Of a DNA stretch of 55,653 nt, positions 1 to 55,653 are shown piece by piece. Under the pieces are notes generated by a model, which saw only the letters and a list, made by a program, of their open reading frames with translations, was not told the origin of the DNA and did no database searches. This stretch comes from an uncultured Microcaldota archaeon (lineage in GTDB: Archaea; Micrarchaeota; Micrarchaeia; Anstonellales; Bilamarchaeaceae): the NCBI GenBank assembly GCA_903828955.1, contig CAIKOA010000025.1:1-55653 (forward strand), in the 5' to 3' direction. A program made the position numbers and the translations under genes. Numbering within the stretch: position 1 is the stretch's first letter; the number at the start of each line of letters is the position of its first letter.

Positions 1-26
1 CAAGAAAAAAAACAGGCAGAAATATA

Positions 27-431
27 ATGTACCAAATTAATTGGGATGGCCTTGTGGAAGCGTACAGAAAAGAAATGCTACGCCCCTACAAAGGCAAAGA
101 AACAGAAAGCCCGGAAGTAATACACGTTATCTCCTTGATAAATAAAATGTGCCGGAATCCTGAATTTAAGGGGCTCCTCGCGTACATAACCCGGAGCTCC
201 TTCTGGCCTTCCGAACGCCCAACTCTCTTATTTTATCTAAGAGATAAAATGTACCTCCTTTCTCTGTCCTTCTATGCTGGCTACAAAGACAAAAAAATAA
301 AAGCAAAAAATCCTAACCTCGAGCAGCTATACTTAGACCTATTAAAACTAGGAAAAATGTACGCTGAATCTCACTTTGAAGCCAAAAACATAGAATATCT
401 TATTGAAGGCAGATTAGACAACCCACTCTAG
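27..431 (+). CDS. Hypothetical protein, 134 aa
   Basis: I do not recognise a family. The product is a compact soluble-looking protein rich in Lys, Leu and Tyr, without a signal peptide or membrane segment. Predicted helices dominate, for example around residues 95-125. The frame is open from ATG at 27 to TAG at 431. The promoter would lie outside the window, so the start is uncertain. AAA and TTA codons are more frequent than in the GC-richer genes that follow (ftsZ onward), and the gene sits next to a tandem repeat, so it may be accessory. It is alone on its strand before tRNA-Arg. Confidence 0.6.
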   Translation: MYQINWDGLVEAYRKEMLRPYKGKETESPEVIHVISLINKMCRNPEFKGLLAYITRSSFWPSERPTLLFYLRDKMYLLSLSFYAGYKDKKIKAKNPNLEQLYLDLLKLGKMYAESHFEAKNIEYLIEGRLDNPL

Positions 432-434
432 CTA

Positions 435-525
435 GCCCTTTCTGGGCCAGCTCCAAGCTCCTTATCCGAAACCCGGTAAGCGAGCCTAAGGATTCCAAAA
501 ACGGGCAGCCTTGCCCTTTCTGGGC
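435..525. repeat. Two copies of a short palindromic 13-mer
   Basis: The 13-mer GCCCTTTCTGGGC occurs at 435-447, directly after the upstream stop codon, and again at 513-525. Each copy can fold a 4-bp GCCC/GGGC stem. The first could act as a weak 3' end signal for the 134-aa gene. The stretch from 432 to 738 has no gene and holds these palindromes plus the 45-bp tandem repeat. Confidence 0.4.
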
Positions 526-540
526 TTGTCCAGGGTGAAC

Positions 541-655
541 AGGGTGCACAACCTTTTTCTAAAAAGTTTCTAAAACAACCTGCACAGGGTGCACAACCTT
601 TTTCTAAAAAGTTTCTAAAACAACCTGCACAGGGTGCACAACCTTTTTCTAAAAA
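541..655. repeat. 45-bp tandem direct repeat, about 2.5 copies
   Basis: A 45-bp unit starting AGGGTGCACAACC and ending CAACCTGCAC runs 541-585 and 586-630 without a mismatch. A third partial copy of 25 bp runs 631-655. Each unit contains the AT palindrome TTTTTCTAAAAA. The copies abut without spacers, so this is not a CRISPR array. Perfect identity points to recent expansion. It lies in the gene-free stretch before tRNA-Arg. Confidence 0.9.
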
Positions 656-738
656 CTTTTATGCAAAAAAGTAGTGCAATAATTCAACTCCCACACCGTT
701 TAGGGGATAAAAAAAAGGGCTAGTTACCGCTATCAGAA

Positions 739-812
739 CGCCCTCACGGGGATTTGAACCCCGGTTCCAAGCTCCGCAAGCTCGTGTCCTGTCCAGGCTA
801 GACTATGAGGGC
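739..812 (-). tRNA. tRNA-Arg (anticodon GCG)
   Basis: Read on the minus strand, a full cloverleaf is visible: acceptor GCCCTCA/TGAGGGC, an archaeal Arg-type D arm (AGCCTGGA), anticodon stem CGAGC/GCTTG closing loop TTGCGGA, a 4-nt variable loop, and T arm CGGGG/CCCCG with loop TTCAAAT. Loop positions 34-36 read GCG, decoding CGC. The 3' CCA is not encoded and there is no intron. A TATA-like element on the same strand at about 857-866 (CTTTTTATAA) may drive it. Confidence 0.93.
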
Positions 813-927
813 ATAAAAACTCTGCATTGAGTGAATTGAATTTGTGTGCGGGAAGGTTATAAAAAGGCTCGCACCCCCAAACCCGGGCGATCCACTCCGG
901 AGATTCCCGGCGCCCTCCCCTGCCATT

Positions 928-941
928 TATTTAAAAATATA
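928..941 (+). promoter_or_regulatory. TATA-like promoter of ftsZ operon
   Basis: An AT-rich element (TATTTAAAAATATA) lies about 45 nt before the ftsZ ATG. Transcription starting about 26 nt downstream would give a roughly 20-nt leader carrying the AGGTG Shine-Dalgarno at 971-975. Confidence 0.5.
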
Positions 942-980
942 TCTTATTATCAACATTCCAATACTTCTTTAGGTGTTTCT

Positions 981-2078
981 ATGTTTAGTGCGAACCCACA
1001 AGGAGCCGCAACAGCGCCGGCTCAGCAGCCAACGAGCAAGGAAGACGAGGAGATACTCAGATTCATAGAGGAAAGCAAGCCCCGCGTCTTTGTAATCGGA
1101 TGCGGAGGAAGCGGAACGAACACGCTCGACCGCCTCTTCGAGCTCGGCATAAAGGATGTGCAACTCGTCGGAATGAACACGGACGCGCGCCACCTGCTTA
1201 AAATCCGCGCAAACAAGAAAGTGCTTCTTGGAAAGCAGCTCACCAAGGGAAGGGGCGCAGGCAGCAACCCCGAAGTCGGGATGAACGCCGCAAAGGAAAG
1301 CATGGAAGAGATAAAGGCGGCAATGCAGGACGCAAACATGGTATTCATAACCTGCGGCCTCGGTGGAGGCACAGGAACCGGAAGCGCGCCAATCGTTGCA
1401 GAATACGCAAAAAGCACCGGAGCCCTCACAATCGCAGTGGTCACCCTCCCCTTCACTTCCGAAGGCAGGGTAAGGATGGAAAACGCATTGCAGGGCCTTG
1501 AGAAATTGAAAAAGCACACCGATACCCTCATCGTAATCCGCAATGACAAACTGCTCACAATCGCCCCTGACCTTCCGCTCAACACCGCGTTCCGCGTTTG
1601 CGACGAAGTTCTCGCAGGCTCGGTAAAAGGAATCGCAGAACTGATTACCTGCTCCGGAATGGTAAATGTGGATTTTGCTGACCTGAAAACAATCCTTTCC
1701 GATGCAGGCTACGCAGTAATCGGGCTCGGGGAGGCCTCGGTGGATGCAAAGAGCGAAGAGCGCTCAACAATCGCAATAGAAACCGCGCTTAATTCACCGC
1801 TTCTCGACTCTGAAATAAGCAGCTCCACCCGCGCACTCATTAATGTAGTGGGCGGCCAGGACATGACGCTCAAAGAGGCGGAATTGATTGTTTCCGAGAC
1901 CGCAAAGCGTATAAACGCCAATGCCCACATCATCTGGGGCGCACGGGTCGAAGACGACCTCCAGAAGGCATCAATAAAAGTGCTCGTGGTGCTCGGCGGG
2001 GTCAAGTTCCCGGCGTACAGCCTCCAGGAGAAGATGCCCGAAGGCCTCGATGAAATGGACCTTGACGTAATAGGGTGA
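981..2078 (+). CDS. ftsZ: Cell division protein FtsZ
   Basis: This is a tubulin-like GTPase that assembles the cytokinetic ring in the cytoplasm; the product has 365 aa. It shows the N-terminal nucleotide-binding strand (VIGCGGSGTNTL near residue 37), the tubulin/FtsZ signature GGGTGTGSAP, and the T7 synergy loop NVDFADLKT that completes the GTPase site of the next subunit. ATG 981 is preferred over an in-frame ATG at 846. It has AGGTG at the right spacing, and the extra upstream residues look nothing like FtsZ. The tail after the core is short. The gene is followed by secE (4-nt gap) and spt5, a cluster frequent in archaea that ties division to secretion and transcription genes. Confidence 0.97.
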   Translation: MFSANPQGAATAPAQQPTSKEDEEILRFIEESKPRVFVIGCGGSGTNTLDRLFELGIKDVQLVGMNTDARHLLKIRANKKVLLGKQLTKGRGAGSNPEVGMNAAKESMEEIKAAMQDANMVFITCGLGGGTGTGSAPIVAEYAKSTGALTIAVVTLPFTSEGRVRMENALQGLEKLKKHTDTLIVIRNDKLLTIAPDLPLNTAFRVCDEVLAGSVKGIAELITCSGMVNVDFADLKTILSDAGYAVIGLGEASVDAKSEERSTIAIETALNSPLLDSEISSSTRALINVVGGQDMTLKEAELIVSETAKRINANAHIIWGARVEDDLQKASIKVLVVLGGVKFPAYSLQEKMPEGLDEMDLDVIG

Positions 2079-2082
2079 AAAA

Positions 2083-2244
2083 ATGATTTCAATTGAATTT
2101 CTCCAAAGGTGCATACGCGTCCTCCAGATTGCAAGGAGGCCGACCAAGAAGGAATTCGACGAAATACTCCGCATAACCGGGATAGGAATGATTTTCGTGG
2201 GCGTGGTCGGGATGGCGATGTACATAATTTTCTCGTTCATATAA
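2083..2244 (+). CDS. secE: Preprotein translocase subunit SecE/Sec61 gamma
   Basis: A 53-aa protein with one C-terminal membrane helix (about residues 30-52) and the conserved amphipathic helix before it (FLQRCIRVLQIARRPTKKEF). That helix clamps the two halves of SecY. Its size and the motif RPTKKEF are typical of archaeal SecE. It starts 4 nt after the ftsZ stop and ends 13 nt before the spt5 start, so it is surely cotranscribed. SecY is not in the window. Confidence 0.93.
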   Translation: MISIEFLQRCIRVLQIARRPTKKEFDEILRITGIGMIFVGVVGMAMYIIFSFI

Positions 2245-2257
2245 GGGGTTGAAAAAA

Positions 2258-2716
2258 GTGATCTTTGTATTCAGGGTAACAACCGGGCAGGAAAAGATCG
2301 TCTCTCAGATGCTTGAGAAGAAGGCGAGGGCGCAGAAGATTGCGATTTATTCCCTCCTCGTTCCAGAGAATGTAAAAGGATACCTTTTCGTGGAGGCTGC
2401 AAGCGAGAACGACGCGGTCAACCTTGCCCAGAAAACCCGCCATGTAAAAGGAATACTCAAAAGCCAGATTGAACTGGCTGAAATCGAAAAGATGGTGAAG
2501 GCCGAGAAGCCCGCAGCGCTCACAATCGAAATCGGGGACATCGTGGAAATAAAGAGCGGCGCATTCAAGGGAGACAAGGCAAAGGTCACCAAGATTGACG
2601 ACAACAAGGACGAGCTCACCGTTGAATTCACGGACATGGCGGTGCCAATTCCGACAACGATAAAACGCAAGATCGCAAAGCTCGTGAAGAAATCCGGGGA
2701 TGAAGCGGAGTATTAA
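2258..2716 (+). CDS. spt5: Transcription elongation factor Spt5 (NusG)
   Basis: A 152-aa protein with an NGN domain (about residues 1-85, opening IFVFRVTTGQEK) followed by a KOW domain (about 93-125, GDIVEIKSGAFKGDKAKV). It binds the RNA polymerase clamp together with Spt4 and keeps elongation processive. GTG 2258 is chosen because the GGGG at 2245-2248 then has normal Shine-Dalgarno spacing. A TTG at 2249 would add three residues. The last 30 residues are charged. A pyrimidine/T-rich stretch follows the stop (about 2720-2760) and may end the operon. Confidence 0.95.
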   Translation: MIFVFRVTTGQEKIVSQMLEKKARAQKIAIYSLLVPENVKGYLFVEAASENDAVNLAQKTRHVKGILKSQIELAEIEKMVKAEKPAALTIEIGDIVEIKSGAFKGDKAKVTKIDDNKDELTVEFTDMAVPIPTTIKRKIAKLVKKSGDEAEY

Positions 2717-2789
2717 ACCTTCTCCAGATCCCCCTTAATTTTCTTATTTTTCCTCCAATTCAAAACTAAAAATAAAAAATTAGTAAAAA

Positions 2790-3926
2790 TTACGCTTTCC
2801 TTACTTTCCTCAATTTTAATTCCTTCTTTCCCCCGGAATCCCCTTCCATATAAACCGTCCTTGTCGGGAAAGGTATGCTTATCCCATCTTTCTTGAACTG
2901 GTAGTAAACTTCCCTCACAAGCTCCCCCTGCACCGTATACTTATCCGTATAGGTGGGAACTTTCACAACCACCTTGTAATTAACCGAGCTGTCCCCGAAA
3001 GTGTCCGCCCTCACTACGGTAGTGTCCGGGTTCAGTATTTTGCTTCCGTTTTTCACCGCGTTCCTGACCGCCTGCTTGAGCGAAGCAACAACCTTGTCCG
3101 GCTCATCATTGTAGGACGCCCCGAAAGTGAGCGCAATGCCCATCTCCTCGCTCGGCGCGTGGAAATTCGTAATTATGCTTGTTGCCAGTTTTGAATTCGG
3201 CACGAAAACAATGTTGCCCGAGAGCGTCTTTATCCTCGTGCTCCTCCAGCCGACCTCCTCAACGTTCCCCTCGATTCCGGTCGCATCCTCTATCTTGATG
3301 TAATCGCCGGGCTTTATCGGCTTGTCCGCAAGGATGTACACTCCCGAGAAGAAATTGCTGAGCGTATCCTGCAATGCAAGTGCGACCGCCAATCCTGCGA
3401 TGCCCAGCCCCGCAATGAAAGCGGAAATCTCTATCCCCAATTTGTTCAATAGAATTATGAAGCCCACAATGTAAATGAGCACGCGCACAATCTTCCGGAA
3501 GAGCGGATAAATCTCATCATCGAATTTTGATTCGGTCTTTGGCGCGATCTCCTGCCCATACCAGACCATTATCCCATCGATAAGGCGGTCCGCGGTATAC
3601 GTTCCCGCAATTATGAAAAGCACAATGAATATCTCTGAAGTCCCGTGCCCGGCCAGGTTGAATTCCGGGTAGAACCAGAGAAGCGATACGTATGCGGAGA
3701 GCAGTATGGAGAAAATCTTCATCGGCCTTCTCGCCCTGTCGATTAGTATGTCGTCCAGCGTGGTCTTGGTTTTCTCCGTAAGCGCCTTGATTGCCCGGAA
3801 AAGAACCATCGCAACGCTATAAAACAGGAACGAAAACAATGCGAATGCAATCAGGAAGGTCGTAATGTGCCCCCCCGGAAGCACTCCGGCATAACCATTA
3901 ATAGCGGTTAATATTCCATCAAGCAT
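2790..3926 (-). CDS. MscS-family mechanosensitive ion channel
   Basis: A 378-aa small-conductance channel that should open under membrane tension and release solutes. Hydrophobic helices occupy about residues 15-50, 75-125 and 145-200. The pore-lining helix with its Gly/Ala pattern (FIAGLGIAGLAVALALQD) is followed by the MscS beta domain entrance (LSNFFSGVYILADKPIKPGD). A soluble alpha/beta domain runs to the C terminus, and its last 20 residues are basic. It is transcribed divergently from glyA, sharing a 65-bp intergenic region. Confidence 0.93.
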   Translation of the reverse strand: MLDGILTAINGYAGVLPGGHITTFLIAFALFSFLFYSVAMVLFRAIKALTEKTKTTLDDILIDRARRPMKIFSILLSAYVSLLWFYPEFNLAGHGTSEIFIVLFIIAGTYTADRLIDGIMVWYGQEIAPKTESKFDDEIYPLFRKIVRVLIYIVGFIILLNKLGIEISAFIAGLGIAGLAVALALQDTLSNFFSGVYILADKPIKPGDYIKIEDATGIEGNVEEVGWRSTRIKTLSGNIVFVPNSKLATSIITNFHAPSEEMGIALTFGASYNDEPDKVVASLKQAVRNAVKNGSKILNPDTTVVRADTFGDSSVNYKVVVKVPTYTDKYTVQGELVREVYYQFKKDGISIPFPTRTVYMEGDSGGKKELKLRKVRKA

Positions 3927-3949
3927 GATACTAATTTTGAGGGAAATTC

Positions 3950-3960
3950 TTTTAATATAT
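3950..3960 (+). promoter_or_regulatory. TATA-like promoter of glyA
   Basis: TTTTAATATAT lies 32-42 nt before the glyA ATG. The leader carries a strong Shine-Dalgarno, GGGAGG at 3978-3983, 8 nt from the start codon. Confidence 0.55.
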
Positions 3961-3991
3961 AGCGCAGAAATCCATTCGGGAGGAAATTCTC

Positions 3992-5245
3992 ATGTTTGAC
4001 AACCTAAAGAAAAAAGACCCGGCAGTGTATGAACTCACCCAGAAGGAATTGCAGAGGCAGAGGAATACCCTCGCGCTCATCGCCTCCGAGAATTACGCTC
4101 CGATGGAAGTCCTGGAAGCTTCCGCCTCAGTGCTCACAAATAAATATTCTGAGGGCTACCCTGGAAAACGCTACTATGCGGGAAACGAGGTAATCGACCA
4201 GGTGGAAACCCTCGCAATTGAACGCGCAAAAAAGCTCTTTGGGATGGGCTACGCGAACGTGCAGCCCCACTCCGGCTCCAGTGCGAACTTCGCAGCCTAC
4301 CGCGCCCTCATGAAGGAAGGCGATACTTTTATGGGCCTCCGCCTGGACCAGGGCGGCCACCTTACGCATGGAAGCCCGGTGAATTTCTCAGGGCAAATCT
4401 ACAAGGTGGAAAGCTACGCAGTGGACAAGGAAACCGAGATGCTCGACTACGATGCAATCATGAAGCAGGCGTTGCAGGTGAAGCCCAAAGTAATCGTTTG
4501 CGGCTACACCGCCTATCCGCGCACGGTCTATTTCGATAAATTCCGCGCCATTGCAGACGCATGCGGCGCATTCCTTTTCTGCGACATCGCACACATCGCA
4601 GGCCTCATTGCAGGGGGAGCGCACATGCAGGTCGGCCCTTACGCAGATGTGGTCACAACCACCACGCACAAAACCTTAAGGGGCCCGCGCGGCGCCATTA
4701 TCCTCTCGAACAAGGAGGAGCACGCAAAAGCAATCGACAAGGGCGTATTCCCCGGCTCCCAGGGAGGCCCCCTCGATCACATCACCGCGGCAAAGGCGGT
4801 CTGTTTCCACAACGCAATGCAGCCTGAGTTCCGCACCTATGCGGCGCAAATCGTAAAGAATGCGAAAGTTCTCGCTGAAGAAGTGCAGTCCCTCGGCTTC
4901 CGCCTTGTTTCCGGAGGCACGGACAACCACCTCATCCTCATAGATGTAAAATCCAAGGGAACCGGCTTGAACGGAAAGATTGCCCAGGACGCGCTCGAAA
5001 AAGCCGGAATAATCTGCAACAAGAACACAATCCCCTACGATACGGAAAAGCCGTTCGTTGGAAGCGGAATAAGGATTGGAACCCCGGCAGTCACCACGCG
5101 CGGCCTGAAGGAATCCGAAATGAAGGAGATTGCGCGCCTCTTTGGAAAAACTCTTGAGCACCCCTCAGATGAAGCGATGCTTGCAAAAATAAAAGGCGAA
5201 GTGAAATCCTTAATGGACCGCTTTCCGCTTTACCCCGAACTCTAA
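3992..5245 (+). CDS. glyA: Serine hydroxymethyltransferase
   Basis: A PLP enzyme converting serine to glycine while charging tetrahydrofolate (or an archaeal pterin) with a C1 unit. The product has 417 aa, the full family length. Visible motifs are LIASENYAP, KYSEGYPGKRYY, the PLP-lysine region TTTTHKTLRGPRG with the Schiff-base Lys, and GTPAVTTRG near the C terminus. folD lies 1.2 kb downstream on the same strand, so C1 charging and methylene-folate interconversion are encoded close together, separated by one gene on the other strand. Confidence 0.97.
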   Translation: MFDNLKKKDPAVYELTQKELQRQRNTLALIASENYAPMEVLEASASVLTNKYSEGYPGKRYYAGNEVIDQVETLAIERAKKLFGMGYANVQPHSGSSANFAAYRALMKEGDTFMGLRLDQGGHLTHGSPVNFSGQIYKVESYAVDKETEMLDYDAIMKQALQVKPKVIVCGYTAYPRTVYFDKFRAIADACGAFLFCDIAHIAGLIAGGAHMQVGPYADVVTTTTHKTLRGPRGAIILSNKEEHAKAIDKGVFPGSQGGPLDHITAAKAVCFHNAMQPEFRTYAAQIVKNAKVLAEEVQSLGFRLVSGGTDNHLILIDVKSKGTGLNGKIAQDALEKAGIICNKNTIPYDTEKPFVGSGIRIGTPAVTTRGLKESEMKEIARLFGKTLEHPSDEAMLAKIKGEVKSLMDRFPLYPEL

Positions 5246-5260
5246 AAATTTCAATTATTT

Positions 5261-6316
5261 TTATTTTTGTATGGGCCTTCCCTTAATCCTGTCCACTATT
5301 CTGCGGCAGAACTCCGTAACCGGCCCGGCAGGAACGCGGATCGGCGCCTCGTCTTTTTCTCCTTTAGCCCTGAGATTCTTCGCTTTCCTGGTGTCATCCA
5401 AATTCTTTCCAACGAATTTCTTCGGGAGCGGAAGCTCTTCGGGCTCAGAAGCAATCCCTATTCTCGTAATTAAAGCGGTAAGCCTCCTTATCTTTCTAGA
5501 TTTTTCCTCTCCTTCCAGATTGGGGTTCATTTCGGCAGCCGCCCTCTCCTTCTCTAGCCAGTCGAGGACCTCGTTTTCCATTCCCGCAAGGCGCACAACT
5601 ACGTCAGAAGCAACCCTTGCAGAGTTCCCATCCCCCAAGGCAGTTCCTATCAAAGGCTTTACCGCAGTCCCCCGGACCCTTGCCTTCTTCATCGCCTCTG
5701 CCGCTTTCTTCACCGCCTCCTCTGCACGCGCGTAGATGGGAAGGTTGCCGTTAGCTTCCGCATCCGAAAGCTCTTTCAGAAGCGTTAAAATGACGGCCTT
5801 ATCCGCACAGTTCCATAAGATTTCCGTAGCAGTTCCCCTAACCTTCTCAGAATCATCCAGCAATGCGCATCTTAAGATCGTTTTCCCAAGTCCCCCGTTT
5901 ACCGGAGCGGAGCCCTTCTCCCCGGCCCCCTTGGAAATTATCCTGCCTATTGCCTCAATTGCGGCTTCCCGCACTTTCTCATCAGAATCCAATGCGTATG
6001 CCCTGCCGCCATATATCATAAAGTTCTTGAAAGGATAATCGAATTTCGGCCTTTCCGTGGAGTCCAGGAGAAGCGAGAGGTAGACCGCATCCTCGATCCC
6101 GCCCGCATTCCCGATTACCCTGACCATCATCTGCCTTGCAAAGCTCCCAACTTGCTCAAAAACTAGGTCTGCAATTGCGGCGCGCACCTCCGCATTCGAA
6201 GGCTCGCCGGGAGCATAGCAGTAACATTTCTCCAGAATCGGCTCGCATTCAATCCCCCTTGTCGCTATCCCTTCAAGAATCTTTATTTTATTATTCTCGA
6301 CATCGGATGCGAGCAT
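5261..6316 (-). CDS. HEAT-like repeat protein, function unknown
   Basis: A 351-aa soluble protein made almost entirely of helices. Several stretches look like degenerate HEAT/armadillo units, such as SDEKVREAAIEAIGRII, DSEKVRGTATEILWN and NSARVASDVVVRLAG, each with the Asp-then-helix pattern. Such solenoids usually bind proteins. The last 80 residues are basic and proline-rich, and there is no signal peptide or membrane helix. It lies between glyA and folD but on the opposite strand, so it is not in their operon. No specific family is recognised. Confidence 0.7.
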   Translation of the reverse strand: MLASDVENNKIKILEGIATRGIECEPILEKCYCYAPGEPSNAEVRAAIADLVFEQVGSFARQMMVRVIGNAGGIEDAVYLSLLLDSTERPKFDYPFKNFMIYGGRAYALDSDEKVREAAIEAIGRIISKGAGEKGSAPVNGGLGKTILRCALLDDSEKVRGTATEILWNCADKAVILTLLKELSDAEANGNLPIYARAEEAVKKAAEAMKKARVRGTAVKPLIGTALGDGNSARVASDVVVRLAGMENEVLDWLEKERAAAEMNPNLEGEEKSRKIRRLTALITRIGIASEPEELPLPKKFVGKNLDDTRKAKNLRAKGEKDEAPIRVPAGPVTEFCRRIVDRIKGRPIQK

Positions 6317-6413
6317 GTAATAAATTATGTTGTCTTATGTTTTTAAATCATACATATTCCCCCATTCTTGCCCATTCCGCAAATTCTTTAAAATCCGCCA
6401 GCGTTATTTATCC

Positions 6414-7235
6414 ATGCTTCTTGAAGGAAAATCCCCCGCAGAAAAAATACTCTTGGAAACCAGGAACAAGGCAGTCAGGCTTGGCTTCTCCCCAGGCCTT
6501 GCAATAATCCGCGTCGGGGAAGACCCCGCTTCCAAAACCTATGTGGGCACAAAACTACGCAAGGCAGAGGAATGCGGCATAAGCGGAAAGGAGTATGCAT
6601 TGACCGCGCACACCCCGGAAAAGAAGATAACCGACCTAATTCGCCGCCTAAATAAGGACAAGAAAATCCACGGAATAATAGTCCAGCTCCCGCTTCCAGC
6701 GCACTTCAATACCGAAAAAGTGCTCAACACCATTTCCCCGGATAAAGACGTGGACGGCCTCCACCCCCTCAACCTCGGAAAGCTATTCAAGGGAAAGCCC
6801 GCATTCGTTTCCGCAACCCCACAGGGAATAATGGAAATCCTTAATTTCTACAAAATCCGCATCGCAGGAAAGAACGCAGTGGTGGTCGGAAGGAGCGACA
6901 TGGTCGGAAAGCCGATGGCCGCCCTCCTCCTTAACGCGGATGCGACAGTGGAAATCTGCCACAGCAAGACCCACAATCTCGCAGAGCACACCAAACGCGC
7001 AGACATCCTTGTAGTTGCAGTCGGAAAGCCCCATTTCATTACCGCAGACATGGTAAAGGAAGGGGCAACCGTAATCGATGTGGGAATCAACCGCACCGAA
7101 GGAAAAATCGTAGGCGATGTTGATTTCGAAAAAGTAAGCAAAAAAGCAGGCGCAATAACCCCGGTTCCCGGGGGAGTCGGATTGCTCACGGCCGCCTGCC
7201 TACTCAAGAATGTGCTTAAAGCCGCAGGCAGATGA
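6414..7235 (+). CDS. folD: Bifunctional methylene-THF dehydrogenase/cyclohydrolase FolD
   Basis: It oxidises methylene-tetrahydrofolate to methenyl-THF with NAD(P) and hydrolyses it to formyl-THF. The product has 273 aa. Motifs in order are SKTYVGTKLRKAEECGI (catalytic Lys region), IIVQLPLP, DKDVDGLHPLN, the nucleotide-binding VVGRSDMVGKP, and the C-terminal PVPGGVGLLTAA. ATG 6414 gives the normal family N terminus; the open frame reaches further upstream but those residues do not resemble FolD. A TATA-like TTTAAAATC lies at about 6388-6396, so the message is probably leaderless. It works with glyA in C1 metabolism. Confidence 0.95.
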   Translation: MLLEGKSPAEKILLETRNKAVRLGFSPGLAIIRVGEDPASKTYVGTKLRKAEECGISGKEYALTAHTPEKKITDLIRRLNKDKKIHGIIVQLPLPAHFNTEKVLNTISPDKDVDGLHPLNLGKLFKGKPAFVSATPQGIMEILNFYKIRIAGKNAVVVGRSDMVGKPMAALLLNADATVEICHSKTHNLAEHTKRADILVVAVGKPHFITADMVKEGATVIDVGINRTEGKIVGDVDFEKVSKKAGAITPVPGGVGLLTAACLLKNVLKAAGR

Positions 7236-7236
7236 T

Positions 7237-7710
7237 TCAGATCTCAATCCATTCAGTTCCTTCCTTCTGGTAAAGGCCTTTCGCGTCCCTCCTCTTCACA
7301 ATCCTTAGCGCCTGCCCAATGCATATGAAGTGGTCCCCTGCCTCAACTGTGTCCACAAGCTTGCATTCAATGCTTACCGGGGATTCCTTTATGAGCGGGC
7401 ATTTTATCCTGCTTCCTTCCTCCTTTGTAAGCCCGCTTCCAGAAAACTTTTCCGTGTCCCTCCCGCTATGCGTGCCGCAGAAAAGCGCGGCCTTTTTCAT
7501 GTCCGGGGCAACAAGGTTAATCCCGAAGCATTTCCCTTCCTTCACGAGATTGTAGGAGAATCTCTTATCGCTCAAAGAAACACCGAACATGGGCGGCTCT
7601 GCGGAAAGCGGATAGCACCACGATGCCGCCATTATATTGTCCTTCTCCTTAGCCCTGCTTGTAATCAGGACAATCCTCATCGGATAAAGAAGCCGGTAAA
7701 TCTTTTCCAT
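7237..7710 (-). CDS. Flavin reductase-like FMN-binding protein
   Basis: A 157-aa protein of the flavin reductase/split-barrel family. The opening YRLLYPMRIVLITSRAKEKDN, then MAASWCYPLSAEPPMFGVSL and RFSYNLVKEGKCFGINLV, are the typical FMN-binding segments. The C-terminal half is the beta-barrel closure (VEAGDHFICIGQALRI). Family members reduce flavins or act as NAD(P)H:flavin oxidoreductases, and the true substrate cannot be read from sequence. It converges on folD with only 1 nt between the stops, and its 5' end faces the metallopeptidase gene. Confidence 0.85.
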   Translation of the reverse strand: MEKIYRLLYPMRIVLITSRAKEKDNIMAASWCYPLSAEPPMFGVSLSDKRFSYNLVKEGKCFGINLVAPDMKKAALFCGTHSGRDTEKFSGSGLTKEEGSRIKCPLIKESPVSIECKLVDTVEAGDHFICIGQALRIVKRRDAKGLYQKEGTEWIEI

Positions 7711-7787
7711 ATTACTCGCTCGCAGAAAAAGGTTAAATTATTGCCCCCATTTCCCCTTATAAACATTTTCTCCCATAAATTAATACC

Positions 7788-8831
7788 ATGGCGGCGCAAG
7801 TCCAGAGAACTCTCTCAATTCCAGAACTCCAAAAGCCCCCAAAGAAAAGATTCATTTTCGCGGCAATCCTCGTAGCCGGCCTCTCGCTCGCATCCTCCCC
7901 GGTTTCCCCGATTCCTGAAAACCCATACACTCTTTTTCCGGTTGCAACCCTTCCCCCAAACCCCTATACAATATGCGAACGCACAGAGGGAATCTGCGCG
8001 CCCAGAGTTGTCATAAGGCAGAAGAAGGATTTGAAGGAATACGGAATCTTCTCCAGTTCGCAGGTGAATTCTGCAAAGCAAAGCCAGGCCGGAGAAACCC
8101 TCAAAAAACTGAAGTGGCTCTATGAAGGCACACCGGTCGAAAAAGCGCTTTCCTCCTTCCCCCCAATTGTATTCGAATCGCAATTAAGCCTGGAAGGAGT
8201 TGCTGACTTGAGCCCAAACAAAGGAGCCCAGCTCCAGAACACAAATCTTGCCCTCCTTGATTTTGGAAAGGATTCGCGCCCTTCCGAAAGGGAACTGATA
8301 CTTGCCCATGAACTGATCCACTATATTTCCTGGCTTGGAAGCGGCTGGGAGGCCTCCTACCTTTTCCAGGGAGAAAAAATTTCCACAATGAGCCCGGAAT
8401 GGCTCGCAGAGGGAATGGCAAACTGGGCTGCCTGTAGAACCCTGGAGTTTTCCTGCATTCTTAACCCCGAAGGCACTGGGCTCAAGGCATACCACACGGA
8501 AACCTACATCATGGCATTCCTGGAAATGCTTTCCGGAAAGGAAGCGCTCAGAAAAGCCCTTGTTAGCGGAGATTTTGCGCAAGTGCAGTCCGCACTGGAT
8601 AAATCCTTTGGAAAAGGGACCTTCGAGCAATTGATGGATAAGGAATCAATCTCGGATGCGCTCATATTCCTTGCGCTACGGACGCGGGGCTTCCAGGAAA
8701 GCCCCTCTTCAATTTCCAGCCCCCACGACGCTTTCACCGCTGATGCGCTCTCTTTTCTGCGGAACTCAACCCAGCTCCTGGTCGATGGCGGCTACCTCTC
8801 AAAGCAGATACTGGAAAAATCCAAATTCTGA
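7788..8831 (+). CDS. Putative membrane-anchored or secreted zinc metallopeptidase
   Basis: A 347-aa protein with an N-terminal hydrophobic segment (about residues 22-38, FAAILVAGLSLASSP) preceded by a basic stretch, suggesting export or anchoring. The active site LAHELIHYIS is an HExxH zinc motif near residue 173. It is followed about 40 residues later by EWLAEGMANW, where Glu could be the third ligand as in gluzincins (peptidase MA-like). The rest is helical. Four Cys in the middle may form disulfides. A TATA-like CTTATAAAC lies near 7757. I infer proteolysis at the cell surface; the substrate is unknown. Confidence 0.75.
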   Translation: MAAQVQRTLSIPELQKPPKKRFIFAAILVAGLSLASSPVSPIPENPYTLFPVATLPPNPYTICERTEGICAPRVVIRQKKDLKEYGIFSSSQVNSAKQSQAGETLKKLKWLYEGTPVEKALSSFPPIVFESQLSLEGVADLSPNKGAQLQNTNLALLDFGKDSRPSERELILAHELIHYISWLGSGWEASYLFQGEKISTMSPEWLAEGMANWAACRTLEFSCILNPEGTGLKAYHTETYIMAFLEMLSGKEALRKALVSGDFAQVQSALDKSFGKGTFEQLMDKESISDALIFLALRTRGFQESPSSISSPHDAFTADALSFLRNSTQLLVDGGYLSKQILEKSKF

Positions 8832-8842
8832 AAAAACAGTAT

Positions 8843-9103
8843 GGTGGGCTTCCCGGTTCGCGTTTTCTCTTCCAAACGGAGCCCCAACCATCAGCTCCAT
8901 CTCCTTTCTCTCAAGCATAGGGCAGAGCGCTTATGGCTGCTCCTTCCGGCCTGACCAGGTTCGCACAGTGCGCCCATCCTGAAAGGGAAGACTTCAGCGC
9001 CTTAAGGAAAGGGACGCATGAAAGAAAAACCACTCCCCGGGCATTCGGCCCGCCTAAAGGGGATTTGCGGTAAAAGGGACCCCTGGCCCCTGCCTAGCCC
9101 ACC
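8843..9103 (-). ncRNA. Signal recognition particle 7S RNA
   Basis: On the minus strand the conserved helix 8 is visible around 8930-8965: GGTCAGGCCGGAAGGAGCAG, the SRP54 (Ffh) binding loop. The 5' Alu-type start (GGTGGGCTAGGCAGGGG) is complementary at its first eight bases to the 3' end (AGCCCACC), forming the closing helix of archaeal SRP RNA. The length of about 261 nt is at the short end for archaea. A run of T follows the 3' end at about 8831-8837 (minus-strand sense) and should terminate it. End coordinates are set by the closing helix and may be off by a few bases. Confidence 0.92.
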
Positions 9104-9125
9104 AACCAATATTTCGCATTTCTTC

Positions 9126-9133
9126 TATTAAAA
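9126..9133 (-). promoter_or_regulatory. TATA element of SRP RNA gene
   Basis: On the minus strand TTTTAATA, preceded by AGC, lies 23-30 nt upstream of the predicted 5' end of the 7S RNA. That is the expected spacing for an archaeal TATA box. Confidence 0.65.
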
Positions 9134-9186
9134 GCTTTACCCTTGCTGAAAACAGGGGAATAATGGCCGGATTGTACCAACGAAAC

Positions 9187-9215
9187 TTTCCATTTGATTA
9201 ACGTTTCAATGGAAA
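9187..9215. repeat. Inverted repeat, possible operator or ORB-like pair
   Basis: TTTCCATT at 9187-9194 and AATGGAAA at 9208-9215 form a perfect 8-bp inverted repeat with a 13-nt centre. An overlapping GAAAC/GTTTC pair is nested in it. It sits between SRP RNA and the TATA element (TTTTTAATTTATG, about 9225-9237) of the cysteine-rich gene, so it may be a regulator site. The right arm TTTCAATGGAAAC differs by one base from the core I remember for archaeal origin recognition boxes. No orc1/cdc6 is in the window. Confidence 0.4.
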
Positions 9216-9255
9216 CCATATAGGTTTTTAATTTATGATTTGTCAATACAAATTC

Positions 9256-10821
9256 ATGCACGAAATGAAGTTCCTCCTGTTCGCATTGGCCTTTTTGATA
9301 TTATGCGCTCCAATACACGCCGAGGACCGGCCCGACTGCTCGCCCGAGTGCGGAGAAGGCGCCCATTGCACCAGCACCTGGGATTGCGCCTCCGGCTACT
9401 GCGGCACGTATACGCAAGTCTGCACAAACTATTGCTCAACGGACGCTGACTGTTCCTCAGGCTGGTGCCATGCAGGAGTCTGCGAGACATGCGCTTCAGA
9501 TAGCAATTGCCCATCCGGAGAGACCTGCCAATCCGGCGTGTGTACATACTCCTCCGAAAGCTGCACAACCACCAAAGATTGCTCCCGCGGCTGGTGCTCA
9601 TTTGGCTCGTGCCGCATCTGCAAGTCCGACAGTGAGTGCCCCCTCAGCAACACCTGCGACACCTACTCGGGCCAATGTAAATATACCTCCTCGGCAGGTG
9701 GAAGCTGCACATCCGAAAATGAGTGCCCTTCAGGCTACACCTGCGAATCCGGCATATGCAAATCAATCACCTATGTTCCCGAACCCTGCACATCTAGCAA
9801 TGATTGCTCTTTTGGCTGGTGCGAAGGCGGCCAGTGCGAGGTCTGCTACTCAGAAAACGATTGCCCCTCGGGCCACTCCTGCGACACGACCTCGGGCCAG
9901 TGTAAAATAAGCTCTACCGAAAGTTGCACAACCGATGTAGACTGCTCTGCCGGCTGGTGCAAAAACGGAGTCTGTGATGTGTGCGACACAAACAAGGACT
10001 GCCCAACTGGCTACACCTGCAACGAATGGACGCTCGCATGCCAGGAACTCTGTTCAACCGACAATGATTGTTCTGCCGGATGGTGCCACAACGGAGCCTG
10101 TGACGTATGCGACACCAACAAGGATTGCCCGGCCGGTTACAAATGCAACGAATGGACACTCGCATGCCAGCAGTCTAGCTGCTCACCAAACTGCGTCACA
10201 GGCGACCCATGCACAAACGATGGGGAATGTTCTGCCGGCTGGTGCAAGGGAGGAACCTGCGATGTTTGCGACACAAACAAGGATTGTCCCACCGGCTATA
10301 CATGCAACGAATGGACGCTCGCATGCGAAGAGCACTGCACAAACGATGTAGACTGCTCTGCCGGCTGGTGCAAGGGAGGCATCTGCGATGTATGTGACAC
10401 AAACAAGGACTGCCCGACCGGCTACACTTGTAACCAGTGGACACTCGCATGCGAAGAACACTGCACAACTGACGTAGATTGTTCTGCCGGCTGGTGCAAC
10501 GGAGGAACCTGTGATGTATGCGACACCAACAAGGATTGCCCGACCGGTTACACATGCAACGAATGGACACTAGCATGCGAAGAACACTGCACATCCAACA
10601 ATGACTGTTCAGCCGGATGGTGCAAAAACGGAGTCTGCGATATTTGCCAGACCAGCAAGGACTGCCCGACAGGCTACGCCTGCAACGATTGGATTGGGGC
10701 GTGCCAGCCGTCTTCCTCCCAGAGCAAAGAGAATAATATTCTGGGTAATGGTGTAGGCGGAAATATCGTGACTGATATTATTGACACAATAGCCGGATTC
10801 TTCCAATGGCTGCTCGGATAA
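9256..10821 (+). CDS. Secreted cysteine-rich modular repeat protein
   Basis: A 521-aa protein beginning with a signal peptide (MKFLLFALAFLILCAPIHAE within the first 25 residues). About 11 modules of 40-48 residues follow. Nine contain DCSxGWCxxGxCxxC and most continue with KDCPTGYTCNEWTLAC, giving roughly 8 Cys per module, presumably paired as disulfides outside the cell. The last 30 residues are hydrophobic (GNIVTDIIDTIAGFFQWLLG) and could insert into or lie on the membrane. ATG 9256 fits a leaderless message, 26 nt from the TATA-like element. Dickkopf/EGF-like knots are the nearest concept; no archaeal family is recognised. A role in adhesion or surface recognition is inference. Confidence 0.8.
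   Translation: MHEMKFLLFALAFLILCAPIHAEDRPDCSPECGEGAHCTSTWDCASGYCGTYTQVCTNYCSTDADCSSGWCHAGVCETCASDSNCPSGETCQSGVCTYSSESCTTTKDCSRGWCSFGSCRICKSDSECPLSNTCDTYSGQCKYTSSAGGSCTSENECPSGYTCESGICKSITYVPEPCTSSNDCSFGWCEGGQCEVCYSENDCPSGHSCDTTSGQCKISSTESCTTDVDCSAGWCKNGVCDVCDTNKDCPTGYTCNEWTLACQELCSTDNDCSAGWCHNGACDVCDTNKDCPAGYKCNEWTLACQQSSCSPNCVTGDPCTNDGECSAGWCKGGTCDVCDTNKDCPTGYTCNEWTLACEEHCTNDVDCSAGWCKGGICDVCDTNKDCPTGYTCNQWTLACEEHCTTDVDCSAGWCNGGTCDVCDTNKDCPTGYTCNEWTLACEEHCTSNNDCSAGWCKNGVCDICQTSKDCPTGYACNDWIGACQPSSSQSKENNILGNGVGGNIVTDIIDTIAGFFQWLLG
9925..10710 (+). repeat. In-gene tandem repeats of about 126 bp
   Basis: The last six modules of the cysteine-rich protein repeat at DNA level with a period near 126 bp (one copy has an insert). 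Blocks such as GACTGCTCTGCCGGCTGGTG and GACACAAACAAGGA recur with few changes, mainly at third codon positions. The modules further upstream are more diverged, so the array has expanded at its 3' half. Confidence 0.85.
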
Positions 10822-10866
10822 GTCAAGATAGCATTAATGACGCATGATGCAGGGGACTACGATCCC

Positions 10867-11412
10867 TTACCTATACCTCATCCTGCTTTCGATCCGTTCT
10901 ATGCGCCCAAGCACCTGCTTCGCCCCTTCAAAATCAGAATATCCTTCCAGGAAATACTTCCTTCCCTTTATCCCGCGGAGCATATTCAGCACATCGTCCG
11001 CCTGGTCTTCCAATTTATAAGAAACAAATCCAAGCCCGAAATCAATCACATGCAACCCGGAAGAATTCGCAATAATATTATACGGGGTGAAATCCCCATG
11101 GATAATCCCCACCGAATGCAATTTCGCAAGCATTTCCCCCGCTTTCCGCATCTGTGCAGGATTCTCCTTAAGTTTTCCCCCAGAAAACCTCTCAATCACA
11201 ATATAATCTTTCCCGACCGCATAAACAACCGGGCAGGAAACCCCGGCCTCCTTCGCCTTGTGCAGAAGCCTGGCCTCCCTCCTCGTCCTCCCCAATCTAA
11301 GTTCAGAATCAATCTCCTTAATCCGGCAACTCTTTTTTCTTCTCTCCTTGCAGAGCACCGCGTGGCCAAGAAAAGAACATGGAACAAGAACAGCTTCTGC
11401 GCCCCTCATCAT
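10867..11412 (-). CDS. bud32: KEOPS complex kinase/ATPase Bud32
   Basis: A 181-aa small lipopolysaccharide-kinase-like protein. In KEOPS it stimulates Kae1 in making t6A37 of ANN-decoding tRNAs. The family signature DSELRLGRTRREARLL is present, followed by KEAGVSCPVVY, the catalytic loop HGDFTPYNII (HGDxTxxN), and DFGLGF for metal binding, with the usual ED pair after it (LEDQADD). ATG 11412 is chosen because GGTG, overlapping the upstream TGA, lies 7 nt before it. It is last in a minus-strand operon. Kae1 is not fused to it and not in the window. Confidence 0.93.
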   Translation of the reverse strand: MMRGAEAVLVPCSFLGHAVLCKERRKKSCRIKEIDSELRLGRTRREARLLHKAKEAGVSCPVVYAVGKDYIVIERFSGGKLKENPAQMRKAGEMLAKLHSVGIIHGDFTPYNIIANSSGLHVIDFGLGFVSYKLEDQADDVLNMLRGIKGRKYFLEGYSDFEGAKQVLGRIERIESRMRYR

Positions 11413-11416
11413 TTGC

Positions 11417-12010
11417 TCACACCAGTAAAAACATTCCAAGAGTTAGCACGGCAAACCCAACGTATATGAATATATTCCATGCAAGCACCTTGCTCCCGTC
11501 AAGCGGATAAATCGGAATCAGGTTGAATAGCGCAAGGAAAACATTTATCTTTGCAGCCCATGCCCAGACGTTCACCCCGAGCTCCACCGAATTGGCCGGC
11601 ATGTAAAACGCGAGCCCCAGGAAAATAATGGCAAGCACAATATTGGTTGCCGGCCCTGCAATGGAAACAATTCCATTCTGGGTTCTTGTAAGCCTCTCGT
11701 AAATATACACTGCCCCGGGAGCCGCAAACATGAACCCAACCAACGACATCACGAACATGAAAAGAATCCCCTGCGTCCACATGTGGAATTGCGCATACGC
11801 CCCGAACATCATCGCAGTGAACTTGTGCGCCATCTCATGGAGTATGAATCCCGTTCCCACCGCAAGCAGGAAAAAAGATGCAATCATTACAAGCTCCGCA
11901 GGATGTGCAATTATCCCAAGCCCCGCTGATGCAATAGTCATTGCAAGCGAAATCGAAACTACTGATATGAGTATTTCTGTAGCTTCCTGATTGCTTATCC
12001 CCATCTTCAT
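11417..12010 (-). CDS. M50-family intramembrane metalloprotease (site-2 protease homologue)
   Basis: A 197-aa polytopic membrane protein. The zinc motif HEMAH sits within hydrophobic helix 2 (about residue 58). The second motif NLIPIYPLDGSK (about residue 165) supplies the Asp ligand. About five or six transmembrane helices are visible, and no PDZ or CBS domain, so this is a minimal site-2 protease. Its start overlaps the previous gene's stop as ATGA, which implies translational coupling. It probably cleaves membrane-anchored proteins; targets are unknown. Confidence 0.9.
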   Translation of the reverse strand: MKMGISNQEATEILISVVSISLAMTIASAGLGIIAHPAELVMIASFFLLAVGTGFILHEMAHKFTAMMFGAYAQFHMWTQGILFMFVMSLVGFMFAAPGAVYIYERLTRTQNGIVSIAGPATNIVLAIIFLGLAFYMPANSVELGVNVWAWAAKINVFLALFNLIPIYPLDGSKVLAWNIFIYVGFAVLTLGMFLLV

Positions 12011-12450
12011 CTCAACACGTCCTTGCTTGCTTTTTCCGGAGACCCGGCGTTCCCTTCAAACATCAGTTTCACTCGCGCAGGTGAAAACAGCCCCTCGTAT
12101 GCTTCAAGCACCCCGACCGCTTCCCTCCCACCGCCTATCCGCACCTTCACATCGTCCCCAAGCTTGCAATTCACCATAGAGATTCCGAATGCCCCAAACA
12201 GATTCATTACCGGATTATTTCCAAGCGGGCCGGGCATGAACCCGACAATCTGCACCTTGTCCCCTTTCTTAACTCCGCGAAGCTGCGGGTAAAGAAGAAG
12301 GAAGAGAATCGTAACTCCGAAAGAGCCCGCGACCATTTTCGCAAGCGTAATCAATTCCACTCCCGGCACCGCAGCGAAATAAATGAGGGAGAGGGCGCAA
12401 AGCCCGAGCAAAAGCTGGAAACCCTTCACTATCAGCATCTTTCCATTCAC
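12007..12450 (-). CDS. Small membrane protein with C-terminal soluble domain
   Basis: A 147-aa protein with two transmembrane helices (about residues 10-28 and 38-55) and a beta-rich soluble domain with several Gly turns (KGDKVQIVGFMPGPLGNN, KVRIGGGREAVG). The layout resembles short NfeD-like proteins, which often pair with membrane proteases, but the match is only in layout. It overlaps cdc48 upstream and the M50 protease downstream by ATGA, so all three are coupled. Confidence 0.65.
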   Translation of the reverse strand: MNGKMLIVKGFQLLLGLCALSLIYFAAVPGVELITLAKMVAGSFGVTILFLLLYPQLRGVKKGDKVQIVGFMPGPLGNNPVMNLFGAFGISMVNCKLGDDVKVRIGGGREAVGVLEAYEGLFSPARVKLMFEGNAGSPEKASKDVLR

Positions 12451-14600
12451 CTATACATTTCGCTGAATTCGCTCTTGAATTTCTTCATGCTTTCAACGTC
12501 CTGCTTCACAAGGCGCGGGCTTATCTTCTTGAGCGCTTCCTCGAATTCACCGGAGCCCACATGCTCCTTGTTCTTCCTTATCGACATCATTCCCGCTTCC
12601 CTGCAGAGGTTTTCAATGTCTGCACCGGAATACCCTTTCGTAATTGCCGCAAGGTTCTTGATGCTCACGTCCTTCAAGGGCATCTTCTTCGTGTGCACCT
12701 TGAATATCTCTTCCCTTGCCCCATCATCCGGAAGCGGAATCTCCACAATCCGGTCAAACCTTCCGGCGCGCAGAAGCGCCGTGTCCAGCATATCCGGCCT
12801 GTTTGTTGCGGCAATCACAATAACTTTCTTCATTGCCTTCAGCCCGTCCATTTCGCTAAGAATGGTGTCCACAACGCGCTCGCTCACCTGCGTTCCACCT
12901 TCTCCCCCCGCATTCCGCGATGGCGCAATCGCATCAATCTCATCAATGAACAAAATGCACGGCGCGGCCATCCTTGCCTTCCTGAAGAATTCACGGGTAA
13001 TCTTCTCGCTTTCCCCAACCCATTTGGAGAAAAGCTCGGGCCCGTTTATCGAAATGAAGTTCGCTTCGGTTTCCGTAGCCACCGCCTTTGCAAGCATGGT
13101 TTTCCCGGTTCCCGGAGCCCCCCACATAAGGATTCCCCGAATCGGCCGTATCCCCATTTTCTCGAATACTTCCGGCTTCTTTATGGGCAATTCCACAAGC
13201 TCTTTCAGCTCTTTCTTTATGCTTTCAAGCCCGCCGACATCTCCCCAGCGCACATTCGGCCGTTCCACAAATACTTCCCTAAGCGCAGAAGGCGTAATCC
13301 CCCGCATCGCGCTAAAGAAGTCATCCCTCTTCACATTCAACTGGTCGAGCACTTCAACAGGTATTGAATCCTCTTCGAGGTTTATCTTGGATCGAAGCCT
13401 TCTCAGCGCGTGAATTGCCGCCTCCTTAGTAAGCGAAGAAAGGTCCGCGCCCGTATACCCATGAGTAAGCGCCGCAAGCTCCCTCAAATCCACATCCTTT
13501 TCCAGCGGCATGTTCCTTGTATGGATCTGCAAGATTGCTTCCCTCCCCTTTGCATCCGGGACCCCGAGTTCAATTTCCCTGTCGAACCTTCCGGGCCTTC
13601 TTAACGCAGGGTCAATCGAATCCGGCCTATTAGTCGCGGCAATCACAATTACTTCACCGCGGCTCTTCAGCCCATCCATAAGCGTAAGGAGCTGGCTAAC
13701 CATCCTCCTCTCTACTTCTCCACTAACTTCCTCCCTTTTCGGAGCAATCGCATCCAGTTCATCAATGAATATTATTGAAGGCGAACTCTTCTGCGCCTCA
13801 TCAAACAATTGCCGGATCCTCTGCTCGCTCTCCCCCACATACTTGCTGACCACTTCCGGCCCCCCAATGTAGAAGAAGTTTGCGTCGCTTTCGTTTGCAA
13901 CTGCTTTTGCAAGCAAAGTTTTACCCGTTCCAGGGGGCCCATAGAGAAGAACCCCTTTTGGAGGCTCAATCCCCAACCTCTCAAACAGTTCCGGGTGCCG
14001 TAAAGGAAGCTCAACCATTTCCCTTATCTTCTGCATCTCCTCTTCAAGCCCGCCCACATCATCATACGTGACAGATTGCACTTTCCCGACTTCCTTCATC
14101 GGCTCAGTCTTCACTTCCACATCCGTGCTCTCGGAAATCATTACCGGGCCTGATGGAAGCGTGCTGAAAACAACAAGCGGAAGCGGAGTCCCGAATACTC
14201 CAATCGGAAGAACATTTCCCTTAATGAGCGGCTTCCCAACCAATTTCTTCTTCACATACTGGTCAAAGCCCGCATGGAACCTCACCGGCTGCTGGGGCGC
14301 AAGGACTAATTTCTTCGCCTCTTTCGTTTCCACTTTGGAAACCTTCACCTTGTCCCCAAGCCCGACCCCTGAATTCTGCCTGAGAATTCCATCTATGCGC
14401 GCCGCTTCCTCGTCCTCATCATCCGGGTGCGCAGGCCACGCGATTGCAAGCGCGGCCTTCTTTCCCATTAATTTAACTACGTCTCCCGTAGAAATGCCAA
14501 GCTCTTCCCTCGCTTTTCCCCCAAGGCGCGCAATGCCCCTCCCTATGTCGTTTGCCATCGCCTCTGCAACCTTGAGATATACAAATTTTTGTTCGCTCAT
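12447..14600 (-). CDS. cdc48: Cdc48/VCP-like AAA+ ATPase
   Basis: A 717-aa hexameric unfoldase that extracts and threads proteins for degradation or disassembly. The N domain (double-psi barrel, about residues 1-90, then a Pro-rich linker) precedes D1, with Walker [13 protein letters not shown] and Walker [16 protein letters not shown]2 has Walker [13 protein letters not shown] and Walker [15 protein letters not shown]. Both arginine-finger and SRH blocks ([22 protein letters not shown]) are intact. ATG 14600 is chosen for its GAGGTGAGGGG Shine-Dalgarno; a GTG at 14609 would overlap the RPA stop. It is second in the RPA-to-Bud32 operon. Confidence 0.96.
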
Positions 14601-14605
14601 TCCCC

Positions 14606-15559
14606 TCACCTCAATTCAGCCTGCACGGCCGATTTCCTGCCCTCTTTCTCCTCAAGCAAAATCCAAACTTTCCGTCCTTTGATTTCGGGCATTTTCATTT
14701 CCACTATCATCTTAATATCAATATCCTCATTTAATCCTTTCAGGTTTAAAAACTTAACGAGAGTGCCGCGTTCCACCACAAACCTTTCCCCCCCAGCCAA
14801 AAGGAACGCATTATCCCTCTCAAATTCAATTCCCTCCAGCATTCCGCGGAAAATATTCTCCCTGTTCTTGCGCAGAAGCATCCGAGCGCGCCCGCCTACA
14901 GTTATCCGCCCTCCGGAAAGAACAACCCCCTCCAGAAGCACCGAATCCCCAACTTTGAGCTGTGCACCCCTTCCCGGAAGCGCTTCCAGCACAACCGGAA
15001 CACTCCTTTCCCCATCCGTAATCTCAAACAGGAAATTTCCTTCTTTAATGCCCTCAATAGAATTAACTTTCCCTATTGCGCAGAACTTCCCCTTGGATTC
15101 CACCGCCTTGGAAACCGAAAGCAGTTTCGCCTTCTCCTTAACCTCATATCCCCCCTTATACCCGATATTCAGTTTCCCCATTTTCATATATGCTTTCTTC
15201 AATTCAACAATATCCAGAAGGTGAAATCCCCCCGCCTTAACCGCGTCCTCCCCCCAGAAATTCACAGGAACCTCTCCGCTCGAATCCGAAAGCACAACCG
15301 TCCTCAATTTCGCTCCCGAAGGGAATTCCATAAGTTTCCCAATCTCCTCGATTTTCCCGGCCAAATCCACAGACTGGTCGCCCTCCTTTATTTCCGATGC
15401 CTTGTATATTCTCCCTTCAATTAACTTCATTTCAGAGGCGATGAGCTTCGCTGCCGCTTCCCTTGTAAGGAGCCCGTGGAAGCCCTCAATTTTCTGCGAG
15501 ATTTTCGCGCCTGCCTCCCCCCTCCCGATTTTTTTCTCAATTAAAGCTAAGTAGTCCAT
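14606..15559 (-). CDS. RPA-like single-stranded DNA-binding protein
   Basis: A 317-aa protein with at least two OB folds (about residues 55-150 and 155-240), in the style of archaeal replication protein A. Matching segments are VDLAGKIEEIGKLMEF, RTVVLSDSSGEVPVNFWGED and GKVNSIEGIKEGNFLFEITD. A zinc finger, common at the C terminus of larger RPAs, is absent. It coats ssDNA in replication and repair. It opens a five-gene minus-strand cluster ending with Bud32; intergenic distances after it are 5 nt or less. Confidence 0.85.
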   Translation of the reverse strand: MDYLALIEKKIGRGEAGAKISQKIEGFHGLLTREAAAKLIASEMKLIEGRIYKASEIKEGDQSVDLAGKIEEIGKLMEFPSGAKLRTVVLSDSSGEVPVNFWGEDAVKAGGFHLLDIVELKKAYMKMGKLNIGYKGGYEVKEKAKLLSVSKAVESKGKFCAIGKVNSIEGIKEGNFLFEITDGERSVPVVLEALPGRGAQLKVGDSVLLEGVVLSGGRITVGGRARMLLRKNRENIFRGMLEGIEFERDNAFLLAGGERFVVERGTLVKFLNLKGLNEDIDIKMIVEMKMPEIKGRKVWILLEEKEGRKSAVQAELR

Positions 15560-15638
15560 TGCTCTTTCTTCAAAACGAAACCTATTTTTAATGCTTCATA
15601 ACCGCCTTTCCACTGAAAATAATCAGTTCTGGAAAACA

Positions 15639-16334
15639 TCATCCTGAAGTGCCCATTATCTCATTCCAGTTGCTGAACATAAACGTCGCAAAGAACTTAT
15701 CCCTCAGCAGCTTGGCATTCTCCTGGGATTCGCTGGATATCCTCACGGATACCATCCTGTCCAGGTCCGGCTCATAATACTCAAGGGCATAGCAATGGAG
15801 AGTTGTCCCGTTCTGTTCCTTGTCAAAAGCAAGCTCGGCAACATTGCGCGTGAAGATATTAAGCTGCCCGGCTTGCCCCCGTATTGCGAGCGTGTGCGCC
15901 TGGGGTTCCTGCTTATTTGTGGCGTTGTCCATCATCTTTAGCGGGTCCCCGTCTCTCTCAAATGCGGCCAGGAACGTGATTGGCAACGTGGGTTCCATGC
16001 TTGCGTCCGCCGGAACATATTCCCTCCAGAACAGCAGTATCTGCCCCTGCGTTCCATCAACCAGAACCCCACCATATGCTTTTCCTTCAGAATCATTCTT
16101 TATTTGCGAGTCGGTTTGCATCCCCACGAGGTACTCAAAGGAGAAGAATGGCCCGGAATAGTTCTGGAACTGCGCAGCCGGCTGCGGTGGAGCGGTTTGC
16201 TGGGGTGCAGCCTGTTGAATGGAAATCGCGCTCTGGTTCTGGGGCGCGGGCTGCTGCACAGCTTGCTGCCCCTGGCTTGCGCATCCGGAGAGCAACAGAA
16301 ATGCTAAAATTGAAAATATAAGCATGTTCTTCAT
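15639..16334 (-). CDS. Predicted lipoprotein, function unknown
   Basis: A 231-aa protein with a lipoprotein signal: basic MKN, hydrophobic core, and lipobox LLSGCAS, with Cys at residue 18 as the lipidation site. A Gln/Pro/Ala-rich linker of about 35 residues follows, then a globular domain with many aromatic beta-strand segments (FFSFEYLVGMQ, QILLFWREYVP). It should sit on the outer face of the membrane. No family is recognised. A second in-frame ATG at 16325 is possible. It stands alone upstream of the RPA operon. Confidence 0.7.
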   Translation of the reverse strand: MKNMLIFSILAFLLLSGCASQGQQAVQQPAPQNQSAISIQQAAPQQTAPPQPAAQFQNYSGPFFSFEYLVGMQTDSQIKNDSEGKAYGGVLVDGTQGQILLFWREYVPADASMEPTLPITFLAAFERDGDPLKMMDNATNKQEPQAHTLAIRGQAGQLNIFTRNVAELAFDKEQNGTTLHCYALEYYEPDLDRMVSVRISSESQENAKLLRDKFFATFMFSNWNEIMGTSG

Positions 16335-16474
16335 GCTTTTGCTATTGAAGCAAATAATTTAAAATAAGCATTAGTCTTGAGTGGATGCCCTGGAGCGCCG
16401 GCCGCAAAGTGTGAAATCCTAATGAAGGAACGCGTTAATGCTGCAGTACGCCTGTTTTTTTCGATAGGGAAAGC

Positions 16475-16484
16475 TATTTTTAAC
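16475..16484 (+). promoter_or_regulatory. TATA-like element before duplicated NFACT start
   Basis: TATTTTTAAC lies about 26 nt before ATG 16507, the same geometry as TATTTAATTT (16756-16765) before the real NFACT gene at 16786. Both starts lack a Shine-Dalgarno and look leaderless. Confidence 0.4.
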
Positions 16485-16506
16485 CCCTCTTTGCTAACTT
16501 TCCATC

Positions 16507-16551
16507 ATGTCTGCCCGTACAATGGCCAATCTCGATTACACCTTCATTGCG
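16507..16551 (+). pseudogene. Duplicated 5' fragment of NFACT gene
   Basis: Fifteen codons here read MSARTMANLDYTFIA, against MPQRTMANLDYSYIS at the start of the NFACT gene 279 bp downstream. RTMANLDY is identical, yet most third codon positions differ, so this is not a recent copy or an assembly echo. Similarity ends at about 16551 and four hairpins follow at once. The frame stays open to TAG at 16698 (63 codons) and could be expressed from the TATA-like element. The rest of the 16335-16785 gap shows no gene. Confidence 0.6.
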
Positions 16552-16559
16552 AGCCCTTC

Positions 16560-16646
16560 AGGGGGAGCGCCCCCTAAAGACATTTGGGCGACGGCCCAAA
16601 ATTCTGCAACTAAAGTTGCAGATGCTTCATCGTGCCACCAAGGCAC
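16560..16646. repeat. Array of four consecutive perfect hairpins
   Basis: Four perfect stem-loops follow one another in 87 bp: 16560-16575 (6 bp, loop AGCG), 16583-16600 (7 bp, loop GACG), 16603-16622 (8 bp, loop TAAA) and 16632-16646 (5 bp, loop ACCAA). Gaps between them are 2-9 nt. The stems are unrelated in sequence, so this is not duplication of one palindrome. It could be a structured RNA or the trace of a hairpin-forming mobile element. Confidence 0.85.
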
Positions 16647-16785
16647 TGGAATGCAACGAATATTATGCGATAATTCCCTTTCCTTCTGCACATACTAGGT
16701 GGCCTTGGCGGCGCGACACCCCCAGCAACCCCCCATTCTGTGCAATAGCTAAACCTATTTAATTTGTCTTAACCAACCTTTTCTC

Positions 16786-17808
16786 ATGCCCCAACGAACC
16801 ATGGCGAACTTGGACTATTCCTATATATCCACTGAGCTTCAACCTTTAGTCGGCAGGTTTTTCGACAAATTCTATGAGCTCCGGACCGGCGTTTTCCGCC
16901 TCAAGTTCGGGCGAGACAACATAATTATCGAATTGGGAGTCCGCCTCCACCTCACAAAATACATCGAGGAAGCGCCCGAGGCTTCCAATTTCACAATGAA
17001 GCTGCGGAAAGAACTGAAGGGAAAAAAGCTCTCCGCGCTCTCCCAGCACGGGAAGGACCGCATAATAATTTTCGATTTTGAAGGCACGCAATTAATTGCG
17101 GAAATGTTCGGGGAAGGAAACCTCGCTTTGGTCCGGGATGGAAAGATTCTCGCGGTCTATTCCAGAAAGAAGTGGAAAGGGAGGGAACTCACAGCGCGCG
17201 CAGAATACGCATTTCCGCCTTCGCAAACAAAATCAATGGAAGAAATCTTCAATTCCGTTGCCCCAATCGGCGCTGCGTTGCGCGACCTGAATATCGGAAT
17301 GGATTATGCCCGTGCAATACTCGCGGATGCAGGAATCCCGGACTCAAAACCCACAAACTCACTTTCAAAAGAAGAAAAGAATTCCCTGGAAAGCTCATAC
17401 AAAAAACTAATGGAAACACTATCCCCAAAAGTAATTTACGCAGAGGAAAACAAGCCGGCCGGATTCTCCCTGTTCGGGGAAGGAAAGGAATTCCCGACCC
17501 TTTCAGAAGCATTGGATGAATACTATGGAATCCCAACCCCGCAGGAAGAAGCAGAAGAGAAAAAAGGAAAAACCGAAGAAAAAGAAAGGCTCCTAAGAAT
17601 GCTCGAAACACAGGAAAAAAGATTTGAAGAATTAAAAAAAGAATCCGAAGAGGAAAAGAAATCCGGGGATTTCATCTACGAAAACTTCGAGGAGATCCAG
17701 AAGATTATCGACTTATACAAAAAAGGCGGAATGAATTCAATTGAAGAGCTCGCAAACAAAAAAGGCTGGAAATTAAACAAGGAAAAAAGGGAACTGGAAA
17801 TCCTCTAG
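16786..17808 (+). CDS. NFACT N-domain protein (Rqc2/NEMF-like), lacking C-terminal domain
   Basis: A 340-aa protein matching the first half of Rqc2/NEMF/FbpA. The NFACT-N domain spans about residues 6-210 (SNFTMKLRKELKGKKLSALS, DRIIIFDFEGTQLIAEMFG, GNLALVRDGKILAVY). It is followed by a helical region and a Lys/Glu-rich coiled coil (about 245-340). Full-length family members of about 600 aa end with an NFACT-R domain, which is missing: a TAG stops the frame and the next gene is on the other strand. Rqc2 binds stalled 60S/50S-tRNA complexes and adds C-terminal tails. A TATA-like TATTTAATTT 26 nt before the ATG implies a leaderless message. Confidence 0.85.
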   Translation: MPQRTMANLDYSYISTELQPLVGRFFDKFYELRTGVFRLKFGRDNIIIELGVRLHLTKYIEEAPEASNFTMKLRKELKGKKLSALSQHGKDRIIIFDFEGTQLIAEMFGEGNLALVRDGKILAVYSRKKWKGRELTARAEYAFPPSQTKSMEEIFNSVAPIGAALRDLNIGMDYARAILADAGIPDSKPTNSLSKEEKNSLESSYKKLMETLSPKVIYAEENKPAGFSLFGEGKEFPTLSEALDEYYGIPTPQEEAEEKKGKTEEKERLLRMLETQEKRFEELKKESEEEKKSGDFIYENFEEIQKIIDLYKKGGMNSIEELANKKGWKLNKEKRELEIL

Positions 17809-18206
17809 TCGATGTTCTCAATCAGGCAGTCCTTCAGCACGTCCCTCGCCTTCCTGAGCCTGTCAACCTTTATCGAGAGTATCCCGCTGTTCCCATCCTT
17901 GGTTACCATCGTGAGGTTCTCCCCGTTTATCTTGTTGTCCGCAAGCCTCTTCGCAATTTCCGCAAGAGCACCAGGCCTGTCCTCGACCCTGACGAAGAGC
18001 ACATTCCCCGAACTCACCGAAAACCCGTTGTTCTTCAGGACCGCCTCAGCCTTTTCCGTGTTTTTCACAAGCAGCGTAATGACCGCCTTTCCGCCTATAG
18101 CGGTCACGGAAATCGATTCTATGTTTATGTGCGTGGTCCCAAGAATGTATGAGATGTCCGCAAGCAGCCCAACCCTGTCATCTGCAACTACCGTTATTTC
18201 CTGCAT
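17805..18206 (-). CDS. Tandem ACT-domain protein (paralogue 1)
   Basis: A 133-aa protein consisting of two ACT domains (about residues 3-65 and 72-130) and nothing else. Each has the ligand-site opening (VVADDRVGLLADISYILG; VRVEDRPGALAEIAKRLADN). ACT domains bind amino acids and regulate enzymes or transcription. It is a tandem duplicate of the next gene, sharing long blocks such as INIESISVT and SSGN. The last four bases overlap the NFACT gene end (convergent). The ligand is unknown. Confidence 0.85.
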   Translation of the reverse strand: MQEITVVADDRVGLLADISYILGTTHINIESISVTAIGGKAVITLLVKNTEKAEAVLKNNGFSVSSGNVLFVRVEDRPGALAEIAKRLADNKINGENLTMVTKDGNSGILSIKVDRLRKARDVLKDCLIENID

Positions 18207-18251
18207 AGTTATCCCTCCCGTATTTCAATTAAAAACAAAAAGCCTGGAGAA

Positions 18252-18656
18252 TTAACTCTCCATGTTCTCAACAAGATACTTCTCAAGGATGGTTTTTGCC
18301 TTCCTCGGCCTGTCCACGCTAATTCCCACCACCGTGTTCTTCCCGTCCTTGCTCACAAGGTTAAGGTTCTCAACGTTTATCTTGTTGTCCGCAAGCATTT
18401 TTGCAATCTCTGAAAGCGCCCCTGGCCTGTCCTCAAGCTTCACGAAAATGATGTTGCCGGAACTGACCTTGAACCCGTTTTTCTTCAAGACGTCCTCTGC
18501 CTTCTCCGGGCTCTTAACAAGTATCGTGATTACTGCCTTCCCGCCCACCGAAGTGACGGAAATGGATTCAATGTTTATCTTCGCCTTTCCAAGAATGTAT
18601 GAAATGTCGGCGAGAAGGCCGACCTTGTCCTCTGTTATAATGGTCACATCCCTCAT
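18252..18656 (-). CDS. Tandem ACT-domain protein (paralogue 2)
   Basis: A 134-aa double-ACT protein, close paralogue of its downstream neighbour (45 nt away, same strand). Start ATG 18656 is placed by the GGGGTGG Shine-Dalgarno before it; an upstream in-frame ATG at 18677 lacks one. ACT motifs are ITEDKVGLLADISYILG and VKLEDRPGALSEIAKMLADN. The pair may form hetero-oligomers sensing an amino acid, as free-standing ACT proteins do elsewhere; that role is inference. Confidence 0.85.
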   Translation of the reverse strand: MRDVTIITEDKVGLLADISYILGKAKINIESISVTSVGGKAVITILVKSPEKAEDVLKKNGFKVSSGNIIFVKLEDRPGALSEIAKMLADNKINVENLNLVSKDGKNTVVGISVDRPRKAKTILEKYLVENMES

Positions 18657-18739
18657 AAGTTCCACCCCTGCAGGCAACGCCCGCCGCCTCTTATAGCCTT
18701 TGCATATTTAAAAAGATTACTACCAAGATTTGTGCTTTT

Positions 18740-19036
18740 TCACAATTTATAAAGCTGCAAATGCGGGATTGAGGCAATCTCCTTTACTTCTGATTTTTCC
18801 GCAAGCCCGAGGACGATTGCGGTCCCCACAGCCTTCTTGCCAACCAGGTTCGCACTTGAAAAATCCGAAAGCGCCTCGGTGACCTCATCAACCCCCGCAA
18901 TGTCCCCCTTGTAAAAATAAGAATATTTCTGCAGGTCCAAAACCCTTTCCCCATCCTCGAAAACCTTTCCAAGGAGCTCCTTGTCGCAGACCGCGACTAC
19001 CCTCTGCCCTTCGCGCTCGGTTATTTTCAGGTACAT
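18740..19036 (-). CDS. DUF424 family archaeal protein
   Basis: A 98-aa protein matching the archaeal DUF424 pattern: VVAVCDKELLGKVFEDGE near the N terminus, a central FYKGDIAG segment, NLVGKKAVGTAIVLGLAEK and the C-terminal IPHLQLYKL. The family is widespread in archaea and small. I recall no established activity for it. It starts 1 nt after the stop of the 302-aa unknown gene, so the two are probably cotranscribed. Confidence 0.82.
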   Translation of the reverse strand: MYLKITEREGQRVVAVCDKELLGKVFEDGERVLDLQKYSYFYKGDIAGVDEVTEALSDFSSANLVGKKAVGTAIVLGLAEKSEVKEIASIPHLQLYKL

Positions 19037-19037
19037 C

Positions 19038-19946
19038 TCATCCCTGCCCCTTCATTTCGCGGATTTTCCTCTCCCAGTCGGTAAGCTTGTTTATCGTAAC
19101 CTCGAATTTCCTGTTGCCCCTTTCCGTTACCTCAACCCTCTCAGTTCCATGCGTTTTAAGGAAATCCTCCAAAGCATTTTTTCTGGAGTCCCCCACCACG
19201 GTAAAGGTGTATTCGTTGCCGCTCTTCCTCGCATCTTCCACTTCTGCCCTTACCGTTTTATTCGGTATGAGCGGGAGCGTATCCCCCTGCCTGTCCGTGA
19301 ATTTGTCCGGGAGGGGCACTATTCTTGCAACACCTTTCTCTTTCTCCGCCTTTTGAGGCACCGCTTCAAGGTCGCTTTCCCCTGCGCTGCCAAAGAGCGG
19401 GTCTCTGCTGGATATGCCGGCTTGCAGCTCCGCAATTAAGTTCTCATCCGCGGCAGGCTTCTTCGAGGGGACAACCGCCTGGAGGCTTTCTTCAGCCGCC
19501 CCGAATTTCTTGAGGATTGCTTCCTCCCTTCCACTGAGCCGGGTGATTGTTTTCCTTTCTTCTGCGGTGAGGGATACCTTGTAATTCTGCTTCGGCAACA
19601 GGTCATACTTCCCTTCATCCTGCGGGCTTTTTTCCGAAACGAAGACAACAATCCTTGAGAGCACTCCTGAGCGCCCCATGAGCAAATCCAGCGCCCTTGC
19701 GTAGTCCATCGCCTGTTTTTTTGTCTCGAAGAACAGCACAAATTCGTTCTTGGCCGGGTCCTCCATGAATTTTCTCAGGTTTTTCTCTTCGCTGCTGCCG
19801 GGGGGCATCAGGTCCGCGGCCCACCTGGCTTGAAGCCCCTTGGGAAGCCTGTCCCTCGAAGCAGTCGCCTCACAAATGGTGAGGTCTATCCTGTCTCTTT
19901 TGTTTGCCTCCATCTGCTCTTGGGACATCCTTGAAGCATAAGCCAT
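19038..19946 (-). CDS. Hypothetical protein with alpha/beta modules
   Basis: A 302-aa soluble protein of no family I recognise. Two segments share a strand-helix-strand pattern: about residues 66-105 (NEFVLFFETKKQAMDYARAL then RIVVFVSEK) and about 244-290 (NEYTFTVVGDSRKNALEDFL then RKFEVTI). The same pattern occurs in the 606-aa (24491) and 1467-aa (27543) proteins. The middle (150-240) is charged and low in order. It lies upstream of DUF424 in the same orientation, and its promoter would lie in the hairpin-rich gap upstream. Confidence 0.65.
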   Translation of the reverse strand: MAYASRMSQEQMEANKRDRIDLTICEATASRDRLPKGLQARWAADLMPPGSSEEKNLRKFMEDPAKNEFVLFFETKKQAMDYARALDLLMGRSGVLSRIVVFVSEKSPQDEGKYDLLPKQNYKVSLTAEERKTITRLSGREEAILKKFGAAEESLQAVVPSKKPAADENLIAELQAGISSRDPLFGSAGESDLEAVPQKAEKEKGVARIVPLPDKFTDRQGDTLPLIPNKTVRAEVEDARKSGNEYTFTVVGDSRKNALEDFLKTHGTERVEVTERGNRKFEVTINKLTDWERKIREMKGQG

Positions 19947-19991
19947 CTTTACACCCTTCTAGAATTGCGCAGTAAAAGAATAAAAGCCCAT

Positions 19992-20017
19992 CCTTTTCTT
20001 TTTGAAAAAAGAAAAGG
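19992..20017. repeat. 11-bp perfect hairpin
   Basis: CCTTTTCTTTT (19992-20002) pairs with AAAAGAAAAGG (20007-20017) across the loop TGAA. It is the first element of the hairpin-rich gap 19947-20362. Read on the minus strand it lies in the leader or promoter region of the 302-aa gene. Confidence 0.85.
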
Positions 20018-20021
20018 CTGG

Positions 20022-20076
20022 TCACAGTGGGTGGCTCTTACAGGAGCAGGGGATGGGCACGAGCCACACACTGTGA
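20022..20076. repeat. 8+7 bp hairpin with one mismatch, 23-nt loop
   Basis: TCACAGTG/CACTGTGA (8 bp) and GTGGCTC/GAGCCAC (7 bp) are separated by a single G-A mismatch and close a 23-nt loop (20038-20060). Part of the loop, GGATGGGC at 20051-20058, is complementary to GCCCATCC at 19986-19993 upstream, so two alternative folds are possible. The hairpin at 48621-48677 has the same plan. Confidence 0.8.
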
Positions 20077-20208
20077 GGTCGGACCCAAAAGAAAAACAGG
20101 ATCCAGATATCACTTAGGAAGCACACGCGCAAAAGGGTGTTCAAAGTGTTTCAAAGTCTGAGGAGGTGAGAAGACTGGGGGAGGGTCAGGATTAACCTAA
20201 AACTGGGG

Positions 20209-20297
20209 TCGCATTGAGTAGCAAATGTTCTGGTATCACTTGCCCGCTTTCAGCGGGGTTTGCTACTCGATGCGAGGAGGGGGTTTTTACCCCCTCC
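20209..20297. repeat. Long branched hairpin followed directly by a second hairpin
   Basis: TCGCAT (20209-20214) and GAGTAGCAAA (20216-20225) pair with TTTGCTACTC (20259-20268) and ATGCGA (20270-20275), with a T-G wobble between them: 17 pairs. The loop holds an inner CCCGC/GCGGG hairpin (20243-20257). At the very next base a second stem begins: GGAGGGGG (20276-20283) with CCCCCTCC (20290-20297). The contiguity suggests one folded transcript or a DNA element. Confidence 0.85.
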
Positions 20298-20318
20298 GCG
20301 GTTTGGATTGCCGGTTGT

Positions 20319-20362
20319 TTTGAGCTTCGCTCAAAGCCCGTCTTTTTTTGCAGGCAAAAAAA
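20319..20362. repeat. Two hairpins abutting the tRNA-Leu 3' end
   Basis: TTTGAGC/GCTCAAA (20319-20335, loop TTC) is followed by TTTTTTTG/CAAAAAAA (20343-20362, loop CAGG). The second ends exactly one base before the tRNA discriminator. Its minus-strand T run can serve as the tRNA terminator. Confidence 0.8.
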
Positions 20363-20482
20363 TGCCGGGGGCAGGATTTGAACCTGCGTAGGCACTAAGC
20401 CACCAGATAGCGCATTCCGCGCCGATATTGATCGGGCGCAGTATCTTGAGTCTGGCGCGTTTGGCCGCTCCGCCACCCCGGC
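20363..20482 (-). tRNA. tRNA-Leu (anticodon CAA) with 36-nt intron
   Basis: On the minus strand: acceptor GCCGGGG/CCCCGGC, anticodon stem CCAGA/TCTGG, a long class II variable arm (GGC/GCC stem) and T arm GCAGG/CCTGC with loop TTCAAAT. The anticodon CAA (20446-20448) decodes TTG. An intron of 36 nt, 20409-20444, interrupts the loop after position 37, the canonical archaeal site. It can fold its own stem (ATCGGCGC against GCGCCCGAT with one bulged base). CCA is not encoded. Confidence 0.92.
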
Positions 20483-20517
20483 TCCCGTTTTTGGCTTCCT
20501 GAATACCCACGCCAAAT

Positions 20518-20604
20518 ACCGTTTTGGCTTACTGCTTTCCTACGGCAAAACGGTTATCCAAAACCCTTAGATGTTCCGTCTGCCATTTTTGGGTATCCAA
20601 AAAT
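20518..20604. repeat. Two hairpins and a diverged direct repeat
   Basis: ACCGTTTTG/CAAAACGGT (20518-20554, 9 bp) and ATTTTTGG/CCAAAAAT (20585-20604, 8 bp, loop GTAT). The segments 20551-20570 and 20591-20610 also repeat directly (both contain TATCCAAAA then CCTTAG) with a 40-bp period. This is the upstream part of the gene-free stretch 20483-21021. Confidence 0.75.
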
Positions 20605-20658
20605 CCTTAGGGGTTCTTCCTATTTCTTCGCTATTCTTTATCCGTCTTTGCCTTGTTT

Positions 20659-20749
20659 GGTGGCGGGCTTTTGCGCGAACACGCGCAAAAACAACCGCCA
20701 CCCCGGCAAACTTTTTTGTCCTTCTGAACACATACTGGCAAAAAAGTTT
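20659..20749. repeat. 17-bp nested hairpin followed by 11-bp hairpin
   Basis: GGTGGCGG/CCGCCACC (20659-20666, 20695-20702) encloses TTTTGCGCG/CGCGCAAAA (20669-20677, 20682-20690, loop AACA). Five bases on, AAACTTTTTTG/CAAAAAAGTTT (20708-20718, 20739-20749) forms the next stem. Every base of the outer and inner stems pairs. Confidence 0.88.
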
Positions 20750-20781
20750 ATTAAAAACCATCCGGTTTTCCTTTCTTTGCC

Positions 20782-20838
20782 ACTCTTTGCATATCTCCTG
20801 ACGCAGCCTTGGAAACTCTTTGAATATCCCCTTACGCA
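20782..20838. repeat. 24-bp direct repeats, 33-bp period
   Basis: 20782-20805 and 20815-20838 share 21 of 24 bases (both begin ACTCTTTG and end ACGCA). They sit between the 20708-20749 and 20844-20914 hairpins. Short phased repeats of this kind are seen at protein-binding arrays; no function can be assigned. Confidence 0.75.
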
Positions 20839-20843
20839 CTATT

Positions 20844-20914
20844 CCGGGCCGTGGGCTTTCTTTTGCTTCGCAAGGTTAATAATGTTATTTTCATTATTAA
20901 CGCCCAAAACCCGG
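20844..20914. repeat. Nested three-tier inverted repeat
   Basis: CCGGG/CCCGG (20844-20848, 20910-20914) encloses GGGC/GCCC (20853-20856, 20902-20905), which encloses TTAATAATG/CATTATTAA (20876-20884, 20892-20900). It is the last element of the array before the PRC-barrel promoter. Confidence 0.75.
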
Positions 20915-20979
20915 CCAATCCCCGGCAAACCTCTTTTCCCGGAGCGATTTCCCATCTTTCCGAAGAAACGGGCACACCT

Positions 20980-20990
20980 TTAAAAATTAA
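20980..20990 (+). promoter_or_regulatory. TATA-like promoter of PRC-barrel gene
   Basis: TTAAAAATTAA lies about 32-42 nt before ATG 21022. The leader carries AAGGTG (21011-21016) five bases before the start codon. Confidence 0.55.
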
Positions 20991-21021
20991 TTGTTTTTAA
21001 TTCAATACGCAAGGTGTTTGA

Positions 21022-21261
21022 ATGTCCGTCAGGCTTTCGAAATTGTATGGAATGGAAATCTTCACCGACGGTGGAAAATACGTCGGCAGTGTAAACGACA
21101 TAATACTGGACCTCGAAGCAGGCGAAGTTACAAGGCTTCTTTTAGAGCCTCTCTCCAACTCCAAGGAGAAAACCAAGGAGATCATAAAGGAGAAGAGCGT
21201 CATCTACAAGAACGTCAAGTCGGTTGAGGACGTAATTGTAGTGAGCAAGGTAAAGGCGTAA
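21022..21261 (+). CDS. PRC-barrel domain protein
   Basis: A 79-aa single-domain protein. The PRC-barrel pattern is clear: RLSKLYGMEIFTDGGKYVGS, then VNDIILDLEAGEVTRLLLEP and a closing strand VEDVIVVSK. PRC barrels in archaea occur in RNA-processing and cell-division proteins (for example CdvA) or stand alone. No partner domain is present here. A Shine-Dalgarno AAGGTG fixes the start. It is followed 14 nt later by a 56-aa membrane protein on the same strand. Confidence 0.9.
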   Translation: MSVRLSKLYGMEIFTDGGKYVGSVNDIILDLEAGEVTRLLLEPLSNSKEKTKEIIKEKSVIYKNVKSVEDVIVVSKVKA

Positions 21262-21275
21262 ACTAGCAGGTATTC

Positions 21276-21446
21276 ATGTCTGGAAAGGATGCAGCCGTAG
21301 CCATTCTTGCCGTAATAATAGGCGCAGGGCTGGGCTGGTTCTGGCATTACATGCGCCCCGCTGATGGTCTAGAAATCGTTATAGGGGTTGCCATAGTAAT
21401 GATTCCGCTGGTCTATCTCTCACTTCACAGCATGGGGAAATCTTAA
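21276..21446 (+). CDS. Small membrane protein, 56 aa
   Basis: A short frame from ATG 21276 to TAA 21446 with AGGT just before it. The product has two hydrophobic helices (about residues 6-22 and 33-50) joined by a polar turn (HYMRPADG), so a hairpin in the membrane. No family is recognised. Its 3' end overlaps the 3' end of the convergent dephospho-CoA kinase gene by 27 bp. Probably cotranscribed with the PRC-barrel gene. Confidence 0.6.
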   Translation: MSGKDAAVAILAVIIGAGLGWFWHYMRPADGLEIVIGVAIVMIPLVYLSLHSMGKS

Positions 21447-21929
21447 CCCCAGTTTTTCAATTATTTTCCAATATTCTTCTTTTCTGAAGCTTCCTTTTTC
21501 CACGAATACGCATCCTAACCCTGGCTGCCCGTAAAGAACGATTTCCTTCTCAGCAAGAAGGGCAAAGGGAAGCGCAAAAAGGTCCTCTTCGCCATCCACA
21601 AAAAGCGCACCCCCCCTCTTAATCAGTTCCTGCGCCACCTCAAACATTTCAACCGAGACTTCACCTGCGGGCTTCGCAATTTTTCTATAATCCGGATAAT
21701 TCTCCTCAATTTTCTCCTTTATATCCTTCGCAACCGGCTTCCGGAGAGTGCTGAAATCAAACACCGCAACAAAAGGCCTGCTCCCCGCTTTAAGCATATT
21801 ATATACTACTTCATCCCCCACCGCAATTATTCTTCCCCTTCCAGCTCTCGCAAGCGCCTCCTCAAAAGGAATGATTTTCCCGAGGGGTTTTTTAAGCATC
21901 TCCCGCAAATCCGCATCGATGAGCGCCAT
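21420..21929 (-). CDS. GTP-dependent dephospho-CoA kinase (DUF359 family)
   Basis: It phosphorylates dephospho-CoA at the 3' hydroxyl with GTP, the last step of archaeal coenzyme A synthesis. The product has 169 aa, the usual family size. Hallmarks are LREMLKKPLGKIIP at the start, IIAVGDEVVYNML, the motif DGEEDLFALPF and YGQPGLGCVFVE. The start is ATG 21929, giving the normal N terminus; upstream in-frame codons are antisense to the MFS gene. Its start codon region overlaps that of the divergent MFS gene by 11 bp. Confidence 0.9.
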   Translation of the reverse strand: MALIDADLREMLKKPLGKIIPFEEALARAGRGRIIAVGDEVVYNMLKAGSRPFVAVFDFSTLRKPVAKDIKEKIEENYPDYRKIAKPAGEVSVEMFEVAQELIKRGGALFVDGEEDLFALPFALLAEKEIVLYGQPGLGCVFVEKGSFRKEEYWKIIEKLGLRFPHAVK

Positions 21930-23172
21930 CAGGATTACTCCGCAAACGGATTTTAAAAACGGTGCGGAGGCCAGAAAGAAAGCCGGGCAGCTTTCCAGGG
22001 AAACCATAATCATAAGCATCACCAGTTTCCTAACCGATGTAAGCACGGAAATGATGGTTCCGCTATTGCCCTTTTTCCTTACCACAATCCTGGGCGCATC
22101 CGCATTCGCGGTCGGCCTTTTCGAAGGGTGGGCGGCAGTAGCCCTCTCCTTAATGGACATGTTTTCCGGCTGGCTCTCCGACAAAACTAAACGGCGCAAG
22201 CCCCTCATGATTGCAGGATACGGCCTCTCTTCCCTGATGAAGCCGCTCTTTGCGTTCGCAACAAGCTGGCAGCAGGTGCTCGTATTCCGCTTCGCAGAAA
22301 GAACGGGCAAAGGCCTGCGCAGAGTGCCCAGGGACGCAATGATTGGGGATATAGAGGGAAAGGAAAACCTCGGAAAGGCCTTCGGCATCCGCAAAATGAT
22401 GGACTCCTCAGGAGCAACTCTCGGCCCCCTCCTCGCAACCATCCTCATAGTCTACCTCGGAGGAACAATGCCTGCCGAATCGATGTACAGGGAAATCTTC
22501 CTGATTGCAACAATTCCCGCCTTTATCGGAGTCGCGCTCCTCTTCTTCCTGAGGGAAAAAGCAAGCGCCACAAAAAGAATTTCCAGCAACTCAAAAATCG
22601 TTACAGCCAATTTCTCCTCCTTCATGCTCGTTGCCGCATTCTTCTCGCTCTCGCAGTTCGGGATTTCCTTCTTCCTCCTGAAAGCAGGGGAAACGCTCTC
22701 CCTTGTGATGATTCCGATCGCCTACCTCGCCTACAACGCCGTTTACGCCGCTTCCGCAATGCCCGCAGGCCTCCTTACCGGCCGCGTCGGCCCAAGGAAA
22801 ATGCTTTCCCTTGCATACATTCTTTTTGGCATAACCTGCCTATTCTTCGGAATCCTCTCCGACATTTATTCCATATTCATCCTGTTTGCATTGCTAGGAA
22901 TATTCACCGCAATAGTTGAAACAACCCCGCGCGTATTCCTTGTGCGGGCAACCCCTGGCAGGAGGTACGGAACCACAATCGGCACCTACCAGGGAATAAC
23001 GGGCCTTCTGATGCTTCCTGCAAACATGGCTGCGGGATTGCTCTGGGCAACGTATATAGGAGGAGCCCACGCGCCTTTCCTTATTTCCGCGGCGATTGCC
23101 GCGTTTTCAGCGCTAATCCTCTTCTTCGCGGTAAAAGAGCCTTCAAAATACGGAAATGGAAATTTAAAATAA
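21919..23172 (+). CDS. Major facilitator superfamily transporter
   Basis: A 417-aa polytopic protein with about 11-12 hydrophobic helices. The family signature after helix 2 is present (GWLSDKTKRRKPLMI, the D-x(3)-R-K/R-R type loop), with a related element in the second half (LLTGRVGPRKMLSL). A helix-4 region motif RTGKGLRRVPRDAMIGD resembles uncharacterised MFS efflux or uptake proteins of prokaryotes. The substrate cannot be told. The first 25 residues are basic. ATG 21919 overlaps the start of the opposite-strand CoA kinase gene; no later ATG preserves helix 1. Confidence 0.85.
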   Translation: MSAIRITPQTDFKNGAEARKKAGQLSRETIIISITSFLTDVSTEMMVPLLPFFLTTILGASAFAVGLFEGWAAVALSLMDMFSGWLSDKTKRRKPLMIAGYGLSSLMKPLFAFATSWQQVLVFRFAERTGKGLRRVPRDAMIGDIEGKENLGKAFGIRKMMDSSGATLGPLLATILIVYLGGTMPAESMYREIFLIATIPAFIGVALLFFLREKASATKRISSNSKIVTANFSSFMLVAAFFSLSQFGISFFLLKAGETLSLVMIPIAYLAYNAVYAASAMPAGLLTGRVGPRKMLSLAYILFGITCLFFGILSDIYSIFILFALLGIFTAIVETTPRVFLVRATPGRRYGTTIGTYQGITGLLMLPANMAAGLLWATYIGGAHAPFLISAAIAAFSALILFFAVKEPSKYGNGNLK

Positions 23173-23202
23173 AAATAGGAATGGGTCAAGCCCGAGGTTT
23201 TT

Positions 23203-23718
23203 TTAGCCCCGGAATTTTATCTCTTCAAATTTCACGAGTTCCGGAAGGTGCACAACCTCTACCTCTCCAACCGGAATCATATCATGCTTCCCATACGCTC
23301 CCGCAGGAGCTGCAAAGTAGAAACTTTTAATTTCCTCGCGGTATTGGGAGCTTATCAGCCTGCTTTCCCTTCTTGCTTCTCCAAGGAGGCTATGCTCCAG
23401 CCTTGAATATTCCTCATACCTTGCCCCATCGACATCCCCAAGGCGGAGCAGTTCCGGAAACTCTTTCTCGCAAATCCTCCGAAGTTCCCTCTCCCCCTTC
23501 TCTTTAGCGGAAATTACTCTCTTCATCCTGAGCGCGGCCTCTTCCGGAAGGGTAAACCCGTCGTATCTCCATACCCTGCCAGAATATTTGTAAATTCCTA
23601 GGATAAGGTGCACCTTCTGCTTTGCCTTGGGCTCAACCAGCCCGCTCTTTCCTGGAAGTTCCCTCCTGGCAGCAGCCTGGAATGATGCTTCCGCCCTCTG
23701 AACATGCCCAAATGTCAT
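23203..23718 (-). CDS. Hypothetical protein, 171 aa
   Basis: No family is recognised. The protein is soluble and highly charged, with a long Glu/Arg-rich helical middle (about residues 65-125, RMKRVISAKEKGERELRRI) flanked by beta-like ends (QKVHLILGIYKYSGRVWRYD; KSFYFAAPAGAYGKHDMIPV). The 3' half ends with a Val/Glu-rich strand pair. AT-rich DNA upstream (23719-23760) could hold its promoter. It lies between the MFS transporter (convergent) and rpiA (same strand). Confidence 0.6.
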   Translation of the reverse strand: MTFGHVQRAEASFQAAARRELPGKSGLVEPKAKQKVHLILGIYKYSGRVWRYDGFTLPEEAALRMKRVISAKEKGERELRRICEKEFPELLRLGDVDGARYEEYSRLEHSLLGEARRESRLISSQYREEIKSFYFAAPAGAYGKHDMIPVGEVEVVHLPELVKFEEIKFRG

Positions 23719-23770
23719 AAAACCACATTATTTATTAGATTATAACTCTTTATATTCCTTGCTATATCGC

Positions 23771-24429
23771 TCAAAGCTCATAGCACCCTTTTTCATTCCC
23801 AACAATTATCTTCCAGAATTTGGAAAATATCCCATTCTCAATCACGCCCGGAACCGAATTCAATTTCATTTCCAGATCCGCCGGGTTTCCCTTCACTTCT
23901 CCCGTGCAGTCCAATAAGAAATTTCCGTTGTCCGTAACCACAGGCCCCAATTTCTTGCCGCCCACACGCAATTCCGGGGAAAATCCCATTCTTCCGATTT
24001 CCTTCTCAACGTAATGATATGCAAAAGGAACCACTTCCACCACAACGGGGTATTTCCCTTTCGGGTCCGCCTTCGCCTCATCCACGATAACGATGAATTT
24101 CTTTGCCGCATAGTCCACAATTTTCTCTCTGGTAAGGGCTCCGCCTCCCCCCCCTTCAGGATATACTTCTTCCTCACAAGGTCCGCCCCATCTATCGCAA
24201 GGTCCACCTCCTGCTCAAGTGGGATTAGCGGAATGCCCAGTTTCCTCGCGAGTATCTCAGAATCATAGGAAGTGACCACTCCGGTAATTGAAATCTTCCC
24301 CTCCTTCATTTTTTTTGCAAGCAATTCTATGAAGACCGCAGTTGTGGTTCCGCTCCCGAGCCCGAGCACCATCCCGTCTTCAACATACTCTAAAGCCCCG
24401 ATTGCGGCATTTTCCTTGGCAGTAGGCAT
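23771..24429 (-). pseudogene. rpiA: Ribose-5-phosphate isomerase A, frameshifted at a G8 tract
   Basis: RpiA interconverts ribose-5-phosphate and ribulose-5-phosphate. The N-terminal half (from ATG 24429) has GLGSGTTTAVFIELL and DLAIDGADLV. After LKGG the frame is lost. The C-terminal half continues in another frame from about 24118 (VDYAAKKFIVIVDEAK to the stop at 23771) with the normal GFSPELRVGG and PGVIENGIF. The break is at a run of eight C on the plus strand, 24147-24154 (G8 in the gene). A run of six would restore the universal KGGGGALTREK. A sequencing error, a real mutation or a slippery tract are all possible. Confidence 0.85.
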
Positions 24430-24490
24430 AATTCAATTCCATCCTAAAAACTTATAAACCTCAACTGCGCGTTATTAACACTAGGTGATT

Positions 24491-26311
24491 ATGTTGGTCG
24501 TTCGCTTTGTCAGGGAAAAGGAGGGGGAAGCAGAAATCACAAAGGGGAATGTTCCCGTAAAGACGGAACATCGCGAAAAGCAAAGGGAAGTCCTATACCT
24601 GATAACATCAATACTCGACGCGGAGGGAAAGGGCGGCTTCATTGGGGGGGACATAATCCACCGCCAGAACAGAAAGCTCGTCCTCACCGACAAGGCGGAC
24701 AATGCAATAGAGCAGGTCACCGCAAGCAAGGAAAACAACAGGCCGCAGGACACTGGCCCGGTAATCGACAACCTCGTCTGGAACGAGCGCGAGCTGCGGT
24801 CCAAGGTTTCACCCAACTCAAAAACGTTCAGCAAGCCAATCGCCAACCTCTGGCAGGTGATCGCCACAGGAAAGCCGGCAATAATTTCCTTCAAGAGCGA
24901 AGAGGGCGCCAACCTCGCATACGATACCCTCATCACCGCGGGCTTCACCCCGGACATGGTGAAGAAGACAAGAAGCGAGCACTCGATAAAAATAACCGGG
25001 GTTCCGGCGGAGTTCAAGATAGACGCCCTCAGGGAAAGGCTTATCGGGAACCTCACGCGCAAGAAGGCGGAGGCGACCGGGGAGGAGCAGCTCGCGAAAA
25101 AGGAGAAGCAGGAACAAAAGAATAAGGCTGTTGAGGAGTCGTTCAACAGGGAATTTTCGCAGGACGAGCTGCGCGCATTTAACCCTAAAAAAGCGGCGGA
25201 GTTCGTCCGTGGCGTAATCGACAGCCCATACGTGAGCGAAGTGGTGCTGGACGAAGTCAGGTTCATACTCACACAGAGGAAGGATTCTGCCAAGGTCATG
25301 GAATTGCTGAGGGCAATAGAGCCTTCCGACCCGGTTACTTTCCGGCCCTTCAGCGTGCTCAGTGACAAGGAATACATCGAGCTCATCGAATCCTACACCA
25401 AGGGGAAGCCAATACCGGTCTCAACAAAAATCACAGGAAACGAGCTCGCGGATTTGCGCGAAGAAGAAAGGAAAAGGCGCGGGGGCCCGAGCGCAATAGA
25501 GAAAGCAGCCGCAATGCCCTGGAAAATAGAACCTGCGCTATACAGAAGGCTGGAAAAGGGCGACGAGGTTCTTTTCTACACGTTCACGAGCGCGCAAAGG
25601 TATGCGGAAGCGCGCGCAAGCGTCGAAGCCCTTTTCCCGGGCAGGGCAATTGCCCTTGAGCACACGCCCGAAATCGAGGGAGGGCGGGACGTCGGAGAAT
25701 GGGTAATGACCGTGAAGCCGAAGGGAGCCAAGGTTGATGAAGGCGCCCTCATCGCAGGCAGGGTGGGCTGGAAAGGCGTTCCTGCGGACCCCTCGGAAAA
25801 ACCCTCTCTCCAAACCAATCCGTTCAAGCAAACCGTAGGCGGGCAAACCAGATACATCTCCGCCGCAGACGCAATCAAGGACGCGGTGAACAACTACAAT
25901 GCCTACAGCACGAAATTCTCAGTCTCAACTTCTGACATCTCCACCCGGCCGGACTGGTTCATGTCATTGGTGATGGGCAGGAACATAGGAGACCTGAGGA
26001 TAAAAGACCCGCTTCGCCAGGCGCTTCTTGCAAAGGGGGTGAACATAAACGTCGAGATAGCCGGAACTTCCTACAGGATGGAAGGGGGGCGCGAAGTTGT
26101 TTCCGGCTACACATATGTGGTGACAATCTCCGGAGAAAACGTGCGCAAGCCGCTGGAAGTCGCAAGGAACGAGGCGTGTTCAAAGCCGGCAGGGCTCCCG
26201 GAGCCGCAACTCAAGAGGATTGCGGCATTCGAGGGGCAGGAGCCCAAAAAAGAGCCGACCTATGCAGAGAGGATGGCTGCGCTCAAGAAAAAGGTGCCAC
26301 CGGGATCCTGA
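24491..26311 (+). CDS. Large hypothetical protein with repeated alpha/beta modules (606 aa)
   Basis: No family is recognised. A soluble charged protein without signal or membrane helix. A strand-helix-strand module occurs at about residues 128-170 (KPAIISFKSEEGANLAYDTL then HSIKITG) and 356-410 (DEVLFYTFTSAQRYAEARAS then EWVMTVKPKG). A more distant one may lie in the last 150 residues. A Lys/Glu-rich helix (175-205) and a helical segment (220-270) separate them. A TATA-like CTTATAAACC lies near 24448-24457, shared with divergent rpiA. ATG 24491 is preferred over GTG 24485, though GGTG is unusually close. It is first of a plus-strand series running to 35.9 kb. Confidence 0.7.
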   Translation: MLVVRFVREKEGEAEITKGNVPVKTEHREKQREVLYLITSILDAEGKGGFIGGDIIHRQNRKLVLTDKADNAIEQVTASKENNRPQDTGPVIDNLVWNERELRSKVSPNSKTFSKPIANLWQVIATGKPAIISFKSEEGANLAYDTLITAGFTPDMVKKTRSEHSIKITGVPAEFKIDALRERLIGNLTRKKAEATGEEQLAKKEKQEQKNKAVEESFNREFSQDELRAFNPKKAAEFVRGVIDSPYVSEVVLDEVRFILTQRKDSAKVMELLRAIEPSDPVTFRPFSVLSDKEYIELIESYTKGKPIPVSTKITGNELADLREEERKRRGGPSAIEKAAAMPWKIEPALYRRLEKGDEVLFYTFTSAQRYAEARASVEALFPGRAIALEHTPEIEGGRDVGEWVMTVKPKGAKVDEGALIAGRVGWKGVPADPSEKPSLQTNPFKQTVGGQTRYISAADAIKDAVNNYNAYSTKFSVSTSDISTRPDWFMSLVMGRNIGDLRIKDPLRQALLAKGVNINVEIAGTSYRMEGGREVVSGYTYVVTISGENVRKPLEVARNEACSKPAGLPEPQLKRIAAFEGQEPKKEPTYAERMAALKKKVPPGS

Positions 26312-26350
26312 AGCAACAATTATAAACCTCTTTTTCTTTATCTACCGCAG

Positions 26351-26965
26351 ATGAATAGGGCGATCAAGCGGCAGGCGTTCCGCGAACTCTTAGAGAGGCT
26401 CCTCTCAAACCCTCCAGCGCAAGCAGGCGAAGAAGAGAAAATCTGGGAAGACGGAATGCTTCTCAGCAGGCAAGAGGCAAAAGGAATAGTTCAGTCCCTC
26501 TTTCCAAAACACGCAAACTTTTCGCAAATAAATGAAAAAGCAATTCCGGTCCAGGCACCGGAACTCGATTCCCCGCCCCCAGGTTTCCCGGATAAAAAGC
26601 CAAAGCCCGACATCCCCGGAGGGCTGCGGCCGCCCATTCTCCCAAGCGAGGAGGCAAGCCTTCCCCCTTCCGCCTCGCTAGTAAGGGAATCTCTTTCCAA
26701 CTCCTTTTTCACAAAAGAGGAAGCGGAAGAATTCGCATTGAAATGCGCGCATTTTGAGGCCGCAAAAAAAGAGGAGGGGATTAAGGAATACTTCTTCTCC
26801 ATAGGCCACTTAAGCCACCACCAGAGGTATGCCGCAATTCTCGCAATTTCGCGCGCATACCCAAGGGAAAGGGCAAAACTCTCTTCTTTCGGCCCTGAAG
26901 GAGGCGAGCACGCGATAATCCATTTTGGGGCAAAAAGCGCAGAGCGCAGGAAATTTGCGCCCTAA
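26351..26965 (+). CDS. Hypothetical protein, 204 aa
   Basis: No family is recognised. A helical N terminus (residues 1-55) is followed by a Pro-rich linker (about 65-108, with several Pro-Pro pairs). A C-terminal domain (115-204) opens SFFTKEEAEEFALKCAHFEA and ends HAIIHFGAK, again a strand-helix-strand layout like the modules in neighbouring large proteins. No signal peptide. ATTATAAACC about 30 nt upstream suggests its own leaderless transcript. Confidence 0.6.
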   Translation: MNRAIKRQAFRELLERLLSNPPAQAGEEEKIWEDGMLLSRQEAKGIVQSLFPKHANFSQINEKAIPVQAPELDSPPPGFPDKKPKPDIPGGLRPPILPSEEASLPPSASLVRESLSNSFFTKEEAEEFALKCAHFEAAKKEEGIKEYFFSIGHLSHHQRYAAILAISRAYPRERAKLSSFGPEGGEHAIIHFGAKSAERRKFAP

Positions 26966-26999
26966 TAACATTTTTATTCCTTCTCTTCTTTCTATCCTT

Positions 27000-27473
27000 A
27001 TGAAGAGCGTATTGATTCTCCTTTGCGCATTTGCGCTTGTTTTCTCAATGGACCTGGAAATAAGCCCGTTCGCCCTTGGTTATTATGAGTACACGGTAAA
27101 GGAGCTTAACGCGGTGAACACTTCGCTCCAGATAGTGGTAATGAAGGACGGAGCCCAGTATTATGTTGAAGACATAGGCAAATACGACGGTTTATATAAG
27201 GGAAATCTTTCCCTGCGCCAGCCCGGCCAATACACAATTACCGCGATAAACCCGAAAACCGGGGAAAGCGCGGAAACGATGCTGGCGGTCGCCTCCCCGG
27301 TTCTCTCGGACGAGTTCAAGGCGAACTTCAGCGCGGAGCAAAAGCAGGTCGTAAAGGAAGCCACTTCCATCCCGGCAGAGCAGATAATTCCAGGGCTTCC
27401 CTTCATAATTGTGGGCATTTGCATAATTTTAATAGCACTAATAGTGTTTGGAAACCCACTAAAGAAGAAATAA
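27000..27473 (+). CDS. Type I membrane protein with extracytoplasmic domain
   Basis: A 157-aa protein with an N-terminal signal peptide (MKSVLILLCAFALVFSMD), a beta-sandwich-like outer domain of about 100 residues (YYEYTVKELNAVNTSLQIVV, QPGQYTITAINPKTGE) and one C-terminal membrane helix (about 131-152, PFIIVGICIILIALIVF) with a basic tail KKK. The outer domain resembles Ig-like folds with no named match. ATG 27000 is chosen because the signal peptide starts there; the frame is open further upstream. Confidence 0.7.
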   Translation: MKSVLILLCAFALVFSMDLEISPFALGYYEYTVKELNAVNTSLQIVVMKDGAQYYVEDIGKYDGLYKGNLSLRQPGQYTITAINPKTGESAETMLAVASPVLSDEFKANFSAEQKQVVKEATSIPAEQIIPGLPFIIVGICIILIALIVFGNPLKKK

Positions 27474-27498
27474 GCTTCTTCGCGCGCGTATAATAATA

Positions 27499-27507
27499 TT
27501 TATAAAT
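27499..27507 (+). promoter_or_regulatory. TATA-like promoter of the 1467-aa gene
   Basis: TTTATAAAT lies 36-44 nt before ATG 27543. The Shine-Dalgarno AAGGTG lies at 27530-27535. Confidence 0.6.
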
Positions 27508-27542
27508 CCTTACAGACTAGTTTTAGCTTAAGGTGCACCATT

Positions 27543-30500
27543 ATGGCAGGAACTATGGCTGAAACAGGGAAAAATAAGGAACAGACGCTTCAGAATGCAA
27601 TAAACGGCCTCAAGGCTTTCGATGAGCCTTACAACATGATAAACAACAAACTCTCCCCATCAAAAAACCCCAATTACGAAGATTTTCTGACGACAAAGGG
27701 CTATACCTTCTTCTTTCCGGACACGGAAAACGCTAAGGCTGCAGCCACTGATTTTGCAAAAACGCTAAAAAGCCTTGGTTATGACGCGGTTGTCATCAGG
27801 GAACAGAACATAGACGGAGAGACCTACAGCTACATGCTGCACGTTGGAAAGCGGGCGGCAGAGCAGATTGCAAAAAAAGAAGCTAAGGCGCCCATGAGCC
27901 CAGAAGCAAAGCGGCTTGCAGATAATTTGGCAGCAGCAGGCACGGCTAAGCTAAAAGAAAGTGAGTCCAAAGAAGTGAGGGACGTCCTCAAAGGCGGAAA
28001 GCCCCCCAGTGCAAAAGAGAGGGCGGAACTTGAGGAACAAGTCTCTGGCGCTAAACCAGAGGAAAAGAAGAAACCCGCAGAGAGCGTCGCAGGCATCGTC
28101 CCCACTGCTCCGGAAAAGCAGGCAAAGACAGAACAGGAAGTTGCAAAGCTCCAGAAAGAGCTTGAAGCGAAACTTGCGATATTGAGGGAAAATGCAGCGA
28201 TGTGGGGCGACAGCGGAAGGTCAAAGATTGCCCAGGGCTATAGAGTTATTACAGCCATAAAGGATGCGCTTGAATCCGATGGCAAGGCCGTAAGAGGGGG
28301 CAATGACCTTGCTCTTAGCGACCTGTTCGTAGGCACGAAGAAGAAGGAGGGAGAAATAGCCCACACTGAAAAAGCAATCAAGGCAGTGCAGGACGTATAC
28401 ACGAGGGCAATGGAAATAACCGCCAGGCTTGGCCTAAAGAACGCAGCCGCCGCAATAGGGGAACTCCAGACCCTCCAAATAGCAATCGGGGACGATGTCC
28501 TGAATTACCAGCCTTCCCCGATAAAGGTGAAGACCGACACCGGATTTGACGTCTATACGCTCACTAAAAAGAAAGGGAGGGAGATATATGCGCTCTCGGG
28601 CACGGTTGAGGTGAAGCAGCCCGCGCCGGAAGAAAAGGCGGCCAAACCCGAAGAGAAAGTTGCAGCCGCAGAACAGACAACCAGGTACGCGGACCTTCTC
28701 TACGCCCAGGGGCTCGACGACAGCCTGCCCATCAACAAAGAGGCCAGGGAAACACTCGTGAATAACCTTACCGCCGGCCAGCTTGATGCGGTGATGGAAT
28801 ACGCAAGAGGCGAGAGGGACGGCCTTTCGCTCACAATTGCGAAGGAAAAACAGGGGGCGATAGTCCGCGCAATAACGCAGCTCTGCAACGTGAACGGATT
28901 CTCAGGCCCCCAGGTCGACCTTTATGCTCCCGCAGAAAAGATAGAGATAACCGGAAGGGCAAAGCCAATCCCCCTCTCAGAAGAAACCCTCAAGAAGCTT
29001 GACCAATGGGACAGCGGGCACTACCTTAGCGCAGAGGAGAAGCAGACCCTTGCGAGCAGGTTCAGCTACCAGGACGTCTCAAAGATGATCGATTTCATAG
29101 ACAGGGCCCGCCTTGCATTCAGCCAGGGCAGGGAGCCCCAGGAATACCTTTCCTCGGAGCAGGGCGTCCTTATCAGCAAGGACGCAATCGCAGACCGGCA
29201 GATAATACGCGCCCTTAACGGCCTGTTCTTATATGCAGGCGGAATCTCAGTGGCTTACTATGAGAGCGGCGGCTACCTGTACTCGACCATACCCACAATG
29301 TACAGCGAGCCCGAGGCAAGGGTGTTCAAATTCCCGAAGAAGATAAGCTATACAGAAGACAAGCCGGGCGCAATTGAGAGGTGGCTCAATTTTGAGAAGG
29401 GCACGAAGGAGAACCCGGAGAGCGACGTTGCACCTGAAAAACTGAGGGAAATAACAAACGCAATAAACAGCGCAAAGGGAGGGGAAATCCAGTTTGGAGG
29501 AAGGATGTTCAGGGAAACCCCCGAGGACGCACGGCTATGGTCAGCCTACCGCAGAAAAGCCGGAATTATCGCGGGCTATCTCAACAAGCAAGGAATCAGG
29601 GCAGAAGTGGTCGAGTTCTCGGAATTTGACCAGAAGAAGAAAGAGGATAGGAACGGCATAAAGATCGTAATAGCGCAGAACGCAATGGGCGTGGGCGAGA
29701 TAAAGAGAAAGCCGAACCAGATAGAGGCCACAAAGGAGCCTTCTCCGGCGGAAGCCGCAAAGGTCGACCCGCTGCGCGCAATCCAGAACATGCCGCAGAA
29801 CATCGCGGCTTCCTCAATGAAGAACGCGATTCTTTCCCTTGTAAAGAACGATAAGGACGGCTCAATTCCGTGCTCAACCCAGGACCAGGCAACAAGAATG
29901 AGGAACTGGCTGATAATGAACGGAGGCATACCTGCAGAGAAGCTTGAAGTCTATGCCACCGCCCCATGGGAAGGCGCAGAGAGGCAGATAACGAGCGAAC
30001 TGGGGGAGAGCACCAAGATAAAAGACACCAAATGGATGCTCCGCTACAGCCCCGAGCCGGTCACGAAATACCCATTGAACAAGCTTGAGAAGCGCGGCGA
30101 AAAGGAGCCCATCCACCCCACGGACACCCAGGCCGCAATAATCACCACCAAGAGGGCCGATGCCCTTAAGGGAGATCTTGAGGATGCGGCAGCCGCATAC
30201 GAGAAGGCGAACCCGGGCGCGGAAGTGAAAATTGCTGAATTCTCTCCAGTAGGAGGCAGCAGGAAGAAGGACCCCAAACCTGCGGCGCGCGAAAACTTCT
30301 ACAACGAATCAGTTTACGGGGACGCATACCTTGGAATGGCAGCTGAAATTCAATGGCGGCTTCTAATGGACCCTCAAAAGGCGCCGGCAGTAGGCGGCTA
30401 CAAGAGGTTCAGAGACGCATTGGAAACCGACCTCAGCACAATGACCGACGACGGGAAATTCAGGCACGCTGACCAGTTTGCAATGATGATGCTCCGCGAA

Positions 30501-31946
30501 TGGAGGGGGCCTGGGCGCCCGCTTGCTCCTGATGACAAGCAGGCAGTCCACGACGCATGGGGCGCACTAGACAAAAAATTTGCCAACATTGAGGAGTTCA
30601 AGAAAATACTGAGCCCTGAAAACGCCATTAAGCTCGAAGCAGCCTCCAACTGGCTTGCGGACAGCTGGGTTACACAATACAACACCAAGGGAATGAAAGC
30701 CGAAGATGTTGAAACCCTCAGGAACTCGCTCAAGGAAGTCGCATGGAGGACGATGGTAGTCGTAATGCAGCTGGAAGCAGGGCCGGCCCACTACGGGATT
30801 GGCTCGGGCAAGAACCGGCCGCAGACTCCGGAAGACCACCTCAAGGGGGCGCTCCTCTATATGCAGAACACTGAATTCAACGTGAAGGGGGAGAAGGAGC
30901 CGCGCACAACCTACTTTGTATATCCGGAACCCGATGGGGTACAGTACAATATCCTCTCAAGACGGGTTCTCACAGCAGGCCCGAACCCTGAGCACTATGT
31001 GACGATTCCTTCCAAGGACCCAAGCAAGGTAATCCTGTATGGAAAGCTGAGGCAGAAGAACGTCCAGCTTGAAGACGGGACCTGGATTCCCGCATATTCG
31101 GTTGAAGTGCTTAAGCCTGAAGAAAGGAAGGTTGTTGGCAGGGATTCCCTAGGGGAAGCATCATTTACTCCTGAGTTTACCGGCCCGCTTCCCTATGCGA
31201 AGATAAAGATAGGGCAAAAGCCGGAGAAAAAGGGGAGGGAGATAGAGACCCGCGTGTCGATCGCACCTAGGGTAGAGGCGGACGCGGTAGTATTCTCCGC
31301 AGGGATGGAAATCCGGTGGCACGATATCTACCTAAGGTTCCTCAGCCCGAAGGAGGACGTTTTCTCCGCGATGGAAAACAAGCCCATGATGCTTGAGAAT
31401 ATCGTCACCACCTCGACAACCCCAGAAGGCGAGATTTTCATCCTCCCGCCAAGGCACAGGCAGGATGGCAAAGGAAGGGAACTCGACAAGGACAGGAAAT
31501 ACTTTGCCGGCCTCGGGGGAACAGTCTTCTCCTCCGCCTATGTTGACAAGTCCGGAAACGTCTACGTGTTCCTGGAGCAAGGAAAAGCCACTCCGGTGAA
31601 TGCGAGGAAATACTATAAGGAGACCGCCGATGAACTGGTCAAGGATAAAATCGAAAAAGTCCTGATCGGAACCAGAGACGCGGGGAGCGGGAAGGTGACC
31701 CTTTCAGAGAAGTACGAGTCGAAGTACGGGCCGCACATCTTCGGCTCCCGCCTGGTCCGCCAGGAAGAGCTCGTGGAAGAGGGCTCCACAAAAGACAAGG
31801 ACGGGAATACGGTGGATTACCGCTACAGGCTGGAGAAGGCGAATATCGGCGCTCACAAGGAGGCCGTTGCTTCAGGAATAGACAGCGATTCGGCTTTCGT
31901 GGGCACGAACATACCCTTTGAAGCGAGGAAGAAGGTCAAGCTATGA
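27543..31946 (+). CDS. Giant hypothetical protein (1467 aa), multi-module
   Basis: The longest complete gene in the window; no family is recognised. Residues 53-105 hold a strand-helix-strand module (YTFFFPDTENAKAAATDF then YSYMLHVG). Lys/Glu/Ala-rich linkers follow (105-210, 360-390). A helical region lies near 210-320. More modules of the same type lie near 640-705, 760-825 and 865-905. A helical stretch at 920-1110 precedes a beta-rich C terminus (1120-1467) with alternating polar/hydrophobic strands (VVFSAGMEIRWHDIYLRFLS, AGLGGTVFSSAYVD). There is no signal peptide or membrane helix. The 519-aa beta-barrel-like gene starts 10 nt after its stop, so the two are coupled. Confidence 0.8.
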   Translation: MAGTMAETGKNKEQTLQNAINGLKAFDEPYNMINNKLSPSKNPNYEDFLTTKGYTFFFPDTENAKAAATDFAKTLKSLGYDAVVIREQNIDGETYSYMLHVGKRAAEQIAKKEAKAPMSPEAKRLADNLAAAGTAKLKESESKEVRDVLKGGKPPSAKERAELEEQVSGAKPEEKKKPAESVAGIVPTAPEKQAKTEQEVAKLQKELEAKLAILRENAAMWGDSGRSKIAQGYRVITAIKDALESDGKAVRGGNDLALSDLFVGTKKKEGEIAHTEKAIKAVQDVYTRAMEITARLGLKNAAAAIGELQTLQIAIGDDVLNYQPSPIKVKTDTGFDVYTLTKKKGREIYALSGTVEVKQPAPEEKAAKPEEKVAAAEQTTRYADLLYAQGLDDSLPINKEARETLVNNLTAGQLDAVMEYARGERDGLSLTIAKEKQGAIVRAITQLCNVNGFSGPQVDLYAPAEKIEITGRAKPIPLSEETLKKLDQWDSGHYLSAEEKQTLASRFSYQDVSKMIDFIDRARLAFSQGREPQEYLSSEQGVLISKDAIADRQIIRALNGLFLYAGGISVAYYESGGYLYSTIPTMYSEPEARVFKFPKKISYTEDKPGAIERWLNFEKGTKENPESDVAPEKLREITNAINSAKGGEIQFGGRMFRETPEDARLWSAYRRKAGIIAGYLNKQGIRAEVVEFSEFDQKKKEDRNGIKIVIAQNAMGVGEIKRKPNQIEATKEPSPAEAAKVDPLRAIQNMPQNIAASSMKNAILSLVKNDKDGSIPCSTQDQATRMRNWLIMNGGIPAEKLEVYATAPWEGAERQITSELGESTKIKDTKWMLRYSPEPVTKYPLNKLEKRGEKEPIHPTDTQAAIITTKRADALKGDLEDAAAAYEKANPGAEVKIAEFSPVGGSRKKDPKPAARENFYNESVYGDAYLGMAAEIQWRLLMDPQKAPAVGGYKRFRDALETDLSTMTDDGKFRHADQFAMMMLREWRGPGRPLAPDDKQAVHDAWGALDKKFANIEEFKKILSPENAIKLEAASNWLADSWVTQYNTKGMKAEDVETLRNSLKEVAWRTMVVVMQLEAGPAHYGIGSGKNRPQTPEDHLKGALLYMQNTEFNVKGEKEPRTTYFVYPEPDGVQYNILSRRVLTAGPNPEHYVTIPSKDPSKVILYGKLRQKNVQLEDGTWIPAYSVEVLKPEERKVVGRDSLGEASFTPEFTGPLPYAKIKIGQKPEKKGREIETRVSIAPRVEADAVVFSAGMEIRWHDIYLRFLSPKEDVFSAMENKPMMLENIVTTSTTPEGEIFILPPRHRQDGKGRELDKDRKYFAGLGGTVFSSAYVDKSGNVYVFLEQGKATPVNARKYYKETADELVKDKIEKVLIGTRDAGSGKVTLSEKYESKYGPHIFGSRLVRQEELVEEGSTKDKDGNTVDYRYRLEKANIGAHKEAVASGIDSDSAFVGTNIPFEARKKVKL

Positions 31947-31956
31947 GGTGATTGCG

Positions 31957-33516
31957 ATGGCAAAAACAAAAACAAAAGAAGAGGTAAGCGAGGGGCAGGC
32001 AGCCATTTTTGCAGACCGCCTTAGTGAAGAGAGGAGCAAGACCGCCTTTGGGACTCCCACAAAGCGCCTCATGGATATCCTTAGCGAGATTCAGAAATTC
32101 ATCGACAGCGGCAGCTACAAAAAAGACAAGATGTTCAAGGAAGAATGGACAAGGCTCCACTTTGAACTCCAAAAAGTTTTTGACCAGGCAAACTCCAACC
32201 AGGCGGCAGCCTCAGAAGCCAAAAATGAAAAAATGGCGGATTCCCAGCAGGAACTCGCGAACATGGCGGGGCAGTGCATGGACAACGTCGCCAAGGCGGG
32301 AGGCGCAAAGGAGAATCCTTCCACAATGACACAAGCGAGGGAACAGCCCCCCCAGCTGGGGCAGTTGCCCGGAAGCCCCCGCGCTTTCACAGGAAAGACC
32401 GGTGAAGAGTTTAGGACTTCGCTCCCTGACCAGTTCCGGCAGGGCATACCCCCGGAACTCCAGGAGGAGGCCCGGCTCAAGCTCCAGGATTTGCTTGAGA
32501 AAAAGACTGCAAAAGCAGGGAAGGCATTCTACGATTTCCTGGTGGCCCACGTAGGCCCGCACCAGCTGGACACGATGCTCTGCGGAACCGTTACCGGGGA
32601 TGGTTGCACCCAGATAAAGAAACTTTTCCAGACCGGAAAAATAGATGCGCTCCTCAATGGGGACTACCCGATCTCCGAAACCCTCAGAACAACTCTCCAG
32701 AATGCAAAAACGAGAACCCGCACCGTAGTTGCAAACGTGACTGTCACTGCAGACGAAACATTCAAGCTCCCCAATATTGACAATTTCAGGCTCGGGGTCC
32801 ATCTTGGAGGGGAATACCAGACGGTGGTAACCCGGACAAGGGCAGGAACTGGGCCGGCTACCGAAGAATACGAAAACCTTTTCGGAGGGGAACTCGGGCC
32901 GTTTGCAGAATTGGACCTGGGCCCCGCAAGCAAGGCGAGGCTTGGCGGAGGGGTTGGCTATGGCCAGCTCGAGGGAGGCCTCTTCTTCCCGGTTGAACTT
33001 AAAGTCTCAAGCAGCCTCGGGACCACCGAAGGAACCGCGCTCTTTTTCGACGTATATGGAAAAGCGAAGATTGCCCTCGACCCCAAGGATTTCACCCAGT
33101 TGCAGGGCGGCGCAGACGCTTACCTTATTCTTTTCCAGCTTGGGGGCAATCAGATCGGGATCTTCACATCTGCCGACGTTATGAATGTTAAGGGAAAGAG
33201 CCAGGAATTGACCTTCAACATCACAAACCTGCAATTGGACCTGGGACCGCAGTACCAGGTCGAAGTCAATGGAGTGCTGGTTGCGGTGAAGATGGGGCCC
33301 GTGTTTGTTTTCCCGATACAGGGCGCAGGAGAAGAAACCACCTATGGCCTGCACTTAGGCACAATGTTCCAGAAGAACATAGAAAACGGCAAATATGAAT
33401 TCACAGGAGGAATAGACATAAGCTCCGGCAACTTCTTCAGCAGCAGGGTGGTAACCGGAAAACAGGACGACCTGCCCGCTTTCACTGGCACTTTGAATCT
33501 GGGCCTTAAATTCTGA
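31957..33516 (+). CDS. Beta-barrel-like protein with helical N terminus (519 aa)
   Basis: No family is recognised by name. Residues 1-250 are charged, helical and Gln-rich, with a short Pro/Gly linker near 125-150. Residues 253-519 are a run of amphipathic beta strands separated by Gly/Asp turns (FRLGVHLGGEYQTVV, ARLGGGVGYGQLEGG, GTALFFDVYGKAKIAL, TYGLHLGTMFQ). The last strand is TFTGTLNLGLKF-like, ending in Phe at the very C terminus, as in bacterial outer-membrane porins. No signal peptide is visible. ATG 31957 is placed by GAGGTG 7 nt before it. It sits between the giant 1467-aa gene and a secreted protein (18-nt gap), presumably one operon. Confidence 0.75.
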   Translation: MAKTKTKEEVSEGQAAIFADRLSEERSKTAFGTPTKRLMDILSEIQKFIDSGSYKKDKMFKEEWTRLHFELQKVFDQANSNQAAASEAKNEKMADSQQELANMAGQCMDNVAKAGGAKENPSTMTQAREQPPQLGQLPGSPRAFTGKTGEEFRTSLPDQFRQGIPPELQEEARLKLQDLLEKKTAKAGKAFYDFLVAHVGPHQLDTMLCGTVTGDGCTQIKKLFQTGKIDALLNGDYPISETLRTTLQNAKTRTRTVVANVTVTADETFKLPNIDNFRLGVHLGGEYQTVVTRTRAGTGPATEEYENLFGGELGPFAELDLGPASKARLGGGVGYGQLEGGLFFPVELKVSSSLGTTEGTALFFDVYGKAKIALDPKDFTQLQGGADAYLILFQLGGNQIGIFTSADVMNVKGKSQELTFNITNLQLDLGPQYQVEVNGVLVAVKMGPVFVFPIQGAGEETTYGLHLGTMFQKNIENGKYEFTGGIDISSGNFFSSRVVTGKQDDLPAFTGTLNLGLKF

Positions 33517-33534
33517 GGGCCCGAAGGTGAACAA

Positions 33535-35937
33535 ATGAACCGTGTGTTTGTCGCGCTCCTGTTTTTTTCCCTTGGCTTTGCGCAGCTTATAGATTACGAT
33601 TATTCTGCTTCGACAGGTCATCTCTACCAGATTGAGCAGACGGACTCCAGTTATTATACATCAGACTCGCTCCTCTACCATTTGGAAACTCGGCTTTCTG
33701 TTCCCTCGTCCCATTGGCTTTCCGGGACCGGGAGTTATTCCGACGTACATGCAGGCGACTACATCTGCGCGGGAAGCGCAACTTATGAAACAGATCTGAA
33801 TGCAAAGGTAACGGGCTTTGCAGGTTACATCCCTTCCTATTCCGAGGGTCCGACCAACGGCCCCGCCAAATGGCAGAACTGCGGCCCAGCTCCGGACTGC
33901 CCCACTCCTGATCCGGTGCTTGTGCGCTGGAGCGACAGCGCCTATAATTCGTATAGGGACAGTACTATCTTAGCTGGCCAGCACCTTGGCGCCCCTTATG
34001 GGTACAGGAGCATCTCCTATCGTGAAATAGGGGAAGGAGTCACTTATACTGATGAAGTTACGGACTCAGCAACAGTAATGCGGGGGACAAGCAGCCTCAG
34101 TGGAGGGTATTCATCCCCCATGCCTATACTGTATTCTTTTGGCTCTCTCTCCGGAACAGGGCCGTCGCACACCGGCACCGTCAATCTGAATTCTGCAGGT
34201 GATTACACATTTGTCCAGCGCCTTGACGTTACAGGAGCAGTGATAGGGGCTTATAACCCTCATGTGGACAGAGAAGATTATAGGTCATATAAGGACATAT
34301 GCACGAACCCGCCTTCCTGCAGCAGCCAGAACCAGGAATATACCGTTTCCAACGTCCATGACAGCGCAACAATACACGTCATAGATTATTCGGATATGGG
34401 AGTAATCGCCCCCACAATCCAATCGGTTGTGTTCCAGGGAATGACGATGGAAGGCGGCCACTATACACTGGAGCCGGGTTCCGACATCCCAGTAACGATA
34501 AACGTCCTTGTCCCCCTAAGAACCTCCGCATACTCATGGTATCTGGGCTTTGAACTCGACCAGGCAAATGCGATTTCCCCATTCTCTTTCACTCCTACGG
34601 GCAGCGGGCTCAACCAGTGCGACAGCGCCCCTCTCTATAACGGAGTCTTATTTGCTTACTCGGTGCCAGTTACCGGAACCCTGCACGTCCCGGACACGCT
34701 CCCAGAGAGCGGCGGCAATGTTCAGTTCAGAATCCATTGGCAGTCCTGCGCTGACCAGCCGGACTGCGGCGCGCCATCGGGAAAATCTGGATTGACAACA
34801 CCATACGTTGTTCCTTATATCCCTCCGCAAAACAAGACCCTTCCAGACCTCGTCTGCTCGATTGAGCCGGTTTCACTAATAGGCGCGAATGCTTCGGCAA
34901 CCGAACTTACTCCGGGGCAGGGAGTGGACAAGTGGAGGGTCACGGTCACCAACAACGGCCCGGGCAACGTAACATTGAGCCCCGTTGTAGCCATTGAATT
35001 AGCGCAGCGGTTGTGCCTCGCAAGCATCTTCGACGCATGGGAGGAGAATTCAAGCGGAGTTAAATGGGTTTATCCTTCTCCGGGTGCCGGGTTCTTTATT
35101 CTCCCTTCCGCCCCGTCATTAAACGCAGGAAGCAGCATGACCAAGATAATGAACGGCTCGGTCTATTGCACCGAAGAGGGGGCAATCGGGGCGGTCGCGA
35201 TGGCAAATGTGCTGCATGTGTTCCCGGCCCTCAACCCGGCCTGCGCCCCGTATGAGATGGACGAGGTAACAACCGACAATAATTTGTGCACATGGACAAT
35301 CCCGTGCGTGAACAAGACTATTCCAGTGAATCCCGATGAGAACTGCACAATCCACCCGAGCTCATACTACAATGCAGAAATAGGAGGCGAATACGATTTC
35401 GGCCTCACCTGCGGAGACGATAACCACGAGTGCACGGGCACGGTAGGCTGGGGAATCACCCCGGGCGGCTCGATAAGCGGAAACCAGACGGACGCAACCG
35501 CAACCGTTGGAAGCAACGCGAGCATACTTGAGATTACCGCAACCGTAAACAATCCCAGCGGAGAGAACGCGGTCTGCCATGCGCACATCTTCTTCAATGG
35601 AACCGGGAATGGCGGGGAGAACTCCTGCCATATCTATCCGACTCCGCAGACCGGATATCCGGGAAGCTCACACTGGTTTTACTTAACATGCAGCGGAGAA
35701 GGGATAGTGGATGGAGACTGCGACAACGCAGTCTGGTCATTTGTGCAGGGCCAGCATTTCGTAGTGGGCGAAGCCTTCACTGAGGCAGACATGTACCACG
35801 CGCTTGTAGACCTCAACCAGTTCGCAGCCAACACGTCCATAATAGTTGAGGCGAATGTCAATTTCGGAGATAACGGCCACCAAACCTGCCGGGGAGAAAT
35901 CGACGTGCCCGCAATTCCCTGCCTCGAGTACGTATAA
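33535..35937 (+). CDS. Large secreted protein with Ig/CARDB-like domains (800 aa)
   Basis: The N-terminal signal peptide is clear (MNRVFVALLFFSLGFAQ). The mature chain is rich in Ser, Thr, Tyr, Asn and Gly, with many N-x-S/T sites and Cys pairs. Residues about 430-600 look like a CARDB-type beta sandwich (DLVCSIEPVSLIG, WRVTVTNNGPGNVTLSP, then TDNNLCTWTIPC). Two further short repeats open with NCTIHPSSYYNAEIGGEYDF and SCHIYPTPQTGYPGSSHWFY, so that domain is duplicated at the C terminus. No C-terminal membrane anchor is seen. GGTG lies five bases before the ATG. It is last in the 24.5-35.9 kb series and the only clearly exported long protein in it. Confidence 0.75.
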   Translation: MNRVFVALLFFSLGFAQLIDYDYSASTGHLYQIEQTDSSYYTSDSLLYHLETRLSVPSSHWLSGTGSYSDVHAGDYICAGSATYETDLNAKVTGFAGYIPSYSEGPTNGPAKWQNCGPAPDCPTPDPVLVRWSDSAYNSYRDSTILAGQHLGAPYGYRSISYREIGEGVTYTDEVTDSATVMRGTSSLSGGYSSPMPILYSFGSLSGTGPSHTGTVNLNSAGDYTFVQRLDVTGAVIGAYNPHVDREDYRSYKDICTNPPSCSSQNQEYTVSNVHDSATIHVIDYSDMGVIAPTIQSVVFQGMTMEGGHYTLEPGSDIPVTINVLVPLRTSAYSWYLGFELDQANAISPFSFTPTGSGLNQCDSAPLYNGVLFAYSVPVTGTLHVPDTLPESGGNVQFRIHWQSCADQPDCGAPSGKSGLTTPYVVPYIPPQNKTLPDLVCSIEPVSLIGANASATELTPGQGVDKWRVTVTNNGPGNVTLSPVVAIELAQRLCLASIFDAWEENSSGVKWVYPSPGAGFFILPSAPSLNAGSSMTKIMNGSVYCTEEGAIGAVAMANVLHVFPALNPACAPYEMDEVTTDNNLCTWTIPCVNKTIPVNPDENCTIHPSSYYNAEIGGEYDFGLTCGDDNHECTGTVGWGITPGGSISGNQTDATATVGSNASILEITATVNNPSGENAVCHAHIFFNGTGNGGENSCHIYPTPQTGYPGSSHWFYLTCSGEGIVDGDCDNAVWSFVQGQHFVVGEAFTEADMYHALVDLNQFAANTSIIVEANVNFGDNGHQTCRGEIDVPAIPCLEYV

Positions 35938-35945
35938 TTTTTTCT

Positions 35946-37235
35946 TTATATTTTTATTTCTTCTAAAACCGAGGGTATCTCCACTTCGTAATCCTTCTCC
36001 AAATTTCGCGCAAGCGCTTCCAACCCCTCAAGCTCGCCATGGACAAGGATCACTTTCTTAAGGCCTTTTATTCCGTGCGCAAACTGGAGAAGCTCGCTTT
36101 TTCCAGCGTGCCCGGAAAGCCGCACCTCCGCAATCTTGAGCCGGAGCTCAACCTCCTCATCATCAATCATTATCTTTTTCGCGCCTTCCAAAATTTCGCG
36201 CCCTCGAGTCCCTTCGGCCTGGTAACCCACGAAGATTAGTTTATTCTTCGGGTTATCCCCAAGCTCCTTCAAATAAAGAAGAACCGGCCCGCCCGAAAGC
36301 ATTCCCGAAGTGCTGACAATTATGCAGGGCTCCGCAAGCACATCCTTCCTGTCCTTGCTTTTAGGCACGAAGAAGTGCTTGCTCGCAAACGGGTCGTCCG
36401 AGCTCATAAGCACTCTCTTCTGCACCTCTTCTTTCGTATATGGAATATTCTGCCTGTAAATCTTCATCGCCTTCTTCACCATTCCGTCCATGTAGATTTT
36501 CACGTGCGGAAGCGCCCCAGAGCGCATATAATTTTCAAGAAGGAACAGTATGTCCTGCCCCCTCCCCACCGCAAAAGAGGGAATTATCACGTGCCCGCCT
36601 TCCTTTATTGTTTCTTTTATTTCGTGGATTAATTTATCCACTGAAGCCTTTGTTCCCGGAAGCTCCTCGTTTCCATACGTCCCTTCCAAAATAAGCGCAT
36701 CCGCAGAGAGGTTCCGCTCGCACCCGTCCAGCAGCCTGGTCCCCCTCATGGAGATATCCCCTGTATAAAGGACCCTCTTGCTCCCCTGCAGCAACGTCAT
36801 CGCGCTCCCAAGGATATGCCCCGCATTGTAAAGCGAAGTGCGGAACCCGCCCGCATTGAATTCCTGCCTGAAATTATATGCACGAAAACGTTTATTCACC
36901 TGCGCAATATCGTCTTCGGTGAATTCCACATTCTTTCCAATCCTGTGATAATCCGCAAGAAGGACCCCAATCAAATCCTTGGTTGGCTTCAATCCATGAA
37001 TTGCGGGCCGTGAACCATTATGTATAAGCTGCCCCAGATACCCTGAGTGGTCAAGGTGCGCATGGCTCACCACCACATCCCTTATTCCTCTTTCCATCCC
37101 TTCGGGGAAAAGGGGAAAATGCACCTTCTCCCCGAGCATCACTCCGCAATCGAGCAATACCCGCCTGTTCTTCTCTTCCAAAATGAATGCGCTTCTTCCA
37201 ACTTCACGGGCGCCTCCGTATGCTGTAAACTTCAT
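35946..37235 (-). CDS. Beta-CASP metallo-beta-lactamase RNase (aCPSF2-like)
   Basis: A 429-aa RNA-processing nuclease of the CPSF73/RNase J class. The zinc motif SHAHLDHSGY is at about residue 57. GHILGSAM, then YTGDISMRG, follow. The beta-CASP motifs come later (GYQAEGTRGREI, LSGHAGKSELL, VHGELEG). No N-terminal KH domains are present, so it belongs to the shorter archaeal group rather than aCPSF1. ATG 37235 is chosen over earlier in-frame codons because MKFTAYGGAREVGRS is the normal family start and GAGG precedes it. Confidence 0.93.
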   Translation of the reverse strand: MKFTAYGGAREVGRSAFILEEKNRRVLLDCGVMLGEKVHFPLFPEGMERGIRDVVVSHAHLDHSGYLGQLIHNGSRPAIHGLKPTKDLIGVLLADYHRIGKNVEFTEDDIAQVNKRFRAYNFRQEFNAGGFRTSLYNAGHILGSAMTLLQGSKRVLYTGDISMRGTRLLDGCERNLSADALILEGTYGNEELPGTKASVDKLIHEIKETIKEGGHVIIPSFAVGRGQDILFLLENYMRSGALPHVKIYMDGMVKKAMKIYRQNIPYTKEEVQKRVLMSSDDPFASKHFFVPKSKDRKDVLAEPCIIVSTSGMLSGGPVLLYLKELGDNPKNKLIFVGYQAEGTRGREILEGAKKIMIDDEEVELRLKIAEVRLSGHAGKSELLQFAHGIKGLKKVILVHGELEGLEALARNLEKDYEVEIPSVLEEIKI

Positions 37236-37304
37236 AACTATTCCTCTTGAATGGCTGGAATATCCAAGGAAAAGAATAAAAACAGCCGTACGCAATCTTT
37301 TTCC

Positions 37305-37838
37305 ATGGGAAAACGGGAAGAACTGATGGAATTCCTCCTTCTGCGGCACAAGGCAGAACTAGAGGAGAAGGAAGCCCGTTCCCTCTCGCTGCTGCGGCAA
37401 ACAATTTCCCCCTACTCCGCCTATGTTTCCAAAATAAAAACCGAAATTCTCGCCCCTCTCGCCCCCTACATAAAGGAGGAGCAGTTCTTGGCGGCAGTGG
37501 ACAGAATAATTGCGCACTGCGCGCGCATAGAAGTAATCTCGCTTCCCGTTGACTATTCCCTTTCCTTTGAAGAGATGGAATCCCTCCGCGCAGGATCGCT
37601 TCTTGATAAATGCCTCATGCTTGCTTCCCTACTGCGCGCAGCAGGCTCGGAAAACGCGGCAGTTGTTGCAGGGGAAAATTATTTCCTTGTAAAATTCCAA
37701 TTAAACGAAAACCAGTTTGCAATAGATGCAAAGGAAAACAAGCTCCTAAAAGGAAAGGATGCGGAAAAACTTATCGCAGATTCCAAGCCCCAATATACTT
37801 TCAACGACTTATTTTTTGAGATTGCCGAAAAGGAATAA
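37305..37838 (+). CDS. Transglutaminase-like helical protein, function unknown
   Basis: A 177-aa protein. The segment GSLLDKCLMLASLLRAAGSEN followed by a beta pair (AAVVAGENYFLVKFQ) has the helix-with-Cys layout of transglutaminase-like folds, but the family's usual GDC is not intact and a catalytic His is uncertain (GENYFLVKF). It may be a structural relative only. The next gene has a clearer match, so the two may be related. ATG 37305 fits a leaderless message from GAATAAAAAC at 37274-37283. An upstream ATG at 37251 would add 18 basic residues. Confidence 0.55.
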   Translation: MGKREELMEFLLLRHKAELEEKEARSLSLLRQTISPYSAYVSKIKTEILAPLAPYIKEEQFLAAVDRIIAHCARIEVISLPVDYSLSFEEMESLRAGSLLDKCLMLASLLRAAGSENAAVVAGENYFLVKFQLNENQFAIDAKENKLLKGKDAEKLIADSKPQYTFNDLFFEIAEKE

Positions 37839-37935
37839 CAGTGTGAGCCAAGTGCCGCTTCCATTCGTTCTTTTAAAAGAAATTCAATTTTCAAAACCCC
37901 AACCGTTTTTAAGACCCCATACAGTATTCAGTCTG

Positions 37936-39222
37936 ATGGAATCGCTTAGGCAGGCTCCCCAGCCCAGGGAGAAGTTCCCTTCTGATTCCCATAAGCTGGA
38001 TTCAGAGTCTATCATGAAAGCCGGGCTTTTCATGGCTCATCTCCAAAAAGAGCAGAGCGCAACCGTTCCTAAACCAATACGAGAAACCCCGCAGGAAATA
38101 TCCCAAAGAATCCTTTTCCTAAGCGAAGAAAACTTCTCGAAAATCCGCACTCTTTTTTCCGCAGAGCCCCAGCCAAAAACAAGGCAGGAGCAGATTGAGC
38201 GCTTATTTGGGATACTCAAGGACGGAGGCAGCCTGGGGATGCACTATGCCCCCAATAAGGGGGAATCAAAGACCCCCAACCAGGTTCTCTCTGCCATGAA
38301 AGGCGACTGCGACGAATTGGCCCTCGTCTTTATCGCGTCCGCGAAAAAATTAAACATCGACACTTCCGATATGGGCGTAGCCGTGCTCGGTTTCGTAGTC
38401 CTCGGAAAAGAAAAGGAGGTTCTTCACGCCACCGCGTTCACAATGACAGGAGAGAACCGCCTTCTGGACCTTACGCGCAATTCCCCAGAAAAGCTGGAAT
38501 CCATAGATGCCCCCGGCTTTACGAAAGCATACGCAAACCAAAGGCTCGCAACTGGAGACCTTATACTCGGGGTCAGGAGCATGGAAGTCATGTCCACTCT
38601 GGAAGAGATGGTATCCATCCACTTCAGGGAAACCGCGGCGTATTATGAAACTGTTGCCAAGCCGACGGGAAGCGCCGCCTTGCTTTCTCTTCTGGAAAAA
38701 ACAATCTCGCTCATGGAAACTGCCCTGCGTCTAAATCCCGGAAGTTTGGCGTACCAAACTGAACTCATTCGCCTGCGTATCGAAGTGGCAGAAAAATATG
38801 CAGATAAAGGAAATTACGACACGGTAGAGCAACATGCGAGCAGAGTGCTTCAATATCCCATCGCTTCGTCCCTTAATGAACTTGCTCAAGAAAGAAAGCG
38901 GGACATTGCGCGTGCGCATGGATTGATGGGTGAAGCATATTCGAATCGAAACAAATACAAGGCGGCTCTGGATGAGTTCAAAACATCCGCGCAGTTGAAC
39001 CCTGAAGATTACCGTGCTTACGAAGGGCAGGCAGTTGCATACAATGAGCTAGGAAGCAACACCGAATCCGGGGAAAAGGCAGGCGCCAGGGACCACTTCC
39101 TGGCCGCAAAAGTCGCCATAGAAACCGCTCTTGCCAAATTCGTCCCAAGCCAGAAAGACCGCGAACGCCTCTTACAAGAAAAGGAAGTAATTGAGAAAAA
39201 TCTTGAGAAATCATCTCAGTGA
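37936..39222 (+). CDS. Transglutaminase-like and TPR domain protein
   Basis: A 428-aa protein. About residues 85-180 contain a transglutaminase-like core: MKGDCDELALVFIASAKKLN (Cys nucleophile), then VLHATAFTMTGENRLLDLT, where His and Asp could complete the triad. The C-terminal half (about 235-428) is a helical solenoid with TPR signatures (AHGLMGEAYSNRNKYKAALD, LNPEDYRAYEGQAVAYNELG). No signal peptide, so probably cytoplasmic. TTTTTAAGA lies 26 nt before ATG 37936, a leaderless start. A peptidase or protein cross-linking role is only inference. Confidence 0.75.
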   Translation: MESLRQAPQPREKFPSDSHKLDSESIMKAGLFMAHLQKEQSATVPKPIRETPQEISQRILFLSEENFSKIRTLFSAEPQPKTRQEQIERLFGILKDGGSLGMHYAPNKGESKTPNQVLSAMKGDCDELALVFIASAKKLNIDTSDMGVAVLGFVVLGKEKEVLHATAFTMTGENRLLDLTRNSPEKLESIDAPGFTKAYANQRLATGDLILGVRSMEVMSTLEEMVSIHFRETAAYYETVAKPTGSAALLSLLEKTISLMETALRLNPGSLAYQTELIRLRIEVAEKYADKGNYDTVEQHASRVLQYPIASSLNELAQERKRDIARAHGLMGEAYSNRNKYKAALDEFKTSAQLNPEDYRAYEGQAVAYNELGSNTESGEKAGARDHFLAAKVAIETALAKFVPSQKDRERLLQEKEVIEKNLEKSSQ

Positions 39223-39527
39223 ATGCGTTCCATGGGCTCTGATACCTTCCGTTTCGCATACGGCCGTTCAAGGTGCAAATGCTGAAATCCCTGCGCAGGT
39301 TTCGCCTCTTTAACTCCCGCGTCCTCAGCCTTTTTAGGTGCTACTGGTGTGGGGACCACTTGGCTCAGTTCTTTCTCCTTCGGCTTATCATCCGCCATCC
39401 TTACCGCCTTTTCCGTATCTACTATCGGCGCCCTATTATTAAAAGTTGCCTTGGGCTGCTCCCTTCCGCAGGTTGGGGAAAGAGCAATCACGGTTGCAAG
39501 CGCTGCTGCGCCAAACAGCCTTTTCAT
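39216..39527 (-). CDS. Small predicted lipoprotein
   Basis: A 103-aa protein with a signal segment (MKRLFGAAALATVIALSPTC). The Cys at residue 20 could be lipidated, although the -1 to -3 residues (SPT) are not an ideal lipobox. The mature part is hydrophilic, rich in Lys, Pro and Glu, probably disordered, with no recognised domain. Its end overlaps the transglutaminase/TPR gene by 7 bp (convergent). A strong TATA element precedes it. Confidence 0.55.
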   Translation of the reverse strand: MKRLFGAAALATVIALSPTCGREQPKATFNNRAPIVDTEKAVRMADDKPKEKELSQVVPTPVAPKKAEDAGVKEAKPAQGFQHLHLERPYAKRKVSEPMERIH

Positions 39528-39548
39528 ATGTTATATTTAGTGTAAAGA

Positions 39549-39559
39549 GGTATATAAAC
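39549..39559 (-). promoter_or_regulatory. TATA promoter of small lipoprotein gene
   Basis: On the minus strand GTTTATATACC lies 22-32 nt before the ATG at 39527, so the transcript would be nearly leaderless. Confidence 0.55.
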
Positions 39560-39713
39560 CTTGCATTCCTGCCAGCATTGCACAAAAAGTCAATCTTGAA
39601 CAAAAAGTCTAACCCACAACCGATACTCATCAGTGCAAGAAAAATCAGTATAATATCTAGTTCTTAGAAAATATATTCGAAAAAAATTGGGAAGCGGCAC
39701 CGAAGCCCTGCGG

Positions 39714-40472
39714 CTATTTCGGGTCGGCTCGCACTGTTAGTAGATACTCCCTCTCCACTTCGTGCATTTCTGAAGGAATCGCAATGCAGAAAGGAGCCTT
39801 CCCCAAATCCGCTTTCAAGAGCTCCTCAATTTTTCCAAAGGAAATCCTCTCATCCGGATAACCAATTCTGGAAAGCACAACCACTTCAGCAGGAAGCACC
39901 TTCTTCCCTTCCTTCCCCTCCATTTTCCGCAAAAGCTCCAGCCCCAGTTTCGCATCCATCATTCCCAATTCCTTGTCCAAATCCAAAAGTGCAAGCGTGT
40001 GCATCCCCGCCTTCAAATTCTTCTCAATCAAAAGCAGGGGGGAAGTCGGTTCATACTTCGGCCTCCAATAGCTAACCGTAACCGTTTTCCCGAATTTATA
40101 CGGCTGCAATCCGGATTTTCCGCAAGCCGCGGAAAGAATCGAGGAATTATGGATTATTTTAGTTTCAATTCCGGCTTTCTTCGCATCAATCAGAAGCGAA
40201 ATATGCGTAGTCGCAACAAGCGGGTCGCCTCCGCAAAGAAGGCAAACCTTATTTCCTCCTTTTGCTCTCTTAAGAAGGAAATTCCCCTCAACCTTATCGC
40301 GCCCAATTAAAGTTATTTTCTTCCCGCATTTCTTCTCAAGAAGGCGCACATACTTCTCATCAATGGGCATCGTATGGTATTCGCAGAATGCTTCATCAGA
40401 AGAAGAAAGCTCGCGCAAACCTTCCTGCGTAATGTCGTTAGCGACCCCAAGGCCCACAATCGAGAGGCTCAT
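39714..40472 (-). CDS. dphB: Diphthine synthase
   Basis: It methylates the modified His of elongation factor 2 with S-adenosylmethionine, a step in diphthamide synthesis. The product has 252 aa. The tetrapyrrole-methylase-like fold is visible: SLSIVGLGVANDITQ at the start, LLCGGDPLVATTH (the GGDPL loop), HNSSILSAACGKSGLQPYKF and SYWRPKYEPTSPL, specific to this family. ATG 40472 overlaps the stop of the DUF63 gene as ATGA and has GGTG upstream. Other diphthamide genes are not in the window. Confidence 0.94.
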   Translation of the reverse strand: MSLSIVGLGVANDITQEGLRELSSSDEAFCEYHTMPIDEKYVRLLEKKCGKKITLIGRDKVEGNFLLKRAKGGNKVCLLCGGDPLVATTHISLLIDAKKAGIETKIIHNSSILSAACGKSGLQPYKFGKTVTVSYWRPKYEPTSPLLLIEKNLKAGMHTLALLDLDKELGMMDAKLGLELLRKMEGKEGKKVLPAEVVVLSRIGYPDERISFGKIEELLKADLGKAPFCIAIPSEMHEVEREYLLTVRADPK

Positions 40473-41299
40473 GTGCCGCACACCATCCTGAGCAGGTCCC
40501 TTATTCCTGGTGCAAGCCCCACAATCGCAATTACTAAAAATAGGAAAATCTTCTCATCGTCCTTTATCTTCTCCTTTTCCGCAAGGTAAACCGCGGCGGT
40601 TGCAATCGCAACTTTCAGGAAATAGAAAGTCAGGTAAGTATTGAACAAATCCCCGACCGCCCTTGAGAGCACATGCTGCTCAAAATAGCTCTTCCCGCTA
40701 AACATTGGAAAAACGTCAATAATTATGAATGTCGCAGCCCCATCGAGCGCATGCCCGCAAACAACCGCGGCCCCCTCAGCCCCATATTTCCGATAAATTA
40801 AATACGCAGGAATCCCCGCCATAATCAATACGGGAATCGCAAGCCATGCATACTGCATAAACGGAATCAAGAGAATGAAATTAAACGCAAAAAGCGCAAG
40901 CCCCACATAGGGAAGCAGCTCCTTCCTCTTAATATAATGCAAAATTGCAAAAGTGGACAGGAATATCGCAGCCACTACAACATAAATTCCAGGAGTCGCA
41001 GTGAGAAACCCATACTTGTAAATCCCGCTATCCAATACAAGCTGGTGCAAAGGAGTAACTGGAGTAAAAACCCCCCCGTCCACCGCATCCGTAACAACCC
41101 GCGCAGTTGACCCGAACAATACGAAGGTAAGCGTTCCCCAGAAGAACTGCTTATCTATGCTTACCTTATATTTCCTGAATATTTGGAATATTAAGTAAAC
41201 CGCAACAACCGCAATCGCAACATACACAAGTGTATTCACTATGTTGTAGCCTGTTTTCTCCATTATTGGAGCAACAAAATAATCCTCAAACAACCCCAT
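40469..41299 (-). CDS. DUF63 family membrane protein
   Basis: A 276-aa polytopic protein with about seven or eight membrane helices. Matching archaeal DUF63 are the amphipathic N terminus FEDYFVAPIMEKTGYNIVNT, the loop FGSTARVVTDAVDGG and CGHALDGAATFIIID, where conserved His and Asp lie next to a helix. I know of no proven activity. It is translationally coupled to dphB. Its start is 39 bp from the divergent Rpp21 gene. Confidence 0.87.
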   Translation of the reverse strand: MGLFEDYFVAPIMEKTGYNIVNTLVYVAIAVVAVYLIFQIFRKYKVSIDKQFFWGTLTFVLFGSTARVVTDAVDGGVFTPVTPLHQLVLDSGIYKYGFLTATPGIYVVVAAIFLSTFAILHYIKRKELLPYVGLALFAFNFILLIPFMQYAWLAIPVLIMAGIPAYLIYRKYGAEGAAVVCGHALDGAATFIIIDVFPMFSGKSYFEQHVLSRAVGDLFNTYLTFYFLKVAIATAAVYLAEKEKIKDDEKIFLFLVIAIVGLAPGIRDLLRMVCGT

Positions 41300-41338
41300 G
41301 CTCTCCCTTTATTTGGTTTGCGTTTCCTAATTGCGGCT

Positions 41339-41647
41339 ATGGATAAGAGGGGCAAAAAGGTTATTAAATCAACCGTGCGCACCCGCATCGAAGAGCTTCT
41401 GCACGAGGCAAGAGCGGCCTTCCGCGGTCACGCGGAGCGCTCGGAGCGTTACATCTCCCTCATCTGGAAGCTTGTCCAGAAATACAAAATCCGCCTCACA
41501 AAGGAGGAAAAGCTCTCTTTCTGCAAGCGCTGCTTCACCCTCTGGGTTCCGGGAAAAACCGTCCAGATCGCTTTCGACCAGCGCCACCACGCAGTAATGT
41601 ACAAATGCAAAAAGTGCGGCTTCACAAGGAAGATGTTATATAAATAA
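41339..41647 (+). CDS. rnp4: Ribonuclease P protein component 4 (Rpp21)
   Basis: A 102-aa zinc protein of RNase P, which removes tRNA 5' leaders. The N-terminal helices (RTRIEELLHEARAAF, RYISLIWKLVQKYKIRL) contact Rpp29. The zinc ribbon has two Cys pairs, FCKRC and YKCKKCGF. ATG 41339 is preferred over a TTG at 41318 because no Shine-Dalgarno supports the longer form. Its 3' end contains the probable TATA element (ATATAAATA) of the prenyl synthase gene. Confidence 0.92.
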   Translation: MDKRGKKVIKSTVRTRIEELLHEARAAFRGHAERSERYISLIWKLVQKYKIRLTKEEKLSFCKRCFTLWVPGKTVQIAFDQRHHAVMYKCKKCGFTRKMLYK

Positions 41648-41698
41648 AAACCCCCTCCACCTAATTTGTTGGGAGTGAAAAAGCAAACGGTAAATTCT

Positions 41699-42691
41699 AT
41701 GGCACTCGATATGGAATCCTACCTAGATGAGCAATCAAAACTGGTAGAAGGCGCCTTATACAAAGAAATCCCACAGGAGCCCGAATACATCTATGGAATG
41801 GTCAGGGAATTCATTTCAAGGGGGGGAAAAAGAATCCGCCCAATCCTCACTCTTGCAACAGCGGACGCATTCGGCGCAAAAAAAGAGGACGCCCTTCCCT
41901 ACGCAGTCGCAATAGAGCTCTTCCACAACTTCACCCTCATCCACGATGATATAGAGGACTCTTCCCCAATGAGGAGGGGAAAGCCCACATTGCACATGCA
42001 GTTCGGAATCCCGATTGCAATAAATTCCGGAGACGCCCTTTACACTGTAGTCTGGCACACGCTCATCAGCAAGAAAATCCCCCCCGAAAAACTCACTGGC
42101 GCATTTTCCCGCCTCTTAAATGGGTATACTTCAGTAGTGGAAGGCCAGGGAACCGAGCTTGAATGGTACCGCCTAAAAAGTTTCAACATTTCCGAAAAGG
42201 ACTACTTCCACATGGCAACCGGAAAAACCGGGGCATTGATGGGCGTTTCCTGCGAAATGGGCGCATATGCGGCAAATGCCCCTGAAAAGGAATGCATCGC
42301 AATGCGGAATTTCGGGGAAAAGCTCGGGCTCTCCTTCCAGATCAAGGACGACGTCCTGAACCTTACCGCAGACCCAACCAAATACAAGAAGAAAATAGGG
42401 GAAGATATCGATGAAGGGAAGCGCTCCCTGATTACAATGCACCTCCTGGCGCACCTTCCGGAAAAGGAAAGGAAAAGAGCCCTCTCCATTCTTCTTGCGG
42501 AAAAGAAATCCGAAGAGGAAATCTCCGAAATAATTGCCCTTGCAAAAAAATATGGCTCAATCGATTATGCCCTTTCCATCTCAAATAAGCTCATCGGGGA
42601 GGCAAAATCCTGCCTCAGTGCAATAAAAGAGCCAAAAAAACGCGCCATTCTGGAAGCCCTCGCAGACTACATGGTAAGCCGCGAGAAATAA
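41699..42691 (+). CDS. Geranylgeranyl/farnesyl diphosphate synthase family
   Basis: A trans-isoprenyl diphosphate synthase that condenses isopentenyl-PP units for archaeal lipids. The product has about 330 aa. The first Asp-rich motif is LIHDDIEDSSPMRRGKPT (DDxxD) and the second QIKDDVLNLTAD. Entry motif RGGKRIRPIL and KTGALMGVSCEMG are present. The chain-length floor cannot be read with certainty. Start codons are ambiguous: ATG 41699, GTG 41675 and TTG 41666 are in frame. A TATA element near 41636-41648 would place the transcript start close to the latter two. Confidence 0.93.
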   Translation: MALDMESYLDEQSKLVEGALYKEIPQEPEYIYGMVREFISRGGKRIRPILTLATADAFGAKKEDALPYAVAIELFHNFTLIHDDIEDSSPMRRGKPTLHMQFGIPIAINSGDALYTVVWHTLISKKIPPEKLTGAFSRLLNGYTSVVEGQGTELEWYRLKSFNISEKDYFHMATGKTGALMGVSCEMGAYAANAPEKECIAMRNFGEKLGLSFQIKDDVLNLTADPTKYKKKIGEDIDEGKRSLITMHLLAHLPEKERKRALSILLAEKKSEEEISEIIALAKKYGSIDYALSISNKLIGEAKSCLSAIKEPKKRAILEALADYMVSREK

Positions 42692-42709
42692 GCGGAGAAA
42701 ACAGAAACA

Positions 42710-42718
42710 TATTTAAAC
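42710..42718 (+). promoter_or_regulatory. TATA-like promoter of the 724-aa gene
   Basis: TATTTAAAC is centred about 26 nt before ATG 42740 and no Shine-Dalgarno is present, so a leaderless message is likely. Confidence 0.55.
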
Positions 42719-42739
42719 ACCTTCTTATAAATTATCCCC

Positions 42740-44914
42740 ATGCGGCCAACGACAGTATTCCTATGCTTATTGTTCGCTTTCGGAGTGCTCTTTTCAATCA
42801 ACCTCCAGGTTTACCTCTATGCTGGGGAAAACCAGACAGGAACCGAGAAATTCACTGCGCTTAACTCCTCATACACCCTCATTTTCATAAACGGCAAGGA
42901 AACCCTCCTTCTAAAGGGCGATGCGCTTGTCAGCGACCAGGGGGAAATCGAATCCGCATTATACCAGTATTACCTTTCCAAATATTACCCCTCAAAAGAC
43001 GAAATACAAAATATCGCCAACCTCCTGAATGCATACCACGCAAGCAGGGAGAACGGCGACATGTGGGAAGGCTATGAGGAGAAAACGTGCAGGACAAGCC
43101 TCTTCCTGGACTCATTCCCGTGCACGAACTCGTCAACCCCGAGCTTTACCAATTACTCCCAGATGAAGGGCAACAACTGCTACCTGACCGCCTCGCTCCT
43201 CTGCGACCAATACGGGGACGAGCTTGGCTGCGAAGACCCTTCGCAGATTCTCAAGATGGTGCAGGATTTTGCACTTTCATCAAATGACATGACAAGGATA
43301 CAGAACGAGACGAATGCGGAGCTTGCCGCAATCACTCCGGAAAACGCATATGGCACATTCACAAAGATAAAATCCGACATGGGACAGCTGTCCGCAGATG
43401 AGGTCAAGCTCGAGACAACAAAGTTCCGCATACCGATGGGAGGGCAGAAGGAATGCAGGGATTGCATCGGCCTCTGCCCGCCGGTCATAATCAACGAGCA
43501 ATATCTCAAGGATGCCGGAACCCACATCGATGCGCTCCTTCCGAACCTCCAGAAAGTCGATGGATACAAGGCAGAAGCAAAGTCAATCTACGATTCAACC
43601 CTTGCCAGGCAGGGCCACTACACTTCCTCGACCCTCCAGGAGTATTATACGAGCCTTTTCGCACCAGAAAAAGCACGCGCTGAAAAAGCGCTTGGCGATG
43701 CGGACGAACTGCTCCTCACGATAGACGATTCAACGGTGCGCGAAAACTCCGCCCGCATCCGCACTCTTATAAGCGGGATAGAAACCGGCATGCAGACTTC
43801 CAAATTCGACGATATAAACGCGAGCAGGGCGGAACTGGATGCAAAGGTCGTTTCCCTGGAAAAGGCAATCCCCGCCTCGCAAAAAACCTACAACGACACG
43901 GTTGACGCAAAGGACCAGGCAAGCGCAATCATGTTCACCCTGGACACAATGACCGTTCCAACAGACCTGCAGGGAAACGTTTCCGCCCTGAAGGCAACAA
44001 AGCGCACCCAGGACCGCAGCTTCTCCACCGGGCTTTCCCCGCAGAGGTATTCCGAGCTTAAGGATAAATATGACTCGATAAGCCTTGAAGGAGCAACCAT
44101 AATCGAGCAGACCCAGGGAGGCGCCCAGGGGAAGGTTGTTGATGCATTCAAGGGCGCCGGAAGGAAAACAAATGAGGGGATAGCCGGCCTTGCAACCACC
44201 GTAGTCCAGATGCAAAGGGAAGACAAGGAGCAGGTCTCCAGCTATGCGCCCATAGTGCTTTCCTCGCTTTCGTTCTTCTCGCTCTCTTCACTCGCAATAT
44301 TCCTGTTCCTTTTCGCATTCGCAACCTTTGCAAACCTTTTCAGGAACAGGGTGATGATGTTCTTCTGGTTCATAGTCCTTGGGGCAGCCATAATTTTCGC
44401 AGGTGTGATCTCATACGGGGCATACGTGGTGCTCTCCACATCCTCAAGCGATGCGACCTTCACGGATTTCAAGGGATATGTGCTTGATTCAAGCGACGTT
44501 TCGATCCTTGTGGAAACCCAGAATGTTTCCACGGCCGCATCCACGGCAATGCTTGAGTGCGCAGGCAACCTCTCCGCCTCCTTCGAAGGGGTGAATGCGA
44601 CAATATATGACAAGAAAGACGGCGAATGCACGGTGAATGGCCAGGGCGTGACCCTTGCGGAGTGCTACAACACCATTAAGGAGCCTATAATCGAGTTCAA
44701 GTACAGCCCGGTTGACGAAAGCCCGGAGTTCTCAACAGGCTTCGTTTACAAGGGAACGTTCAGCGGAGACGAGGAGTACTTCACCGCATGCGAAGTTTCA
44801 AAAGCTTTCAAGAGCACGGACATAATGGACATGGTAAAAATAAAGCTTCCGCAGGCTTCGGGAAACGCCAGCAATGCCTCCTCGAATTCCTCGGGCAATT
44901 CCTCAGGTGGATGA
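42740..44914 (+). CDS. Exported membrane-anchored protein with helical ectodomain (724 aa)
   Basis: No family is recognised. A signal peptide or anchor opens the chain (TTVFLCLLFAFGVLFSIN). About residues 30-500 are outside, with Cys-rich patches (CRTSLFLDSFPC, ECRDCIGLCPP) and long helical, coiled-coil-like stretches (300-480). Two membrane helices follow (about 505-530 and 540-565, FFSLSSLAIFLFLFAF; FFWFIVLGAAIIFAGVIS) around a short basic loop. The last 150 residues form a second outer domain with more Cys and an Asn/Ser-rich tail. It is followed 4 nt later by another anchored protein, probably its partner. Confidence 0.7.
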   Translation: MRPTTVFLCLLFAFGVLFSINLQVYLYAGENQTGTEKFTALNSSYTLIFINGKETLLLKGDALVSDQGEIESALYQYYLSKYYPSKDEIQNIANLLNAYHASRENGDMWEGYEEKTCRTSLFLDSFPCTNSSTPSFTNYSQMKGNNCYLTASLLCDQYGDELGCEDPSQILKMVQDFALSSNDMTRIQNETNAELAAITPENAYGTFTKIKSDMGQLSADEVKLETTKFRIPMGGQKECRDCIGLCPPVIINEQYLKDAGTHIDALLPNLQKVDGYKAEAKSIYDSTLARQGHYTSSTLQEYYTSLFAPEKARAEKALGDADELLLTIDDSTVRENSARIRTLISGIETGMQTSKFDDINASRAELDAKVVSLEKAIPASQKTYNDTVDAKDQASAIMFTLDTMTVPTDLQGNVSALKATKRTQDRSFSTGLSPQRYSELKDKYDSISLEGATIIEQTQGGAQGKVVDAFKGAGRKTNEGIAGLATTVVQMQREDKEQVSSYAPIVLSSLSFFSLSSLAIFLFLFAFATFANLFRNRVMMFFWFIVLGAAIIFAGVISYGAYVVLSTSSSDATFTDFKGYVLDSSDVSILVETQNVSTAASTAMLECAGNLSASFEGVNATIYDKKDGECTVNGQGVTLAECYNTIKEPIIEFKYSPVDESPEFSTGFVYKGTFSGDEEYFTACEVSKAFKSTDIMDMVKIKLPQASGNASNASSNSSGNSSGG

Positions 44915-44917
44915 AAA

Positions 44918-45649
44918 ATGGAAACGAAAACAATGGTTGTGGGCGCAATTGCGCTCATCGCAATTCTCATAGGCGCATTTATCCTTCTTTCCCACCCTTC
45001 GGTCATTCCTCCGCAGCAGGGAGGCAACTATTCCAATCCGCTTGGCGGGCAGAACGCAAGCATGGATGAATTTGCAAAATCCCTCATCTCCGCCCAAAAT
45101 ATTTACCTTGTTGAAGACCTTCGCGGGCTTGAAAAATACCCCATAAGCAGAAACAACATCATGCAGTGCGGGGTTGATTTCGCAGGGAGCGAAGGGCTGG
45201 CAGGGAAGGAGGTTAACGTATATATCCTTGAGGGAGACACCTGCTCTGCTTCAGAGGCAGGGGCAAACCTAAGCATCAAGACCATTTCGGAATGCCATTC
45301 CAAGGTAGCATCCGCATTTCAGTCTGATGGGAGCGCCGTAATCTGGATAGAGAAAGGCTACACGCCCTCCGTATATCTCCACGGCCTCGTGGTAAGGGTA
45401 AATGAAACCTACTCACAAGGGATGTGCAACATCCGCTTCGCGGTCCCGGCGCCCGAGCAGCCCCCTGCAGTAAACCAGAGCCCCACAGGAAATGAAACAG
45501 GCGCAGGATCCGGAACAGCGGTTGTTCCCGAAGGAAATACTTCCGGGGTTGCAACTGAAGAGCCTCCTGCGGCCGGAGCCTCAACAACGCCTCCTGAAAA
45601 TACCTCGGCAAACCCGGCAGGAATACCCCCACTCCCCACGGTGGACTGA
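44918..45649 (+). CDS. Membrane-anchored extracytoplasmic protein (243 aa)
   Basis: The N-terminal hydrophobic segment (VVGAIALIAILIGAFILLS) anchors the protein. A compact domain of about 140 residues with three or four Cys follows (NIMQCGVDFAGSEG, DTCSASEAG, GMCNIRFAVP). The last 60 residues are a Pro/Thr/Ala/Glu low-complexity stalk that is probably glycosylated. The gene starts 4 nt after the 724-aa protein gene and ends 32 bp from the convergent aRF1 gene. No family is recognised. Confidence 0.68.
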   Translation: METKTMVVGAIALIAILIGAFILLSHPSVIPPQQGGNYSNPLGGQNASMDEFAKSLISAQNIYLVEDLRGLEKYPISRNNIMQCGVDFAGSEGLAGKEVNVYILEGDTCSASEAGANLSIKTISECHSKVASAFQSDGSAVIWIEKGYTPSVYLHGLVVRVNETYSQGMCNIRFAVPAPEQPPAVNQSPTGNETGAGSGTAVVPEGNTSGVATEEPPAAGASTTPPENTSANPAGIPPLPTVD

Positions 45650-45681
45650 ATTAGTTATTAGTTTTTAGTATTTTCTTCTTT

Positions 45682-46923
45682 TTATTGTGTTTTCCTATAC
45701 CTAAGGAATGCCCCTATTCCCCCAAAGCCTGTTAGGAATTGCGCGCCTTCACTCGTATTTGCAGAAATCACTTCGACTTTTATCCCGTTCCTCTTTGCGC
45801 GGTCTATAATCTCATCTGCAAGCGGCTCATCAATGTCTATGTCCATCTTGCTTCCGCACTGTTCGCAGCCCTTCTCAGGGGCCTTTTCGCCTTTCTGCGC
45901 CTTCTTTTCCGAAGTTGCGCACTTGTTGCAGCGGTACTCGACAAACCTGAACGGAAGGTCCTCTGAAATAAGGAGCATTTCGGCCTGCTTGCTCTCAACC
46001 GCATCAATCGTTTCCTTCATTCCGTAGGTTGCGAGCCCGCCCGTCACTACCTCTTTAATGAATCTCTCAATGAGTATTTTTTCCTTTATTGCTTCCTGCT
46101 GGTCAAGGATGCCTTCGCTTTTTGCGAGCACTTCGCGGATGCCATACTCATCCGTATATCCGGTATCCACAACGCCCATTATTTTTATCTGGTAATTGAA
46201 TGTGTTTGCCTTCATGAAATATTCTTTTGAAGGCCCCGGGCCCCCTATTATCGCGCCCTTTACCTTCCCCAGGAATGCAGCGTCCATCGCCGCCCCCACG
46301 CGCACATAATACAGGTGCTTTTTTTCTTCGATGTCCCTCTGGTACCTGTTTGCGCTCTGCCCCCCGACCCTTATCTTGGAGTGGGCGGTGGTATTCAATT
46401 TCTTTACAATCTGCGTTTCCGTTCCGCGCACAATGGCAATCGTTGCCTCGTTCCCATCCATCACCACAAGCCCATAGGATGCGCGGTGCTCAAGGAAGTT
46501 TTCAAGCGGCTCAAGGAAAAACGAGCTGTCGCACCGATATATGCTCACCGACAATTTCTGGTGCGGGGTAATCGAAAACAGCTCAATCTTCCGTTTTGAC
46601 GGGTCATCTGAAATATTTCCCGCAAACACAACCAATCCGTTATCCGGAGTGGTCTTGAACATCTTCAGATAGTTGATTATTTTCTCAAGCGCCTCCATCA
46701 CGTTCGTGCGCGTCTGCTTCGATTTTATGTTGGATGCCTGGCCCAATTCTTCGCGGAGTTTTCCCGAAGTCTCGTGAATCTGGTAGCCCGCGGGGATATA
46801 CACCGAAATCATCTGCGTTCCGCTGCCCCGGAAGCCCTTCAGCTTCTTTATCGTTTTGCGCAGCTCGTAGACCTGCTCCGAGCTTGCCTCTTCGGCCTTC
46901 TCCTTTTCTTCCTGTTCGCTCAT
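45682..46923 (-). CDS. prf1: Peptide chain release factor aRF1
   Basis: It recognises all three stop codons and triggers peptidyl-tRNA hydrolysis. The product has 413 aa. The stop-codon motif NIKS is in ASNIKSKQTR, the catalytic GGQ in RVGGQSANRYQR, and a zinc-type insertion in domain 3 has two CxxC pairs (RCNKCATS, GCEQCGSK). ATG 46923 lies 1 nt after the stop of the beta-carbonic anhydrase gene, so the two are cotranscribed. A TTG at 46932 is in frame but unsupported. Confidence 0.96.
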   Translation of the reverse strand: MSEQEEKEKAEEASSEQVYELRKTIKKLKGFRGSGTQMISVYIPAGYQIHETSGKLREELGQASNIKSKQTRTNVMEALEKIINYLKMFKTTPDNGLVVFAGNISDDPSKRKIELFSITPHQKLSVSIYRCDSSFFLEPLENFLEHRASYGLVVMDGNEATIAIVRGTETQIVKKLNTTAHSKIRVGGQSANRYQRDIEEKKHLYYVRVGAAMDAAFLGKVKGAIIGGPGPSKEYFMKANTFNYQIKIMGVVDTGYTDEYGIREVLAKSEGILDQQEAIKEKILIERFIKEVVTGGLATYGMKETIDAVESKQAEMLLISEDLPFRFVEYRCNKCATSEKKAQKGEKAPEKGCEQCGSKMDIDIDEPLADEIIDRAKRNGIKVEVISANTSEGAQFLTGFGGIGAFLRYRKTQ

Positions 46924-46924
46924 T

Positions 46925-47494
46925 TTATCCAAGTACCTTTACCTCTCCTGTCTCCAGGAGATATTTTGCCAATATTATCTTCAGTTTCTTTTCTTCGTGC
47001 ATCTTCTTCAATATGCCGCTATTCGAAAGGATGCAGTCCTTCACGCAGAATAAATTCTCTTCAATGGATGCGTTCACATCCCTTTTCTTTTTCACTGCTG
47101 CGGGCTCAATCCTCTTCATTATTTCCCCGAGGTTTCCATGCGCTGCCTCCCCAGGAGCCGCCTTGCAGCAGGCGGTTACCGCCCCGCACTGCGTATGCCC
47201 CAGTATCATCAGCACCGGAGTGTGCAGGTGGTCCACACCATACTCGATGCTTCCAAGTGCGACCGAATCCACAACGTTCCCCGCGGTTTCTATCTTGAAA
47301 ATCTCGCCCAAATTCACGTCGAAAATGTATTCCGGGGCAACCCGTGAATCCGAGCAGGTGAGCACAGTCACAATCGGGTGCTGGCCCGCAACCAATTCCT
47401 TCCTTATTGCAACGAAGTCGTATTTTTTTGATTCTCCCCTCACAAACCTGGAATTCCCTTCCATGAGCCTTTTCATTATTTCCTCTGCGTTCAT
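46925..47494 (-). CDS. Beta-class carbonic anhydrase
   Basis: A zinc enzyme hydrating CO2 to bicarbonate; 189 aa. Zinc ligands and the Asp-Arg dyad are present: TCSDSRVAPE (Cys, Asp, Arg) and GHTQCGAV (His, Cys). The standard SIEYGVDHLHTPVLMILG strand precedes the second motif. GGTG six bases before ATG 47494 fixes the start. It is upstream of aRF1, which looks like operon coincidence rather than shared function. A second, unusual homologue lies 93 bp further upstream on the same strand. Confidence 0.95.
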   Translation of the reverse strand: MNAEEIMKRLMEGNSRFVRGESKKYDFVAIRKELVAGQHPIVTVLTCSDSRVAPEYIFDVNLGEIFKIETAGNVVDSVALGSIEYGVDHLHTPVLMILGHTQCGAVTACCKAAPGEAAHGNLGEIMKRIEPAAVKKKRDVNASIEENLFCVKDCILSNSGILKKMHEEKKLKIILAKYLLETGEVKVLG

Positions 47495-47587
47495 TCTATT
47501 CACCGTTAATATATTCTATATTCTACTTCTAATATGCAGAATAGAAAAATGAACGGGAATAATTAAAAAATAGAAGGGAAGCCCTTG

Positions 47588-48523
47588 CTACCTAAGGCGG
47601 CTTGAGATATCGGATACCTTTCCATCCGAAAGGTCCAGGAAAAATGCCATGCGCTCAACGTCCCTCTCCGTTATGAGTTGCTGGAGGCGCATGCCCTCTG
47701 CTCCGGAGCTCTCACCGGTGTCTCCCGAACGCCCAAGCATGATATATTCAACAAGCGCATTGTGCCTCTCCTTTCCAAGGCGGCCTTCAGTGCCCCCCAT
47801 TAATATGTTTGCCCGCACTTTTCTTACTATTTCTGCAAGCATCGGTTCATTATTCTCTTCAATTGCAGCGCCAACCGCGCCGCACCTGGAATGGCCGAGC
47901 ACCGCAAGAATGGGCACTCCCGCCTGCACAAGCTCGCTGAAGGTTTCAGAAGCAACCGGAGAGAGAATATTCCCTGCGTTCGAAACAACGACGACATTGC
48001 TCCCCTTGAAAATCTGGTATGCCTGCACGCGCGAATCCGAGCAGCAGAGCACCCCCGCCTCCACGGTTTTCAGTTCTGCGGCCCCGTTTCCGCTTGTCGA
48101 TGCCCGGCGCACTTCAACTTCCCCGAAGCCCTCGATGTTTGCGGCCCTTATCTGTTCAAGCGTTGTTTTCTGGGTGCTAAAATCCGGCCCCCAGATCTCC
48201 ATTCTCTTTATTTTGAGGTGCTTCACCCCATAAAATACCGAGCCGAGCCCTTCCGCGTCCAGGGTCCCGTCCCACCTGCAGGTGACTTCAAAAACTTTCC
48301 CGGGCCTTCCGGTGTGGCCGAAATTCTCCCCATAGAGGTGCTTGAGCCCCCCTGCTATCGCAGGCCCCACCGCCATAACGCGCGGCCACTGGCCCTTATT
48401 GAGGCTTTCAATCATCGATTCCCCAAGGCGTTCCCACCTTGCCTTGTACTTATTTGCCGAATCAACCATGCTTGAAACGATTTCTGGCTTCTCCCGTCTT
48501 TGCTCGCGAATCTGTGATTTCAT
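47588..48523 (-). CDS. Fused two-domain beta-carbonic anhydrase with one degenerate half
   Basis: A 311-aa protein. The C-terminal half (about residues 150-311) has the intact site CCSDSRVQAY and GHSRCGAV. The N-terminal half (about 45-145) resembles the same fold: LGSVFYGVKHLKIKRMEIWG aligns with LGSIEYGVDHLHTPVLMILG of the neighbouring enzyme. There the metal positions are lost (WGPDFST where GHTQCGA is expected; no CSDSR). Beta-CAs work as dimers, so this may be a dimer in one chain with a dead partner. The start ATG 48523 follows GGTGTGGGG. It is the paralogue of the gene downstream. Confidence 0.8.
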   Translation of the reverse strand: MKSQIREQRREKPEIVSSMVDSANKYKARWERLGESMIESLNKGQWPRVMAVGPAIAGGLKHLYGENFGHTGRPGKVFEVTCRWDGTLDAEGLGSVFYGVKHLKIKRMEIWGPDFSTQKTTLEQIRAANIEGFGEVEVRRASTSGNGAAELKTVEAGVLCCSDSRVQAYQIFKGSNVVVVSNAGNILSPVASETFSELVQAGVPILAVLGHSRCGAVGAAIEENNEPMLAEIVRKVRANILMGGTEGRLGKERHNALVEYIMLGRSGDTGESSGAEGMRLQQLITERDVERMAFFLDLSDGKVSDISSRLR

Positions 48524-48585
48524 CCCCACACCTTTATTGGTTAGTATTTAGCATATTTATGTTTATAAAGGTTGCATATTTACCA

Positions 48586-48677
48586 CACCAGGCGGGGGAG
48601 ATCCCCCTCCTGGTGGAACCTCATAACGCGAAGCTCGAGCAGGTATCATATGCGGATAGAAGAGCTTCACGTTATGA
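48586..48677. repeat. Two strong hairpins upstream of glmS
   Basis: First: CACCAGG/CCTGGTG (48586-48592, 48609-48615) enclosing GGGGG/CCCCC, with one C-T mismatch. Second: TCATAACG/CGTTATGA (48621-48628, 48670-48677) enclosing GAAGCTC/GAGCTTC, with one C-A mismatch and a 25-nt loop. They lie 114-205 nt before glmS in a 267-bp gap, which also holds GCTTCGC at about 48712-48718, complementary to GCGAAGC inside the second stem. This could be a leader or sRNA; no known class is recognised. Confidence 0.8.
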
Positions 48678-48790
48678 CCTACCCCCCTCGGATTACCGGA
48701 TCTCCTCAGGTCGCTTCGCGCATCTCATTGTCCGCTCCTTAACGCTTAAAAATACCTTTTGTTCCTATCTCCATTCTATTGGTAGATCAT

Positions 48791-50533
48791 ATGTGTGGGA
48801 TCGCAGGGTACATCGGAAAGAAGAAGGCGGCAGAGCTGCTTCTCAAATCCATAAAAAACCTCGAGTACCGCGGCTATGACTCGGTGGGCATGGTCACTTC
48901 CAGCGAAGGCAAGATCCACATCCGAAAAGGCGCGGGAAAGGTTGACGAGGTAAACGCCAAACTGGATTTTCCCTCAATGCCAGGAACGGTCGGGATTGCG
49001 CACACAAGGTGGGCAACCCACGGAAAACCCTCGGACCGGAATGCGCACCCGCACATTTCCTATTCAGGAAAAATCGCAATCGCCCACAACGGAATAATTG
49101 AAAATTATTTAGAACTCAAGGAAAGCCTGCAGGGGATTGAATTCAAATCCGACACCGATTCCGAGGTTCTCGCCCACCTGATTGAAAAAAATTACCAGGG
49201 AAACCTGCTCAAAGCGGTCCAGCTCTCGCTCAAAATGGTAATCGGAACCTATGCAATCTGCGTAATCAATACGAATTCCGAGGAAATCGTTGTTGCGCGC
49301 AACGGCTCCCCCCTCGCAATAGGAATCGGAAAAGGGGAAAATTTCGTAGGCTCAGATGTTTCCGCATTTGTCGCGCACACGAAAAAAGTAATTTACCTCA
49401 ATGATTTCGAGAGTGCGGAAATCCGCACGAACTCCGTCTCCATCTTCAACAACGAAGGCAAAAAGATAAGCCGCGAACCCAAGACAATCGACTGGGACAT
49501 CGAGAAGGCGCAGAAGGGCGGCTACAAGCATTTCATGCTCAAAGAAATCCACGAGCAGCCCCAGGTTGTGCGCGACTCCATTTCAATTCCGGTCTTCTTT
49601 CCAATGAAGGAAAGGCCCTCGCGCATCTTCATTGTTGCCTGCGGCACCGCGGGCTACGCAGGCCTGGTCGGCAAATACATAATTGAAAAATCCGCACGAA
49701 TTCCCGTCGAAGTCGCCTATGCGTCCGAGTTCCGCTACGCAGAGCCCATAATTGGAAAGGACGATTTGTTCATCGCAATTTCGCAGTCCGGTGAAACCGC
49801 GGATACTCTTGCCGCGCTGCGCCTTGCAAAACAGAAAGGCGCACACACCCTCGCAATAATCAATGTAATGGACAGCACGATTGCGCGCGAATCCGATGCG
49901 GTCATTTACACGCGCGCAGGCCCGGAAATCGGAGTCGCATCCACCAAAGCATTCATTTCGCAGCTCGTGGTCCTCTACAAACTCGCAGCCGAATTAAGCG
50001 GGAAAAAATACGACCTCACAACAATCCCGCAGAAAATCGACGCAATTCTCTCCCAAGAAGAAAAAATAAAAGAAACGGCAAAAAAATATTTCCTTGCGCA
50101 CAACTTCCTCTACATCGGAAGGAACCTCAACTTCCCAATTGCCCTTGAAGGCGCGCTTAAACTAAAAGAAATTTCATATATACACGCGGAAGGCTACGCT
50201 TCCGGGGAAATGAAGCACGGGCCGATTGCGCTTGTGAGCGATGAGGTCCCCACTGTTGCAATCGCGCCCCGCGATTCCACGTATTCCAAAATAGTCTCCA
50301 ACATGCAGGAAATAAAAGCAAGAAATGGTAAAATTATTGCAGTTGCAAGCGAAAAGGATGGGGAAATCGCAAAGCATGCAGATGACATTCTACCCATTCC
50401 CACAACCGAAGAAGACCTCTATCCCCTCCTCACCGTAGTTCCGCTCCAGCTTTTAGCCTATTACATTGCGGATTTAAGGGAATGCGACATAGACAAGCCC
50501 CGCAATCTTGCAAAATCAGTAACGGTTGAGTAA
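48791..50533 (+). CDS. glmS: Glutamine-fructose-6-phosphate aminotransferase
   Basis: It makes glucosamine-6-phosphate from fructose-6-phosphate and glutamine, the entry to amino sugars for glycans. The product has 580 aa. The N-terminal glutaminase begins CGIAGYIG, with Cys2 as nucleophile once Met is removed, followed by RGYDSVGM, HTRWATHG and NGIIENY. Two SIS domains follow (FIVACGTAGYAGLVGKYIIE, AISQSGETADTLAALRLAK; then the C-terminal ALKLKEISYIHAEGY and SVTVE end). ATG 48791 is required to put Cys at position 2. The leader region holds two hairpins. Confidence 0.96.
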   Translation: MCGIAGYIGKKKAAELLLKSIKNLEYRGYDSVGMVTSSEGKIHIRKGAGKVDEVNAKLDFPSMPGTVGIAHTRWATHGKPSDRNAHPHISYSGKIAIAHNGIIENYLELKESLQGIEFKSDTDSEVLAHLIEKNYQGNLLKAVQLSLKMVIGTYAICVINTNSEEIVVARNGSPLAIGIGKGENFVGSDVSAFVAHTKKVIYLNDFESAEIRTNSVSIFNNEGKKISREPKTIDWDIEKAQKGGYKHFMLKEIHEQPQVVRDSISIPVFFPMKERPSRIFIVACGTAGYAGLVGKYIIEKSARIPVEVAYASEFRYAEPIIGKDDLFIAISQSGETADTLAALRLAKQKGAHTLAIINVMDSTIARESDAVIYTRAGPEIGVASTKAFISQLVVLYKLAAELSGKKYDLTTIPQKIDAILSQEEKIKETAKKYFLAHNFLYIGRNLNFPIALEGALKLKEISYIHAEGYASGEMKHGPIALVSDEVPTVAIAPRDSTYSKIVSNMQEIKARNGKIIAVASEKDGEIAKHADDILPIPTTEEDLYPLLTVVPLQLLAYYIADLRECDIDKPRNLAKSVTVE

Positions 50534-50562
50534 ATTTCTTGCTCTGAACGCGCGCGAACTAA

Positions 50563-50587
50563 TTTTTATATATAATATTTAAATACC
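50563..50587 (+). promoter_or_regulatory. AT-rich promoter of the surface protein gene
   Basis: A 25-bp AT block (TTTTTATATATAATATTTAA within it) lies 55-79 nt before ATG 50642. The leader of roughly 40-50 nt contains GGTG at 50634-50637, so translation is probably SD-driven. Confidence 0.55.
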
Positions 50588-50641
50588 TTATGTGAGATGG
50601 CTGTCTAAACCTGAAGAGGCGTCCGGAGTGTCTGGTGGGCA

Positions 50642-53600
50642 ATGAAAGGGCAGTCAAAGCTGTGGTCAATACTAATCCCCATATTTTTCCTTCTTACCCT
50701 AGCAGGAAGCTTCAGCGATGAAGTAAGGCACTCCCTTGCCGCAGCCGAAGAAGTGGGGGGCAGCTGGACGATAGTAAATATTGAAAACGCATTCGGCAAC
50801 CAGAGCGGAACTCCGGAGAACTCTTCAGGCAGCCAGATTGTTCCCATTGACCAGATTGCAAATGCCTCAGGAAACCTGCTCCAGCTTGTTTCAGATTCCG
50901 GCGGCGGGGGCGGCCAGAACAATTCCCAGGGAGAATTCAATGCAACCGATTCCGGTGAAGGCTGGAACGTCGTTCCAATAGAGGATGTGGTTTCCGGAAA
51001 TGAAACTCCTTCCAGAGAAGCCCCAAATATAAATGTAAGCGATAATGGAAAAGGAAACAACAAAGGCGCATGCGAAAGGCTCGGCCTTGAGAATGCATAC
51101 TGCTCTGAAAAAGAAGAGACGCTCCTGATTCAGAATATCGCAAACAAAGAGCTCTCCCTCGGCACCGTTTACATAAATTATACGGAAACCGTGAAAACCA
51201 AGGACAAGATAGAACTGAAAAAAATCAATACAAAACTGCTTTTCCAGAACGTCACCGAAGTCACGATGAAGGATTCCTCCTTCAGGGGCGACGGGGGCAC
51301 AATCTACTTCAGGGAGCTCAAAATCCACTCCGTAAAAGAGCAGAGGGACATCTCGCCTGCGTTAACTATCCAGCAGAACCTCATCGGAGTGGACACCTCG
51401 ACTTATCCGGATCTCGACCAGCCCGCGCACATAGAATTCTACAACATCCACGGAATCAGGAACGCATATCCGCTCCGGAACGGCGAGCCCTGCGGCGCCT
51501 ATTGCTCCAATTTCACCTATGACCCAGGTACGGGAATCGCTTCAATGGAAGTTTCCGGCTTTTCCAACTACTCGGTTGAAGGAGTAAACGTGACGAGCGT
51601 CCTTCACCTCGCTTCCGACTACACTTTCATCTCTGATATTACCGAATACGTAAAAGACCATGACGACAACTGGTCCGAGCAGATTCCGGTGGGGGATTTC
51701 GTCCGCGCAACATTCGAGCAGAACCTTTCCAACGGCAGGGTAATCGATGTTTATGCGCGCAAGGGAGGCGCTTCAAATGTTTATTTCAACGTCTACAAAA
51801 ACGGAACGACATCCCCGCTCCTTGGGACTTCCGAAGCCCTTGATTCAACCGGAGGCTGGCAGTACATAACATTGGAAAACCTCACAGGGGAAGCCGATAC
51901 ATTTGATTTCAAGATAATGGGGGATTCCGGAGGATATGCGGAATTCGACTACATCCACGATGCAGGCGTAGGGAGCTGCCAGGCAATCACCTCGGCAGGA
52001 GATTATTGGCTTACCAGCGACCTCTCAGGGGCGCCCACCAGCGCAGCCCCAACCATTGCAAAAGCCTGCATAGTTATTGGCGGTGAAAACATCCTCCTTG
52101 ACTGCAACGGGCACAAGATAAGCAACAACGGAACCTCCAACTCATATGGAATATTCCTCAACGCAAGCGCGAAAAACGCGACCCTCAGGAACTGCTCCTC
52201 AATTCTCAACTATACTTATGGAGTTGGAACATACGGCACCTCTTCCGATCCGGCTGAAGAAATCGTAATCTCCAATGTGACCGTAATCAACAACTCGAAA
52301 TACGGATTCTACATGAACTATGCAAAAAACGTTACAATCAGCGGCAGCACCGCAATGGGGAACTATTCGCAGAACGAAAGTGACAACATAGCGGGCTTCT
52401 ACCTTCTCAGCAGCTACAACAACACCATCGAGAACAGCAGCGCCTACGGAAACACGGTTGATTTCTACCTTAAAATCAGCGAGAACAACACCCTCTTCAA
52501 CAACGATGCATATGACGCGTACGACTCAGGGATATACCTTACCTCTGCTAATGGAAACAATCTCACCGGAAACCGCGTCTACAACAACACCGCCCACGAC
52601 AACACCCGCGGCATCTACCTCTACTCCAGCTCCAACAAAAACAACCTCTTCAACAACACCGCCTATAGCAACTCACAAGGCTTACGCCTCGACTCCAGCT
52701 CCAGCAACAACCTCTCCAACAACACCCTCTACAACAACTTCTACGGCTTCTACCTCTACTCCAGCACCAAAAACACCTTCACCAACAACACCGCCTACAA
52801 CAACTCCTACGGCTTCTTTCTCTACTACGACTCCAATTACAACTCCATCTTCAACAACACCGCCTACAACAACACCCACGGCTTCCACTTCGTCTCCAGC
52901 TCAAATTACAACAACCTCTCCAACAATACCGCCTACGACAACTCCTTCGGCTTCTCAATCCGCGACAGCTCCAGCAACAACCTCTCCAACAACACCGCCT
53001 ACGGCAACACCCTCGGCTTCTACATCTACCAATACGCCTACGGCAACAACCTCTTCAATAACACCGCCTATGGCAACACCGAAGGCTTCCACATCGACTT
53101 AGGCTCCTACAACAATGCCCTCTTCAACGACAGCGCCTACGGCAACACCCTCGGCTTCTCCATAGAGTCCTCCAGCTATAACAACAACCTCTACAACAAC
53201 AGCGCCCACGACAACAACATCGGATTCTCCATAGAGTCCTCCAGCTCCAACAACGCCCTCTTTAACAACACCGCCTACAGCAACTCCTACTACGGCTTCC
53301 ACCTCTACGACTACTCCAGCCGCAACAACCTCTCCGACAACAGCGCCTACAACAACAGCGGCGGCTTCCGCCTCGAATCCTCAGATTACAACACCTTCTC
53401 CAACAACACCGCCTACAACAACAGCGAGGGCTTCCACATAGAATCCTCTGATTACAACAACCTCTTCAATAACACCGCCTTCAACAACCTGGAATATGGA
53501 TTCAATATCGACATGTCCAACGCCACAAACCTCGCCGACTGCCGCGCCTACAACAACACATATGGCGAACTCCGCGCCATGACAGACTCAATCACGCGCA

Positions 53601-55653
53601 CTTTCTACGCATCCAACCTCACCATAGACAACCCCTATGGCAACATGCAGAATTACACAGTGCTCAACATAACCGACAATATGCAAAATGAGGATTACCT
53701 TATAGGGTGGGTCGCCCACGCATCCGGGCTGCCCGCAGAACGCTTCTCATTCGCCCAGAAATTCATCAACATAAGCCCGCTCTCCGGAACCCCGTCAATA
53801 GACGAGATAACATGGAGCTGGGACGAGAGCGAGCTTGGCCCAGAATATAACGAATCCAAGTTCGAGCTCTGGAAATACAACGGCACCTGGAAAAGGCTCA
53901 ACAGCACCCCGGACACCGGTGCGCACACGCTTTCCCTCTATGACCTTGCTCCGGCAAGCGACTACGGGATACTCCAGAACAATGAAACCAACTGCCCGGT
54001 CATCTCCTCCCCCGGCTTATATGCCCAGTCCAGTAACTACGCGGGCGCGCCGAATGAGGTCTCCATATCCGGCGGGGACGTCAGCAAGGCATGCGTGGTA
54101 ATCGCCTCTTCCAATGTGGACTTCAGCTGCGGCGGCTTCAGCATCACCAACAACGGCACTTCGAACGCGGCAGGGATCCTAATAAGTAATTCCTCAGACG
54201 GGCAGATATACACCAACATTACGGTGCATGATTGCCCTGGCGTTGGCGGGTACAAGAGGGGCGTCTATCTTCACTACTCTGAAAACGAGACGCTCAGGAA
54301 CATCACTTCGAGCGGAGCAACCACCGGCTTCTACATATATTACTCCAAGTACAACAACCTGACCGGCAACACCGCTTACAACACCTCACGCGGCATCTTC
54401 CTCTACTCCAGCAGCGGCAACCGCCTCACCAACAACAGCGCCTACAACAACTCCGATACCGGCTTCTACATATATTCCAGCGCAAGCTGCACCCTCGCCA
54501 ACAACACGGCATACGGAAACTCCAACTACGGGATTTTCCTTTCCTCTGCCAACAGCTGCAATCTTAGCCGCAACACCGCCTACAACAACTCGAGATACGG
54601 CCTCTACATCTACCTCTCCAACTCCGCCAACGCAACCAACACCCACCTCTACAACAACGGCTATGACCTGTATGTGGAGCCGGGCTCATCAGCCAGAAAC
54701 GTATACCTTTACAACCTCACAATAGACAACCCGGAAGGGGATATGGCGAACTATACCTCGCTCAACATAACCGATTCGGCAAATGCAAACGCCAATTATT
54801 CAATAAACTGGACCTCCAGCCCGGCAACGCTTCCCTCCGGCCGCATATCGTTCGCAGATAAGTTCGTAAACATAAGCGGCCAGGGCGGAACCACCTCAAT
54901 AGATTCCATAACATGGGCCTGGGCAGGCGAGAACCTGGCCGGCTACAATGAGTCCAGGTTCGAGCTCTGGAAATACAATGCTACAGACGGATGGGGCATG
55001 GCTGCCCTGAACGATTCCCCGGACCTTTCCGCGCACACCCTCAGCTTCTACGATCTGGACCCGGAGAGCGATTATGGAATCCTGGAGAACACTACCGGAG
55101 GGGAAAACTGCCCGCTGATAAACACATCTGGACCGTATAAGATGAAAGCAGACTATTCCGGAGCTCCCAACGAAATCTACCCCGACGCGGGGGATGCGAA
55201 CTATGCCTGCGTGGTAATCTCCGCTTCCGATGTCCTCTTCGACTGCAACGGCTTCAACATAACCAACAACGGAACAGATGCCGCGGTGGGGATCTACATA
55301 AACGGGTCCGCCGGTTCCCCGTTAACAAACGTTACCATACGCAACTGCCCTTCAATCGACGGATACACTGGTGCGGGGGTCTACCTTAACCGGGCGGAGA
55401 ACAGCCAGGTGGCCAATGCCTCAGCGGTAAATGGCCACTACGGCTTCGAGATTGCCTTTTCGAATTATAATCTTTTGTCAAACATAACCGCATACAGCAG
55501 CACCGAAGGAGGGATAGTGCTGGGTTACAGCAACCACAACAACATAACGGAAGCAGTCTCTAATGAAAATGACGGAAACGGCGTAGGGATTTTCTACAGT
55601 TCGTCCAATAACGCCCTTGAGAACAACACCGCCTACTCTAACGGCCAGGATGG
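50642..55653 (+). CDS. Giant secreted NosD-type beta-helix surface protein (3' truncated)
   Basis: One frame is open from ATG 50642 to the window end, at least 1670 residues. A signal peptide (KLWSILIPIFFLLTLAGSFS) starts it. An N-terminal region (to about residue 440) ends in a lectin-like domain (YIEFYNIHGIRN-type strands). Three large modules follow (from 51977, 53993 and 55109). Each opens with a Cys-containing cap (DCxGxxI), continues with NosD/parallel beta-helix repeats of about 22-24 residues (NNTAYNNSxGFYLYSSSxNN) and, in the first two, closes with an ELWKY domain. Many N-x-S/T sites suggest heavy glycosylation. A role in the cell surface or adhesion is inferred. NosD here means the fold, not copper handling. 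Confidence 0.88.
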   Translation, partial: MKGQSKLWSILIPIFFLLTLAGSFSDEVRHSLAAAEEVGGSWTIVNIENAFGNQSGTPENSSGSQIVPIDQIANASGNLLQLVSDSGGGGGQNNSQGEFNATDSGEGWNVVPIEDVVSGNETPSREAPNINVSDNGKGNNKGACERLGLENAYCSEKEETLLIQNIANKELSLGTVYINYTETVKTKDKIELKKINTKLLFQNVTEVTMKDSSFRGDGGTIYFRELKIHSVKEQRDISPALTIQQNLIGVDTSTYPDLDQPAHIEFYNIHGIRNAYPLRNGEPCGAYCSNFTYDPGTGIASMEVSGFSNYSVEGVNVTSVLHLASDYTFISDITEYVKDHDDNWSEQIPVGDFVRATFEQNLSNGRVIDVYARKGGASNVYFNVYKNGTTSPLLGTSEALDSTGGWQYITLENLTGEADTFDFKIMGDSGGYAEFDYIHDAGVGSCQAITSAGDYWLTSDLSGAPTSAAPTIAKACIVIGGENILLDCNGHKISNNGTSNSYGIFLNASAKNATLRNCSSILNYTYGVGTYGTSSDPAEEIVISNVTVINNSKYGFYMNYAKNVTISGSTAMGNYSQNESDNIAGFYLLSSYNNTIENSSAYGNTVDFYLKISENNTLFNNDAYDAYDSGIYLTSANGNNLTGNRVYNNTAHDNTRGIYLYSSSNKNNLFNNTAYSNSQGLRLDSSSSNNLSNNTLYNNFYGFYLYSSTKNTFTNNTAYNNSYGFFLYYDSNYNSIFNNTAYNNTHGFHFVSSSNYNNLSNNTAYDNSFGFSIRDSSSNNLSNNTAYGNTLGFYIYQYAYGNNLFNNTAYGNTEGFHIDLGSYNNALFNDSAYGNTLGFSIESSSYNNNLYNNSAHDNNIGFSIESSSSNNALFNNTAYSNSYYGFHLYDYSSRNNLSDNSAYNNSGGFRLESSDYNTFSNNTAYNNSEGFHIESSDYNNLFNNTAFNNLEYGFNIDMSNATNLADCRAYNNTYGELRAMTDSITRTFYASNLTIDNPYGNMQNYTVLNITDNMQNEDYLIGWVAHASGLPAERFSFAQKFINISPLSGTPSIDEITWSWDESELGPEYNESKFELWKYNGTWKRLNSTPDTGAHTLSLYDLAPASDYGILQNNETNCPVISSPGLYAQSSNYAGAPNEVSISGGDVSKACVVIASSNVDFSCGGFSITNNGTSNAAGILISNSSDGQIYTNITVHDCPGVGGYKRGVYLHYSENETLRNITSSGATTGFYIYYSKYNNLTGNTAYNTSRGIFLYSSSGNRLTNNSAYNNSDTGFYIYSSASCTLANNTAYGNSNYGIFLSSANSCNLSRNTAYNNSRYGLYIYLSNSANATNTHLYNNGYDLYVEPGSSARNVYLYNLTIDNPEGDMANYTSLNITDSANANANYSINWTSSPATLPSGRISFADKFVNISGQGGTTSIDSITWAWAGENLAGYNESRFELWKYNATDGWGMAALNDSPDLSAHTLSFYDLDPESDYGILENTTGGENCPLINTSGPYKMKADYSGAPNEIYPDAGDANYACVVISASDVLFDCNGFNITNNGTDAAVGIYINGSAGSPLTNVTIRNCPSIDGYTGAGVYLNRAENSQVANASAVNGHYGFEIAFSNYNLLSNITAYSSTEGGIVLGYSNHNNITEAVSNENDGNGVGIFYSSSNNALENNTAYSNGQD
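52570..53500 (+). repeat. Tandem beta-helix coding repeats, about 66-72 bp
   Basis: About 13-14 units recur with the core AACAACACCGCCTACAACAA followed by a GGCTTC-type segment and AACAACCTCTCC. They encode the rungs of the beta helix. Unit length varies by a few codons. The plus strand is extremely C/A-rich here, which leaves long frames open on other strands. Shorter runs of the same unit occur at about 54350-54620 and 55400-55650. Confidence 0.85.

Follow-up and report, generated by a model that had tools for sequence, protein, structure and literature searches.

The kilobase around tRNA-Leu(CAA) in a 55,653-bp contig of an uncultured Microcaldota archaeon (hereafter the window) consists of a patchwork of short dispersed elements, of which at least three are nested, and we consider it probable that short non-autonomous mobile elements accumulated around this gene, some within others. 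Three features were observed directly: the dispersal of the elements, their nesting with empty counterparts elsewhere, and their enrichment at tRNA genes. We also observed two of the families, A and B, across the order, found A inside tRNA genes with a BHB motif at its junctions, and detected long flanking repeats at some B copies.

Hairpin density and nested elements at the tRNA-Leu(CAA) locus

The tRNA-Leu(CAA) gene occupies 20363–20482 on the minus strand and contains an intron in its anticodon loop (Rfam RF00005, 48.6 bits; intron called by ARAGORN); the window also carries an archaeal SRP RNA. The host is assigned to Candidatus Micrarchaeota, since the closest relatives of the CDC48 protein, at 71–78% identity, come from MAGs bearing that name. 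The inverted repeats that a preliminary description had reported on both sides of the gene were recovered in the sequence at about the same positions. Non-overlapping perfect stems were counted in the region 19990–20920 and in its dinucleotide shuffles. At minimum stem lengths of 7, 8 and 10 bp the region gave 11, 10 and 4 stems, against 2.5±1.4, 0.9±0.9 and 0.03 in the shuffles. The preliminary description had argued that random DNA would not give such a density and had proposed comparisons with shuffled sequence and with other tRNA flanks as well as folding of both strands; shuffled DNA indeed yields far fewer perfect stems, 28 other tRNA-centred windows of the genome had a mean of 1.5 stems and a maximum of 4 against the 10 found here, and the minimum free energy of the kilobase corresponded to z-scores of −8.6 (plus strand) and −10.5 (minus strand) relative to shuffles. 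The second-densest places in the window had three stems, and the genome background for stems of at least 8 bp, measured on four other contigs in 377 windows of the same length (931 bp), had a mean of 0.64 and a maximum of 4.

With the kilobase as query, a search of the genome to which the window belongs (1.22 Mb in 35 contigs) returned 76 matches, and nearly all of its segments proved to be short dispersed repeats, representing at least five families (A, B, D, F with T, and H) in addition to hairpins built on copies of tRNA ends. The stems, previously described as unrelated in sequence, are so within the locus only, as most of them belong to repeated families genome-wide, and the hairpins at 20022–20076 and 20209–20275 are members of the same family (H). 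The exact abutting of some hairpins is explained by nesting of the elements. For the branched hairpin at 20844–20914, a single copy in the genome, the same search gave no convincing match elsewhere. Strong folding of both strands is what one long structured noncoding RNA across the region, as suggested in the preliminary description, would produce; however, its segments are dispersed independently of one another in other orders and orientations, four same-genus relatives carry different hairpins at their tRNA-Leu loci, and no Rfam match other than the tRNA was obtained even at a relaxed threshold, which leaves this explanation with a negligible probability.

Nesting is clearest where filled and empty copies of the same host element can be compared. 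Element A (19986–20114, plus strand; about 16 copies in the genome) comprises a U-rich/A-rich hairpin (19992–20017), a 13-nt second hairpin region and an A-rich tail, and is interrupted by H2, a 55-bp hairpin (20022–20076, plus strand) lying between a duplicated GG (20020–20021 and 20077–20078). Most other A copies of the genome are without H2; a second filled copy (C5:17158–17212) reads GGGCCGG-H2-GGTTCCCCC, with an insert of 55 bp, whereas the empty A copy at C8:40791 (GGGCCGGTTCCCCC) reads GGGCCGG/TTCCCCC. Element B (20177–20306, plus strand; GGGGGAGGGTCAGGATTAACCTAAAACTGGGG / GGAGGGGG..CCCCCTCCGCGGTTTGG; seven copies in the genome) is split by H3, a 67-bp hairpin with a 17-bp stem (20209–20275, plus strand) that has GG at 20207–20208 and at 20276–20277. 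Four B copies are empty of H3 (C8:36485, C8:40510, C32:64593 and C19:2287), so that CTGGGG-67 bp-GGAGGGGG in the window can be set against CTGGGG/AGGGGG at C8:40510. The comparison of filled with empty hosts of H2 and H3 therefore shows that H insertion adds GG. Family H has inverted repeats of 16–17 bp at its ends and at least eight dispersed copies, as is characteristic of MITEs, and the clean filled and empty pair at C5:17158 and C8:40791 displays the GG as a target-site duplication; the long direct repeats at some B copies, described below, are duplications of the same kind.

Nesting also involves element D, of which an older copy is split by an intact one (20513–20583, plus strand; hairpin 20518–20554 plus tail; six or more copies). 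The left half of the broken copy (CCCGTTTTTGGCTTCCTG...; a match to the D consensus) lies at 20484–20512 and its right part, including the hairpin 20585–20604 and 92% identical to the D tail in L017, at 20584–20640, both on the plus strand. Element F (20706–20770, plus strand; AAACTTTTTTGTCCTTCTG...TGGCAAAAAAGTTTATTAAAAACC; seven or more copies) has a covarying stem and is followed by element T, two tandem units of about 33 bp (CTTTGnnACTCTTTGnnnATCTCCTnACGC; 20771–20837, plus strand) that occur beside other elements genome-wide. A T-like block of one such unit of about 33 bp was assigned by eye at 20127–20158 on the minus strand; blocks of this kind usually lie on the tRNA-distal side of elements and elsewhere adjoin A, B, D, F and J.

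The A-rich tail of element A mirrors the right arm of the hairpin, with run lengths that track each other (3/5, 4/5, 3/6) in most copies, L036, L043, L150 and L158 among them; a DNA or RNA triplex was rejected as an account of A, as in T-loop introns nothing separates the mirror tail from the outer helix. In one subfamily of A a branched two-hairpin insert (TCTGAGAAAGC..TTCTTCCCTTGAGC..) replaces the hairpin loop and the right arm (C1:20505–20615 and C8:84132–84243 in G000; C24, C23 and C9 in G005).

Association with tRNA genes and copies of tRNA ends

The genome contains 43 element clusters. For 22 of them a tRNA gene is no more than 250 bp away, although these tRNA-flanking zones make up about 6% of the intergenic DNA and 2.2% of the genome. 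In five contigs, some of which were picked for carrying element matches, 10 of 20 clusters fell in tRNA zones amounting to 5.6% of intergenic DNA (P=3e-8). An element accompanies 26 of the 45 tRNA genes, and about half of the clusters lie away from tRNAs. The preliminary description had suggested, as one candidate, that hairpin elements of one family had gathered at a tRNA gene, which was essentially right, except that several families are present and some are nested; its other candidate, a protein-binding array for chromosome organisation, found no support because the elements track tRNA genes and other short RNAs.

Elements A, D and F usually sit 2–9 bp from tRNA 3' ends, mostly on the tRNA strand and with a T-run in the first arm. 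Eight A clusters adjoin the 3' end of a tRNA that shares their strand, D directly follows three tRNAs, and F adjoins three tRNA 3' ends (L018, L022 and C8:63011) and is also found 5' of two tRNA-Leu genes. When an element lies 3' of a tRNA, the T-run in its 5' arm may end tRNA transcription. The stems also covary: a U.G pair of the B stem is kept in 15 of 16 sequences and a CG-to-AU swap occurs in three, and covariation is seen at several pairs in the stems of D and F, which points to a folded single strand, either RNA or DNA, as what is recognised or maintained. Position, strand, T-runs and covariation would also fit the hairpins being mainly functional signals of tRNA 3' ends (bidirectional terminators or processing sites), kept by selection and spread by duplication. 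We regard this as unlikely: B, J and H are without T-runs, the D and F copies of the window occupy the upstream side, in the interval separating the tRNA from a divergent PRC-barrel gene, 19 of the 45 tRNAs do without any element, and A is an intron in relatives.

A further class of hairpins is built on copies of the ends of the tRNA itself. Just 3' of tRNA-Leu(CAA), the stretch 20310–20362 (minus strand) contains two alternating hairpins (20343–20362 and 20319–20335) and, after them, CCGGC at 20310–20314, which copies the 3' end of the tRNA. The same-genus genome G001 (L056) has a syntenic tRNA-Leu(CAA) with the same PRC-barrel neighbour and a tandem array with this arrangement, and tRNA-Leu(CAG) at C8:62231 shows the same 3' layout with its own cognate CCTGC. 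Upstream of the gene, a hairpin at 20652–20707 (minus strand) is formed by GCCGGGGTGGCGG folded with GCCCGCCACC, the former (20695–20707) being an exact 13-nt copy of the 5' end of tRNA-Leu(CAA) at 20470–20482. Upstream counterparts exist at tRNA-Leu(TAG) (L007) and tRNA-Leu(GAG) (L013), each of which has its own 5' end copied, and at L056 of G001. In L056 (1300–1660) and L007 (1590–1690), pairing of the copied 5' end can produce an acceptor-like stem of 7 bp (GCAAGGG...CCCTTGC and GCCGGAG...CCCCGGC upstream of tRNA-Leu) around a branched fold, resembling a pseudo-tRNA.

Fragments of tRNA 3' ends were also observed 80–180 bp downstream of intact tRNA-Arg and tRNA-Lys genes (L026, 1302–1500; L027, 1560–1823), with hairpin elements between the intact genes and the displaced fragments, an arrangement that resembles att duplication. 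Such fragments, together with the 13-nt 5' copy and the CCGGC 3' copies beside tRNA-Leu(CAA), the three tyrosine recombinases of the genome and the published description of an integrating element that disrupts a tRNA gene (PMC3293823), could suggest that the locus is the debris of repeated integration of a larger element, such as a virus or plasmid, at a tRNA att site, with the tRNA-end copies as att-like remnants. The duplicated units are, however, discrete families of 50–130 bp that also occur away from tRNAs, and T-loop introns would be left unaccounted for; we consider integration debris a very unlikely origin.

Element A in relatives and as a tRNA intron

Both A and B extend well beyond the genome of the window. 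A covariance model detected A in 36 of the 84 genomes of the order (E≤0.01); given the low complexity of this element, its weakest matches may have arisen by chance. The corresponding model for B detected it in 33 of the 84, with up to 28 copies per genome. A was also found in other orders of the class (E≤1e-5), for example between two tRNA-Val genes in L289. In several relatives A itself lies as an intron in a tRNA gene: in the T-loop of Leu(GAG) in G007, Leu(CAG) in G023, Leu(CAA) in G008, Phe(GAA) in G032 and Ile(GAT) in G027, and in the anticodon loop of Leu(CAG) in G047 and Arg(CCT) in G040. A lies within anticodon-loop introns in G037 and G039 as well, with less certain boundaries. A BHB motif, a 4-bp helix with 3-nt bulges, is present at both A junctions; the T-loop introns have a TTCA/TGAA or TTCA/TGGA helix with AAN bulges (G007, G023, G008, G032 and G027), and the anticodon-loop helices are CTCA/TGAG and CTCC/GGAG (G047 and G040). 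After excision of A in silico, ARAGORN called tRNA-Leu(CAG), Leu(GAG), Ile(GAT), Phe(GAA) and Arg(CCT). On the raw sequences the program missed or mis-called several of these tRNAs. The G008 tRNA-Leu, which carries A in the T-loop plus an anticodon-loop intron, was labelled Ser by ARAGORN. For annotation the missed calls mean that T-loop introns of the A family conceal tRNA genes from standard finders. The copy in the window lies about 250 bp downstream of tRNA-Leu(CAA) and not between exons, and is thus a dispersed copy rather than an intron at that site. In each of G000, G001 and G005, repeated GAAACTGGAGCTCTGA blocks flank one A copy; by eye, these blocks resemble halves of a C/D-box sRNA.

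Flanking sequences indicate how copies may have arrived. Upstream and downstream flanks were aligned for 28 B copies, with mismatched pairs as control, and 7 of the 28 pairs scored 18–27 against a control mean of 6.8 (sd 1.5). The direct repeats at some B copies are 18–37 bp long and include gene 3' ends (L222 and L282), the 5' end of a tRNA-Leu (L272) and a tRNA 3' end (L275). Those of A are smaller: 5 of 29 copies exceeded background, a number that includes three from a single sRNA-like locus common to them, and among the same 29 copies most of those in tRNA trailers had no flanking direct repeat. The elements would insert through a trans-acting activity that duplicates target sequence, and copies at or inside RNA genes may survive as the splicing endonuclease, RNase Z or RNase P strips them from the transcript. 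Among Micrarchaeota, the splicing endonuclease of ARMAN-2 is known to have broad specificity (PMC12397907). Removal of this kind suggests why tRNA flanks and introns gather selfish DNA, namely that it is discarded by RNA processing.

For A, a more specific but tentative reading is that of a mobile RNA element that exists either as a spliceable intron of the tRNA anticodon loop or T-loop or as a free repeat and that inserts with target duplication; its free-repeat state might correspond, again tentatively, to the copies in tRNA trailers and beside small-RNA genes. If this reading holds, the window presents an archaeal tRNA-intron family outside its intron state, in a niche common to other hairpin families. 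The occurrence of A as an intron in some genomes and as a dispersed repeat with filled and empty sites in others provides DNA-level evidence on tRNA-intron transposition.

Candidate movers and comparison with known systems

No transposase, integrase or reverse transcriptase was linked to any of the element families. The genome encodes one IS200-type TnpA, three tyrosine recombinases and one serine recombinase ORF. The IS200 TnpA is an unlikely mover, its ends and flanking hairpins differing from the elements, and, as judged against REP/RAYT systems, none of the families A–J was found beside the single Y1 transposase (C5:45418), where a contig end limits the view. An IS607 mover of the GG-flanked H elements likewise seems unlikely, as the serine recombinase ORF (192–208 aa) showed no obvious IS607 layout in the stretch read, and integron attC sites were dismissed: inspection by eye of D, F and the tRNA-end hairpins revealed no RYYYAAC/GTTRRRY cores, and the locus has no cassettes. 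In a different genome of the set, G033, 14 matches to IS200-type Y1 transposases were recorded, several of them at identical contig-end positions (L163 and other contigs).

REP/BIME, MITE and Neisseria-type mosaic repeats are short palindromic non-autonomous sequences that are intergenic and often arranged in mosaics, a likeness the present elements share. The elements differ from these in gathering at tRNA genes, and no partner transposase was found; in addition, A doubles as a spliceable intron, GG borders H, and repeats of 18–37 bp flank some B copies. The tyrT/rtT repeats of Escherichia coli also lie downstream of a tRNA gene and carry copies of its 3' end, as do the repeats 3' of the tRNA here; by comparison, the copies described here are 5–6 nt long and alternate with variable hairpins, and the 5' end is copied upstream as well.

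The closest known case is the transposition of BHB introns between tRNA genes in Thermoproteales (Fujishima et al. 2010, via PMC4090602), the mechanism of which was called unknown in a 2014 review (PMC4090602). Compared with those introns, A belongs to a different phylum, also occurs outside tRNA exons (in trailers, in a tRNA 5' flank and at an sRNA-like locus) and hosts nested hairpin insertions. In Caldiarchaeum, where tRNA genes have been disrupted, introns were gained and tRNA fragments lie scattered next to a putative mobile element (PMC3293823); that element is 1.8 kb long with a recombinase gene, whereas those here are non-coding and 50–130 bp. In the literature searched, with partial coverage, no account of these Micrarchaeota repeats was found. 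Two further observations concern other parts of the window: a tandem unit of about 50 bp (tagaaaaaggttgtgcaccctgtgcaggttgttttagaaactttt), repeated about three times, lies downstream of tRNA-Arg(GCG) at 530–660, and positions 16551–16736, 53073–54159 and 54322–55275 gave many further matches to sampled contigs.
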